Origin: Deltaproteobacteria bacterium
GTDB taxonomy: Bacteria > Myxococcota > JACPTQ01
Direction: 5' to 3'
NCBI GenBank assembly: GCA_016192705.1
Contig: JACPTQ010000084.1
Location: forward strand, 1 to 42,841
Length of the DNA stretch: 42,841 nt
Each line of letters begins with the position of its first letter. Within the stretch, counting starts at the first letter, position 1. The translations under genes and the position numbers were made by a program. Below the pieces are notes generated by a model that was given only the letters and a program-made list of their open reading frames with translations, did no database searches and had not been told where the DNA came from. Below, piece after piece: positions 1 to 42,841 of this stretch.

Positions 1-280
1 ATTGGGCAAGCGAAGGCTCGCATATTCTGTGAGCAATCGTTGGCAAGCCTGTGGCTTGCCGGCGCGAACAGAATCGCGAGGGCGACGGAACGGAGCCCGC
101 AGCGCACCTTTGCGCAGGGGATGAGGTGCCGATGGGGCGTGAGATTGCCGTTCTCGTGATGTTTGATTCATTCTGTGCAAACTCACATTTCATGTCAGAC
201 CCGAGGACTTCTGCGAGCCGGAGCGAGCCCAAAACCGACCGCCCCACGCTGGTCTTGGCCGCTTAACCGGGGATCGGGGC
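1..280 (+). repeat. Dispersed TIR element, copy A (left end of window)
   Basis: This stretch matches segments at 18876-19075 (same strand) and 42646-42841 (opposite strand). Shared landmarks are the GGGCAAGCGAAGGCTCGC end at 4-21, the core GCAGGGGATGAGGTGCCGAT at 114-133, the GACCCGAGGACTTC block near 199-212, GCGAGCCGGAGCGAGCCCA, and an outer TTAACCGGGGATCGGGG motif at 263-279. Copy A differs from the other two by about 90 extra bases between the left end and the core. The 334 bases before the first gene hold no supported coding region. Confidence 0.8.
22..110. other. Insertion within repeat copy A with perfect hairpin
   Basis: These bases are absent from copies B and C. They contain a perfect 8-bp stem, GGCAAGCC at 42-49 and GGCTTGCC at 53-60, with a 3-base loop. 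The flanking pair ATTCTGT (24-30) and ACAGAAT (68-74) can extend the structure. No coding potential is recognised. Confidence 0.5.
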
Positions 281-334
281 GACTTCCCAACTCCTTCATC
301 CGCTCAGAGCTGTGTGTTACCCTCTCGGCAACGC

Positions 335-1114
335 ATGCAAGCCGTTCTCTCCGTCGCAGGCCGCGTGGGCGGCGTCACGGTTCGTCTCGCCGAAGAGACC
401 GGTGGCCTTGTTCGCCTCCTTTGGCTCGTCGTGCGCAGTATGTTCCCGTGGCGCGTCGATGGCCCCGAGCTCGTCCGCAACCTGTTCAAGGTCGGCGTAC
501 GCCCGCTCATCATCGTCGTCCTCACGGCGCTCTTCGTGGGCGCGCTGATGGTCATCCAAACCGCGACTTACGTTCGCCAATTCGGCGCCTACGACCTCAT
601 CGGCTGGGGCGCGGCGTTCGCGACGTTTCGCGAGGTCGGCCCCATCCTCATCGGCCTCATGTTTTCGGGGCGCGTCGGCGCAAACAACACGGCCGAGCTC
701 GGCACCATGAAAGTCACCGAACAAATCGACGCGCTCCGAACGCTGTCGATCGACCCCATTCCTTACCTCGTGACGCCGCGATTTATCGCGATGGTCATCA
801 TGCTTTTCACGCTGACCGTGCTCGGCGACGTGATGGCGGTCTTGGGCGGCATGGTCACGGCGTACGGGCTCATCGATTTGTCGCCCGTTTCATTTTGGAA
901 CAGCCTAGCGGCCAACATTAAGGTCGCTGATTTCATGCAGGGCCTTTACAAAGCCGCGGTGTTCGGCGGCGTCATCGCGCTCGTCTCGTGCAAATTCGGG
1001 CTGTCGGTGACGGGCGGCGCACGGGGCGTCGGCCGCGCCGTCAACGATTCCGTGGTGACGACGGCTGTCGGCATTTTTGTGCTCGACTACGTCTTGACGT
1101 TTATCCTGTCATGA
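335..1114 (+). CDS. MlaE-family lipid ABC transporter permease (first copy)
   Basis: This is a permease of the MlaE/YrbE family, the inner-membrane channel of an Mla-type (MCE) phospholipid transporter. The roughly 259-residue protein has the family length. It has an N-terminal amphipathic segment and about five hydrophobic helices. The conserved loop is visible as ELGTMKVTEQIDALRTLSID followed by PIPYLVTPRF. The ATG at 335 is chosen; a GTG at 314 would add seven residues, and neither has a strong ribosome binding site. Its stop overlaps the next start as ATGA, which suggests translational coupling with a second, related permease. Gene symbol withheld because two paralogues are present. Confidence 0.9.
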   Translation: MQAVLSVAGRVGGVTVRLAEETGGLVRLLWLVVRSMFPWRVDGPELVRNLFKVGVRPLIIVVLTALFVGALMVIQTATYVRQFGAYDLIGWGAAFATFREVGPILIGLMFSGRVGANNTAELGTMKVTEQIDALRTLSIDPIPYLVTPRFIAMVIMLFTLTVLGDVMAVLGGMVTAYGLIDLSPVSFWNSLAANIKVADFMQGLYKAAVFGGVIALVSCKFGLSVTGGARGVGRAVNDSVVTTAVGIFVLDYVLTFILS

Positions 1115-1920
1115 TTCGCGCGGTCCAACAGCGCCTCCACTTCGCGGCGATTGTCCTCGGCACGAAAATCCTTTCGCTGCACCGCCACTTCGCGGCCTGC
1201 TTTGGGATCTTGCTCCGCACATGGTTTTTCACCATCAAGGGGCAATGGCGCATGAAAGAAATCTTTCGGCAAGCACACAACATCGGGAATCGCTCGGTTG
1301 TTTTCATCACGGCGGTTTTCAGCTTCCTCGGGATGATCCTCGTGCTTCAAACCGGCGAACAGGCACAGCGCATCATCGGCGACTTAAACCTCCTTGGCGC
1401 CACGATGATGCCGCTCATCGTCCGCGATTTCGGTCCGTCGATCTGCGGTCTCATGATCGCAACGCGCGTCGGCTCCGGCATCGCCGCTGAAATCGGTTCA
1501 ATGGTTGTGACCGACCAAGTCGACGCGCTCCGCATGTCGGCGGCCGATCCCGTCGACTACCTCGTCACGCCGCGCTTCATCGCAACGACGGTGATGATGG
1601 TCGCGCTTGCCGTCTTCGCCGTGCTCATCACGATGTCGGTCGGCGCGCTCACCGCGAAAACGAGTTTTGGCGTCCCCATCAACGTGTTTCTCGACACGAT
1701 GCTCGTGAAACCCTCGGACGTCGCAACCGGCGTCGCCAAGGCGATCGCTTACGGCATGGCGATCCCCGTTATCGCCGGGTATTGCGGTCTCGTGACGCGC
1801 GGCGGGTCGGAAGGCGTCGGGTGGGCCACAACGAACTCCGTCGTCGCGACGAGCTTCGCCGTCATCACGCTGAACCTCATCATCAGCGCGATCGCGTACC
1901 TCTTCACGGGTGGCGCATGA
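1111..1920 (+). CDS. MlaE-family lipid ABC transporter permease (second copy)
   Basis: This is a second MlaE/YrbE-type permease of about 269 residues, diverged from its upstream neighbour. It keeps the family core: EIGSMVVTDQVDALRMSAAD, then DYLVTPRFIATTVMM. The N-terminus has an amphipathic region before the first membrane helix. It overlaps the previous gene by four bases (ATGA at 1111-1114) and the ATPase gene the same way (1917-1920). E. coli has a single MlaE that forms a homodimer, so adjacent paralogues suggest a heterodimeric permease, as in the YrbEA/YrbEB pairs of mycobacterial mce operons. That assembly is inference. Confidence 0.9.
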   Translation: MIRAVQQRLHFAAIVLGTKILSLHRHFAACFGILLRTWFFTIKGQWRMKEIFRQAHNIGNRSVVFITAVFSFLGMILVLQTGEQAQRIIGDLNLLGATMMPLIVRDFGPSICGLMIATRVGSGIAAEIGSMVVTDQVDALRMSAADPVDYLVTPRFIATTVMMVALAVFAVLITMSVGALTAKTSFGVPINVFLDTMLVKPSDVATGVAKAIAYGMAIPVIAGYCGLVTRGGSEGVGWATTNSVVATSFAVITLNLIISAIAYLFTGGA

Positions 1921-2660
1921 TCGAATTCAAGGGCGTGAAAAAAGCGTTCGGCTCGAAGGTCGTTCTGCGCGGCGTCAACTTGACCGTCGGCAAATCGGAA
2001 GTCGTTTTTATCGTAGGCTCGTCAGGCGCGGGGAAAAGCGTTCTCGTCAAACACCTGATTGGACTTTTGCGATGCGACGCGGGCGAGATTTGGCTCGACG
2101 GCAAAGAGATTTCGAGAATGCGCGAGGAAGATTTTTACGAGATTCGCAAGAAGTGTTGCTACATCTTTCAGCACTCGACGCTTTTCGACTCGATGAGCGT
2201 GCTCGACAACGTCGCGCTCCCGCTGCGTAAGGGGCGCGGACTCACGGTTGCCGCGTCGCGCAAGACCGCGATGGAGCGTCTCGAAATGGTGCAGATGGAA
2301 TCGTACGCGCATCGGTTTCCCGCGGAGCTCGGCGCCGGGCTTCAAAAGCGTGTCGCCATCGCGCGTGGGCTCACGCTCGATCCGGCGTACGTTATTTACG
2401 ACGAGCCGACGACCTCGCTCGATCCCGTGTCGGCCCGCCGCGTCGACGCGCTCATTCGCGACATGTCGAAGCGCGTGAATGTTACGTCGCTCGTCGTCTC
2501 ACACGACTTGACGAGCATCTTCACCGTCGCCGACCGTGTCGCAATGCTGTACAGAGGCGATTTTCTTATCGACGGACCGCCCGCGGCGCTCAAGAACTCG
2601 ACGAACCCGGTTGTGCAGCAGTATGTTCGGGGCCAAGCAGACGGCCCGATGGAGACGTGA
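1917..2660 (+). CDS. mlaF: Mla-type lipid ABC transporter ATP-binding protein
   Basis: This is the cytoplasmic ATPase that powers the MlaE-type permeases. The 247-residue protein has a Walker A motif GSSGAGKS (residues 34-41), a Q-loop (YIFQHS), Walker B with catalytic Glu (YVIYDEPTTSLDP) and an H-loop (VVSHD). The ABC signature is unusual: it reads LGAGLQKRVAIARG instead of LSGGxxxR, so the usual Ser and the first Gly are changed. The start is an ATG overlapping the permease stop. Its own stop shares one base with the mlaD start (TGATG at 2658-2662). The family assignment is firm; the effect of the altered signature is not known. Confidence 0.92.
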   Translation: MIEFKGVKKAFGSKVVLRGVNLTVGKSEVVFIVGSSGAGKSVLVKHLIGLLRCDAGEIWLDGKEISRMREEDFYEIRKKCCYIFQHSTLFDSMSVLDNVALPLRKGRGLTVAASRKTAMERLEMVQMESYAHRFPAELGAGLQKRVAIARGLTLDPAYVIYDEPTTSLDPVSARRVDALIRDMSKRVNVTSLVVSHDLTSIFTVADRVAMLYRGDFLIDGPPAALKNSTNPVVQQYVRGQADGPMET

Positions 2661-3751
2661 TGGAAGAAAAAGGCCTCGAGGTCAAAGTTGGACTCCTCAT
2701 CTTCGTCGCGGCGGGAATTCTCGTCGCGTTCATCTTGATCCTCGGCGATTTTTCGACGCAGTCGACCTACGAGTTTAACGTCGAGTTTCGCTTCAGCGGC
2801 GACATTCAGAGCGGCGCGCCGGTCAAGATTTCGGGCGAGAAGGTCGGTAAAGTCAAAAAGGTCGAGTTCATTCCGGAGGGCGGCGCACTCACGACGAAAA
2901 AGGGCGAGAAGACGTTTGTGCGGCTCACGATCGCTGTGCAAGATCGCGCGAAGCAGCTTGTACGGAAGGACAGCGAATTCTCGGTCACGACGCAGGGAAT
3001 TCTGGGCGAAAAATATCTCGAGGTGACACCGGGCAAAACGGGCGACGTCATCGCGGCCGGAGAAAAAGTCCTGGGGCGAGACCCACCGCGCGTCGATTTG
3101 TTGCTGCAGCGCACGTACGAAATGATCGACAGCATGAGCGAGCTCTTGAAGGGTGACACGACCGACCTCAAAGACCTCGTGCAAACGATGGGCAAGCTCG
3201 GGAAGACCGTGAACCAGATCCTTAACGAAAATAAGCAGCTCCTGAATCAGTTGCTCGTCTCCGCGGTAAAGGCGATCGACAAGGTGGCCGACGCGATCGA
3301 CGAGGCGCGCCCGGGGATTGAGGATGCGAAGCGCGTGCTCGCCGCGGTGCGAAACGGAATCGGCGATGGGAGCGGGATTCGGCGACTTGTCGGGAACGCG
3401 GCCGACATGGCGCAGGCGGGCAAGGAGCTCGTCGTCGACGCCAAGCGAATCTTGCCGGGGACGATCGCAAAGGCCGAAAAGGCGCTCGACCGCGTCGACG
3501 CAATTGGCGCGAACGTGCAGGACTTCCTGAACAAGGAGAAGGGGAAGATTTCGCGGTCACTCACGAATGTCGAGGAGATCAGCGTTCGCGCGAAAAAAAT
3601 GACAGCCGACGTCGAAAAGAACGTCGCCAAGATTTTTCGCGGCAAGGGAAGCATCGCGAAGTTCCTGAACGACGACGAGATTTACGATAACGTGCGCGAG
3701 ATGATGCGCGACTTAAAGCGCCATCCGTGGAAAATCCTCTGGAAGGACTGA
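2660..3751 (+). CDS. mlaD: MCE-domain lipid-binding protein (MlaD family)
   Basis: This is the periplasmic substrate-binding component of the Mla-type transporter, anchored by one N-terminal helix (about residues 9-28). One MCE domain follows, beginning YEFNVEFRFSGDIQSGAPVK and containing the VGKVKKVEF and GILGEKYLEV segments. The protein has about 363 residues, roughly twice the length of E. coli MlaD. The extra C-terminal half is predicted from composition to be helical and coiled, and could form a longer tunnel or needle as in PqiB or Mce proteins (inference). ATG 2660 is used; a GTG directly before it adds one residue. No MlaB or MlaC gene follows. Confidence 0.9.
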   Translation: MEEKGLEVKVGLLIFVAAGILVAFILILGDFSTQSTYEFNVEFRFSGDIQSGAPVKISGEKVGKVKKVEFIPEGGALTTKKGEKTFVRLTIAVQDRAKQLVRKDSEFSVTTQGILGEKYLEVTPGKTGDVIAAGEKVLGRDPPRVDLLLQRTYEMIDSMSELLKGDTTDLKDLVQTMGKLGKTVNQILNENKQLLNQLLVSAVKAIDKVADAIDEARPGIEDAKRVLAAVRNGIGDGSGIRRLVGNAADMAQAGKELVVDAKRILPGTIAKAEKALDRVDAIGANVQDFLNKEKGKISRSLTNVEEISVRAKKMTADVEKNVAKIFRGKGSIAKFLNDDEIYDNVREMMRDLKRHPWKILWKD

Positions 3752-3764
3752 CAGACGCGAGCCG

Positions 3765-4343
3765 ATGTTTAGCGCGGCGCCTGTCTTAATTGGGTTCGCC
3801 TCGCTTCTCATCGGTGGCGGTGTTCAATGTGGCCCGACCGGACCCCAGGCGGCGTACGCCGTATTGGCGGCCGCGCCCGTCGTTTTCGCCGCCGGACTCG
3901 CGTTAACACGCCTCGTACAATGGCTGTGGCAGCGCCTCGACCCCACCCTATCGTTCCGGCTCCGCCCGCACGCGAGTCTTTTCGTCGCGCTGCTCCTCGT
4001 CGCGGTCCTCACTGCCATAAAGGGCGATCGCGTCTCGCGATGGTTTGGCATGGCGTTTTGGCTCTATGGCACCTCATACCTTTCGCTCTTGCTCGTCACG
4101 CTCCGCATCTGGTGGTGGCGTTCAAGACCGCGCGACCTCACCTGGGCGCCGGTCGTACCACTCGTGCTCACCCTCTCACCCACAGTCCCGCTCGCATTCG
4201 AAACCGGTGCGCGCTCCGTCGTTGAGGAAATCGCGTTCCTGATATGGGTGTTTCCAGGCTACGGGGGGATTGTAACGGGCGGAGTGCTGCTCGTCCTCGC
4301 CGTTGAGTTTGCCATTCGCCGCGGGCGAATCGCGCGGAGATAG
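3765..4343 (+). CDS. Multi-spanning membrane protein of unknown function
   Basis: I do not recognise this 192-residue protein. It has about six hydrophobic segments, starting directly at the N-terminus (APVLIGFASLLIGGGV), and short charged loops. It ends in a basic tail (IRRGRIARR), which by the positive-inside rule should be cytoplasmic. It starts 13 bases after the mlaD stop on the same strand, so it may belong to the Mla operon. No catalytic motif is visible. The clean reading frame and codon use like its neighbours support a real gene. Confidence 0.65.
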   Translation: MFSAAPVLIGFASLLIGGGVQCGPTGPQAAYAVLAAAPVVFAAGLALTRLVQWLWQRLDPTLSFRLRPHASLFVALLLVAVLTAIKGDRVSRWFGMAFWLYGTSYLSLLLVTLRIWWWRSRPRDLTWAPVVPLVLTLSPTVPLAFETGARSVVEEIAFLIWVFPGYGGIVTGGVLLVLAVEFAIRRGRIARR

Positions 4344-4392
4344 CACGCACGTCGTTGTTGCGGTCGCCTCCGCCGTATGACAGATTTTAGCG

Positions 4393-5352
4393 GTGGCCGT
4401 CTACACGAAGCTCACGCTCGAACAGGTGGCGCAGCTCCTTTCGGATTGTGGAATTGCGCGACCGCTCGCCATCACGGGAATCGCCGCCGGATCGCGACAC
4501 ACAAATTACCGCGTCGAAGTTGCCGACAAAACGCTCTTCCTCCGAATCAACGAGGGCTCGTCCCCCGAAGCGCTCGCCTACGAGCGCGACCTTGTGACGC
4601 ATCTCGTGGCCGCCGGATTCCCAACACCGTCCTTCGCAAGCCCATGCGCCGTCTCGTTTGGCGACAAACCCGTTTCGCTCTTCGCGTTCGTTCGCGGTGA
4701 GCCGATTGAGCCGCAACGCCTCACAACCGAAAACATCGCGGAGGTCGGGCGCCACCTCGCTCGTTTTCACGTGGCGACACGCGATTTCAAAAACGCGCGA
4801 GAGAACCCCTTCTCCGCAAAGCGCGTTCGGGCGATGTGCGATCGCGTCGAACACGAGGGGCGGCCGGACTTGCGGGTGGTTGGGAAGCGCCTTCACGACG
4901 AAGTTGCTCGCTGCGCCGACGCCTTTGAGGGGCTCGCGCCAGCCACGATTCACGGCGATCTCTTTCACGACAACATTCTCTGGAGCGGCGACAAAATCAC
5001 CGCCATCCTCGATTTCGAGATGGCGTCGACCGGCGCAATTCCGTACGACGTCGCGGTCGCCATTCTCGCGCTCACCTTTGTCGACCGCGATTTCCGTTGG
5101 GATCAAGCCCGGGAGCTCGTGGGCGCCTACAGCCGCGTTAACGCACTTGAGACCATTGAACGGAACGCGCTCTATTGGATCTCGCGCTTTGCCGCCGCGC
5201 GCTTCGCCGTTTCTCGGATCACCGACTTTGAAATGCGTCCGGCGCCAGAAGCTCTGGACCGAATTCACAAGGACTACCGCGACTTCTTGCAACGCCTCGA
5301 TCGGCTCGACGAAATTGGCGATGCTCTCTTTCTCGAACGGGTGCTCGAATGA
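4393..5352 (+). CDS. thrB: Homoserine kinase, type II (ThrB, APH fold)
   Basis: This enzyme phosphorylates homoserine in threonine synthesis. The 319-residue protein begins MAVYTKLTLEQVAQLL, the characteristic opening of the aminoglycoside-phosphotransferase-like homoserine kinase found in proteobacteria. The catalytic loop reads IHGDLFHDNILW (Asp and Asn of the Brenner motif), and the metal-binding motif ILDFEMA follows. GTG is the start codon, because it gives the conserved N-terminus exactly. The stop overlaps the next gene by four bases (ATGA). Other APH-fold kinases are possible, but the N-terminus favours ThrB. No other threonine gene is nearby. Confidence 0.88.
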   Translation: MAVYTKLTLEQVAQLLSDCGIARPLAITGIAAGSRHTNYRVEVADKTLFLRINEGSSPEALAYERDLVTHLVAAGFPTPSFASPCAVSFGDKPVSLFAFVRGEPIEPQRLTTENIAEVGRHLARFHVATRDFKNARENPFSAKRVRAMCDRVEHEGRPDLRVVGKRLHDEVARCADAFEGLAPATIHGDLFHDNILWSGDKITAILDFEMASTGAIPYDVAVAILALTFVDRDFRWDQARELVGAYSRVNALETIERNALYWISRFAAARFAVSRITDFEMRPAPEALDRIHKDYRDFLQRLDRLDEIGDALFLERVLE

Positions 5353-6797
5353 CGCTCTTCGCGATTACAGGTCTCGCGCTGCTTGTCGCCACACCTCCGA
5401 CAGAAAAAACCTCAACGGCGTCGACGCTCATCGAAAAACTTTTTGCGTCTGGGCGCCGGCAAGCCGAACCCTTCACGTGGGCCCTCCTCGACGCTTACGC
5501 CCGTGCCCCAACCGAAACGCTTCGCGCGGCGGCAGCGGCGCTCGTCCGTCGCTGCGACAATTCTGTGACGGAGGAGGCGCTGCACCGCATCCTCAAACAG
5601 AATCCCCGCGGCGCCTTGACGGTCCTCGCAGAAACCGCACCGCCCAGCCTTTGCGTCGTTCGAGCCGTCGACGCGCTAAACCGCCACCCGCGACTAAACG
5701 CTTCCGTTGGTGCAACTCTTCTTCTCGCCGCCCTCGACAGCGTCGACACGAAGATTCGCCTCGCAGCACTCGACGCCCTCTCCGCGCCCGCCTTCGCGAA
5801 CGACTTGAAAGCGATCGACGAGATTCGTTCGTCACCACGTCTCGCTGCGCTCGTTGAACACGTTGACAGCGAAACGCGGTTTCGCGGCACGGCGCTCGTC
5901 GTCTCCGTTTCTGACAAAGGCGCGCCCCCACACCTGTCCAAGCTCCTCGCTTTCCGCGTGTCGCGCCGGCTGTCGATTCGCCAACGAACGCAAGAGGTTC
6001 TCGCGGAATTGGGCCGCGACGAACTGCGTGACGATTTCACAGACATCACGGAGTGTGTCGGCGCATTCCAAGCCATCGCGAGATTATCTGGGTTCGACGA
6101 CCTACGGCGGATTCACGAAAAATTCGGCGCATCGATCGCGCACGCCACGCGCTCTGAGAATGCTTACTGTCGAATCTTTGCGTACGAACACCTCGGTGCA
6201 TGGCACGACGGTCCCGATGTCTGCGGAAAACTGAAATCTCATCTTCGCAAGGAGAAAGTGGAGGCGGTACGTGTCGCCATGCGCGGCGCTTGTTTTCAGC
6301 GCGCGGCGACCGCCCAAAACGAAAAGTGGCTTGCCCACGTCTTGACGCGATCGCCAAATCGATTTCACAAAGCGATTGCGGGACGCGCTCTCCTCCACGC
6401 AAGAAGCCCGACGGGTCGCAACACGGTGATCGCCGCCCTCAAGGCGCGAGACCGCGATGTCCGCTGGATCGCGGCGCAAACCCTTGTCGACGAGCGCCAT
6501 CGATGGGCTCGGCTTCACAAGCATGACCGCATGGCGGGGCGAAGCAAGGAAACGGTACGGGACGTCGCCGATTTTTACGCAACGATGGAGGCGCTCGTCC
6601 CGGCCGTCGCCGACCCCGATTGGTACGTCCGCAACAACGCCGCGCTCGCGCTTCAGGAAGCGACCGGCAATGATTTCGGGACGCACGCGAAGCGCTGGAA
6701 GGCTTTCTGGGTCGCGGTCGGACGAACCTTGTGGGAGACACCGACCGAAGCCGGCTCGCCGACCAATGCCCCATCCCCCGCGCGAACGAATGAGTGA
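5349..6797 (+). CDS. HEAT-like repeat protein, probably exported
   Basis: This 482-residue protein has a hydrophobic N-terminus (MTLFAITGLALLVATPP) resembling a short signal peptide. It is followed by Ala/Leu/Arg-rich helical repeats of about 35 residues, for example AAAALVRRCDNSVTEEALHR and CRIFAYEHLG. The pattern suggests a HEAT/armadillo-like scaffold. A late segment, DPDWYVRNNAALALQEATG, is a typical HEAT helix pair. No catalytic motif is seen. The gene overlaps thrB by four bases. The role is unknown; protein-protein binding is inference from the fold type. Confidence 0.7.
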   Translation: MTLFAITGLALLVATPPTEKTSTASTLIEKLFASGRRQAEPFTWALLDAYARAPTETLRAAAAALVRRCDNSVTEEALHRILKQNPRGALTVLAETAPPSLCVVRAVDALNRHPRLNASVGATLLLAALDSVDTKIRLAALDALSAPAFANDLKAIDEIRSSPRLAALVEHVDSETRFRGTALVVSVSDKGAPPHLSKLLAFRVSRRLSIRQRTQEVLAELGRDELRDDFTDITECVGAFQAIARLSGFDDLRRIHEKFGASIAHATRSENAYCRIFAYEHLGAWHDGPDVCGKLKSHLRKEKVEAVRVAMRGACFQRAATAQNEKWLAHVLTRSPNRFHKAIAGRALLHARSPTGRNTVIAALKARDRDVRWIAAQTLVDERHRWARLHKHDRMAGRSKETVRDVADFYATMEALVPAVADPDWYVRNNAALALQEATGNDFGTHAKRWKAFWVAVGRTLWETPTEAGSPTNAPSPARTNE

Positions 6798-6803
6798 ACC
6801 GGC

Positions 6804-7544
6804 TTGGGCGCTCGCGAAACCTACCGCGCGATGGCCTCCCATTACGACGCGTGGCTCACCGCGCTCGGGGGCGACTTCTCCAAGCTCGTCGCACCGCGCC
6901 TTGATCAGGTCCTTGCACGACATCGCATCAAGCGGGGCCGCTTCCTCGACCTCGGCTGTGGCACAGGGTCGCTCCTCGCCCTTTATCGCGCGCGAAGCAC
7001 GGCGCTCGCTGGCGTCGACGCCTCGCCAGAAATGTTGGCCGTCGCAAAACAGAGACTCGGGCGCGACGCGACCCTTCTCGTTGGGCGACTCGACGCAATC
7101 CCGCTTCGAAAAAAATGGGACGTCATCACGTGCTTCTACGACACGCTCAATCATCTCACCGATCGCGCCGCTCTCGCAGCGGCGTTCCGCGAAGTGTCGC
7201 GCCTCCTCTCAGCGCGCGGCGTCTTCGTCTTCGACACGAACAATCGGCACTGCTACCAAGCCCTCTGGCAATCGACATCCATCGTGAAAACGAAAGACGC
7301 CACGATCTCCGTGACATCGCATTTCGTCGAATCGGCAAGCGTTGGGACATCTGTCATTACGATTTCGCCGGTCGTCGGGCCGCGTGTCACCGCCGAGCTC
7401 CGAGAACGGTGCTACGACGACGCCGACATTTGCGCGCTTCTTGAGGCCGCGTCCCTCAACGTGCGCACCGCGAAGCCCATCAATCCCTTCGCGCCCGGCG
7501 ACATCCAACCGATCAAAACGTTTTGGGTTACGACCCGCGCTTGA
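6804..7544 (+). CDS. Class I SAM-dependent methyltransferase
   Basis: The sequence has the Rossmann methyltransferase pattern: YRAMASHYDAWL near the N-terminus, motif I FLDLGCGTGSLL (SAM glycine loop), the motif II acidic residue in GVDASPEML, and the motif IV region WDVITCFYDTLNHL. The length of about 246 residues fits a small-molecule methyltransferase. The substrate cannot be read from the sequence. A TTG at 6804 is taken as start because it keeps the whole YDxxAxxYD-like opening; ATG 6831 is the alternative. It lies six bases after the preceding stop and probably shares its transcript. Confidence 0.85.
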   Translation: MGARETYRAMASHYDAWLTALGGDFSKLVAPRLDQVLARHRIKRGRFLDLGCGTGSLLALYRARSTALAGVDASPEMLAVAKQRLGRDATLLVGRLDAIPLRKKWDVITCFYDTLNHLTDRAALAAAFREVSRLLSARGVFVFDTNNRHCYQALWQSTSIVKTKDATISVTSHFVESASVGTSVITISPVVGPRVTAELRERCYDDADICALLEAASLNVRTAKPINPFAPGDIQPIKTFWVTTRA

Positions 7545-7576
7545 CGAAAAGCCCCCACTTCGGTATCTTTGTCGTT

Positions 7577-7601
7577 AATGAGAGTGAAAATCACACTCAA
7601 T
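7577..7601. promoter_or_regulatory. Fur-box-like operator upstream of bfd-bfr
   Basis: A 25-bp inverted repeat has 11-base arms, AATGAGAGTGA and TCACACTCAAT, around AAA. Its central 21 bases (7579-7599) follow the TGAxAxTGA-xxx-TCAxxxTCA layout. They match 14 of 21 positions of the classical Fur consensus TGATAATGATTATCATTATCA by my count. It lies five bases before the bfd start codon, where a bound repressor would block expression. Iron-dependent control is inferred from this match and from the iron genes downstream. Confidence 0.65.
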
Positions 7602-7606
7602 TGCAA

Positions 7607-7858
7607 ATGATCGTTTGTCTGTGCAGAGGAATTACCGACGCCGATGTTCGGCGCGTCCTCGCACGCGGCGCAACCACCGTCACAGAGCTTGGCGCATCGT
7701 GTGGGGCTGGGGCCGAGTGCGGCGGTTGCCGACCTGTCCTTTACCGACTCCTCGTCGAACACCGTCAGGCCGCTACCGTTAATTCCGCTCTTGTCACCGA
7801 CACGCGAGATTCAAACCCGTCCGTCAATTGCAACCTCCGCGCGCGCCGGCTACCATAA
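7607..7858 (+). CDS. bfd: Bacterioferritin-associated ferredoxin (Bfd-like)
   Basis: This small [2Fe-2S] protein passes electrons to bacterioferritin to release stored iron. The four cluster ligands are C4, C6, C38 and C41 (CLC at the N-terminus and ECGGC), the same spacing as E. coli Bfd. The start is ATG 7607, which puts the first cysteine at residue 4 as in the family; longer upstream readings are not supported. At 83 residues it is slightly longer than E. coli Bfd, with a tail of about 25 residues that lacks family features. It sits between a Fur-like site and bfr. Confidence 0.9.
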   Translation: MIVCLCRGITDADVRRVLARGATTVTELGASCGAGAECGGCRPVLYRLLVEHRQAATVNSALVTDTRDSNPSVNCNLRARRLP

Positions 7859-7878
7859 GTCGACGTTGGAGGTCGACC

Positions 7879-8352
7879 ATGAAGGGGAATCAAAAAGTTC
7901 TCGAGCTCCTAAACAATGTCCTCACGGCGGAGCTCACCGCCATCAGCCAGTATTTCGTTCACGCTCGCCTCTGCAAGAACTGGGGCTACGAGCGTCTCTG
8001 GAAAACCATTCGCGAACAATCGATCGGCGAGATGAAACATGCGGACGAGATCATCGAGCGGGTGATTTTTCTCGAAGGGATTCCCAACGTGCAGCGCCTT
8101 CGTCCCATCACCATCGGCCAATCGGTGCCCGAACAGTTGAAGCTCGACCGCGACCTCGAGGCCGCCGCGATCCCCATGCTGAACGACGGCGTTGAAACGT
8201 GCCGTACGGCCGGTGACAACGGGAGCCGAATCCTCGTCGAGGAGATTCTCCGCTCCGAGGAGGAACACATCGATTGGCTCGACGCACAACTCGCGCTCCT
8301 CAAGCAAGTCGGCGAATCGGCGTACCTCGCCGAACAAATCCACAAGGAGTAA
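7879..8352 (+). CDS. bfr: Bacterioferritin
   Basis: This is a 24-mer iron-storage protein with a ferroxidase centre and haem. All ferroxidase ligands are present at canonical numbers: E18, E51, H54, E94, E127 and H130. Tyr25 is also present, and Met52 is available as axial haem ligand. The length of 157 residues matches the family. The start ATG is preceded by GGAGG at 7868-7872. It follows bfd by 20 bases, so the two are probably co-transcribed and share the Fur-like operator. Confidence 0.97.
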   Translation: MKGNQKVLELLNNVLTAELTAISQYFVHARLCKNWGYERLWKTIREQSIGEMKHADEIIERVIFLEGIPNVQRLRPITIGQSVPEQLKLDRDLEAAAIPMLNDGVETCRTAGDNGSRILVEEILRSEEEHIDWLDAQLALLKQVGESAYLAEQIHKE

Positions 8353-8358
8353 AAGCCG

Positions 8359-9228
8359 CTACTGGCTCGACAAGACGCCGCGCAACGCGATCACCGAATC
8401 GCCACCAATAAAGACGCGCGTTTTTTTCCGATCGTCCGACACCCGCGTGTAAACGACGCCCGGACGCCCCAGTCCTCCGCCTTGTTCACCCGCTCCCGTT
8501 GCGCCGAGCCCAATTCGTCCCTCGGCCAAAAGGAACTGCGCTATCCGCCCGTGCGCAACGCCGGTCACCGGGTCTTCCCAAACTCCCACACCCGGCGCAA
8601 AATACCGGCATTCCCACCGCGTACCGCGCTCGTCCTTGAGCTTAAACGCACAAACACGCTTTAACCCCGTCGATCGCGCGAGCTTCGTCCACCGCGCGGG
8701 AACGAGTTCAACCTTCGTCAGCTGTGCACGCGCCGCGAGCGGGACAAACAACGTGTCTCCCTTAGACACCCGAAGCGGCATGCTCTGCGCAACCCACCCG
8801 ACAGGAACACCCATGACCCGCGCAACCGTCAGCGCCGAAATCGTGGGCGCCGTCCACGCCGCGTCATCCATTCCAAGCCAAACGCGCGTCCCGGCCGCCA
8901 TCCCATTCTCCACATCGACCGGCAACACACCCGCTCGAGTCTCAACGTAGGCGCGACCACCGTCCAGAATCCCCTCATCATTCAAAACAGCGAACGACGC
9001 AATCGTCGCGTGCCCGCAAAGCGCAACCTCGCCCGCCGGCGTGAAGTAACGAATCTTGATGTCGGCGCGTGACGACGGCATTAAGAACGCGGTCTCCGAC
9101 AAATTCATTTCGCGCGCAATCGCTTGCATCCGCGCAGGCGTGAGCGCCGCCCCTTTGGGCACCACCGCCGCCGGGTTTCCTTCGAGCGCCTTCTTTGTAA
9201 AAACGTCGACCTGATAAACCCTGAGCAT
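8359..9228 (-). CDS. PhzF-family isomerase/epimerase
   Basis: The protein has the PhzF fold signature: VYQVDVFTKKALEGNPAAVV at the N-terminus, NLSETAFL containing the catalytic Glu region, FTPAGEVALCGHATIASF, and the mirrored C-terminal half with EDPVTGVAHG. The length of about 289 residues fits the family. The physiological substrate of most members is unknown, so no symbol is given. ATG 9228 is used; GTG 9255, six bases after the lpxA stop, would add nine residues. It is the last gene of the minus-strand envelope cluster and converges on bfr with only six bases between stops. Confidence 0.9.
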   Translation of the reverse strand: MLRVYQVDVFTKKALEGNPAAVVPKGAALTPARMQAIAREMNLSETAFLMPSSRADIKIRYFTPAGEVALCGHATIASFAVLNDEGILDGGRAYVETRAGVLPVDVENGMAAGTRVWLGMDDAAWTAPTISALTVARVMGVPVGWVAQSMPLRVSKGDTLFVPLAARAQLTKVELVPARWTKLARSTGLKRVCAFKLKDERGTRWECRYFAPGVGVWEDPVTGVAHGRIAQFLLAEGRIGLGATGAGEQGGGLGRPGVVYTRVSDDRKKTRVFIGGDSVIALRGVLSSQ

Positions 9229-9260
9229 CCCTGGCGTTGGTCGCTCCGGAAACACGTCGC

Positions 9261-10082
9261 CTACCGAATGACTCCGCGCTCGCTTGTCCGCACAAACTCG
9301 ACGAGATGCGTCACCTCTGGCACCGATTCCACCTCCGCCCGCACGCGCGCAATCGCCCGCGTAACCGACAGGCCCGATCGAAAGATGAGGCGATATGCCT
9401 GCCGAATCTTTTCAATCGTGTCCGCCGACAACCCGCGTCGCTTGAGGCCAACCACGTTCAATCCGAAAAGGCGCGCGCGATCCCCAGTTGCGTGCATAAA
9501 CGGTGGGAGATCTTGCGACACCATCGACCCACCGCCAACAAACGACAGTTTTCCGAGCCGCGCGAATTGGTGCACCGCCGAGAGCCCGCCCACCGTTACG
9601 TGGTCACCCACCTCGACATGTCCGGCCAGCGTAACCCCATTTGCAAACACAACGCGATCGCCAAGCCGGCAGTCGTGCGCGAGATGGCAGTACGCCATGA
9701 TAAGGCAATCGTCGCCAATGACGGTCGTGCCTCCGCCCTTCTCGGTGCCGAGGTTGATCGTGACGTATTCGCGGATTGTGTTCCGGTCGCCAATCGCAAG
9801 CTCAGTCGGCTCACCGTTGTACTTCGAGTCCTGCGGCACCATCCCGATGCACGCAAACGGGTAGATGCGGTTGTCGGCGCCGATCGTCGTGTGTCCTTGC
9901 ACCACAACGTGCGGACCAACCCGCGTTCCGGCACCAATTTTCACGCGGCCACCGATAATCGAATACGGCCCGATATCAACGCCGTCGTCGAGCACCGCCC
10001 CGCCGTCGACCACGGCCGTTGGATGGATCACCACGCGCTTGCGTTCACCGCGAACCGACTTGAGAGAACTCTGTTTGCCCAT
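9261..10082 (-). CDS. lpxA: UDP-N-acetylglucosamine acyltransferase
   Basis: LpxA catalyses the first step of lipid A synthesis, transferring a 3-hydroxyacyl group from ACP to UDP-GlcNAc. The 273-residue protein has a left-handed beta-helix of hexapeptide repeats (IGAGTRVGPHVVV and similar), then the conserved segment GMVPQDSKYNGEPTELAIGD. The catalytic histidine lies in CHLAHDC (H136, with H133 nearby), and the helical C-terminal domain is complete. The start ATG has AGGTGA five bases upstream, which rules out the longer reading. It follows fabZ by 69 bases. The usual lpxI or lpxB neighbours are not present; phzF follows instead. Confidence 0.96.
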   Translation of the reverse strand: MGKQSSLKSVRGERKRVVIHPTAVVDGGAVLDDGVDIGPYSIIGGRVKIGAGTRVGPHVVVQGHTTIGADNRIYPFACIGMVPQDSKYNGEPTELAIGDRNTIREYVTINLGTEKGGGTTVIGDDCLIMAYCHLAHDCRLGDRVVFANGVTLAGHVEVGDHVTVGGLSAVHQFARLGKLSFVGGGSMVSQDLPPFMHATGDRARLFGLNVVGLKRRGLSADTIEKIRQAYRLIFRSGLSVTRAIARVRAEVESVPEVTHLVEFVRTSERGVIR

Positions 10083-10151
10083 TATTTCACCTGCCACCAC
10101 ATCGACCCGATGCCAGACGCTCGCGCATCCCAAACATCGGAACAACCAACA

Positions 10152-10601
10152 TCACCCTTCGCTCCTGGGCTTGTCAGAAATCATCGCCACCAGCTCGGCC
10201 TCGGCGACTCTCTGTCCGGCCACGGTCGCTTCGCCACGAAAGCGCCAAATGGTCGGCCGTCGCTGCAGCGTGACGAGCTCGATTCTGAGCGCGTCACCTG
10301 GAATAACCGGCTTGCGGAATTTCGCCTTCTCAATAGATAAAAAGTAGATGGATTTCTTTAAAAAATCAAATGGTTCAGCCTTATGCGCAAGAACGACCCC
10401 CACTTGCGCCATCGCCTCGACGATCAACACACCGGGCATAACGGGGTCGCCCGGAAAATGCCCCTGGAAAAACGGCTCATTCACTGTCACGTTTTTTAGG
10501 CCGACAATCCGCTTAGGGACGTCAAGTTCCTCAATGCGATCGAAGAGGAGAAACGGGTAACGGTGCGGCACAAGGCCAAGGATTTCGCGAATTCCTATCA
10601 C
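10152..10601 (-). CDS. fabZ: 3-hydroxyacyl-ACP dehydratase FabZ
   Basis: FabZ dehydrates 3-hydroxyacyl-ACP in fatty acid elongation and competes with LpxA and LpxD for the same hydroxyacyl-ACP pool. The 149-residue hot-dog protein has PHRYPFLLFDRI, the catalytic H48 in GHFPGDPVMPG and E62 in VEAMAQ. It starts with GTG in a four-base overlap (GTGA) with the lpxD stop, so it is translationally coupled to lpxD. The placement between lpxD and lpxA is the classic arrangement. Confidence 0.97.
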   Translation of the reverse strand: MIGIREILGLVPHRYPFLLFDRIEELDVPKRIVGLKNVTVNEPFFQGHFPGDPVMPGVLIVEAMAQVGVVLAHKAEPFDFLKKSIYFLSIEKAKFRKPVIPGDALRIELVTLQRRPTIWRFRGEATVAGQRVAEAELVAMISDKPRSEG

Positions 10602-11617
10602 GCCGGACCGCCCTTGCGCAGCGCGGCATACAGGTCTGGGAGCTTGGGCAAAATAGCGGCAACGCGAAGCCAGACACGATGCGGCATCGCGGGGCTTCCG
10701 GCAACGACTTCGCCCGCAGGAACATCTTTGGCGATTCCCGACTGCGGAACTATCTTCGCACCCTTCCCAACCGTCACGTGCGGGATCATTCCGACCTGGC
10801 CGCCGATCGCCGCACCATCCTCAATCCGACAAGAACCGGCAACACCCGTCTGCGCAACGATAAGAACGTTTTCGCCGACGACGACATTGTGACCAATATG
10901 CACGAGGTTGTCGATTTTCGTCCCGCGTCCAATTCGTGTCTCGCCAAACGTCGCGCGATCGATCGTCGCGTTGGCACCCACCTCGACATCGTCCTCAATC
11001 GCCACAATTCCCGCTTGCGGAATCTTCAAGTGGCAGGCGCCGTCCCACGCAAAACCAAACCCGTCCGCGCCAACGACGACACCGGGATGAAGAATGACGC
11101 GGTCGCCGATCCGACAGCCGTCGCGAACAACGACGTTCGGGTGAAGCACCGCGTCCGCGCCGATTTGGACGTTTTCGCCCAAAAACGCACCCGCGGAAAT
11201 CACCGAGCGGTCCCCAATCCGTACGCCACCCGCAACATGCGCGCCGGCCTGAACTTCGACATCCGCGCCGATCACCGCGTCGGGTGCGACGTCGGCCGAC
11301 GGCGCAACACCGCGCCTTTTCGCCCGCGCCGGCTCAAAGTGCCGCGCCACGCGTGCCATCGCGAGGTACGGGTTTTGCGCAACAATCAGCGCGAACGGCC
11401 GCTCGCGCCCGTCGACTTCGTGCCGAATCTCGGTCGAAACGATGACCGCTCCGGCGCGACACGAATCAAAGAGCGGCAAATATTTCGGGTGGTGCAGAAA
11501 CGTCACCTCTCCAGGACCCGCTTCGTCAATCGCGGCAACCCCACTCACGACGCGCGTCCCGTCGCCATCAAGGTCACCACCGACGAGCGATGCAATCTCC
11601 TCTAAAGTCGTCGTCAC
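10598..11617 (-). CDS. lpxD: UDP-3-O-acylglucosamine N-acyltransferase
   Basis: LpxD adds the N-linked hydroxyacyl chain in lipid A synthesis. The 339-residue protein has an N-terminal uridine-binding domain (GVAAIDEAGPGEVTFLHHPK). A long hexapeptide beta-helix follows, with the catalytic histidine region NLVHIGHNVVVGENVLIVAQ, then GGQVGMIPHVTVGKGAKIVP. GTG is the start and abuts the TAA of ompH directly. The family length is complete. Confidence 0.96.
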   Translation of the reverse strand: MTTTLEEIASLVGGDLDGDGTRVVSGVAAIDEAGPGEVTFLHHPKYLPLFDSCRAGAVIVSTEIRHEVDGRERPFALIVAQNPYLAMARVARHFEPARAKRRGVAPSADVAPDAVIGADVEVQAGAHVAGGVRIGDRSVISAGAFLGENVQIGADAVLHPNVVVRDGCRIGDRVILHPGVVVGADGFGFAWDGACHLKIPQAGIVAIEDDVEVGANATIDRATFGETRIGRGTKIDNLVHIGHNVVVGENVLIVAQTGVAGSCRIEDGAAIGGQVGMIPHVTVGKGAKIVPQSGIAKDVPAGEVVAGSPAMPHRVWLRVAAILPKLPDLYAALRKGGPA

Positions 11618-12145
11618 TTACTTGCGCCCGTAGCGATCGTTGTATCGGCGAATCAGCTCATTCGAAAGGTCAAGCGCCGGCTTCGCGAAAACGAGGCCGC
11701 TGTCGGTTTTCTCCAAAATAAACGTGAAATCCTGCTCCTGCCCAATATCACCAAGCAATTTCGACAGCTTCGCCAAGATCGGTTTCGTAATGTCGGCCTC
11801 TTGTTTCGCAAGGTCCTTTTGAAGCGCCATATAGAGCTGCATGAGCTCTTGCCGCTTCGTCATATACTCCTCGGCCTTTTTCCGCTTCGCCTCGTCCTTC
11901 AAAATGACCGATTCTTTTCGAAGCTCATCCTCAAACCGCTTGAGCGCGTTTTGCTTTTCATTCAGTTGCTTTTGTTTCTTGTCGAAAATCCGCTTGAGCT
12001 TCGCTTTGGCGCGCTTCCCATCCTCGATTTCGCCCAAACACCGCTGCAAGTCGACGTAGCCGACCTTAATCGCCGCGGCCCGCGCCAGCACAGGAAATGC
12101 GAGCGCGGCGCACAAAACAACAGCGGACGCAAAAGTTGACCTCAT
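11618..12145 (-). CDS. OmpH/Skp-family periplasmic chaperone
   Basis: This is a periplasmic holdase for unfolded outer-membrane proteins, upstream of the Bam machine. The 175-residue protein has a signal peptide (MRSTFASAVVLCAALAFPVL then ARA). The OmpH start IKVGYVDLQRCL follows, then a long basic coiled coil (about residues 45-120) and a C-terminal piece ending YNDRYGRK. The start ATG is fixed by AAGGAGA a few bases upstream; readings extended further upstream are rejected. Position between bamA and lpxD is typical. Confidence 0.93.
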   Translation of the reverse strand: MRSTFASAVVLCAALAFPVLARAAAIKVGYVDLQRCLGEIEDGKRAKAKLKRIFDKKQKQLNEKQNALKRFEDELRKESVILKDEAKRKKAEEYMTKRQELMQLYMALQKDLAKQEADITKPILAKLSKLLGDIGQEQDFTFILEKTDSGLVFAKPALDLSNELIRRYNDRYGRK

Positions 12146-12228
12146 TGGATTCTCCTTAAACCGGTGGTTTTTAACGGTTTGTGCCTCGAACGTCAAGACA
12201 TTTGACGCAAAGAAAAACCGACGCGCGC

Positions 12229-14661
12229 TCAGAAGGTATTCCCGATCGTGAACTCGAACACAATTGGCTGCTCGCCGACCCGGCGGTTGATCGGGATCCC
12301 CCACTCAAAGCGGAGCGGCCCAATCGGCGAAAACCACCGGAAGCCGAAGCCCCACGACATGCGCAGATTCAGCGGGTTTATCTCCTCTGCGTCGTCAAAC
12401 GCATTCCCCGCGTCGAAGAAAACGACGCCTTTGATGCCGATCTTCGCAACGATCGGGATTTCGATCTCCGCGTTAAAAACCATCTCTTTGTTGCCGCCGA
12501 TGTTGAAGTCGGCGCGCAAAAACGCGGGGTCGTTCAAATCGGGCACTTTGAGACGCGGCCCGAGCGATCGCGGCTCGTAACCGCGCACCGAGTTGATACC
12601 GCCCGTGAAGTAGCGCTCGAAGATCGGAACGCCCTGCGGGTTTGGCGAGGTGATGAAGCCGAGTTCGAGGTTTAGCTTGAAGATCCAATTGTCGAGGAAC
12701 GGGAAATAAGCGCGGCCATATCCAGAGAGCCGCGTGAAAAGGTTCGTGCTGCCGGTGTATTCGGCGGCGTGTTCGACGGTGCCGCCGACGAGCGTGCCGC
12801 GCGACGGGAAAATGCGGTTGTTGCGCGTGTCGTAAGCGATCGACCCTTTGACGCTCGACGTGCGCCCCGATTGGAAAAGGTTCGCGAGCAGAATGTTCGT
12901 CGACGATCGCGACGCCGAACCGCCGAGCGAGGCGTTCACTTGTTCGAGCTTGTAGCTGAGTGCGACTTGCAGCGAGTCGGTCAGGTTGTAGCCGAAGAGG
13001 AGCGTGCCGCCGGTCGACGCGCGAAGGAAGTTGAAATAGTCGAGCTGCATATTGAAAACCGAAAACGACATGATGATGTCGGTGTCGGCGATGTGGGGTT
13101 CGAGGAACGACAATCGAAAGAGCTGGCGCAGCGCGGAAAGTTGGGCCTGGAGCGACAGGTCTTGGCCGCGGCCAAACAGGTTGTGCTCCGCGATTTGCGC
13201 CGTCGCGATGAAACTCTCAACCGAGCTAAAGCCCGCGCCAATTTGAAACGTCCCCGACGGTTTCTCCTTCACCTCGAAGTTTAAAATGACTCGGTCCTCG
13301 CGGCTCCCCTTCTTCTGCGTGACGACGATCCCCTCGCGCACAATCGCGCCGTCCCGCTCTTCGATGCCGCCGTGCTGATCATCGAAAAACCCGAGCGCCA
13401 ACACGCGCCGCTTCGACTGCGCAATCTTCGCGGCGTTGTAAATCTCGCCCTCCGCGAGCTTGATGTGGCGCCGAATCACCTTGTCGCGCGTCTTCGTGTT
13501 GCCACTCACCGTGATCCGCTCAACCGTGACCCGCATCCCCTTTTGCACATCGAACGTGACGTTCACGTGTTTGGGTTTTTTGCCAGCCGTCGTCACGGGC
13601 GTGACCGTCACAAAGGCGTAGCCGTCGTCCTTGTAGACGTTTGAGACGCGCGACATGTCGAGGAGCATCTTCGTTTTACTGAAGATTTCGCCCGGCTTCG
13701 CCTGAATGAGCTTTTTGATCTCCTCACGCGGCTTGACCATATCGCCGCTCACGTCGAGGTCGCCGACGAAATGCTGTTCGCCTTCGTCGACGTGAATGGT
13801 GATGCTTAAAAACTTCTTGTCCGGCGACAGCGTCACGAGCGGCTGCCCGACTTTGACATTCACGTAGCCCCGGTCGTGGTAGTACCCCTGCACGCGCGCG
13901 TGGTCGCGCCCGAACTCCTCTTCGTCGAACGTTCCGGCGCTCGACAGGAACGACAGGTGGTCGCCCTCGCGCGTCGCCATCGACTCCTTGAGCTCGGCCG
14001 TGGGAATCGCCTTGTTGCCGAGGAAAAGCACCTCTTTGACAATGACGTTTGTGTTTTCGTCGATGCGCAATATGACGTCGACGTCGCCCTCGGGAAGTTT
14101 GCGAATCTCGTGGCGCACTTCTGCGAGAAAGAACCCCTTCTTGAGGTACGCCTCGCGCACTTTTTCGACGTTGCGAACGATCTTGTCGAAATTAAGGCGC
14201 TCAAACGGGCGCAAATCGACAACCTTCTGAATGTCCTCGGCGTCAAGCTCGTCGTTGCCGAGCAAAAGGATTTTTCGCACCCACGGCTTTTCGCGAACGA
14301 TGTAAGCGAGCGCGTAATTCCCGCTCCCAGCGGGCACTTCGTCGAGCTCGGCACGGACATCGTCAAAGTCGCGCATCGCCCATATCGCCCGGATGTCCTC
14401 GCGCACCACGGCGGCTGAGTATTTTTCACCCGCGCGGGCTTTTAAGACGTTCAATATGTCGGTCGTGTCGATGCGCCGATTTCCGCGCACCTCGACCTTC
14501 GCGAGCTTAACTGGCTCGTCATCGGCGCGTGCGAGCGGAGAAAAGAAAAGGAGAAACCACAGAGTCACAGAGCCACAGAGGACGGACGAGAAAAGTGTCA
14601 AGCTCTTCCTCTTCCAGCCTCCCATACTCTGCGTCTCTGTGGTTACTCTTCTCTTCTTCAT
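12229..14661 (-). CDS. bamA: Outer membrane assembly factor BamA
   Basis: BamA inserts beta-barrel proteins into the outer membrane. The 810-residue precursor has five POTRA domains (starting VKLAKVEVRGNRRIDTTDIL and ending near residue 400). A 16-strand barrel follows, with the YFTGGINSVRGYE segment (the RG of the VRGF/Y-type loop motif) and a C-terminal beta-signal ending FTIGNTF with terminal Phe. Residues 13-46 form the signal peptide (SVLCGSVTLWFLLFF, cut near ARA/DD). Unusually, that peptide is encoded by a palindromic CACAGAG-type repeat (14555-14644). The start overlaps the lolD stop as ATGA. Met13 is an alternative start. Confidence 0.95.
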   Translation of the reverse strand: MKKRRVTTETQSMGGWKRKSLTLFSSVLCGSVTLWFLLFFSPLARADDEPVKLAKVEVRGNRRIDTTDILNVLKARAGEKYSAAVVREDIRAIWAMRDFDDVRAELDEVPAGSGNYALAYIVREKPWVRKILLLGNDELDAEDIQKVVDLRPFERLNFDKIVRNVEKVREAYLKKGFFLAEVRHEIRKLPEGDVDVILRIDENTNVIVKEVLFLGNKAIPTAELKESMATREGDHLSFLSSAGTFDEEEFGRDHARVQGYYHDRGYVNVKVGQPLVTLSPDKKFLSITIHVDEGEQHFVGDLDVSGDMVKPREEIKKLIQAKPGEIFSKTKMLLDMSRVSNVYKDDGYAFVTVTPVTTAGKKPKHVNVTFDVQKGMRVTVERITVSGNTKTRDKVIRRHIKLAEGEIYNAAKIAQSKRRVLALGFFDDQHGGIEERDGAIVREGIVVTQKKGSREDRVILNFEVKEKPSGTFQIGAGFSSVESFIATAQIAEHNLFGRGQDLSLQAQLSALRQLFRLSFLEPHIADTDIIMSFSVFNMQLDYFNFLRASTGGTLLFGYNLTDSLQVALSYKLEQVNASLGGSASRSSTNILLANLFQSGRTSSVKGSIAYDTRNNRIFPSRGTLVGGTVEHAAEYTGSTNLFTRLSGYGRAYFPFLDNWIFKLNLELGFITSPNPQGVPIFERYFTGGINSVRGYEPRSLGPRLKVPDLNDPAFLRADFNIGGNKEMVFNAEIEIPIVAKIGIKGVVFFDAGNAFDDAEEINPLNLRMSWGFGFRWFSPIGPLRFEWGIPINRRVGEQPIVFEFTIGNTF
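14555..14644. repeat. Palindromic ACCACAGAG-type repeat inside bamA 5' end
   Basis: The 18-base arms AACCACAGAGTCACAGAG (14555-14572) and CTCTGCGTCTCTGTGGTT (14627-14644) are inverted repeats with 16 of 18 matches. The left side continues with a 9-base periodic CACAGAG pattern to about 14580. It lies within codons 6-36 of bamA and encodes most of the signal peptide. A half copy is found in pal at 24001-24025. Confidence 0.75.
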
Positions 14662-15386
14662 CTTCCGTCGACCTGCTGCAAGCGCCCGTCCTTCATGCGC
14701 AGTCGCCGAGGCATCCGTCGCGCAAGTTCCTCGTTGTGCGTGACCACGACAATCGCCGTCCCGAAGCGCTCATTCGATTCGACGAGCAGGTCATGAATCG
14801 CCGCCGCCGTCCCCGCATCAAGGTTTCCCGTCGGCTCGTCGGCGAGCAAAAGCCGCGGTTTCATGACGAGCGCTCGCGCGATCGCCACGCGCTGCTGCTC
14901 ACCGCCCGAAAGCTCCGCGGGACGATGGCGAAGCCGCTCACCCAGCCCCAATGCGACAAGCAACTCCTCGGCCCGCGCGCGCGCCTCCGGCTCAGGCAAG
15001 CGGTTGATGAACGCCGGCATCATGACGTTCTCAAGCGCCGTAAACTCCGTCAGGAGATGATGGAACTGAAACACAAAACCGATGTTCTCGTTCCGAAAGC
15101 GCGCAAGCGCCGCCTCGTTCATCTTCGACAAGACGACTCCATCGAACGTTAATTTCCCCCGCGTCGCACCTTCGAGTGTTCCCACGACGTGAAGAAACGT
15201 CGATTTCCCCGCTCCCGATGCGCCCGTGATCGACAGAAGGTCGCGCGCGCCAATATCGAGATCGATGCCGCGCAGAACCGGAATGACCCGCCTTTCCATG
15301 ACAAACGACTTTTCGAGGTCGCGCACCTCGACGAGAACGTTCGCAGGCGAAGCGTGGGGTTCAGGCATCTTGACCACCGCCGACAT
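14658..15386 (-). CDS. lolD: Lipoprotein-releasing ABC transporter ATP-binding protein LolD
   Basis: LolD is the ATPase that drives release of outer-membrane lipoproteins from the inner membrane. The 242-residue protein has Walker A (GASGAGKST), a Q-loop (FVFQFHHLL, a LolD/MacB-type motif), a canonical signature [15 protein letters not shown], Walker B ([12 protein letters not shown]) and an H-loop (VVTHNEE). The start at ATG 15386 is two bases after the permease stop; a second ATG at 15368 is possible. The stop overlaps bamA by four bases. Confidence 0.94.
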
Positions 15387-15388
15387 CG

Positions 15389-16858
15389 TCAAACCTGCCG
15401 CAGCCCTTCCGCGGGGCGAAGGCGCGTCGCCTTGATCGCCGGATAGATCGTCGCAAGGAAAGAGAGCGCCACGCCCGCACCCATGACGGCGAGCACGTAG
15501 CGCGGCTCGATATTCACTGGAATAGATTGAATATAATAGACGTCCGTCACTTCGAGCGGAATATCCGCAAGCCGAAGCGCGCCACATGCAATGAGCGCCC
15601 ACAGAGCGCCGATCGACGTACCGATTCCGCCCAGCACCAGCCCGTCGAGGATGAAGATTTTGAGCATCCGCATCGCCGACGCGCCCATCGCCTTCAGAAT
15701 CGAGATTTCCCGCGCGCGCTCGATGACGAGCATAACGAGCGTCGCCGCGATCGCAAACGACGCGACGAGGATCACAAAAATCAAAACTCCAAACATCGCG
15801 AGCTTCTCGAGCTTGAGCGCCGAAAACAGATTTCGGTTCATCTCGGTCCAGTCGCGCACTTCGGTTTCCGCGCCAAACTCAGCGCGCAACGCCGCCGCAA
15901 CCGGCGCCGTCTCGAACTCGTTTTGCACGCGCATCTCAATCCCGGTGACCGCGCCCTCAAGGTTCATAAACTTCTGTGCCGCGGCGAGCGTCGTGAACGC
16001 GAGCTTCGAATCGATTTCGTACATCCCCGAAAACGTGATCCCAACCACGCGAAAATTCTGGTTCTTCGGCATCGGCCCGGCCGGCCCGAGCTCGCCGAGC
16101 GGCGACACGAGCGTCACCTCGTCGCCCAGCGTCAAGTGGTGAATCTTCGCAAGCTCGCGCCCGATGATGACGCCCGGCATCGGCTTCAGCACATCGTCGA
16201 GCGTGACCGGATGCGCTTCCCCCTGCGAGTTCGACGCTTCGCGTGGAACCTCCTCGCCCCACTCCGCGCGCAAGTCCTCCTTCATCCTCCGAACAATCGC
16301 CTTCGGGTCGGCGAGCCAGTCGAGCCCTCCCGCGACGCGCAAATCCCACGGCCCCGTTAAATACAGATACCGGTTGCGGTCGACGTCGATCACGTCGCGC
16401 GATCGCTCGACATCAATCCCCTTCATCAGAATTCCGCTCGACGCGTTCGTCGACGACACCAACACCTCAGCCGACACATACGGGCTCGCGGCAAGCACAC
16501 CCGGCGTCGCGCGCACCTTGTCAGCCGCAGCCGCGTGGTCCGTGAAGTCCGGCTTCTCCACAACAACGTGCGCGTGTGCGCCCGTGAACTTGCGCCGTAA
16601 ATGTTCTTCGAAACCGCCAATCACCGAGATGACGACGATCATCGTGAACACGCCGATCGCGATGCAAAGCGTCGAGAGAATTGTGATCTCCGAAAAAAAA
16701 CCGCGGCGCTTTGCGGTGACGCCCAAGAACACCAAAAAAAGGATGATCCCGACGACGTTGAGTGGCGTCAAAAGCGCAACAACGAGCATTGTCCCAACGA
16801 GCTGACCGCGTCGGTCGAGCTTCAAAAAGCGCGTCGCAATGAACCGCTCGAAACGCAT
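15389..16858 (-). CDS. LolC/LolE-family lipoprotein-releasing permease
   Basis: This is the membrane subunit partnering LolD. Conserved features are ISVIGGFEEHLRRKFTGAHAHV after the first core helix, a periplasmic domain of about 300 residues, and the C-terminal three-helix FtsX-like region with ERAREISILKAMGAS and PAIKATRLRPAEGLRQV. The protein has 489 residues. Its N-terminus carries an extra hydrophobic stretch (about residues 20-48) before the usual first helix, so it may have five membrane helices rather than four. A single permease gene suggests a homodimer (LolF-like use) rather than LolC plus LolE. Confidence 0.9.
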   Translation of the reverse strand: MRFERFIATRFLKLDRRGQLVGTMLVVALLTPLNVVGIILFLVFLGVTAKRRGFFSEITILSTLCIAIGVFTMIVVISVIGGFEEHLRRKFTGAHAHVVVEKPDFTDHAAAADKVRATPGVLAASPYVSAEVLVSSTNASSGILMKGIDVERSRDVIDVDRNRYLYLTGPWDLRVAGGLDWLADPKAIVRRMKEDLRAEWGEEVPREASNSQGEAHPVTLDDVLKPMPGVIIGRELAKIHHLTLGDEVTLVSPLGELGPAGPMPKNQNFRVVGITFSGMYEIDSKLAFTTLAAAQKFMNLEGAVTGIEMRVQNEFETAPVAAALRAEFGAETEVRDWTEMNRNLFSALKLEKLAMFGVLIFVILVASFAIAATLVMLVIERAREISILKAMGASAMRMLKIFILDGLVLGGIGTSIGALWALIACGALRLADIPLEVTDVYYIQSIPVNIEPRYVLAVMGAGVALSFLATIYPAIKATRLRPAEGLRQV

Positions 16859-16870
16859 CTTAATCCGCCG

Positions 16871-18415
16871 TCAAACCTGAGGCCTCATGAGCGGAAACAA
16901 AATGACGTCGCGAATCGAATCAGAATTCGTGAGCAGCATCGCGAGCCGGTCGATCCCAACGCCTTCGCCGCCGGCCGGTGGCATGCCGATTTCAAGCGCC
17001 TCCAGAAAGTCTTCGTCGAGTTGATGCGCCTCGTCGTCGCCCGCCGCGCGCGCCGCCATCTGCCCTTCAAAGCGCCCGCGCTGGTCGATCGGGTCGTTCA
17101 GCTCGCTGAACGCGTTCGCCATCTCCATTCCCGCGACGTAAAGCTCGAAACGATCGACGAGCGGAAGCGAGGAAGTTCCATTGGCGAGCGTCGGATCGCT
17201 CTCCTTCTTTCGCGAGAGTGGCGACACATCGAGCGGGAAGTCGACAACGAACGTCGGCTGCACCAAGTGCGGCTCGCTCGCCCGTTCGAAAATTTCCATC
17301 AGCACCGCACCGTGCGTCGCGCCCGGCTTGACTTCGATCCCGCGCGCCTTCGCGGCTGCCTTCGCTTCGCCCGCATCGGCCCACACACTGTCCGGCAACT
17401 TCGCAAACTCCCGAATCCCCTCACGAATCGACAACCGCCGAAATGGCGGCTCGAGCCGTATCTCGTTCCCACGAAATGGCACCGTCGTCTTCCCCGCGAC
17501 TTTCGCAGCCAGCTCACCAAACATCTCCTCCGTGAGCGCGATGAGCAGCTCGTAGTTGGCGTACGCCCAATAAAACTCAAGCATCGTGAACTCGGGGTTG
17601 TGCTGTGTCGAAATCCCCTCGTTTCGAAAGTTGCGGTTGATCTCGTAGACCCGCTCGAAACCACCCACCAAGAGCCGCTTCAAATACAGCTCGGGCGCAA
17701 TGCGCATATAGAGGTCCATGTCGAGCGTGTTGTGATGCGTCACAAACGGCCGGGCCGCGGCGCCCCCCGCAAGCGGGTGCATCATCGGCGTCTCGACCTC
17801 CATGAATCCGCGCGCATCAAGGAAACGCCGCATCTCGCGCAGGAGAAGCGTCCGCTTGACAAACGTGTCGCGCACCGCGGGGTTCGCAATCAAATCGACG
17901 TAGCGCTTGCGGTAGCGCGTTTCGACGTCTGAAAGCCCGTGCCACTTTTCGGGGAGCGGCCGGAGCGCCTTCGTGAGCAAACGAAACTCGCGCGCCTCAA
18001 GCGTCAGCTCGTTTGTCTTGGTCCGAAACGCGGCCCCCTCGACGCCCACGATGTCGCCCATGTCGCAAAGCTGAAACGCGTCAAACACGTCGGCGCCGAC
18101 CACGTCCTTTTTCACGTAGACCTGAATCCGCCCCGACTGGTCTTGAATCGAAATGAACGCCGCCTTGCCGAACGACCGATTCGCGACGATTCGCCCCGCG
18201 ACACGGTATCGCCGCGGCGTCGCGCCGAGCGCCGCCCCATCCTGCTCGCCACAATCCCGATGCACATCGGCCGCATTATTCTGTGGACGAAAATCGTTCG
18301 GATACGGGTTGACCCCGCGGGCACGAAGCGCGTCCGCCTTTTGCCGGCGCACGACACGCAGCTTGTGCTCGTTTTCGATTTCGCTTCCAGCCTCGACCGC
18401 TTCCACGTCAACCAT
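16871..18415 (-). CDS. lysS: Lysyl-tRNA synthetase, class II
   Basis: This enzyme charges tRNA-Lys. The 514-residue protein has the anticodon-binding OB domain (YRVAGRIVANRSFGKAAFIS). The class II core follows, with motif 1 region FMEVETPMMHPLAGGAAARP, motif 2 YEINRNFRNEGISTQHNPEF and motif 3 GEGVGIDRLAMLLTNSDSIR, ending ILFPLMRP. ATG 18415 is chosen because GAGG precedes it and the sequence upstream is not conserved-looking. Twelve bases separate its stop from the lolC start, so it is likely the first gene of the envelope operon. Confidence 0.96.
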   Translation of the reverse strand: MVDVEAVEAGSEIENEHKLRVVRRQKADALRARGVNPYPNDFRPQNNAADVHRDCGEQDGAALGATPRRYRVAGRIVANRSFGKAAFISIQDQSGRIQVYVKKDVVGADVFDAFQLCDMGDIVGVEGAAFRTKTNELTLEAREFRLLTKALRPLPEKWHGLSDVETRYRKRYVDLIANPAVRDTFVKRTLLLREMRRFLDARGFMEVETPMMHPLAGGAAARPFVTHHNTLDMDLYMRIAPELYLKRLLVGGFERVYEINRNFRNEGISTQHNPEFTMLEFYWAYANYELLIALTEEMFGELAAKVAGKTTVPFRGNEIRLEPPFRRLSIREGIREFAKLPDSVWADAGEAKAAAKARGIEVKPGATHGAVLMEIFERASEPHLVQPTFVVDFPLDVSPLSRKKESDPTLANGTSSLPLVDRFELYVAGMEMANAFSELNDPIDQRGRFEGQMAARAAGDDEAHQLDEDFLEALEIGMPPAGGEGVGIDRLAMLLTNSDSIRDVILFPLMRPQV

Positions 18416-18475
18416 CAGAATCGCCTCAACCTCGGAAATAATCCGATCGCTTCGAGAATAGAAAAAGGTTTCGAA

Positions 18476-18504
18476 ACTTATCGGCGCTGGGCCGGCGCCG
18501 TCAA
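18476..18504 (-). promoter_or_regulatory. Possible promoter for lysS-lol-bam-lpx cluster
   Basis: On the minus strand, TTGACG (18504-18499) and ATAAGT (18481-18476) are separated by 17 bases. That matches sigma-70 spacing, about 60 bases upstream of the lysS ATG. The -35 hexamer lies just inside the edge of the composite repeat that starts at 18510. The spacer can form a short GGCGC hairpin. This is a motif match only. Confidence 0.35.
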
Positions 18505-18509
18505 GACGT

Positions 18510-19075
18510 GATGCTAATCCCCAATCCCCGGATAAGCGACGAATTCTCTGCAGCGCGTCGGGTCGGCAGGAGGCGGCGTCGGCGCGCCGACGTCCTCGGG
18601 TCTGAACGCAAACGAGCGCTCGAGCCACTGTTTTGTGGCGTGCGAAATCTCGGAGATTCCCAGCGGTATTGCGCTGCAGACCCTGCGGAGGCGCGCCGTT
18701 GCGGCACCCCTGCCAACCCGACGCAACTCCGGACGAACCGCTTACCCGGTACGCGTTCCTCGCCCTTGAGGGTGGTACGAAGAGTTCACCTGCCTGGCGT
18801 CGACCTGCGATCGATCAACCCCCAAGCCTTCTAACGGCCATACCCGGAAAACGGCGAACTTCTGAACCGCGGGCAGGGTCTGGGCAAGCGAAGGCTCGCG
18901 TCCGCAGGGGCTGAGGTGCCGACCGGGCATGGATTTTCCGCTGCCATCACGTTCTATTGATTCTGCATTTCTCGCATAACATCAGCCCCGAGGACGTCCG
19001 CGAGCCGGAGCGAACCCAGGCCCCGCCCGCCCCACTGAAGTCCTCTCCGTTATCCGGGGATTGGGAATGCTAATA
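18510..19075. repeat. Composite inverted-repeat region (diverged copy plus copy B)
   Basis: About 650 bases without a supported gene. The region is bounded by inverted repeats: GATGCTAATCCCCAATCCCC at 18510-18529 (continuing GGATAAG) and TTATCCGGGGATTGGGAATG at 19050-19069 (continuing CTAAT). Inside, the right part is repeat copy B. The left part contains GACGTCCTCGGGTCTGA near 18588-18604, the same internal block in opposite orientation, so a diverged, inverted copy probably fills the left side. A 71-codon minus-strand frame (18514-18726) is probably repeat-derived rather than a gene. Confidence 0.7.
18876..19024 (+). repeat. Dispersed TIR element, copy B core
   Basis: The 149-base core is bounded by GGGTCTGGGCAAGCGAAGGC and by the inverse-related GAGCCGGAGCGAACCCAGGC near its right end (through 19024). 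The 25-base ends of the element consensus match at about 20 positions when one is reverse-complemented. The interior CGTCCGCAGGGGCTGAGGTG matches copies A and C. Outside the core, CGTTATCCGGGGATTGGG is also shared with the other copies. Confidence 0.75.
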
Positions 19076-20488
19076 AGCGGTGGTTGCGAAAACCGAGTTG
19101 TATCCGGCGACCTCTTGAATCCAGACCACGACGCAGCCTCCATCGGGCAACGCGGCGAGGGCTGGCGACGACGCGGTGCCACCCCCGTCGTTAACTTGCA
19201 AGGGAACCGCTGGGGTTCCATTAAAGACCCGCGTCAAAAAAACGACATCTTTGGTTGAAATGAACTGCGTCCACGCGACCCAAAACGTCCGCGACGGCCC
19301 ATTCGGTGTTGTAGCCGCGACAATCGCCGGTTGACGCACACCCGCAACGTTGGCCGTAAACGGAATCGCGCCGACCCAAGAGGCCGACGTTGGTAAAAAG
19401 TTTCCCCAAAGTTGCGTTCGGCCATCCCCAAAGTTGTGCATCCAAACAACGAGCGTATTCCCCGCGTTGCTTTGCGCGACGCGGATATCTGTCAACGTGT
19501 CGGTGGGCGGGACATAAAACAGTTGCGCCGTATTAAAGTCGAAGCCCTGGCCCGGTACCCACGTGCTTGCCCGTACGTACTTTCCCGACTCACCAGGTTT
19601 TTGCGATCGCCAGACGGCGACGGGCGACGATTGGTTCTCGCCAACTGCGATGCGAACCTCCGGTGCGCCCGAATCCACCACGTTATCGAGCACCCGGACG
19701 TTAAAACCCCCGTCAACATAAAGCGCACCGCGAACCGTGTTGTCCGACGATTGCGTGACATAAAAGATCTCCTTGCTTGAATTAACCGCGACATCAAACG
19801 CGTAAATCACCTGTGCCAATTCAAAGCCGGTCGACGGACTCGCGGAGAAATCGTCGATCGCGCCATACTGCAAGAATAACCAGGAACCGCTCGCATACAC
19901 CAGCGCCGCGAACCCCGACGAGTCAACGCTCACCCGAACATCGTCGCTTGTGGATTCCACGAAGGGATCGCTAAACTGCCCGAAATAACCGCCATCAGCC
20001 AGATAAACAACGCTCCGAACCCGCCTTCCGCCGTCGACGGTAACCGGACCCGCGTTCGCGATGAGCGCGTTCCCGTACCGGTCACCGCCGAGACTGAATT
20101 TGAGACTCCCAGCGTCAAATCCGAAGGGAACGCGCGTGGGCGGCACCCATTGACCGGTCATCGCATCCCGTTGCGACATCCACTGGCTCACGCCGTCCAC
20201 GCCCGTCGTGGTCGACCAAACCGCGGTCGCATTCCCACCTTCGTGGGTCACAACAGCCGGATTCGACGACTCGACGAGCCCCATCAATAGAGTAGCGGGC
20301 GCAACGACAATGCTCGCGTCGGCGTCGTAAGTACCCCCGTCGGATGCGCCACCCCCGTCATTCGCGCCCCCTGCGACTGAACCCCCAGCGTCGATCGGCG
20401 GGAGCTTCCAGTACGTGCGGAGCCCACACCCATCGGGAATCACGGCGAGGCAAATGAAAAACACCCACGACAGCCGCATCAATCGCAC
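19070..20488 (-). CDS. Exported protein of unknown function, probable lipoprotein
   Basis: This 472-residue protein has a hydrophobic N-terminus followed by Cys21 (FFICLAVIPDGCGL). The lipobox is weak, so lipidation is uncertain. A low-complexity Gly/Asp/Ala linker follows (GGANDGGGASDGG). The remainder has repeated beta-rich segments such as NATAVWSTTT, PVAVWRSQ, TLVVWMHN and WVAWTQF, spaced like blades of a propeller-type repeat. Such 'VW' repeats with DAG/DGG runs are common in Myxococcota surface proteins. The TAG stop lies at the very edge of the inverted repeat (19070-19072). The function is unknown. Confidence 0.75.
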   Translation of the reverse strand: MRLMRLSWVFFICLAVIPDGCGLRTYWKLPPIDAGGSVAGGANDGGGASDGGTYDADASIVVAPATLLMGLVESSNPAVVTHEGGNATAVWSTTTGVDGVSQWMSQRDAMTGQWVPPTRVPFGFDAGSLKFSLGGDRYGNALIANAGPVTVDGGRRVRSVVYLADGGYFGQFSDPFVESTSDDVRVSVDSSGFAALVYASGSWLFLQYGAIDDFSASPSTGFELAQVIYAFDVAVNSSKEIFYVTQSSDNTVRGALYVDGGFNVRVLDNVVDSGAPEVRIAVGENQSSPVAVWRSQKPGESGKYVRASTWVPGQGFDFNTAQLFYVPPTDTLTDIRVAQSNAGNTLVVWMHNFGDGRTQLWGNFLPTSASWVGAIPFTANVAGVRQPAIVAATTPNGPSRTFWVAWTQFISTKDVVFLTRVFNGTPAVPLQVNDGGGTASSPALAALPDGGCVVVWIQEVAGYNSVFATTAY

Positions 20489-20553
20489 GCCTTCATTATT
20501 GCACCCGCCACATCTATAGATCGACCTGCGGCATCGCGCGTCGGTAACTCATG

Positions 20554-20559
20554 TATAAT
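20554..20559 (+). promoter_or_regulatory. -10 element (TATAAT) upstream of tolR
   Basis: A perfect TATAAT lies 47 bases upstream of the tolR start in the divergent intergenic region. The hexamer 17 bases further upstream (GCATCG) is a poor -35, so this may be an activator-dependent promoter or a chance match. Confidence 0.4.
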
Positions 20560-20605
20560 CCTCGCGTTGGGGCGCAAACCCGCGCCCATCGGAGGCGCTT
20601 TTGAG

Positions 20606-21034
20606 ATGGGAATGAGTGGCGGCAAGGGACAAGGCACAACGCTCTCGGACATCAACGTGACGCCGCTTGTCGACGTCATGCTCGTCCTCCTCATCATCTT
20701 TATGGTGTCGGCGCCGATGCTTCAGCGCGGCGTCGAAGTCGACCTGCCAAGTTCGCACAATGCGCCACCCATGAAGGTCGACGAGGCGAAGCTGAAAATT
20801 ACGCTCAAGCCGTCGAAGGTGAGTCCCGGGCAGTTTGACGTCGACGTCGAAGGGACGCCGGTTCCGCTCGCGTCGGTGAAAGATGTCATCAGCCGCAACG
20901 CAAAGATTCAGCGTGACAAGGAGATTTATTTGGCGGCCGACGGGAGCGTGCCGTACCGTGAGGTCGTGAAGGTGATGACGTACGCGAAGGAGGCGGGCGC
21001 GACGAAGGTGGGGCTCGTCTTGCGCGCGGAGTGA
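20606..21034 (+). CDS. tolR: ExbD/TolR-family proton-channel component
   Basis: This inner-membrane protein couples proton flow to the Tol system. The 142-residue protein starts MGMSGGKGQG, followed by SDINVTPLVDVMLVLLIIF, with the key Asp23 in the single membrane helix (the same number as in E. coli TolR). The periplasmic domain ends GATKVGLVLRAE. GGAGG at 20591-20595 precedes the ATG by ten bases. The normal partner TolQ is not in the window: the upstream gene is divergent and unrelated. Assignment as TolR rather than ExbD rests on the tolA-tolB-pal neighbours. Confidence 0.88.
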   Translation: MGMSGGKGQGTTLSDINVTPLVDVMLVLLIIFMVSAPMLQRGVEVDLPSSHNAPPMKVDEAKLKITLKPSKVSPGQFDVDVEGTPVPLASVKDVISRNAKIQRDKEIYLAADGSVPYREVVKVMTYAKEAGATKVGLVLRAE

Positions 21035-21813
21035 CGATGGATGCGGGTCGAAAAGCGCCGGGTGTTCTCGCGGTGTCTGTCGTCGCGGCGTTCGCGATTA
21101 ACGTCGCCATCTTTGCGGCGGTCTTGAACGCCGGGCAGGCGAAGGCCGACATCAAGATTATCGACACGCCGGTGATGGAAGCGTTCATCGCAAGTGAGCC
21201 CCTTGTCGCAAAGGGGATCGAGGCGCCGAAAAAGTTTTTGCCGCGCATCAACACGGCGCCACCGCCGCCCGAAGAGAGCGTACCGCTCACGCCAAAGAGC
21301 GTGCCGGTCGACCCGGCGAAAAAACCGACGCCGCCCAAGGAAAAGATCGAACGCGAAAAGCCGCCCAAGGACGCGCCGCAACCAAAATCGCTCGACGACG
21401 CGATGTCAAAGTTTAGCGAGCGTTACGGTAAGGCAACGCCAGCGATTGGGCACAAGGATGGGAGCGAGCTCGGCACCGCGGCGAAGGGGCGGTTGTCGCG
21501 CGGGTATGGCGATAAAGTCGCGGCGTACATTGGTCGTGCCTGGGGGCCGCCGAAAACGCTCTCGGACGACGTGCTCAAGACAACCGTCGCGCGCGTCACG
21601 GTATCGATCGACGCCGAGGGGAACATCGTCGCGCACACGGCGCCGAATTCAGCGAACCGCGATTTCAACGAATCGATCGAAGCGTTTTTTGGCGCGCATA
21701 AGAAGATGCCGAAACCGACCGCCGACGAGTGGGCCGTCGTCAACGCCAAATGGCGCGGCCGGCTGCCGATCTGTTTCGCCGAGCGCCAATGGAAGCGCGA
21801 GTTATGCCGGTAA
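21031..21813 (+). CDS. tolA: TolA/TonB-like energy transducer
   Basis: The 260-residue protein has one N-terminal membrane helix (about residues 12-34, GVLAVSVVAAFAINVAIFAA). A Pro/Lys-rich periplasmic stretch (INTAPPPPEESVP to PPKEKIEREKPPKDAP) follows, then a TonB/TolA C-terminal domain (YIGRAWGPPKTLSDD to FFGAHKKMPKPTADEW). It has no long Ala-rich helix like E. coli TolA. GTG 21031 overlaps tolR (GTGA); ATG 21037 is the alternative. The position between tolR and tolB supports a TolA role, but a TonB role cannot be excluded. Confidence 0.78.
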   Translation: MTMDAGRKAPGVLAVSVVAAFAINVAIFAAVLNAGQAKADIKIIDTPVMEAFIASEPLVAKGIEAPKKFLPRINTAPPPPEESVPLTPKSVPVDPAKKPTPPKEKIEREKPPKDAPQPKSLDDAMSKFSERYGKATPAIGHKDGSELGTAAKGRLSRGYGDKVAAYIGRAWGPPKTLSDDVLKTTVARVTVSIDAEGNIVAHTAPNSANRDFNESIEAFFGAHKKMPKPTADEWAVVNAKWRGRLPICFAERQWKRELCR

Positions 21814-21844
21814 AGGATGATCGCCGGTCCGCACGCAGCGGCCG

Positions 21845-21883
21845 TTGACGAACCACCTATTTGCCATATATTCTAGCCATATG
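21845..21883 (+). promoter_or_regulatory. vapBC promoter and probable autoregulatory operator
   Basis: TTGACG (21845-21850) and TATATT (21867-21872) are spaced by 16 bases. Transcription would start about 6-8 bases after the -10, within a base or two of the vapB ATG at 21881, so the mRNA may be leaderless. The direct repeat GCCATAT (21863-21869 and 21876-21882), also readable as the inverted pair CATAT/ATATG, covers the -10 and the start codon. It could bind the antitoxin for autoregulation. Confidence 0.5.
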
Positions 21884-22123
21884 TCGTCGCCTGCGCAAAA
21901 AACCACGCTCTACCTCGATTCCGTCGAGTACCGGCGCCTCCAGCGTCTCGCGAAAGCGCAAGGAAAAACCCCGACAGCGCTCGTGCGTGAAGCCATCGCC
22001 GAATTCAACGCCAACCATTCGCGACGCGAACTCCCGCGCTCCATCGGCGCTGCGCGAAGTGGGCGACGCGATTTAAGCGAACGTGCCGAAGAGCTTCTCG
22101 CTGGCCTCGGGCGCCGGCGATGA
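21881..22123 (+). CDS. Ribbon-helix-helix antitoxin (VapB-like)
   Basis: This 80-residue protein begins with a ribbon-helix-helix pattern, KTTLYLDSVEYRRLQRLAKA then TPTALVREAIAEF. That is typical of CopG/VapB-type antitoxins that bind DNA and neutralise the partner toxin. The C-terminal half is basic and probably wraps the toxin. It overlaps the toxin gene by four bases (ATGA at 22120-22123), the standard arrangement. No ribosome binding site is visible, in line with a leaderless transcript. Confidence 0.85.
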   Translation: MSSPAQKTTLYLDSVEYRRLQRLAKAQGKTPTALVREAIAEFNANHSRRELPRSIGAARSGRRDLSERAEELLAGLGRRR

Positions 22124-22533
22124 TCATTGCCGACACCGGGGCGATCCTCGCCCTCATCGACGCCGACGATAAACACCATGCGGTCCTCTCCCGCGCGTTT
22201 GAACCCGACCAATGGATGATTCCGTGGGCGGTGCTGCCCGAGGTCGATTATCTCGTTGCGACGCATCTCGGCGCTCGCACGCAAGAAGCCTTCCTGTCGG
22301 ACGTTGCGGACGGCGCTTTCTCGATCGAATGGGGCCGCGAGGAGGATGTTCAGCGCGCGCGCGATCTGTGCCTGAAATACCGGACGTTAAGAATGGGTCT
22401 TGTCGATGGCGTGGTCATGGCGGTCGCCGAACGACTTAAGGCCGAGGCGATCGCGACGCTCGATGTGCGCCATTTCGGGGCGGTAAAGCTGAGACTTCCG
22501 TTTCGCCTTCTCCCGCGCGACGCGGCGCGCTGA
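22120..22533 (+). CDS. vapC: PIN-domain ribonuclease toxin (VapC-like)
   Basis: This 137-residue PIN-domain endoribonuclease has the acidic active-site set at D5 (MIIADTGA), E41 (LPEVDYL), D96 (GLVDGVVMA) and D115 (ATLDVRHF). VapC toxins cleave tRNA or rRNA when the antitoxin is lost; the target here cannot be read. The gene is coupled to the RHH antitoxin and ends 29 bases before tolB, so the pair splits the tolRA and tolB-pal genes. Confidence 0.9.
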   Translation: MIIADTGAILALIDADDKHHAVLSRAFEPDQWMIPWAVLPEVDYLVATHLGARTQEAFLSDVADGAFSIEWGREEDVQRARDLCLKYRTLRMGLVDGVVMAVAERLKAEAIATLDVRHFGAVKLRLPFRLLPRDAAR

Positions 22534-22562
22534 ACACCGCGGGAATGCCGGGAGACCGGTCG

Positions 22563-23978
22563 ATGGTTTTTGTGGTATGTCAGTCGACTGACATGGGATT
22601 AATCCGCTTGATTTCAGTTGCCGTTATCGTCGGAGCCGGTCTGTCGATTGCGTTCGCGCAGAAGGGGGGCGCCGAGGGAACGACGGGCGGCGCGGGCGAG
22701 GCGACAAACGGGCCGATGCCAACGATCGTCCCCGAAGCCGACACAAAGCCGCTCCCCATCGCGATTCCGGCACTCAAGAACGTCGGGACGGCGACCGAGG
22801 GAAGCGCGAAAGGCCGAGCGTTCTCAGAGGTGGTGTCGAACGACCTCGCGATGACGGGCGTTTTCGACGTGCTCGACCCGAAGTCGTTCAACCCGACCGT
22901 GCTTCAGCGCGACGGCATCACGCAATCGACGATTCAGTTCAAGGATTGGGTGGCGGTCGGCGCGCAAGCGCTGGTGCGCGGCGGCATCGCTGTGACCGGC
23001 AACCGTGTGCGTATCGCGGCGAATTTGTTCGAGGCGACGACCGGCAAGCTCGCCGTCGAGAAGGTGTACGTCGGCGATGTCGACGACATGCGTCACCTTG
23101 CGCATCGGTTTGCGGATGAGGTTTATCGGTACTTCGTCAAGGAGCGAAGTGTCTTTTCGACGCGAATCGCGTGCGTTAAAGAGTTTGGCGCGAAGCCCGA
23201 CATCACGAAGGAAGTTTTCGTGATGGATTTTGACGGGTACGGCGAAAAGCGCGTGACGTGGCAAAATACGCTCGCGATGCTGCCGGCATGGTCGCCGGAT
23301 GGTTCGCGCATCGCGTTTACATTGTCGACGAAATACAACTGGGACTTGTGGATGGCGGATTTGCGGACGGGGAAGCAGCGCGCGATTTCGGAGCAGCCGG
23401 GGCTCAACACGGGCGCGGCGTGGGCGAAAGATGGATCGCGCGTTGCGCTCACGATGTCGAAGGATGGGCAAGCGGAGATTTACACGCTGAAACCCGATGG
23501 GACCGATTTTCGGCGCCTCACGAACAACTGGGCGATCGACAGCTCGCCGTCGTGGTCGCCTGACTCAAAGCAGATCGCGTTCGTTTCGGATCGATCGGGC
23601 GCGCCGCACATCTATGTCATGAACGCCGATGGGTCGTCGCAGCGACGCCTGACGTTCAAGGGGAACTACAACCAAACGCCCGATTGGTCGCCGAAGGGGG
23701 ACCGCATCGCGTTCACGGCGCGCGACGAGCGGTACCGCTTCGACATCTTCACGGTCGATGTGAAATCGGGCGATATCGAGCGGTTGACGCAGGACCAAGG
23801 CAACAACGAGGAGCCGTCGTATTCGCCGGATGGGCGTCTCATGACATTTATTTCGAGCCGCACAGGCGCGCGGCAAGTGTGGGTCATGTCGTCGCGCGGG
23901 TTTAATCAGCGCCAGATTTCGCGCGGCAAAGGCGGCTATTCGAAGCCCGCGTGGAGCCGGTGGTTCACCAAAAAATGA
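22563..23978 (+). CDS. tolB: Tol-Pal system protein TolB
   Basis: TolB is the periplasmic beta-propeller that binds Pal and links to TolA. After a signal peptide (LISVAVIVGAGLSIAFAQ) comes the N-terminal domain (FSEVVSNDLAMTGVFDVLDP). Six WD40-like/TolB blades follow, for example LPAWSPDGSRIAFTLST, PSWSPDSKQIAFVSDRSG and PDWSPKGDRIAFTARDE. The ATG at 22563 has GGGAG eight bases upstream. ATG 22593 would give a shorter, cleaner signal peptide but has no such site. An 18-bp perfect palindrome (22577-22594) covers the second start. The stop overlaps pal by four bases. Confidence 0.94.
   Translation: MVFVVCQSTDMGLIRLISVAVIVGAGLSIAFAQKGGAEGTTGGAGEATNGPMPTIVPEADTKPLPIAIPALKNVGTATEGSAKGRAFSEVVSNDLAMTGVFDVLDPKSFNPTVLQRDGITQSTIQFKDWVAVGAQALVRGGIAVTGNRVRIAANLFEATTGKLAVEKVYVGDVDDMRHLAHRFADEVYRYFVKERSVFSTRIACVKEFGAKPDITKEVFVMDFDGYGEKRVTWQNTLAMLPAWSPDGSRIAFTLSTKYNWDLWMADLRTGKQRAISEQPGLNTGAAWAKDGSRVALTMSKDGQAEIYTLKPDGTDFRRLTNNWAIDSSPSWSPDSKQIAFVSDRSGAPHIYVMNADGSSQRRLTFKGNYNQTPDWSPKGDRIAFTARDERYRFDIFTVDVKSGDIERLTQDQGNNEEPSYSPDGRLMTFISSRTGARQVWVMSSRGFNQRQISRGKGGYSKPAWSRWFTKK
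22577..22594. promoter_or_regulatory. 18-bp perfect palindrome at tolB start
   Basis: ATGTCAGTCGACTGACAT reads identically on both strands. It lies between the two possible tolB start codons and overlaps the second. It could be a repressor operator or an mRNA hairpin hiding the second ATG. No other copy was seen in the window. Confidence 0.5.
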
Positions 23979-24859
23979 ATTTCTTCTCTGTGCCAATTCC
24001 TCTGTGTCTTTGTGTCTCTGTGGTTGCATTTTCTTTTTCTTCCTGCGGCATCAACAAAGAAGTTCACCAAAAGGCGCTCGCCGATCTCACGAAGGCCAAA
24101 GACGCCGACATCAAAAAGGAACGCGAGCGCGCGGGCACATGCGGAAAAGATCGCGATGCTTGCGAGAAAACCCGCGATGCGCTCGATAAGAAGTTGAAAG
24201 GCTTAACGGCTCGGGCCAGTGAAATCGACGAACAGAACCGCGCGTGCGACGACGATCGCGTGAAGCTCAAGCAGCAGGTCGCGGCGCTCGACGCGAAACT
24301 CGTCGCGCAAACCGACAAGCTCAACGAAGCGCACGTGGGCACCGCGAAACTCAAGGAACGCGAGAGCGAGCTTGCCGAGGCGCTCGCGAAGGAACGCGCG
24401 ACGCACGACAACTTGCTGAAATCGCTTAAGGCTGAGATCGACGCGGGGAAGATTGAAGTTGTGAATTTGCGGGGGGTGCTCACGGTCAAGCTCAAGGACA
24501 AGATTCTTTTTGATTCCGGTAAAGTGAAACTCAAAAGCGAAGGGCAAGAGGCGCTCAAGAAGCTGGCTGAGGTTTTGACGACGGTTAAGGATAAGCAGTT
24601 CCAAGTGCAGGGGCACACCGACAACATTAAGATCCGTGGAAATGTAAAATGGCCGACAAATTGGGAGTTGTCGGCTGCGCGCGCGGCGGCAGTTGTTCGC
24701 TTTCTCGCCGAGAACGGCGTCGAGCCGCAGAACCTGTCCGCGGCTGGGCTCGCCGAGTTTCAACCGGTCGCTGCGAACGACACCGAGGACGGTCGTCGCG
24801 AGAATCGACGCATCGAGATCATCCTCGTCCCGCGTGTCGCAACGCTCATCAACAAGTGA
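23975..24859 (+). CDS. pal: Pal-like OmpA-domain lipoprotein
   Basis: This peptidoglycan-associated outer-membrane lipoprotein partners TolB. The signal peptide ends FSFSSC, a probable lipobox with Cys24 as acylation site. A long charged coiled coil (about residues 30-165) follows. It leads into an OmpA C-terminal peptidoglycan-binding domain with NWELSAARAAAVVRFLAENG and EDGRRENRRIEIILVP. E. coli Pal lacks such a long coil, so the protein may reach further through the periplasm. Codons 10-17 of the signal peptide come from a CTCTGTGTCT-type repeat. It overlaps tolB (ATGA) and thiE (GTGA). Confidence 0.88.
   Translation: MNFFSVPIPLCLCVSVVAFSFSSCGINKEVHQKALADLTKAKDADIKKERERAGTCGKDRDACEKTRDALDKKLKGLTARASEIDEQNRACDDDRVKLKQQVAALDAKLVAQTDKLNEAHVGTAKLKERESELAEALAKERATHDNLLKSLKAEIDAGKIEVVNLRGVLTVKLKDKILFDSGKVKLKSEGQEALKKLAEVLTTVKDKQFQVQGHTDNIKIRGNVKWPTNWELSAARAAAVVRFLAENGVEPQNLSAAGLAEFQPVAANDTEDGRRENRRIEIILVPRVATLINK
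24001..24025 (+). repeat. Half copy of the CTCTGTGG-type repeat in pal
   Basis: TCTGTGTCTTTGTGTCTCTG followed by TGGTT matches one arm of the palindromic element in the bamA signal-peptide region (14627-14644). The opposite arm was not found nearby. It encodes the hydrophobic centre of the Pal signal peptide (PLCLCVSVV). Confidence 0.65.
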
Positions 24860-25497
24860 CCGCTCGCTCGCACGACCAACTGGGACGCGGGTTTTACGCA
24901 ATTCTCGATCTTGAGGCGTGCGGCTCGCGCCCTATCCTCGATGTTGCAACGGCGCTCCTATCGGTTCATCCCGTCGCGATTCAAGTTCGAGCCAAACGCC
25001 AATCCGCACGCGAACTCTACGAGACCACCCTTGCGATTAAATCCCTCGCCGTGCAAGCGCGGTGTCCGCTCATCGTCAACGATCGTCTCGACGTTGCGCT
25101 CGCCGCGGGTGCGAACGGCGTCCACCTCGGCCAAGACGACCTCCCCCTCGCGCACGCGCGAAAACTCGTGCCGCCCAACTTTTCAATCGGCATCTCAACG
25201 CACGCACGCGAAGAGGCGCGCCACGCGGAACTTGGCGGCGCGACGCTCATAGGCTTTGGCCCCATCTTCGCCACGCGTACAAAAGAAAACCCGAGCCCCG
25301 TTCAGGGTCTTTTAGCGCTCGCTGAAGTCGTCTCCACAGTCTCGATCCCCGTTGTCGCGATCGGCGGCATCACCCCCTCCAACGCCCGCGACGTCGCAAG
25401 AACGGGCTGCGCTGCCGCGACATCGATCGCCGGCGTCCTCCAATCCGACGACCCTGCGCGCGCCGCCGCCGCGATCGCCGCTGCGTTTTCCCGGTAA
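24856..25497 (+). CDS. thiE: Thiamine phosphate synthase
   Basis: ThiE joins the pyrimidine and thiazole phosphates to make thiamine phosphate. The 213-residue TIM barrel shows the family motifs: IQVRAKRQSARELYE, LIVNDRLDVALAAGANGVHL, GQDDLP, IGISTHAREEA, GFGPIFATRTKENP and VAIGGITPSNA. GTG 24856 is chosen because it overlaps the pal stop (GTGA) and gives the family length. No other thi gene is present, so its coupling to pal looks incidental. It converges on the NHL gene with six bases between stops and no visible terminator hairpin. Confidence 0.93.
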   Translation: MTARSHDQLGRGFYAILDLEACGSRPILDVATALLSVHPVAIQVRAKRQSARELYETTLAIKSLAVQARCPLIVNDRLDVALAAGANGVHLGQDDLPLAHARKLVPPNFSIGISTHAREEARHAELGGATLIGFGPIFATRTKENPSPVQGLLALAEVVSTVSIPVVAIGGITPSNARDVARTGCAAATSIAGVLQSDDPARAAAAIAAAFSR

Positions 25498-25503
25498 CAA
25501 CCT

Positions 25504-28500
25504 TCAGCGTCCGACGTCGTACGACAAGACCCGCCCCGTTCCGATTTCCGCAACCCACAGCCACTTCCCGTTTGGATGGAGCGCGAGTCCGAGCGGCTGC
25601 CGCATGCCGGCCTGCGTGACGCTTGCATCGGTTGATGAACGCGACCGCTGCCCGATGACGTTAACGGTCGCCGCACCATTCGTCGCGCCCGTCGTATCCC
25701 AAACCTGAATTCGATTGTTCTCCGAGTCGGCGACAAAGAGCCGGCGACGCGCCGAATCGATCGCGAGCCCACCTGGAACGCTGAGCTGGCTAACGCCACC
25801 CCCGTCGAGTTTCGATTGGAAGTCGCTCTGGCCGAAAACACGCACGGCCGCCATCCCCGACGCAATCCCAGCCCCAAGATCGAACATCACAACGCGATTG
25901 TTCTTTGAGTCCGAAACGTAGAAACGATTGGCGACCGAATCGATCGCGATCGCGACCGGTGTGTCGAATCGATTCGCGGCCAATCCCGCGTCCTTGTCGA
26001 TGAAATTCTCTTGCCCCAAAACGTAGTTCGCGCTCATCCCAGTTTGAACAGCTCCCCCATCGAACTCAAACACGACCACCCGATTCGCTAAAAAATCGGC
26101 CACAAATAACCGGTTTCGCGTCTCGTCATACGCCGTCCCTGTTGGGTAGCAAAAATGCGACGCCGTCGGGGTGCAATAAAACTCTGGTCCTGCATCGAGC
26201 GTTGCACGTCCGAGCACCGCGACCGCGCTCATTCCGTTCACGAGCCCGCCCTGCGAAAAATCGAAAACCGCGACGCGTCCTCCGATTAGGTCTGAGACGA
26301 ACAACCGATTTCGTGCGTTGTCGAACGACATTCCCGTCGGAAGCGAAATGAGATTGGGCGGATTCGACGCTAAGGCTGTTACCCCACAATGCCAAAGGTC
26401 GGGTGCGCCGAGCACGTTCGTCGCGCGGCTCGACGCTGCCGAACCTCCCGACGTGAGGGGATACGAAGCAACGCGCGACACGGGCGAAAACTCGCCAACA
26501 AACAAGCGATTCGACACTGCGTCGATGGCGACACTCCAAGGCTTATGGACGCCGATATCGGCGGGGCCGTTGACGCAGGCGGTGTCCCAAACGGCACCCC
26601 CATCGCCGTCGGGGTGCCCGACGAGCGCCACCGCGCTCCCCGCATCCGCGGGCGCCGCGACGTTGTAAGCGACGACGCGGTTGTTTTCGCGGTCCGCGAT
26701 CCAGAGCCGATTTAAGCCGGCGACAAAGTTAACCCCGGCTGGGTAATTGAGGCGCGATTGCGACGTGGCATAACCGCCGCCATCAAACGCCGGCTGCCCA
26801 ATGACGGCGATCGCCGATTCGCCCGCGTCGATCGCCGCGACATCGAACACGACCACGCGATGGTTTTCGGTGTCGGAAACATACAGGCGCTGCGAAACGT
26901 CATCGTACGAAACCGATTCCGGCCGCGAGACTCTTTTCTCGCTTGTTCCGCCCTGGCAGCTCGTTAAGTTGTCCTGCCCGAGAACCCACGTCGCCGGGAA
27001 ACCGCCGTCGATGTTGCTTGGAACTTGATACACAGCCACGCGACTGTTTTCGCGGTCCGCCACGAACAGACGCCGATTCGTCGAATCGAATGCGAGCCCC
27101 ATCGGCGCCGACAATCCACCCGCAGAACACGCGCTCACCGATCCGTCGAAGTCGCTTTGTCCGAGCACCGCTATCGCTGGCTCACCCGCGTCGCGTTGCC
27201 ACAAATCATAAATCACCACGCGGTTGTTCATCGTGTCGGCCACGAAAAGATATGTCGGGCTCTGCGACGCGTACGCAATACCCGTCGGCTCGGTAAGTCC
27301 AGCCGCGCCACCTCCGTCGCCGCGGCTTGTAAAGTCCGGCTGCCCATAAACCTCTTGCGCCGGAAGACCGCTCCCGATGATCTCGAGGCGCACACCGACG
27401 ACGCGATTGTTGAACCGGTCGCTCACGTACACCATTGACCCGTTGACGTACGCGCCCCAAGGCGTGTTAAGCGACGTCGCGCTCACCGACTCGGCGAGCA
27501 GGCAGTGCTGCGGCGACGGCTGCCCGATCGTCCATGTCGGCGTCGCTGCAGGCAATCCCGTGCCCGGATTCGTCGAATAGATCACCAAGCGATGGTTCAA
27601 GCTGTCGACGATGTGAAGTCGATTGTACGCGGAATCGTAGACAACGCCCGTCGGTTCCCAAAGACCGTACGTCCCCGAACCGGCGCACCCGGCCGTGAAG
27701 TCAACAGGGTCGGCGCCAAACCGATCGGTGGCCGGCAATCCCATCGCGTACAGCGTCGCCCCACCGTCCGGCACCTCGACGTTCCCCGCGTCATCGGTTG
27801 CGCGCACGCGAACCTCGTGCGCAAAAAAACCCGCCGCAAAACTCGCCGCCCACGTCGCGAGCCCCGTCGCGTCAAACCACGTTGCGCCGCCATCAACCGA
27901 CACCTCGACGCGTGCAACGCCCGATAAGTTGTCCGACGCCCACCCTCCGATGTTCACCGTCGTCCCAAATGCGACCGGCTCGCCGGCGACCCAATTCGCC
28001 GACGTCAGCGCCGACATCGGCCGCGTCCCGTCGATCGTCCACGTCATCGCCGCGGGGGTCGGATCCGCGCGCCCCGCATCGTCGGTCGCGCGCACGCCAA
28101 ACGTATGCACGCCGTCCATGAGCGTCCCGCCGGTCCAGCCCGACGCGCACGGGACAAAGCCGGCGTCGTCGAGATTGCACGCAAACGAACAAAACGGCGA
28201 CGTACACGAGAATGCGAATGTTGGATTCGCGACATTTGAGAGGGCGCCTGGACCCGCGTCGCGATCGAGAATCGTGTCTGGCGCGCCTTCGCGACACGCG
28301 ACGTTCGTCGCACAGTTAAAATTGAGCACGACGGTCTTCAGCCCGCCGCCAAATTGGATGAGGTTCCCCAAGCCGTCGCTCGCCGCATACGCCTCCGCGA
28401 TAAGCTCGTTCGCGCCCGCGTCGATGCGGTACAGCTTCCCTCGGAGCACGAAGCCGTCGCCGATCGCGCCGCCCACCAGAAAGACCGACCAACTGTCGCG

Positions 28501-28818
28501 CGTCGAAAATGGATTCGCGATGACCGTCACGCGCTGCTCAAGTTTCGAGTCCTGGTCAACGTCAACGATCTCCGCGGTAACGGCGTACCCTTCGTCGCTC
28601 GTCGCGGCACGCGGCGTCCCCGTGCTCGCGAAAAGTGAAAACGCGCCCTGCGGTTCGTCGAGCACGATCTCAACGCGCGCGACGGCCGAACGCACGGAGG
28701 CGATCAAGTCGGACGGGACATTCGAGATGATGTTGATGCTGTTTGAGTCCGACTGCGTCGACCCCTTGCAACCAACGATCGCGACGAGGAAAACGATAAG
28801 GTGCCGTTTTTTAGCCAT
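25504..28818 (-). CDS. NHL-repeat lipoprotein with Ig-like N-terminal domains
   Basis: This 1104-residue lipoprotein has the signal peptide MAKKRHLIVFLVAIVGC with lipobox AIVGC. The N-terminal third has a Cys-rich segment (SCTSPFCSFACNLDDAGFVP) and Ig-like repeats (GVHTFGVRATDDAG, HEVRVRATDDAGN). The rest contains twelve NHL repeats I can align, such as NRLFVADFLANRVVVFEF and RRLFVADSENNRIQVWD, enough for two six-bladed propellers. The start ATG follows GGAAGG on the minus strand. It lies 70 bases after rlmH. Ligand unknown; NHL propellers usually bind proteins or glycans. Confidence 0.85.
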   Translation of the reverse strand: MAKKRHLIVFLVAIVGCKGSTQSDSNSINIISNVPSDLIASVRSAVARVEIVLDEPQGAFSLFASTGTPRAATSDEGYAVTAEIVDVDQDSKLEQRVTVIANPFSTRDSWSVFLVGGAIGDGFVLRGKLYRIDAGANELIAEAYAASDGLGNLIQFGGGLKTVVLNFNCATNVACREGAPDTILDRDAGPGALSNVANPTFAFSCTSPFCSFACNLDDAGFVPCASGWTGGTLMDGVHTFGVRATDDAGRADPTPAAMTWTIDGTRPMSALTSANWVAGEPVAFGTTVNIGGWASDNLSGVARVEVSVDGGATWFDATGLATWAASFAAGFFAHEVRVRATDDAGNVEVPDGGATLYAMGLPATDRFGADPVDFTAGCAGSGTYGLWEPTGVVYDSAYNRLHIVDSLNHRLVIYSTNPGTGLPAATPTWTIGQPSPQHCLLAESVSATSLNTPWGAYVNGSMVYVSDRFNNRVVGVRLEIIGSGLPAQEVYGQPDFTSRGDGGGAAGLTEPTGIAYASQSPTYLFVADTMNNRVVIYDLWQRDAGEPAIAVLGQSDFDGSVSACSAGGLSAPMGLAFDSTNRRLFVADRENSRVAVYQVPSNIDGGFPATWVLGQDNLTSCQGGTSEKRVSRPESVSYDDVSQRLYVSDTENHRVVVFDVAAIDAGESAIAVIGQPAFDGGGYATSQSRLNYPAGVNFVAGLNRLWIADRENNRVVAYNVAAPADAGSAVALVGHPDGDGGAVWDTACVNGPADIGVHKPWSVAIDAVSNRLFVGEFSPVSRVASYPLTSGGSAASSRATNVLGAPDLWHCGVTALASNPPNLISLPTGMSFDNARNRLFVSDLIGGRVAVFDFSQGGLVNGMSAVAVLGRATLDAGPEFYCTPTASHFCYPTGTAYDETRNRLFVADFLANRVVVFEFDGGAVQTGMSANYVLGQENFIDKDAGLAANRFDTPVAIAIDSVANRFYVSDSKNNRVVMFDLGAGIASGMAAVRVFGQSDFQSKLDGGGVSQLSVPGGLAIDSARRRLFVADSENNRIQVWDTTGATNGAATVNVIGQRSRSSTDASVTQAGMRQPLGLALHPNGKWLWVAEIGTGRVLSYDVGR

Positions 28819-28888
28819 CCGAAGCCCTTCCACTCGCCACCCATTCATTATCTGAGGCGGAGGTGCGAACCGCAAATCCACACATCGG

Positions 28889-29305
28889 CTAATGATGGTA
28901 CGGCTCGCCGCGCAGAATCGTGAACGCGCGATAAACCTGCTCGAGCAGCACAACGCGCGCGACATCGTGTTGCAACGTGAGCGACGACAACGACCAGAGC
29001 AACGTCGCACTCGACTTGACGGCCGCCGAAAACCCGTCTGCGCCGCCCACCGCGAAGGCGACTTCTTTGACGCTCCGGTTTTGCCACGTGGCCACCTGCT
29101 TTGCGAGCGCGATCGAATCGAAGGCACTCCCCTCGACCGCAAGCACCACGCGCACGTCCGCCGACGCCAACGCGCGCGCCATCTGCGCGTCCTTCACAAA
29201 CGCTTGCTCAGCCTTGGTGTACCGTTGAATGCGCGAAAAATACTCTTCGCCCGCATCGAAGATGGGGCCACGCCCACGCCCCACAAAACAAAACTTCAAC
29301 CGCAA
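28889..29305 (-). CDS. rlmH: 23S rRNA (pseudouridine1915-N3)-methyltransferase RlmH
   Basis: RlmH is a SPOUT-fold methyltransferase that modifies pseudouridine 1915 of 23S rRNA. The 138-residue protein shows the SAM-binding knot region VAFAVGGADGFSAAV and the diagnostic C-terminus EQVYRAFTILRGEPYHH. The start is TTG at 29305; TTG 29299 is also possible, and no ATG or GTG fits. It belongs to the common proA-rsfS-rlmH neighbourhood, although 228 bases with a strong hairpin separate it from rsfS. Confidence 0.95.
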   Translation of the reverse strand: MRLKFCFVGRGRGPIFDAGEEYFSRIQRYTKAEQAFVKDAQMARALASADVRVVLAVEGSAFDSIALAKQVATWQNRSVKEVAFAVGGADGFSAAVKSSATLLWSLSSLTLQHDVARVVLLEQVYRAFTILRGEPYHH

Positions 29306-29432
29306 GCCGGAAAAAACTCCCTCCGACCCAACAGCTCAGGTCGACCAACTTCCCCAAGCCGCCTCATCCTGCGCGGCGCGCACCACCCACGGCGCGCGTT
29401 ACGCGCGAGAACCGGCAGCGATTTCGGACGTA

Positions 29433-29482
29433 TTTCCGCCGCCATCTGCGCGAAAGCCAGTGGCTTGAGCGCGCGGCGGAAA
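29433..29482. repeat. Long hairpin between rsfS and rlmH
   Basis: TTTCCGCCGC (29433-29442) and GCGGCGGAAA (29473-29482) are perfect inverted arms. Inside, GCGC (29448-29451) and GCGC (29469-29472) pair, and AAGCCA and TGGCTT form a perfect central stem. The 50-base structure could be an attenuator, a processing site or a REP-like repeat. The rest of the 228-base gap shows no gene. Confidence 0.5.
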
Positions 29483-29533
29483 TGGGGAGCGCCTGTTTAC
29501 AGAGCGCGAACCCCACCCAATCGTCTGCGACCG

Positions 29534-29902
29534 CTACAAGCCGAATCCAGCCGCGCGCGCGTACGGGGCTTCATCGCCCTCGTACCCTGGCGCATGATGG
29601 ATCCGCGGAGCATCCGACCAGAGGCCGTCGAGGTCGTAAAAGTCGCGCACGCCCTCATAGAAGACATGCACCACGACATCCACGAAGTCGAGCAGGACCC
29701 AAGTTCCCCGCTCGGCGCCTTCAATGCCCACCGGCTTTTCTCCGCGTTGGCTGAGCGCGAGGGCAACACCCTCGGCAATCGCTTGGACGTGTCGGTCCGA
29801 GCGACCGTTGCAGACCACGATGTAGTCCGTATACCCCGCGAGTTCGCGCACATCGTAAACGCTCACCTCGCCCGCCTTCTTGTCCAGGGCGGCGCTAAGC
29901 AC
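29534..29902 (-). CDS. rsfS: Ribosome silencing factor RsfS
   Basis: RsfS binds uL14 and blocks subunit joining in slow growth. The 122-residue protein has VYDVRELAGYTDYIVVCNGR, SDRHVQAIAEGVALAL and GTWVLLDFVDVVVHVFYEGV, all family hallmarks. GTG 29902 is the first conventional start after the proA stop and has AGAGG upstream. Family-like sequence (LEKREVVQAV) continues in frame before it, without ATG, GTG or TTG, so initiation may occur earlier at CTG 29929. It is in the same frame as proA. Confidence 0.9.
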   Translation of the reverse strand: MLSAALDKKAGEVSVYDVRELAGYTDYIVVCNGRSDRHVQAIAEGVALALSQRGEKPVGIEGAERGTWVLLDFVDVVVHVFYEGVRDFYDLDGLWSDAPRIHHAPGYEGDEAPYARAAGFGL

Positions 29903-29956
29903 CGCTTGAACAACCTCTCTTTTTTCCAGCCGCTGTCTCCTTTCCGCGGCGCGGGG

Positions 29957-31204
29957 TTATTCCCGCACCTGCCCATCTCCGTCAACCACCCATTTCTGCG
30001 CGGTCAACTCAGAAACTCCCATCGGTCCAAAAGCATGCAATTTTGTCGTCGAAATTCCGATCTCGGCGCCAAGGCCGAGTTCAAAGCCGTCATTGAATCG
30101 CGTCGAGGCATTCCACGCGACGAGAGACGACGCGACTTCGCGTTGAAACCGCCGCGCGGTCGATTCGTTTCGCGTCACGATCGACTCCGTGTGGTTTGAG
30201 CCGTAGCGCGCGATGTGCGCGATTGCGGCGTCGAGGTCGTCAACCACGGCGACCGCGACGGTGAGCGCAAGGAACTCGCGGCCAAAGTCGTCGGTGGCTG
30301 CGGCATCCATGGCTGGGACGAGGGCGCGCGCTCGCGAATCGGCGCGAAAAGTAACCCGTGCTCGGCTGAGCTTCCCGAAAAAGGCTGGTAAAAAAGCTTC
30401 CGCAACCTCTTTATGGACCAGCACCGTCTCGCAGGCATTGCAGACGCCTGGTCTCTCTACCTTTGAATTATAGCAAATCTCGAGCGCCATCGCGAGATCC
30501 GCGTCCTTATCGATGAAGACGTGACACACACCCTTGGCGTGGCGAAGCACCGGAATGCGAGATCGCTCGGTGACAAACTGAATGAGCCCTTCGCCGCCGC
30601 GCGGGATGACGACGTCGATGAGTTCGTCGAAGGTGAGAAGGTCGGCCAACGCGTCGCGGTCGGGCGTCGGCACGAACGTCGCCGCCGCGCGTGGCAATCC
30701 CGCGGCCTGTAATGAATCGCCGATGATCGCTGCGAGCGCGCGGTTCGACTCGAACGCCTCTTTGCCGCCGCGCAAGACGACGGCGTTCCCAGATTTGATG
30801 CAGAGCGCGGCCGCGTCGACGGTGACGTTCGGGCGCGATTCGTAGATGACGAGCACAACACCGAGCGGGATGCGCATCTTTTTCACTCGCAGACCGTTTG
30901 GACGGACGCCGACGTCGACGACTTCGCCGACCGGGTCGCGAAGCGCGGCGACTTGCAAGGCCCCGACGGCCATCTGCTCGATGACTTTCGGCGTCAAGCG
31001 CAGCCGGTCGATCATCGCGGGAGCAAGGCCAGCCGCTTCAGCGTTCTTCAAGTCGATCTCGTTCGCGTCTCTGAGCGTTTGCGCGCTTTCTCGAATCCGG
31101 GCGGCAAGCGCCTCGAGCCCCACTGTCCGCGTCGCCGCATCCGCATTCGCGAGCGTCCGCGCCGCATCGCGCGTCGCCACCACAAGGTCTCGCAGCGTCC
31201 CCAT
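29957..31204 (-). CDS. proA: Gamma-glutamyl phosphate reductase
   Basis: ProA reduces gamma-glutamyl phosphate to the semialdehyde in proline synthesis. The 415-residue protein contains RIPLGVVLVIYESRPNVTVD, LRGGKEAFESN, VIPRGGEGLI, the catalytic cysteine in GVCNACETVLVH and the C-terminal GLGAEIGISTTKLHAFGPMG. ATG 31204 gives the family length; a TTG at 31240 would add twelve residues. The usual proB and nadD neighbours are missing from the window. Confidence 0.96.
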   Translation of the reverse strand: MGTLRDLVVATRDAARTLANADAATRTVGLEALAARIRESAQTLRDANEIDLKNAEAAGLAPAMIDRLRLTPKVIEQMAVGALQVAALRDPVGEVVDVGVRPNGLRVKKMRIPLGVVLVIYESRPNVTVDAAALCIKSGNAVVLRGGKEAFESNRALAAIIGDSLQAAGLPRAAATFVPTPDRDALADLLTFDELIDVVIPRGGEGLIQFVTERSRIPVLRHAKGVCHVFIDKDADLAMALEICYNSKVERPGVCNACETVLVHKEVAEAFLPAFFGKLSRARVTFRADSRARALVPAMDAAATDDFGREFLALTVAVAVVDDLDAAIAHIARYGSNHTESIVTRNESTARRFQREVASSLVAWNASTRFNDGFELGLGAEIGISTTKLHAFGPMGVSELTAQKWVVDGDGQVRE

Positions 31205-31249
31205 GCCTTTGACGGTAAACGGGACTGGCACGAAGCTCAAGAGCGCCCG

Positions 31250-31663
31250 CTAATCAAACTTCGCGACATCGCCGTCCCAGCACGCGACTTCGATTTCGTA
31301 GCCGGTCGGGTCTTTGATGTACCACGACGTCGAGTGCGGCCAAGCGACCGCGCCTCCATAGAGGACGGTCAATCCCTCGCGCGCGAGGGTTGCTTCCCAC
31401 GCGCCGCGGTCAACGATGCGAAGCCCAAAGTGGCTGACGCCATGCAGCCGTTCACCCTTGAGCGCCCATCGATCGAGCGGCCGATAATCGCGATGCTCAT
31501 AAATGCAAAGCATCGCCTCACCGCCCCGCAACACGCCCCACCGCACGCCGTCCTCGACGCCGTCTTCGACGAGCTCAAAACCAAACACGCGGCCGTACCA
31601 CGCAACCGTCGCTCCAAAATCGGTCACGGACAGATTCAAATGGTCTAAGTGTTTCACGTTCAT
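31250..31663 (-). CDS. VOC-family (glyoxalase-like) protein
   Basis: This 137-residue protein has the paired beta-alpha-beta-beta-beta pattern of vicinal oxygen chelate proteins: HLDHLNLSVTDFGATVAWYG, GVSHFGLRIVDRGAWEATLA and the closing YIKDPTGYEIEVACW. Likely metal ligands are His (HLDHLN), His (GVSHFG) and Glu (GYEIEV). The start ATG is preceded by GGAGG, which rules out an upstream start. It is divergent from the HTH-cupin regulator and may be its target (inference). The substrate is not known; a dioxygenase or lyase role is possible. Confidence 0.85.
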   Translation of the reverse strand: MNVKHLDHLNLSVTDFGATVAWYGRVFGFELVEDGVEDGVRWGVLRGGEAMLCIYEHRDYRPLDRWALKGERLHGVSHFGLRIVDRGAWEATLAREGLTVLYGGAVAWPHSTSWYIKDPTGYEIEVACWDGDVAKFD

Positions 31664-31762
31664 CGCTTCCTCCTTTTTGTCCCCCACGCGAAGAGCCTAC
31701 GCCACGCTTGATATTTTAATAACTATTTTGACAATTAGAGGACAAATATCCATCCTGTCGAC
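31664..31762. promoter_or_regulatory. Divergent AT-rich promoter region with possible operator
   Basis: This 99-base gap between the VOC gene and the regulator is much more AT-rich than its surroundings. A TTGACA hexamer lies at 31728-31733, and the imperfect inverted repeat TTTGACA (31727-31733) and GGACAAA (31740-31746) overlaps it. This layout suits autoregulation by the adjacent HTH protein; no binding motif is established. Confidence 0.45.
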
Positions 31763-32374
31763 ATGGGTCCATCTGCCACCCAACTCGCCGAGAGTCTCGC
31801 TTTGAACCTTCGTTCCGTTCGACAGGCGCGCGGGTTGACGCAAGGTCGCCTCGCGCGTTTGTGCGGCATCCCGCGTTCGACGATCGCCAACCTCGAAACC
31901 GGCGCAGGCAACCCGACGCTGTCGGTCCTCGCAAGAATCGCCGCCGCGCTCAGGCTCTCCATCGAAGAAATGATTTCAGCGCCGCGCGGACGATGCGAGC
32001 TTTTCCCGAAAGGCACTCTTCCCACGCTTGAACGCGGCCGCACCGGCGCGACGTTCATCCACAAACTTCTCCCACACCCAATTCCCGGCATGGAGATCGA
32101 CCGCATGGAAATCGGCGTGGGTGAACGGATCGCGGGCGTGCCGCACCGGCCCGGGACTCAAGAATACCTTTATTGTGAAAGCGGCCGCATCGCTCTCTCG
32201 GTCGCCGGCGACCGGTTCGACCTCTCGGCAGGCGACGTCGCGGCATTCCCCGGCGACACGCGCCATTCGTACCAAAACCCAGGCCCGCGCCCCGCCGTCG
32301 GGTTCAGCGTTGTGACGCTCGCGCCGACGTCAAGCGCGAAACCTAACAGATTGCTGAAAAAGTCCGTTTTTTAG
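31763..32374 (+). CDS. XRE-family HTH regulator with C-terminal cupin domain
   Basis: This 203-residue regulator has an N-terminal helix-turn-helix (LRSVRQARGLTQGRLARLCG then RSTIANLETGAGNPTLSVLA). A small-molecule-binding cupin follows (HRPGTQEYLYCESGRIALSV, then LSAGDVAAFPGDTRHSYQNP). This architecture regulates metabolic genes in response to a ligand. The final residues, NRLLKKSVF, and the TAG stop are encoded by the end of a MITE-like repeat, so the native C-terminus has been replaced or extended. It is divergent from the VOC gene. Confidence 0.88.
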   Translation: MGPSATQLAESLALNLRSVRQARGLTQGRLARLCGIPRSTIANLETGAGNPTLSVLARIAAALRLSIEEMISAPRGRCELFPKGTLPTLERGRTGATFIHKLLPHPIPGMEIDRMEIGVGERIAGVPHRPGTQEYLYCESGRIALSVAGDRFDLSAGDVAAFPGDTRHSYQNPGPRPAVGFSVVTLAPTSSAKPNRLLKKSVF

Positions 32375-32572
32375 GTTGCTGAAAAATGTCCAGATGCAAG
32401 GCAGGCGCGGAAAGCCGCGACCGGACGCTGTACTCAGATGTACGCGGAAGGGAGCGGCGACGCGCCAACGCCATCGAGGTGAAGCGACAGGTTTGCGAAG
32501 CCCATGGTCGTTTTGCTCGAATGATATTAGTGTCGCGGCAGTGCCGCGTAGATGGGCGTTTTTCAGCAACCT
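32347..32572. mobile_element. MITE-like element with GGTTGCTGAAAAA ends
   Basis: Perfect 14-base terminal inverted repeats AGGTTGCTGAAAAA (32373-32386) and TTTTTCAGCAACCT (32559-32572) enclose about 170 non-coding bases. A further partial end, AGATTGCTGAAAAAGTC (32348-32364), lies just outside on the left, as if two ends were stacked. Elements with this end sequence are widespread in Proteobacteria and related phyla (from memory). No transposase is encoded. Confidence 0.75.
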
Positions 32573-32587
32573 GCTAATCGGTAATCG

Positions 32588-33508
32588 TTACGGCCGAACG
32601 GACAGCGTCACAAACTGTGTGACGTTCGACGAGCCGCGTCGATACTGCACCCAAAGGCGGTAAATACCGGGCGACGGGAAGTTGATGTCGAACGAGAGCA
32701 TCCCGTTGGTGGCTGTCGCCGCGCCACTGGTGCTGCCGCCGTGACCGCCATGGCCTCCGTGGCCACCGCCGCCACTTCCAGCGCTGCCCATATCGTGCCC
32801 ATGCCGAAAAACGCTCCCCTGCGCATTCGCCTTGATCGCAATGATATGCGCCTTGGCGCCGAGGAACGTGCCTAAGTTGGTGGCAAGCGCGCCCGTCTGC
32901 GCGTCGTGCACCATGAACTGCACCTTCTGCGCGCCAACGCGATACCCGCCGCTTGGCGCCTGGCCCATCAGCATATTCTTGCCGTTCACCACCATCGACG
33001 AGGTGTCGGCGGCGATCGGCGTTGGTGCGCGCGTCGTGTCGCCCGAAATCTTGAGGTCGAATTTCAGCGTTCGCAGCGCAGCGCCGGTCGGCTTGAACTG
33101 CGCGAACAAATGATAGTCGTCTCCCTTCGCGGCCGGCGTCCAACTCACGGAGAATCGGCCCTTCCCGTTGTGGGTCGGATGAATGTGCGTGAAATACGAC
33201 AGATCGCGCGCGACGATGATGAGGTGAAAAAGCTTCGTGTGCTCGACGTCGTACTTCGTGACCGCTGCGCCCGCCGCGTCGCGAACATCGAAACGAACCG
33301 TTCCTCGTTTTCCGGCTCGCAGCGATGTCGACGTACCGAGCGTGACCCGAATCGCGCCCGCGTGGTCGGCCTTGTCGTCTGAAGCACTCGCTTCCGTTGC
33401 GACGTCGAACACGTTCTCTTCGTCGATGTCGCCACCCATATCCGACGGGCCGCAGGCGAAAGGAAGCGCACCCGACAGAACAACGAAAACCAATCCTCGC
33501 TTAATCAA
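32588..33508 (-). CDS. His/Gly-rich lipoprotein with two beta domains
   Basis: This 306-residue lipoprotein has a signal peptide ending LPFAC. The first domain contains KLFHLIIVARDLSYFTHIHP, a His-rich pattern found in secreted proteins linked to copper or other metals (family memory, not verified). The second domain repeats the theme (AHIIAIKANAQGSVFRHGHD). Before the last strands is GGGGHGGHGGHGG, a potential metal-binding linker. TTG is the start, with GGGAGG five bases upstream. It is the third gene of a minus-strand block of exported proteins. Metal binding is inference. Confidence 0.75.
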   Translation of the reverse strand: MIKRGLVFVVLSGALPFACGPSDMGGDIDEENVFDVATEASASDDKADHAGAIRVTLGTSTSLRAGKRGTVRFDVRDAAGAAVTKYDVEHTKLFHLIIVARDLSYFTHIHPTHNGKGRFSVSWTPAAKGDDYHLFAQFKPTGAALRTLKFDLKISGDTTRAPTPIAADTSSMVVNGKNMLMGQAPSGGYRVGAQKVQFMVHDAQTGALATNLGTFLGAKAHIIAIKANAQGSVFRHGHDMGSAGSGGGGHGGHGGHGGSTSGAATATNGMLSFDINFPSPGIYRLWVQYRRGSSNVTQFVTLSVRP

Positions 33509-33598
33509 TTTGACCTCCCGAATCCTGCATATTTGATTATGTGGAGTCGAGCACTCTACGATAAACGCGGGTGCGGCGTCAATCGTTTTCTCGTTGTG

Positions 33599-34327
33599 TT
33601 ACTTCGGCGAGCGGTGCATGAGAGCAAGGCGCCGCGCCGCTTTCGACTTGGCGAGAGCAACGGCCAGCGTCGAAGCCGTGAACGCTTTCGTTCGTGCGGG
33701 GTCGAGCTTCGTGAAAAGCGCCATAGCACGCGGATTCTGCGCGATCTCCGTGGGCGTCAGCGTCCCATCTCGATTTCCATCGAGCGCTTTGACGATTCGC
33801 GCCGCACGCGCCCGTTCGCCGCGGTAACGTCCAAGCGCGACAACCTCGGCGACATCATCGCGCGTGATGAATCCGCGCCCGTTCGCATCGTAAGACGCCC
33901 ACGCCTTCGGTGTCCCGCGAAAATCCGACGCCACGATTCTCCCGCCGCGCACGGTTCCAGTCGACGCAAACAGCAGATCGGCATTGGCCCGAACTGGTCG
34001 ACGCGGCGCCGTCCACAACGCGCGCTGAACCGCCACCGCCGCGCGCACCTCGTTCGTACGGCGGTCGAAGTGTGTGATATTGGCGTTTCCCGCTGCGTCG
34101 AAAAACACGCGCCCTGCCTTTGCAGCCGCCGCCAAAATCGCGGCCCGCGTGGCCGTGTCCGCACCCGCGCCCGCATCCGCTCCCGCAACCGCAACCGCCC
34201 CCGCAACCGCATCCGGCGCAGCCACCGCCTCACGCGCCGTCGCGAAATCCTCGACGCCACATCGCACCGCGGCAACCACTCCCAAAAGCCCAACCACAAC
34301 ACGTTGCTTCCCAATATTTCGATTCAT
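33599..34327 (-). CDS. Exported EF-hand protein
   Basis: This 242-residue protein has an N-terminal export signal (VVVGLLGVVAAVRC; the Arg before Cys makes lipidation doubtful). A low-complexity Ala/Val/Gly stretch (AVAVAGADAGAGADTA) is encoded by a hexanucleotide repeat near 34158-34220. Two EF-hand loops follow, DANGRGFITRDD and DGNRDGTLTPTE, so calcium binding is likely. The start ATG follows GAGGAGG. It begins 28 bases after the stop of the large PA14-like protease gene, which suggests co-expression. Confidence 0.8.
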   Translation of the reverse strand: MNRNIGKQRVVVGLLGVVAAVRCGVEDFATAREAVAAPDAVAGAVAVAGADAGAGADTATRAAILAAAAKAGRVFFDAAGNANITHFDRRTNEVRAAVAVQRALWTAPRRPVRANADLLFASTGTVRGGRIVASDFRGTPKAWASYDANGRGFITRDDVAEVVALGRYRGERARAARIVKALDGNRDGTLTPTEIAQNPRAMALFTKLDPARTKAFTASTLAVALAKSKAARRLALMHRSPK

Positions 34328-34355
34328 TTCCAACCTCCTCTTTCCATTCAGTCGC

Positions 34356-37226
34356 TTAGTCCAAATTCTCAAACTGAAACTTCACGAGCGCCCGCACCGC
34401 GCTCCTCCTGAAGTCGTGCGGATTCGGCGTCCGACCGAGCTTCGTCACCATCTCGCCGAGCGCCTTCATCTCGTCCTCCGCCTCGGCGCTGTAGTACGAC
34501 ATCTCATCCTCTTCCCACCACGACGGGTCGATAATCCACGCCATGAGCGTCTCCCACGTCGACGTGTCGCCCTGCCCCGAGGACCACCAACTGGCCCCCG
34601 AGTTCGGATTGTGATTCAGCGTTGTGCAAAGGTCGGCGTGATTCTCGGCCATCAGTGTCGCGGGACAAAGGTCGACACTCGATTTCTTGGGGTTGGGGTC
34701 GTCGTGGTACTCATCCTTTAGGTCGGGAAAGTCGTGCATCCACTCGTGCGCGTAAGTCGACCCCGTCCGAACGAAATGTTTTTCGACGGAAGACCATTTG
34801 GGCTCCAGAACACTTAAATTGTTTTTGTCCTGGCAGTATTCGACCAGCATTCCGAGGTAGAGCGAAACGTCGATACCACAAATCGCGCGTTCAAACTCAT
34901 TATAGAACGTGACATCGGTGTCCCCATTCGACTCCTTGGCGTAAATGACTTTGCCAAGCCGCACGTATCCGTCGGTCGCCGCGTAAATCGATTCGGCCGC
35001 GTCAAGGAACATCTCCTTCATCTGCCGTTCGCGCATCGTCCAGTTGTCGGCGCCACCCCAATCGAACTCATCGCTTCCATCGCCGTCGTCGAAGTCGACT
35101 TCGATGTCCTGGATAACAAGCACGCGATTCACCATAAGCGTGTAGGCGCCCTGTGCGCCGTCGAGACCGCGCACGCGCACCGTGTACTTTTTCCCCTTCT
35201 TCAGGCTGAACGACATGATTTGGCTATCGCGCCTTTGCGCTGTCGGGTCGTTTCCGCACGTCGAACCTTCGGCGACCTTCGGGCAACCCGCGTCTGCGTC
35301 AGAGTCGCAGTAACCAAGCCCCATGTTCGCGCCGTTGACGATCTTTAGGCCCGCGCCTTCCCACGCGGCGATTTCGATCTTTTTTTCAGCGGGACCACGC
35401 ACATAAAAGTCATGCAGGCCATCGGTTTCCGGCTCGACCACAAAGTAATCGTTCTTGCCCGGCGCGACGATTCCGTACCACTCGCGGTTTGTCGCTTCGA
35501 GGTTCGCCGCGGAAAGCGGCAAGTCGGTGCGCCGCTGAATCTCAACTTCGCCGATGCTGAATCCGCCGCTCCAAATCGCGAACTTGACGTTCGTCGTGTT
35601 CAGCGACCACGAAATTTCGCTCGCGTAAAACCACGGCGTCCAACCACCCGGCAGAAGTTTTGCTTTCTCGGTAAATAATTCGGTGCTCGTCGGTGTGCTG
35701 ATGAAAAGCTGTGCCGCTCCCGTGCCGTCGACCCCCTGCAAATTCAGCTTGTCGAACCTAAACCGCACGCGCCCGACGTCGTGCCCCGCGAAGAATCGCC
35801 ACGTGTAGTTGATCTTGTGGGGCAAATGCCCCGTGTTGTCAGCGTTGACGTCGCTTCCGTCGGTGAACTTCTTTTGTATCCACGGATTAACGTTCGCGAG
35901 CATCGGGTCCGAGCTCCACTTCGGCGCGACGGCGAACGATTCAACGCACGCCCAGACACACGTTCCGCCGCAATCGACGCCCGTTTCGTTGCCATTTTTG
36001 TCGCCATCGAAGCACGTCTCAAGTTTCACCATTTGCGTCACGACTTTGGGTGCACCCGCGAGCGGATGCACTTCGGCGCGAAGTTTCACCGCTGTCGCGC
36101 CTGGATAACCGGCGGACTGTTCGAACTTGCATTCACCCGTCGCACCGGCGCAGCTCTTCACGAGCGCGCTGTTCGCAAAGATGAGGCGTTTCGCGATGCC
36201 AACGCACGCGGCGCCGTCGACCTTCGCAAAAAAAGGCTTGTGGCTATCTTGACCCGAGGGTGACGCCGCAAGCGAAGCTGTGACAACGTTTCCGGGGCAC
36301 GCCGTCTCGCCAACTTTGATAAACGACGCCGCATTCACGCCATTCCAATATTCGACGCGCACCTCTCGCGTGCCGCCGGTCGCCGCGAAGTATCCTTTCG
36401 TCACCTCGCCCGCCGTCGCACCGCTCCACCAATTCAATACCGTTGCGTCGCCAACTTTGACGCGCACGCCATCGTTCGCCTTCACCGTGAACTTCGTCGC
36501 ATCACCCGCGGTCATCGAGACGACCTTGGTCCAGCGTGCCGACCAATTCGTCGCGGGAAGGCCCGCCGCAGCCGAAGCGCCGTTCCAATCGAAATCGATC
36601 GCCGCATCGCATCGCTCGAACACCGGCTCGCCAGCGAGGCTCGTCCCCTTAAAGAAAGCCGCCTTCCACTCGCCCGACTTACATTTTGGTTCGAGCTTCT
36701 TGAAAGCAAACGCCGCGTAGCCGGGCGCTTCGACGCCGGTGTAATCGATCGTCACGGCGCGCGTCCCCTGCTTCACTGGAAACGAAATTGCGCCTCCGAC
36801 GCTGCTGCCCGGATTCCCGTACGCTGATTCGGCGTTCTTAAAAAGAAAAGCGACCGGCGCACCATCAACCTTTATGAGCCCCTTGCCCTTGAACGCGACG
36901 TCGGCCTTCGCGATCCCGTCGTTCGCGAATTTCATCGTCGTGCTGTAGCGCACCGAAAATGCGTCGGGCTTAACGCCCGCGGGCACCGCCTTCGCCGCAT
37001 AGTCGCGCGCGAGCGGATCGAAAAGGCACTCCGATGCGACAAGAGTTCCGCCCGGAGACGCCGAATTATAATAGTCGGCTCGCCACGCGCTCGTGAGCGC
37101 CCAGCAAATGCTTGTCGGGACATAGATCGACGCCGGTGCCGCGCCTGGCGAAAACGATTGCGCGCTTGAAAGCGCCGCCCAAAGAAAAGTGACCGCTGAC
37201 GAAAATATAAAAATCACGCGACTCAT
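34356..37226 (-). CDS. Large exported PA14-like protein with C-terminal zincin motif
   Basis: This 956-residue protein has a signal peptide (MSRVIFIFSSAVTFLWAALS then SAQ). Two PA14-like beta domains follow (WRADYYNSASPGG and WKAAFFKGTSLAGEPVFERC). Next is a Cys motif CFDGDKNGNETGVDCGGTC typical of Myxococcota. Then come a beta-sandwich region and a pre-peptidase-like domain (KKGKKYTVRVRGLDGAQGAY). The last third contains HEWMHDFPDLKDEY (residues 827-840), a HExxH zinc motif with Asp-Glu at the spacing seen in CLCA-type metallopeptidases. GGGAGG precedes the start. Probably a secreted metalloprotease; the substrate is unknown. Confidence 0.82.
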   Translation of the reverse strand: MSRVIFIFSSAVTFLWAALSSAQSFSPGAAPASIYVPTSICWALTSAWRADYYNSASPGGTLVASECLFDPLARDYAAKAVPAGVKPDAFSVRYSTTMKFANDGIAKADVAFKGKGLIKVDGAPVAFLFKNAESAYGNPGSSVGGAISFPVKQGTRAVTIDYTGVEAPGYAAFAFKKLEPKCKSGEWKAAFFKGTSLAGEPVFERCDAAIDFDWNGASAAAGLPATNWSARWTKVVSMTAGDATKFTVKANDGVRVKVGDATVLNWWSGATAGEVTKGYFAATGGTREVRVEYWNGVNAASFIKVGETACPGNVVTASLAASPSGQDSHKPFFAKVDGAACVGIAKRLIFANSALVKSCAGATGECKFEQSAGYPGATAVKLRAEVHPLAGAPKVVTQMVKLETCFDGDKNGNETGVDCGGTCVWACVESFAVAPKWSSDPMLANVNPWIQKKFTDGSDVNADNTGHLPHKINYTWRFFAGHDVGRVRFRFDKLNLQGVDGTGAAQLFISTPTSTELFTEKAKLLPGGWTPWFYASEISWSLNTTNVKFAIWSGGFSIGEVEIQRRTDLPLSAANLEATNREWYGIVAPGKNDYFVVEPETDGLHDFYVRGPAEKKIEIAAWEGAGLKIVNGANMGLGYCDSDADAGCPKVAEGSTCGNDPTAQRRDSQIMSFSLKKGKKYTVRVRGLDGAQGAYTLMVNRVLVIQDIEVDFDDGDGSDEFDWGGADNWTMRERQMKEMFLDAAESIYAATDGYVRLGKVIYAKESNGDTDVTFYNEFERAICGIDVSLYLGMLVEYCQDKNNLSVLEPKWSSVEKHFVRTGSTYAHEWMHDFPDLKDEYHDDPNPKKSSVDLCPATLMAENHADLCTTLNHNPNSGASWWSSGQGDTSTWETLMAWIIDPSWWEEDEMSYYSAEAEDEMKALGEMVTKLGRTPNPHDFRRSAVRALVKFQFENLD

Positions 37227-37348
37227 TTCAAAGCCTCCCGTGTATGTACCTACCGAGAGAGCAACCCCCGCGCCGGGGAAGAATTCGCCGCTTTCCCTCA
37301 ACTTTCCAGGGGAAGTCGGCGCTCGTTAACGCGAGAATGGCAAAGGTT

Positions 37349-37366
37349 GTCGCAGGAACCTGCGAC
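37349..37366. promoter_or_regulatory. Perfect palindrome between divergent protease genes
   Basis: GTCGCAGG and CCTGCGAC are perfect 8-base arms around AA. It lies in the 199-base gap between the zincin-motif gene and the divergent subtilisin-like gene, so one regulator could control both. No clear -10 or -35 pair is visible on either side. Confidence 0.45.
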
Positions 37367-37425
37367 GCCTCACCCCGTCGACGCGCTGAGTTGTCCACCG
37401 CGCTTCCGACTGGCACACTCATAAT

Positions 37426-39519
37426 GTGGATTCACGCGTTCCAATAAAACGCGCGCTTGTCTTGCTCTTCGCATTCGCGTGTACGAAAGGTGGCTCCGCC
37501 GGCAGTTCGGTCGTTTGTAATTCCGACGCCGGCGACGTTGCGAGTGGCGGAACCTGCATCCCCGCAACCTACGCCGAGGCCGACATGCAGCCCCTCACAA
37601 ACGCGACGCTCGATACCGACGCCGACGCCGGCATCACCTACGTTCGCGGCCAGCTCATCGTTGCGCTCAAGGACGCAGGCACCTCGCGCAACTCGGCGGT
37701 CGCGTTTTTCGCCGCGCGCGGCGGCACCGTCAACGGCTCGCATCCGCAGGCTGGCATCTACCGCGTCTCGTTCCCAGCCGCGACAACATCTGCGCTCCTT
37801 TCGGCCGCGCAATCGACGCTCGCCTCCGACCCGGCCGTCGAATTCTCCATTCGCGACGCCCTCGACGTCGACGTCACAGATGCGACCGACGCGAGCGTTC
37901 GCCCGCCCGACCGCGACCTCGACCTCCTTTACTTCCAATACCTGCTCACCGGAAAAACTGGAAACCTTTGGGCCTACACAAAAACGCAGATCTACGAAGC
38001 GTGGGACGCAATCTACGCGGCAAACCCATACCTCACAAAGGTTGTCGTCGGCGTCATCGACACCTACGTCGAAAAGAGCCCAACGTTTTCGACGCTGCCG
38101 TTTGCCGGTGCGACCGATTTTCGCCAGGGGTTTGGATTCGACACCTCCACGACGCCCACGCACGGAACCAACGTGGCATCCGTGATCGGCGCGCCCAGCG
38201 ACGCACGAGGAATGAATGGAATCCTCGCGGGCCTCGCGTGCGTCAACTACGACCTCGCGCCGATGGCGGCAATCGCAAAGTTCAATGCCGCGCAAGATGC
38301 GGGCGTCGGGTCTGTCTTCAGCACGAAGCTCGGCGCGATTATCGCCGCGGTCAAGGCGGGCGCGCGCGTCGTCAATATGTCTTACGGCGGCTACGCAACG
38401 GGCTCCGAATTTGACTATCGCCTCCGCCTTTATCGCGCGCAGTTTCAGCTCGCCCCACGCGTGCTCTTCGTCGCGGCCGCCGGCAACGAGAATCGCGACA
38501 CCGCGCTTCACCTCCCCGCGGCCGTCGCCGCCTCTGGGTATCGGTACGACGGCGGGCAAGTCCCGAACATCATGAGCGTCGCCGCGACCGACAAAAACGA
38601 TCTGCGATCGACCTGGTCGGGCGGCGGCGGTTCAAACTACCTCGCAAACCCCGCCGACCACGCGGTGACGATCGCCGCACCGGGAAGCGACGTCCTCGTC
38701 ACCGAACCCAACGGGGATCTCATTTTGAACGACGGGACATCGTTTGCCGCGCCGATGGTCAGCGGCGTCGCCGCGCTCCTTTTCGCCATCGACCCAGACT
38801 TAACAGGCAAACAGGTGCGGGACATTTTGGTCGATGCGGGCGATGCGATCGCGGTCGACGCGATGCCCGATCGACGCTTGAACGCGAAGCGGGCGGTCGA
38901 TCTGGTGCTCGCGGCGGTCCCGACCGTTCGCCGTGGCGCGGGGAATTGCCGCGCGCCCGATGAAGTCGACTCGGGTTCGACGCCGACGGGCGAGGGGATC
39001 GACTGTCTCTTCCCACCGAAGAAGACGTGTACCTACTGCGTTTCGAGCGCGGCTCTCAATTTAAGCCTCCCGTGGCTTAGCCCGTTGACGTCCGTCGCGG
39101 TCAATAACGCCAAGGGGACGATTAAATTTTGGCCGACGAGCAACTACTACCCGATGGACATGAGTCTGCAGAGCCCGCAATCGGTCGTACCGACCGGCAA
39201 CGTGAGTTGGGTCGCGCAAAAGTCGAGCTGGAGCTCGACGACGACATCTGTTGTCGACAACGAGCCGTCGGTGACAACGACGTTTCAGTTCTGCGCGACC
39301 GCGTCGGGTGACGCGGGAACGTTCCAATCGTGCGGCGATATTAAGTCGGCGAATTTCAGCGCGAACTTGAGCGCCGACGGAAAGAGCGTCACCGCGTCGC
39401 TCAGCTTCACGGGCACAAAGAGTGCGCTCGTCGCGTACGACAATGCCGACGCCGGCTCTGGTTCTGGAAACACAACGTTCACGGGAACGCTCGCGCCCGA
39501 CAGCGGCGTTTGCCCCTAA
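37426..39519 (+). CDS. Subtilisin-like (S8) serine protease lipoprotein
   Basis: This 697-residue protein has a lipobox LLFAFAC, so it is probably surface- or periplasm-anchored. An I9-like propeptide region follows (RGQLIVALKDAGTSRNSAVA). The catalytic triad is D212 (VVVGVIDTYVE), H246 (THGTNVASVIG) and S439 (GTSFAAPMVSGVAAL). An oxyanion Asn candidate is in AAAGNEN. The C-terminal 200 residues are a Ser/Thr-rich beta region with several cysteines. GTG is the start. It is divergent from the zincin-motif gene and followed by a periodic hairpin. Confidence 0.9.
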   Translation: MDSRVPIKRALVLLFAFACTKGGSAGSSVVCNSDAGDVASGGTCIPATYAEADMQPLTNATLDTDADAGITYVRGQLIVALKDAGTSRNSAVAFFAARGGTVNGSHPQAGIYRVSFPAATTSALLSAAQSTLASDPAVEFSIRDALDVDVTDATDASVRPPDRDLDLLYFQYLLTGKTGNLWAYTKTQIYEAWDAIYAANPYLTKVVVGVIDTYVEKSPTFSTLPFAGATDFRQGFGFDTSTTPTHGTNVASVIGAPSDARGMNGILAGLACVNYDLAPMAAIAKFNAAQDAGVGSVFSTKLGAIIAAVKAGARVVNMSYGGYATGSEFDYRLRLYRAQFQLAPRVLFVAAAGNENRDTALHLPAAVAASGYRYDGGQVPNIMSVAATDKNDLRSTWSGGGGSNYLANPADHAVTIAAPGSDVLVTEPNGDLILNDGTSFAAPMVSGVAALLFAIDPDLTGKQVRDILVDAGDAIAVDAMPDRRLNAKRAVDLVLAAVPTVRRGAGNCRAPDEVDSGSTPTGEGIDCLFPPKKTCTYCVSSAALNLSLPWLSPLTSVAVNNAKGTIKFWPTSNYYPMDMSLQSPQSVVPTGNVSWVAQKSSWSSTTTSVVDNEPSVTTTFQFCATASGDAGTFQSCGDIKSANFSANLSADGKSVTASLSFTGTKSALVAYDNADAGSGSGNTTFTGTLAPDSGVCP

Positions 39520-39520
39520 G

Positions 39521-39567
39521 CAGGAACACAGGAAAACAGGAACCATTCCTGCCTTCCTGCCTTCCTG
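39521..39567. repeat. Periodic CAGGAANN hairpin after protease stop
   Basis: CAGGAACACAGGAAAACAGG (39521-39540, then AA) and TTCCTGCCTTCCTGCCTTCC (39546-39565, then TG) form 22-base arms with 4 mismatches and a 3-base loop. Each arm has an 8-base period. It starts one base after the TAA of the protease. It could act as a transcription terminator, although no T-run follows. Confidence 0.6.
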
Positions 39568-39641
39568 ACAAATACTCTTATTCACTGCTGTCCAAGAGTC
39601 GTCGAAAAAAAACCGAGTTGGCGCCGGGAAAAGCAGGGGTA

Positions 39642-39730
39642 CTCGTATTCGTAGTCGTGCGCGTGCTCGTTTTCGTGAACGATTCGCGGGCACGACGACG
39701 ACAACGAGGACGAGGACGAGGAGAAGTACG
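39642..39730. repeat. Six-base-period CGT/ACG hairpin repeat
   Basis: CGT recurs every six bases six times (39644, 39650, 39656, 39662, 39668, 39674). ACG then recurs in the same six-base phase (39692, 39698, 39704, 39710, 39716, 39728). The two blocks are reverse complements at the fixed positions and could fold into a long imperfect hairpin around 39684. No coding function is supported. Confidence 0.6.
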
Positions 39731-39814
39731 ATTGGGATCTCGGCCCGCACTTCTCAAGAGCTATTTTGGACAAGAGTGACGCTTATTCAGATTGGCGATC
39801 AGGCGCAGGGCTCT

Positions 39815-39957
39815 CCCATCCCCCGCGCGCAAGCGTCCATCCCGCCGGTGCCGTCGCCCATCCCGCCCCGGCGACCTCCCATCCCGTTCGGCGTCGCGCC
39901 CATCCCGAGCCGGGCGTCGTCCATCCCGAGTCGGAGGGCTCCCATCCCGGGATGGGA
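39815..39957. repeat. 21-bp minisatellite, seven units
   Basis: CCATCCC-type units start at 39816, 39837, 39858, 39879, 39900, 39921 and 39942, exactly 21 bases apart. The 12-14 bases between the conserved parts vary. The last unit is part of a perfect 18-bp palindrome, TCCCATCCCGGGATGGGA (39940-39957). All three forward frames stay open and would give heptapeptide repeats, but no start or ribosome binding site favours any of them. This lies in the 523-base gene-free gap 39520-40042; the rest of the gap shows nothing else. Confidence 0.75.
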
Positions 39958-40042
39958 AGGTCTCGTGGGCGGAATTACTAAGGAAAATTGCGGATGGGCA
40001 CAGAATTGGGTGCAGCGACGAATGCGTGAGCGGGGGCGGGGA

Positions 40043-40849
40043 TTATCTGTTCGGCGTCGAGGCCGTGACCGGCGCTGTCGTCGCCGCGGTCGTTGCCCCC
40101 GGCGCCACGGCCTTCTTCAGGCGGTTTCGCCGCTTGTTCGCGAGCGCGTAGCGGCTCCGGAACTGCGCGAGCCAGTCGGGGCGGTTTTCGTTTCTAAGGA
40201 CGTAAAGCCCCGCCGCGCGGATTTCATCGACCGCCAAGTTCGTCCACGTGTAAACGCGGTCACGGAGCGCCTTCGCCTCGTCGAGTGTCTTCGCGACGCT
40301 CTCGGTCGCATGCACCTTCAGCACTTCGTCGCTCATCGCGCGCGCGCTCGCGACCTTATCCCAATCAAACCCGATCGCATCAAACGCGGCGCGGTCCGTC
40401 TCGATGAGCGCCGAAACATCCTTCAAATCCTGGGCGCAATCGTAGATTCCCTCGCCCTCGCGGATCGCGGCGATCTTGGTGCGCGCCGACTCGTTGTTGC
40501 GGAAAACGTAACCGCACGTCGCGAGCAGGTCGTCGCGGGTCGAGAAGCAGGTCTCGATGAGCGCCTTTTCGGCGTGCGATCGACCGCGGTCGCGCGTCGC
40601 GAGCCAGCCGGCCTGCGCCTCGGAAAGCGCCGCCGCGCCGTCTTCGGCCTGCCGCAGCCAACGCTCGGCGAACCCGATCGCCACGAACCGCGCCCAGTGG
40701 ATTCGCGCCGCCGAAAGCGTGCCTTGCACTTCGCCGACATACGCGTCGACCGGCATATTCGGCTCACGAACGTTGTCCGCCGGAATCTCCATCGCGTGGT
40801 TTCGTACCGCCTCGAGCTTCGATGCGTTCTTCTGATTCGTTTTCGTCAT
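40043..40849 (-). CDS. Helical protein of unknown function
   Basis: I do not recognise this 268-residue protein. It lacks a signal peptide, is mostly helical and charged (SARIHWARFVAIGFAERWLR, SAEDGAAALSE-like segments) and has an Ala/Thr-rich tail (TTAATTAPVTAST). It may form a helical bundle. The start ATG has a GGGG-rich stretch eight to twelve bases upstream. It is 130 bases downstream of the sugar kinase on the same strand. Codon use matches the neighbours, so it is likely a real gene. Confidence 0.65.
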   Translation of the reverse strand: MTKTNQKNASKLEAVRNHAMEIPADNVREPNMPVDAYVGEVQGTLSAARIHWARFVAIGFAERWLRQAEDGAAALSEAQAGWLATRDRGRSHAEKALIETCFSTRDDLLATCGYVFRNNESARTKIAAIREGEGIYDCAQDLKDVSALIETDRAAFDAIGFDWDKVASARAMSDEVLKVHATESVAKTLDEAKALRDRVYTWTNLAVDEIRAAGLYVLRNENRPDWLAQFRSRYALANKRRNRLKKAVAPGATTAATTAPVTASTPNR

Positions 40850-40979
40850 CTTGACGTCCCCTTTTGATTGGCCGAATGGCCGCTTGAGATCGCCGAGACC
40901 CCCTCGGCGCTCGGCCCGATCTACCCGCGCCAGTTACTCTCGTCAATCCGCTTTCGCGCTTCTGCACTCTGCAGCCGCC

Positions 40980-41855
40980 TCACCACGTCGACGCGCCGAG
41001 TCGAGCAGAGCAGCGTCGCGCCGCGCGATTGCCAGCCGCGAGGGCGTGACCGATGTCGTCGGGCGCGTCGACGGTCGACGCGAGAAAACCGGCCATGAAG
41101 GCGTCGCCGGCCCCCGTCGTGTCGACGGGTCGAATGCCACGCGTGGCTCGAAAGACGTCGCCCGCGTTTGACAGTGCGGTCGCGCCCGTCTTACCGAGCG
41201 TCACAACGACGACCGGCGCTCGCATCGAGAGTCCCGGCAACGTGACGAGTTCGTCGGCACTCACTTTCACGACATCCGCTAATTCAGCGAACTCATTCAC
41301 CGCATCGATCATCTCGCGCGCGCTCGACCAAAGGTGCGGCCGCAGGTTCGGGTCGAACGTCACACGCACGCCCGCTTTTTGCGCGACATGAATCGCTCGC
41401 TCCGTCGCATCCCGCGCAGTGCGCTCCATGAGAACGTTCGAGCCAAAATGAAAAACCTCCGCGCGCCCAATCAGGTCAAGGAATTGCGCGCCCCCCACAA
41501 AAAACCGATCCGCCGTCGGAGCGCCGTACCCCGCGAACGAACGCTCGCCGTGTTTGTCGATGGCGACAAACGAAAGCCCCGTCGGTCGCGCCGCATACCG
41601 CTCGCATGCACTCACGTCGACGCCAGCGCGTGCAAGCCGCGTCAGCAAGTATTCGCCAAACGCGTCGTCGCCGACCGCCCCCGCAAACGCCGCCCGCACG
41701 CCGAGACGCGCGAGCCCGTAAGCGACATTCGCCGGTGCGCCACCCAGCATCCGATGAAACGTCGGAGTCGACCCGAGCGCGCCGCGCCGCGCTGCGACCA
41801 AATCGACGAGCGCCTCGCCGTAGCAGACGACGCGTGGAGAATCTCGCTTCGTCAC
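40980..41855 (-). CDS. PfkB-family carbohydrate kinase
   Basis: This 291-residue ribokinase-fold enzyme begins VVCYGEALVDLV. It has FHRMLGGAPANVAYGLARLG (substrate-side Gly pair and Asn), VTFDPNLRPHLW and the PfkB signature 2, DTTGAGDAFMAGFLAS, with the catalytic Asp. The pattern FDPNxR is common in fructokinases and KDG kinases, but the sugar is uncertain. GTG 41855 overlaps the recO stop (GTGA); GTG 41864 is possible. Confidence 0.9.
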   Translation of the reverse strand: MTKRDSPRVVCYGEALVDLVAARRGALGSTPTFHRMLGGAPANVAYGLARLGVRAAFAGAVGDDAFGEYLLTRLARAGVDVSACERYAARPTGLSFVAIDKHGERSFAGYGAPTADRFFVGGAQFLDLIGRAEVFHFGSNVLMERTARDATERAIHVAQKAGVRVTFDPNLRPHLWSSAREMIDAVNEFAELADVVKVSADELVTLPGLSMRAPVVVVTLGKTGATALSNAGDVFRATRGIRPVDTTGAGDAFMAGFLASTVDAPDDIGHALAAGNRAARRCSARLGASTW

Positions 41856-42607
41856 TTCCAGCACGCGAGCTCAAGCTCCGCGACCGCAAACGCCCGCGCC
41901 TTCATGCGACGCGCGAGCTGATACTCGACAAAGGCACCGATGGCGTTTGTGACCGGCCGATACGCAGCCCGCGCAAGCACAACCGACGCCTCCTCGGCCG
42001 CGATCGCCGCGAGGCTTCGCACGGAACCCGGCGCCAAGCGATGCACCGCCGGCGTCTCGCACCGCTCGCAAACGACGCCCGCGCGCGACGGGTCGAACCC
42101 CACGACGTCAACGATGCCGCATCCAACGCACGCATCCACAACCGGCGAAAGCCCCGCCGCCCCGAGCGCACGCAACTCCGCGGCGACAATGAGATCGCCG
42201 CGCACATCCGCCGTCGCACATCGATCAAGCGCCCAGCCCGCCGCACGATAGAGATCGCTGTTCGCCTCACGCTCGCGCCCGAGTTCCCTCACAAGTTCGG
42301 CCACGTACGTCGCGACTGCGATACGCCACAAGTCCCGCCGAATCCCAAGCCGCGCGGTGCGAACCTCGGCCTCGTACAAGAAGGCGAGCGGCGTTCCGCG
42401 CCGTTCACGATACCGCACTGAAACCGTCGAGAACGGTTCGAGCGCTCCCCCGAATCGCCGCAAACTCGCGCGCGCCGCCTTTGCAACCCCCGATAACCTC
42501 CCAACTTCTTCCGTCAAAAGGTGAACAATGCGATCCGTCTCGCCAACATCGATTCCGCCCAAAACAATCGACTCTGTCCACCGTGCGCCCTTTGCTTCCA
42601 TGCCCAT
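41852..42607 (-). CDS. recO: DNA repair protein RecO
   Basis: RecO loads RecA with RecR during recombinational repair. The 251-residue protein has the N-terminal OB fold (ESIVLGGIDVGETDRIVHLL) and the helical core (VATYVAELVRELG). A four-cysteine zinc site (CVGCGI and CERC) is like that of Deinococcus RecO. ATG 42607 is used; ATG 42601 would remove two residues. Only 38 bases separate its start from repeat copy C, so its promoter may lie in the repeat. Confidence 0.92.
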   Translation of the reverse strand: MGMEAKGARWTESIVLGGIDVGETDRIVHLLTEEVGRLSGVAKAARASLRRFGGALEPFSTVSVRYRERRGTPLAFLYEAEVRTARLGIRRDLWRIAVATYVAELVRELGREREANSDLYRAAGWALDRCATADVRGDLIVAAELRALGAAGLSPVVDACVGCGIVDVVGFDPSRAGVVCERCETPAVHRLAPGSVRSLAAIAAEEASVVLARAAYRPVTNAIGAFVEYQLARRMKARAFAVAELELACWK

Positions 42608-42645
42608 CGCGCGCGAGTAGACCCCGCCGCACGAACCGATTGCAA

Positions 42646-42841
42646 GGGGGTCATTCCCGGATAACGGGCAACATTTGCGTGGGGCGGGCGGGGTCTGGGC
42701 TCGCGTCGGCTCGCGGAAGTCCTCGGGTCTGACATTAGATGTGAGTCTGTACGAAAGAAATCAAACATCATGAGAACGGCAATTCCACGCCCCATCGGCA
42801 CCTCATCCCCTGCGGACGCGAGCCTTCGCTTGCCCAGACCC
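42646..42841 (-). repeat. Dispersed TIR element, copy C (right end of window)
   Basis: This is the reverse-complement copy of the element. GGGTCTGGGCTCGCGTCGGC (42691-42710) is one end, and CTTCGCTTGCCCAGACCC at the last bases of the window is the other. The outer motif TCATTCCCGGATAACGGGC (42651-42669) corresponds to that beside copies A and B. The window stops exactly at the terminal repeat. No gene is seen in 42608-42841. Confidence 0.8.

Follow-up and report, generated by a model that had tools for sequence, protein, structure and literature searches.

A family of GC-rich, non-coding MITEs of about 550 bp lying beside predicted promoters in a Myxococcota genome

What kind of element recurs beside operons in this DNA, and how did it come to be placed there? 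The window analysed here is an entire contig (G000:C80) of 42,841 nucleotides, which belongs to an assembly of 5.21 Mb in 88 contigs. According to the original prediction, it contains three copies (A, B, and C) of a dispersed 150-bp element, exemplified by 18876-19024, with 25-bp terminal inverted repeats (TIRs), resembling either a MITE or a REP/BIME-type element. An all-vs-all BLASTN comparison within the window confirmed that the three copies share sequence far above chance: the level of identity is 78% over 189 bp between A and C (E 7e-37), 73% over 168 bp between A and B (E 1e-15), and 84% over 163 bp between B and C (E 7e-43).

The shared stretch is real; however, it is not the whole unit. 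When the copies were aligned together with their flanks, the similarity ran about 360 bp further to the left, to a second, inverted TTATCCGGGGAT. This motif is exact in copy A and has one mismatch each in copies B and C. It had been regarded as a conserved outer motif and is indeed found at all three copies, but it lies within the true TIR. The complete unit is about 550 bp long, and 18876-19024 is its right internal hairpin; the inverted arms of about 25 nt noted there exist, but they form the stem of this hairpin and not the ends of the element. The parts of copy A are as follows.

18519..19066, plus strand: copy A, a complete MITE of 548 bp (HMM match, model positions 2-550 of 551)
18511..18518, unstranded: left target-site duplication (TSD), ATGCTAAT (sequence)
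18519..18535, plus strand: left TIR, CCCCAATCCCCGGATAA (inverted-repeat search)
18555..18724, plus strand: left subterminal hairpin, arms ~18555-18605 and 18677-18724 (inverted repeats, fold)
18876..19024, plus strand: right subterminal hairpin, the earlier "150-bp element" (inverted repeats, fold, HMM self-match)
19050..19066, minus strand: right TIR, TTATCCGGGGATTGGGA (inverted-repeat search)
19067..19074, unstranded: right TSD, ATGCTAAT (sequence)

The two 8-bp TSDs of copy A match exactly. Copy A has lysS (16871-18415, minus strand) on one side and the gene 19070-20479 (minus strand) on the other; the right TSD spans the stop codon of the latter (19070-19072). The inverted-repeat pair at the ends of the copy (18517-18535 and 19050-19068) is 95% complementary, and the TIR is about 17-20 bp in length. 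A full-length partner with 89% identity is found elsewhere in the genome (G000:C3:24727-25275). The right hairpin of copy A is inversely homologous to its left hairpin, and the whole MITE, when reverse-complemented, still matches the HMM of its family (E 4.5e-25 for copy A, down to 1.7e-28 for others). The element is an imperfect inverted repeat, in which each half makes one hairpin and the TIRs close the whole. Across the family, conservation is 0.95-1.0 in some hairpin arms vs 0.66-0.8 in some loops, and both hairpins belong to what is conserved in the MITE.

The other two copies of the window are incomplete, since a break in the assembly falls within each of them. Generally, 64 of the 137 sampled contig ends are within 200 bp of a MITE copy. 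The outermost ~5 nt of copy C are degenerate.

1..279, plus strand: copy B, right part of the element, the rest cut by the contig start (HMM model 385-550 at 112-278)
23..113, minus strand: nested M2 repeat of ~90 bp inside copy B (sequence compared with inserts of other copies)
335-1114, plus strand: mlaE, downstream of copy B
41852-42607, minus strand: recO, downstream of copy C
~42648..42841, minus strand: copy C, right part of the element, the rest cut by the contig end (HMM model 359-546 at 42841-42653)

An absence of further copies, named with the prediction as its refutation, can be dismissed, as they are numerous. A whole-genome BLAST search with the stretch first noted revealed 40 strong copies, and an HMM built from 23 copies (model length 551) detected 161 in 2.62 Mb, that is, in the 50% of the genome that was sampled partly around TIR matches and contig ends. 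These 161 copies occupy 62.6 kb, and 72 of them have both termini. The most frequent, canonical size is 545-553 bp. Both TIRs and the TSDs are still present in internally deleted forms of 129-500 bp and in enlarged forms of 630-890 bp (the largest being 889 bp). At three loci (C74, C14, and C10), the deletion has the same junction (model 183/387), yet each locus has its own perfect TSD; therefore, the shortened form itself was mobile. The level of identity between nearest neighbours is 94% (median, over at least 150 bp) and reaches 99%, whereas the mean pairwise identity of the canonical copies is 81%, which points to several amplification rounds, some of them fairly recent.

The enlarged MITEs contain a nested second repeat family, M2, with inserts of 90-165 bp, whose insertion sites mirror each other (model ~171 forward and ~385 reversed). 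M2 is a dispersed palindromic family of ~75-90 bp with the core GGCAAGCC-xxx-GGCTTGCC. Of its 104 matches in the sampled half, 55 lie within a MITE or adjoin one, at these two mirror-image hot spots. In the window, it is located at 29443-29517, at 23-113 within copy B, and, as a partial copy, at 32510-32551. The free-standing M2 copies have no promoter association.

The flanks of the MITEs bear the traces of insertion. Among the 71 complete copies whose flanks were readable, the 8-bp sequences on the two sides match at seven or more of eight positions in 55 and perfectly in 39, while re-paired flanks are expected to give 0.67 and 0.04 copies, respectively. TIRs (CCCYGATYCCCGGWTAAC/G...) are paired at the two ends, and the TIR pattern has 143 genomic matches, while its reversed control has none. 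As for coding potential, no consistent reading frame is present in the MITE: the longest frames are scattered among all six and resemble those of shuffled sequences, and the internal ORF 18508-18834 has no Pfam match. A coding element was rejected on these grounds, and the element encodes no transposase, as had been stated from the sequence of the window. With TIRs at both ends, a fixed 8-bp TSD, a short length, neither a transposase nor a conserved ORF, and a high number of dispersed, mostly intergenic copies, the family corresponds to the working definition of a MITE, in agreement with one of the two readings originally offered. Thus, it is a family of GC-rich, non-coding MITEs of ~550 bp, almost certainly a non-autonomous DNA transposon moved by 8-bp staggered insertion. 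Its mobility is well supported.

A TSD of about 8 bp is characteristic of IS66, IS256, ISL3, IS1595, and some IS4, IS5, and ISAs1 elements. The MITE shares this TSD length with them; however, their tested transposase domains are absent from the genome, and we recognise no match between its TIR and the TIRs of these families. The genome-wide search covered the IS4/5-type, IS66, IS256, IS1380, Y1, ISL3, IS1595, and rve transposase domains (PF01609, PF03050, PF00872, PF13701, PF01797, PF01610, PF12762, and PF00665) and revealed none of them, while control domains gave matches in the same search. In the sampled half, no TIR/TSD pair 0.9-7 kb apart was found that would indicate a longer element with the MITE ends. 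No autonomous relative, the search for which was suggested along with the prediction, was found among these domains genome-wide or as a TIR/TSD pair in the sampled half. A multi-copy IS may be absent from a short-read assembly or may be located in the other half of the genome; it may also have disappeared, or it may belong to a type outside these eight families.

A search for a multi-copy IS at other contig ends found only repeats unrelated to the MITE TIRs. One degenerate group of ~12 copies, with 75-82% identity along as much as 600 bp and with CGGGTGATCGGGTGACA-type stretches shared by some, is found at the contig ends C55_L, C85_L, C49_L, C76_R, C23_L, and C34_L (loci L083, L112, L078, L176, L056, and L069). 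These are perhaps relics of an old IS, whose TIR is unrelated to that of the MITE. The contig ends C87_L, C55_L, C52_R, and C51_R match diverged sequences at as many as several hundred places, most of them in called genes; these sequences are large repetitive-protein families, which also break the assembly.

No relatives of any meaningful length were revealed in the collections searched. The nearest comparison genomes share only the phylum with the host. The 58 nearest genomes and then 195 genomes of the phylum, including its own, were searched, and no full-length MITE relative was found in the 194 others. An internal 26-mer of the MITE has no matches in GTDB contigs, a TIR 20-mer has two single-site matches there, apparently unrelated, and plasmids, phages, and viral contigs gave no MITE matches. 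That the element was not recognised as a named family holds for each of these collections. A single, isolated 29-bp match (97%, MITE model 486-514) was observed in a 9.2-Mb genome of the same phylum (L182, G161:C10:4684-4712) and is probably due to chance.

The position of the MITEs relative to genes was determined by calling genes from codon likelihoods, which gave 1944 genes (85.6% coding); the lysS, mlaE, and recO calls agree with family matches. The 70 classified complete copies, all with a neighbouring gene on each side, comprise 38 in divergent, 28 in codirectional, and four in convergent gaps; none is inside a gene. Divergent gaps contain 54% of the copies vs 20% of the background intergenic bases (p 3e-10), and the divergent gaps that bear an element had, before insertion, a median length of 113 bp vs 159 bp in the background. 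The location beside operon 5′ ends, proposed for three copies, proved to be general, since 106 of the 142 gene ends flanking complete copies are 5′ ends. The distance from the MITE to the downstream start codons is 40-120 bp.

A similar regularity concerns promoters, which were taken as the best sigma70-like prediction under an E. coli-type consensus, upstream of gene starts that are also predicted. The predicted −10 box is 25-39 bp outside the edge of the MITE in 65 of 119 flanks with a gene starting beyond them, vs 23% in a null with matched start-codon distances (p 2e-13), and the predicted −35 box begins at most 15 bp from the edge, also in 65 of 119. One-ended copies, analysed separately, have the same −10 peak (28/48). 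The base composition outward from the edge, which uses no motif, includes an AT-rich TSD, a GC-rich stretch at 10-28 bp, and an AT-rich stretch at 30-45 bp, as would be expected of a promoter starting at the MITE edge. Where a promoter was called on both sides of a divergent gap, both −35 boxes are within 20 bp of the edges in only seven of 16 gaps, although at least one is in 15 of 16. Uniform insertion into promoter-free intergenic DNA would place 9% (codirectional) and 21% (divergent) of the copies within 15 bp of a −35 box, while the corresponding counts, from a small set, are 7/10 and 13/15 (20/25 together). All three copies of the window fit this placement. TTGCAA is located 6 bp from the edge of copy C, ahead of recO, and TTCATC is located 15 bp from the edge of copy B, ahead of mlaE; both are predictions, as is the following feature at copy A.

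18475..18504, minus strand: predicted lysS promoter, −35 TTGACG 14 bp outside the copy A edge, then a −10-like hexamer (consensus match only)

We are highly confident that the position of the MITEs relative to promoters is non-random, because the separate set of one-ended copies and the motif-free profile agree. The M2 repeats are placed differently, with 7/38 vs 38/70 in divergent gaps (p 4e-4); the comparison of promoter distances between the two families is marginal (p 0.048). In control genes genome-wide, the predicted −10 boxes peak ~15 bp upstream of start codons, which suggests many leaderless or near-leaderless transcripts.

The best explanation, and a likely one, is a ~550-bp MITE family inserted preferentially upstream of promoters by a transposase supplied in trans. 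This enzyme, now lost, unassembled, or unrecognised, would have bound the TIRs and moved the MITE. Its preferred target would be AT-rich, probably underwound DNA just upstream of active promoters, and the insertion point would correspond to the position of the UP element, at about −45 to −55. The native promoter would then be left intact outside the MITE. The copies themselves lie in either orientation, often between two divergent promoters. As the mechanism, we would favour attraction of the transposase by DNA that is bent, AT-rich, and under negative supercoiling directly ahead of the −35 boxes, the supercoiling being supplied by divergent promoters, as general knowledge of transcription would suggest. 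A role of the hairpins in transpososome assembly would be a guess only. A stronger form is conceivable, and we put it forward tentatively: a promoter-selecting transposon with a near-fixed site just upstream of the −35 box (UP element/alpha-CTD), a preference for sites between divergent promoters, and a transposase outside the eight families. If so, it would be a bacterial analogue of the retrotransposons that insert harmlessly upstream of host promoters.

The same MITE could also have inserted roughly at random, with selection removing the insertions in genes, promoters, and leaders. This would explain why no copies are found in genes and why the edges respect the predicted promoters, and the age of many copies (mean pairwise identity of canonical copies 81%) has given selection time to act. 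Placement alone cannot separate targeting from the selective loss of other insertions. However, random insertion followed by purifying selection should favour long gaps, whereas the occupied divergent gaps are shorter than the background; the small set of copies near −35 boxes exceeds the uniform expectation at both types of gap; and M2 is tolerated at other places in the same genome. Given the short gaps, the narrow span between −35 boxes (20/25 vs 9-21%), and the different placement of M2, we consider selective retention rather unlikely, and the cause of the placement is, on balance, probably targeting. A domesticated regulatory element, kept by the host because its TIRs or hairpins would tune the promoters beside it or insulate them, would account for the tight promoter spacing, the conserved hairpin blocks, and the stable predicted fold. 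It is nevertheless improbable: in codirectional gaps, neither orientation is preferred (13 copies point the same way as the genes and 15 the opposite way), the copies range from 129 to 889 bp and differ in content with no interior shared by all, and the conserved blocks may equally be explained as transposase-binding sites.

Other readings were rejected. In a structured non-coding RNA gene family, the strong fold of copy A (z −9.0 as RNA and −4.8 as DNA, against shuffles) would be expected; however, Rfam gave no match at the gathering threshold and only far-below-threshold miRNA matches at a permissive one, two or more compensatory changes were found in 8 of 109 predicted pairs vs 1-4 in slid controls, and the TSDs indicate insertion, so this reading is scarcely credible. 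Since covariation is weak, a shape is claimed for the MITE, and not a selected RNA structure. REP/BIME sequences are 20-40-bp palindromes without an 8-bp TSD. The family resembles a REP/BIME palindrome moved by a RAYT/Y1 transposase in its strong hairpins, extragenic location, and high copy number, but it has true TIRs, 8-bp TSDs, and a ~550-bp unit, the Y1_Tnp domain (PF01797) has no match in the genome, and the copies are enriched at 5′ ends and in divergent regions and, if anything, depleted from convergent (3′-3′) gaps. This half of the original prediction, a very improbable reading, was abandoned on account of the TSDs and the absent Y1 transposase. The Correia elements of Neisseria are located predominantly directly upstream of genes and carry their own promoters (PMC10969869). 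The present family is similarly located, 40-120 bp upstream of start codons, and might, like some Correia elements, drive the genes beside it from outward promoters of its own; however, the predicted −10/−35 pairs are mostly beyond the edges, with few best matches having the −10 box inside, and element-borne promoters are thus unsupported and very improbable. The family also differs from Correia elements in its length of ~550 bp and its 8-bp TSD. The target of Correia elements is TA.

The MITE family inserted upstream of promoters can be compared with other prokaryotic MITEs, such as Chunjie, MITEAba12, QMITE2, and BrickBuilt (PMC10969869). Like these, it is short and non-coding, with TIRs and TSDs, a high copy number, an intergenic location, size variants, and stable predicted stem-loops. 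MITEs are typically AT-rich and intergenic, and QMITE2 has a mostly 3′ location (PMC10969869). Unlike typical MITEs, the present family is GC-rich; it also has a pair of subterminal hairpins, and its edges keep register with −35 boxes. A parent IS was not found, nor was any sequence similarity in the collections searched. The kind of element is known; we regard this family of MITEs as new and its placement as a variant. The open-access texts searched describe no MITE in register with promoters and no GC-rich family whose ends align with the edges of promoters that lie outside it.

The positions of MITEs are usually summarised as intergenic; here, many independent insertions keep the same register with the promoter, and wherever a promoter was called in the flank, an intact predicted −35/−10 pair begins ~15 bp or less from the edge in more than half of the cases. 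The family is therefore a natural experiment on promoter targeting vs promoter-sparing selection, and, for a lineage that is uncultivated, it readily marks where promoters are. The family is an orphan as well, with many copies, yet with the eight common transposase domains undetectable in the genome.

Downstream of copy B, two adjacent MlaE-type permease genes (335-1114 and 1111-1920, plus strand) have 70% DNA identity over 138 bp (652-789 vs 1446-1583). Apparently, this pair is a tandem duplication.
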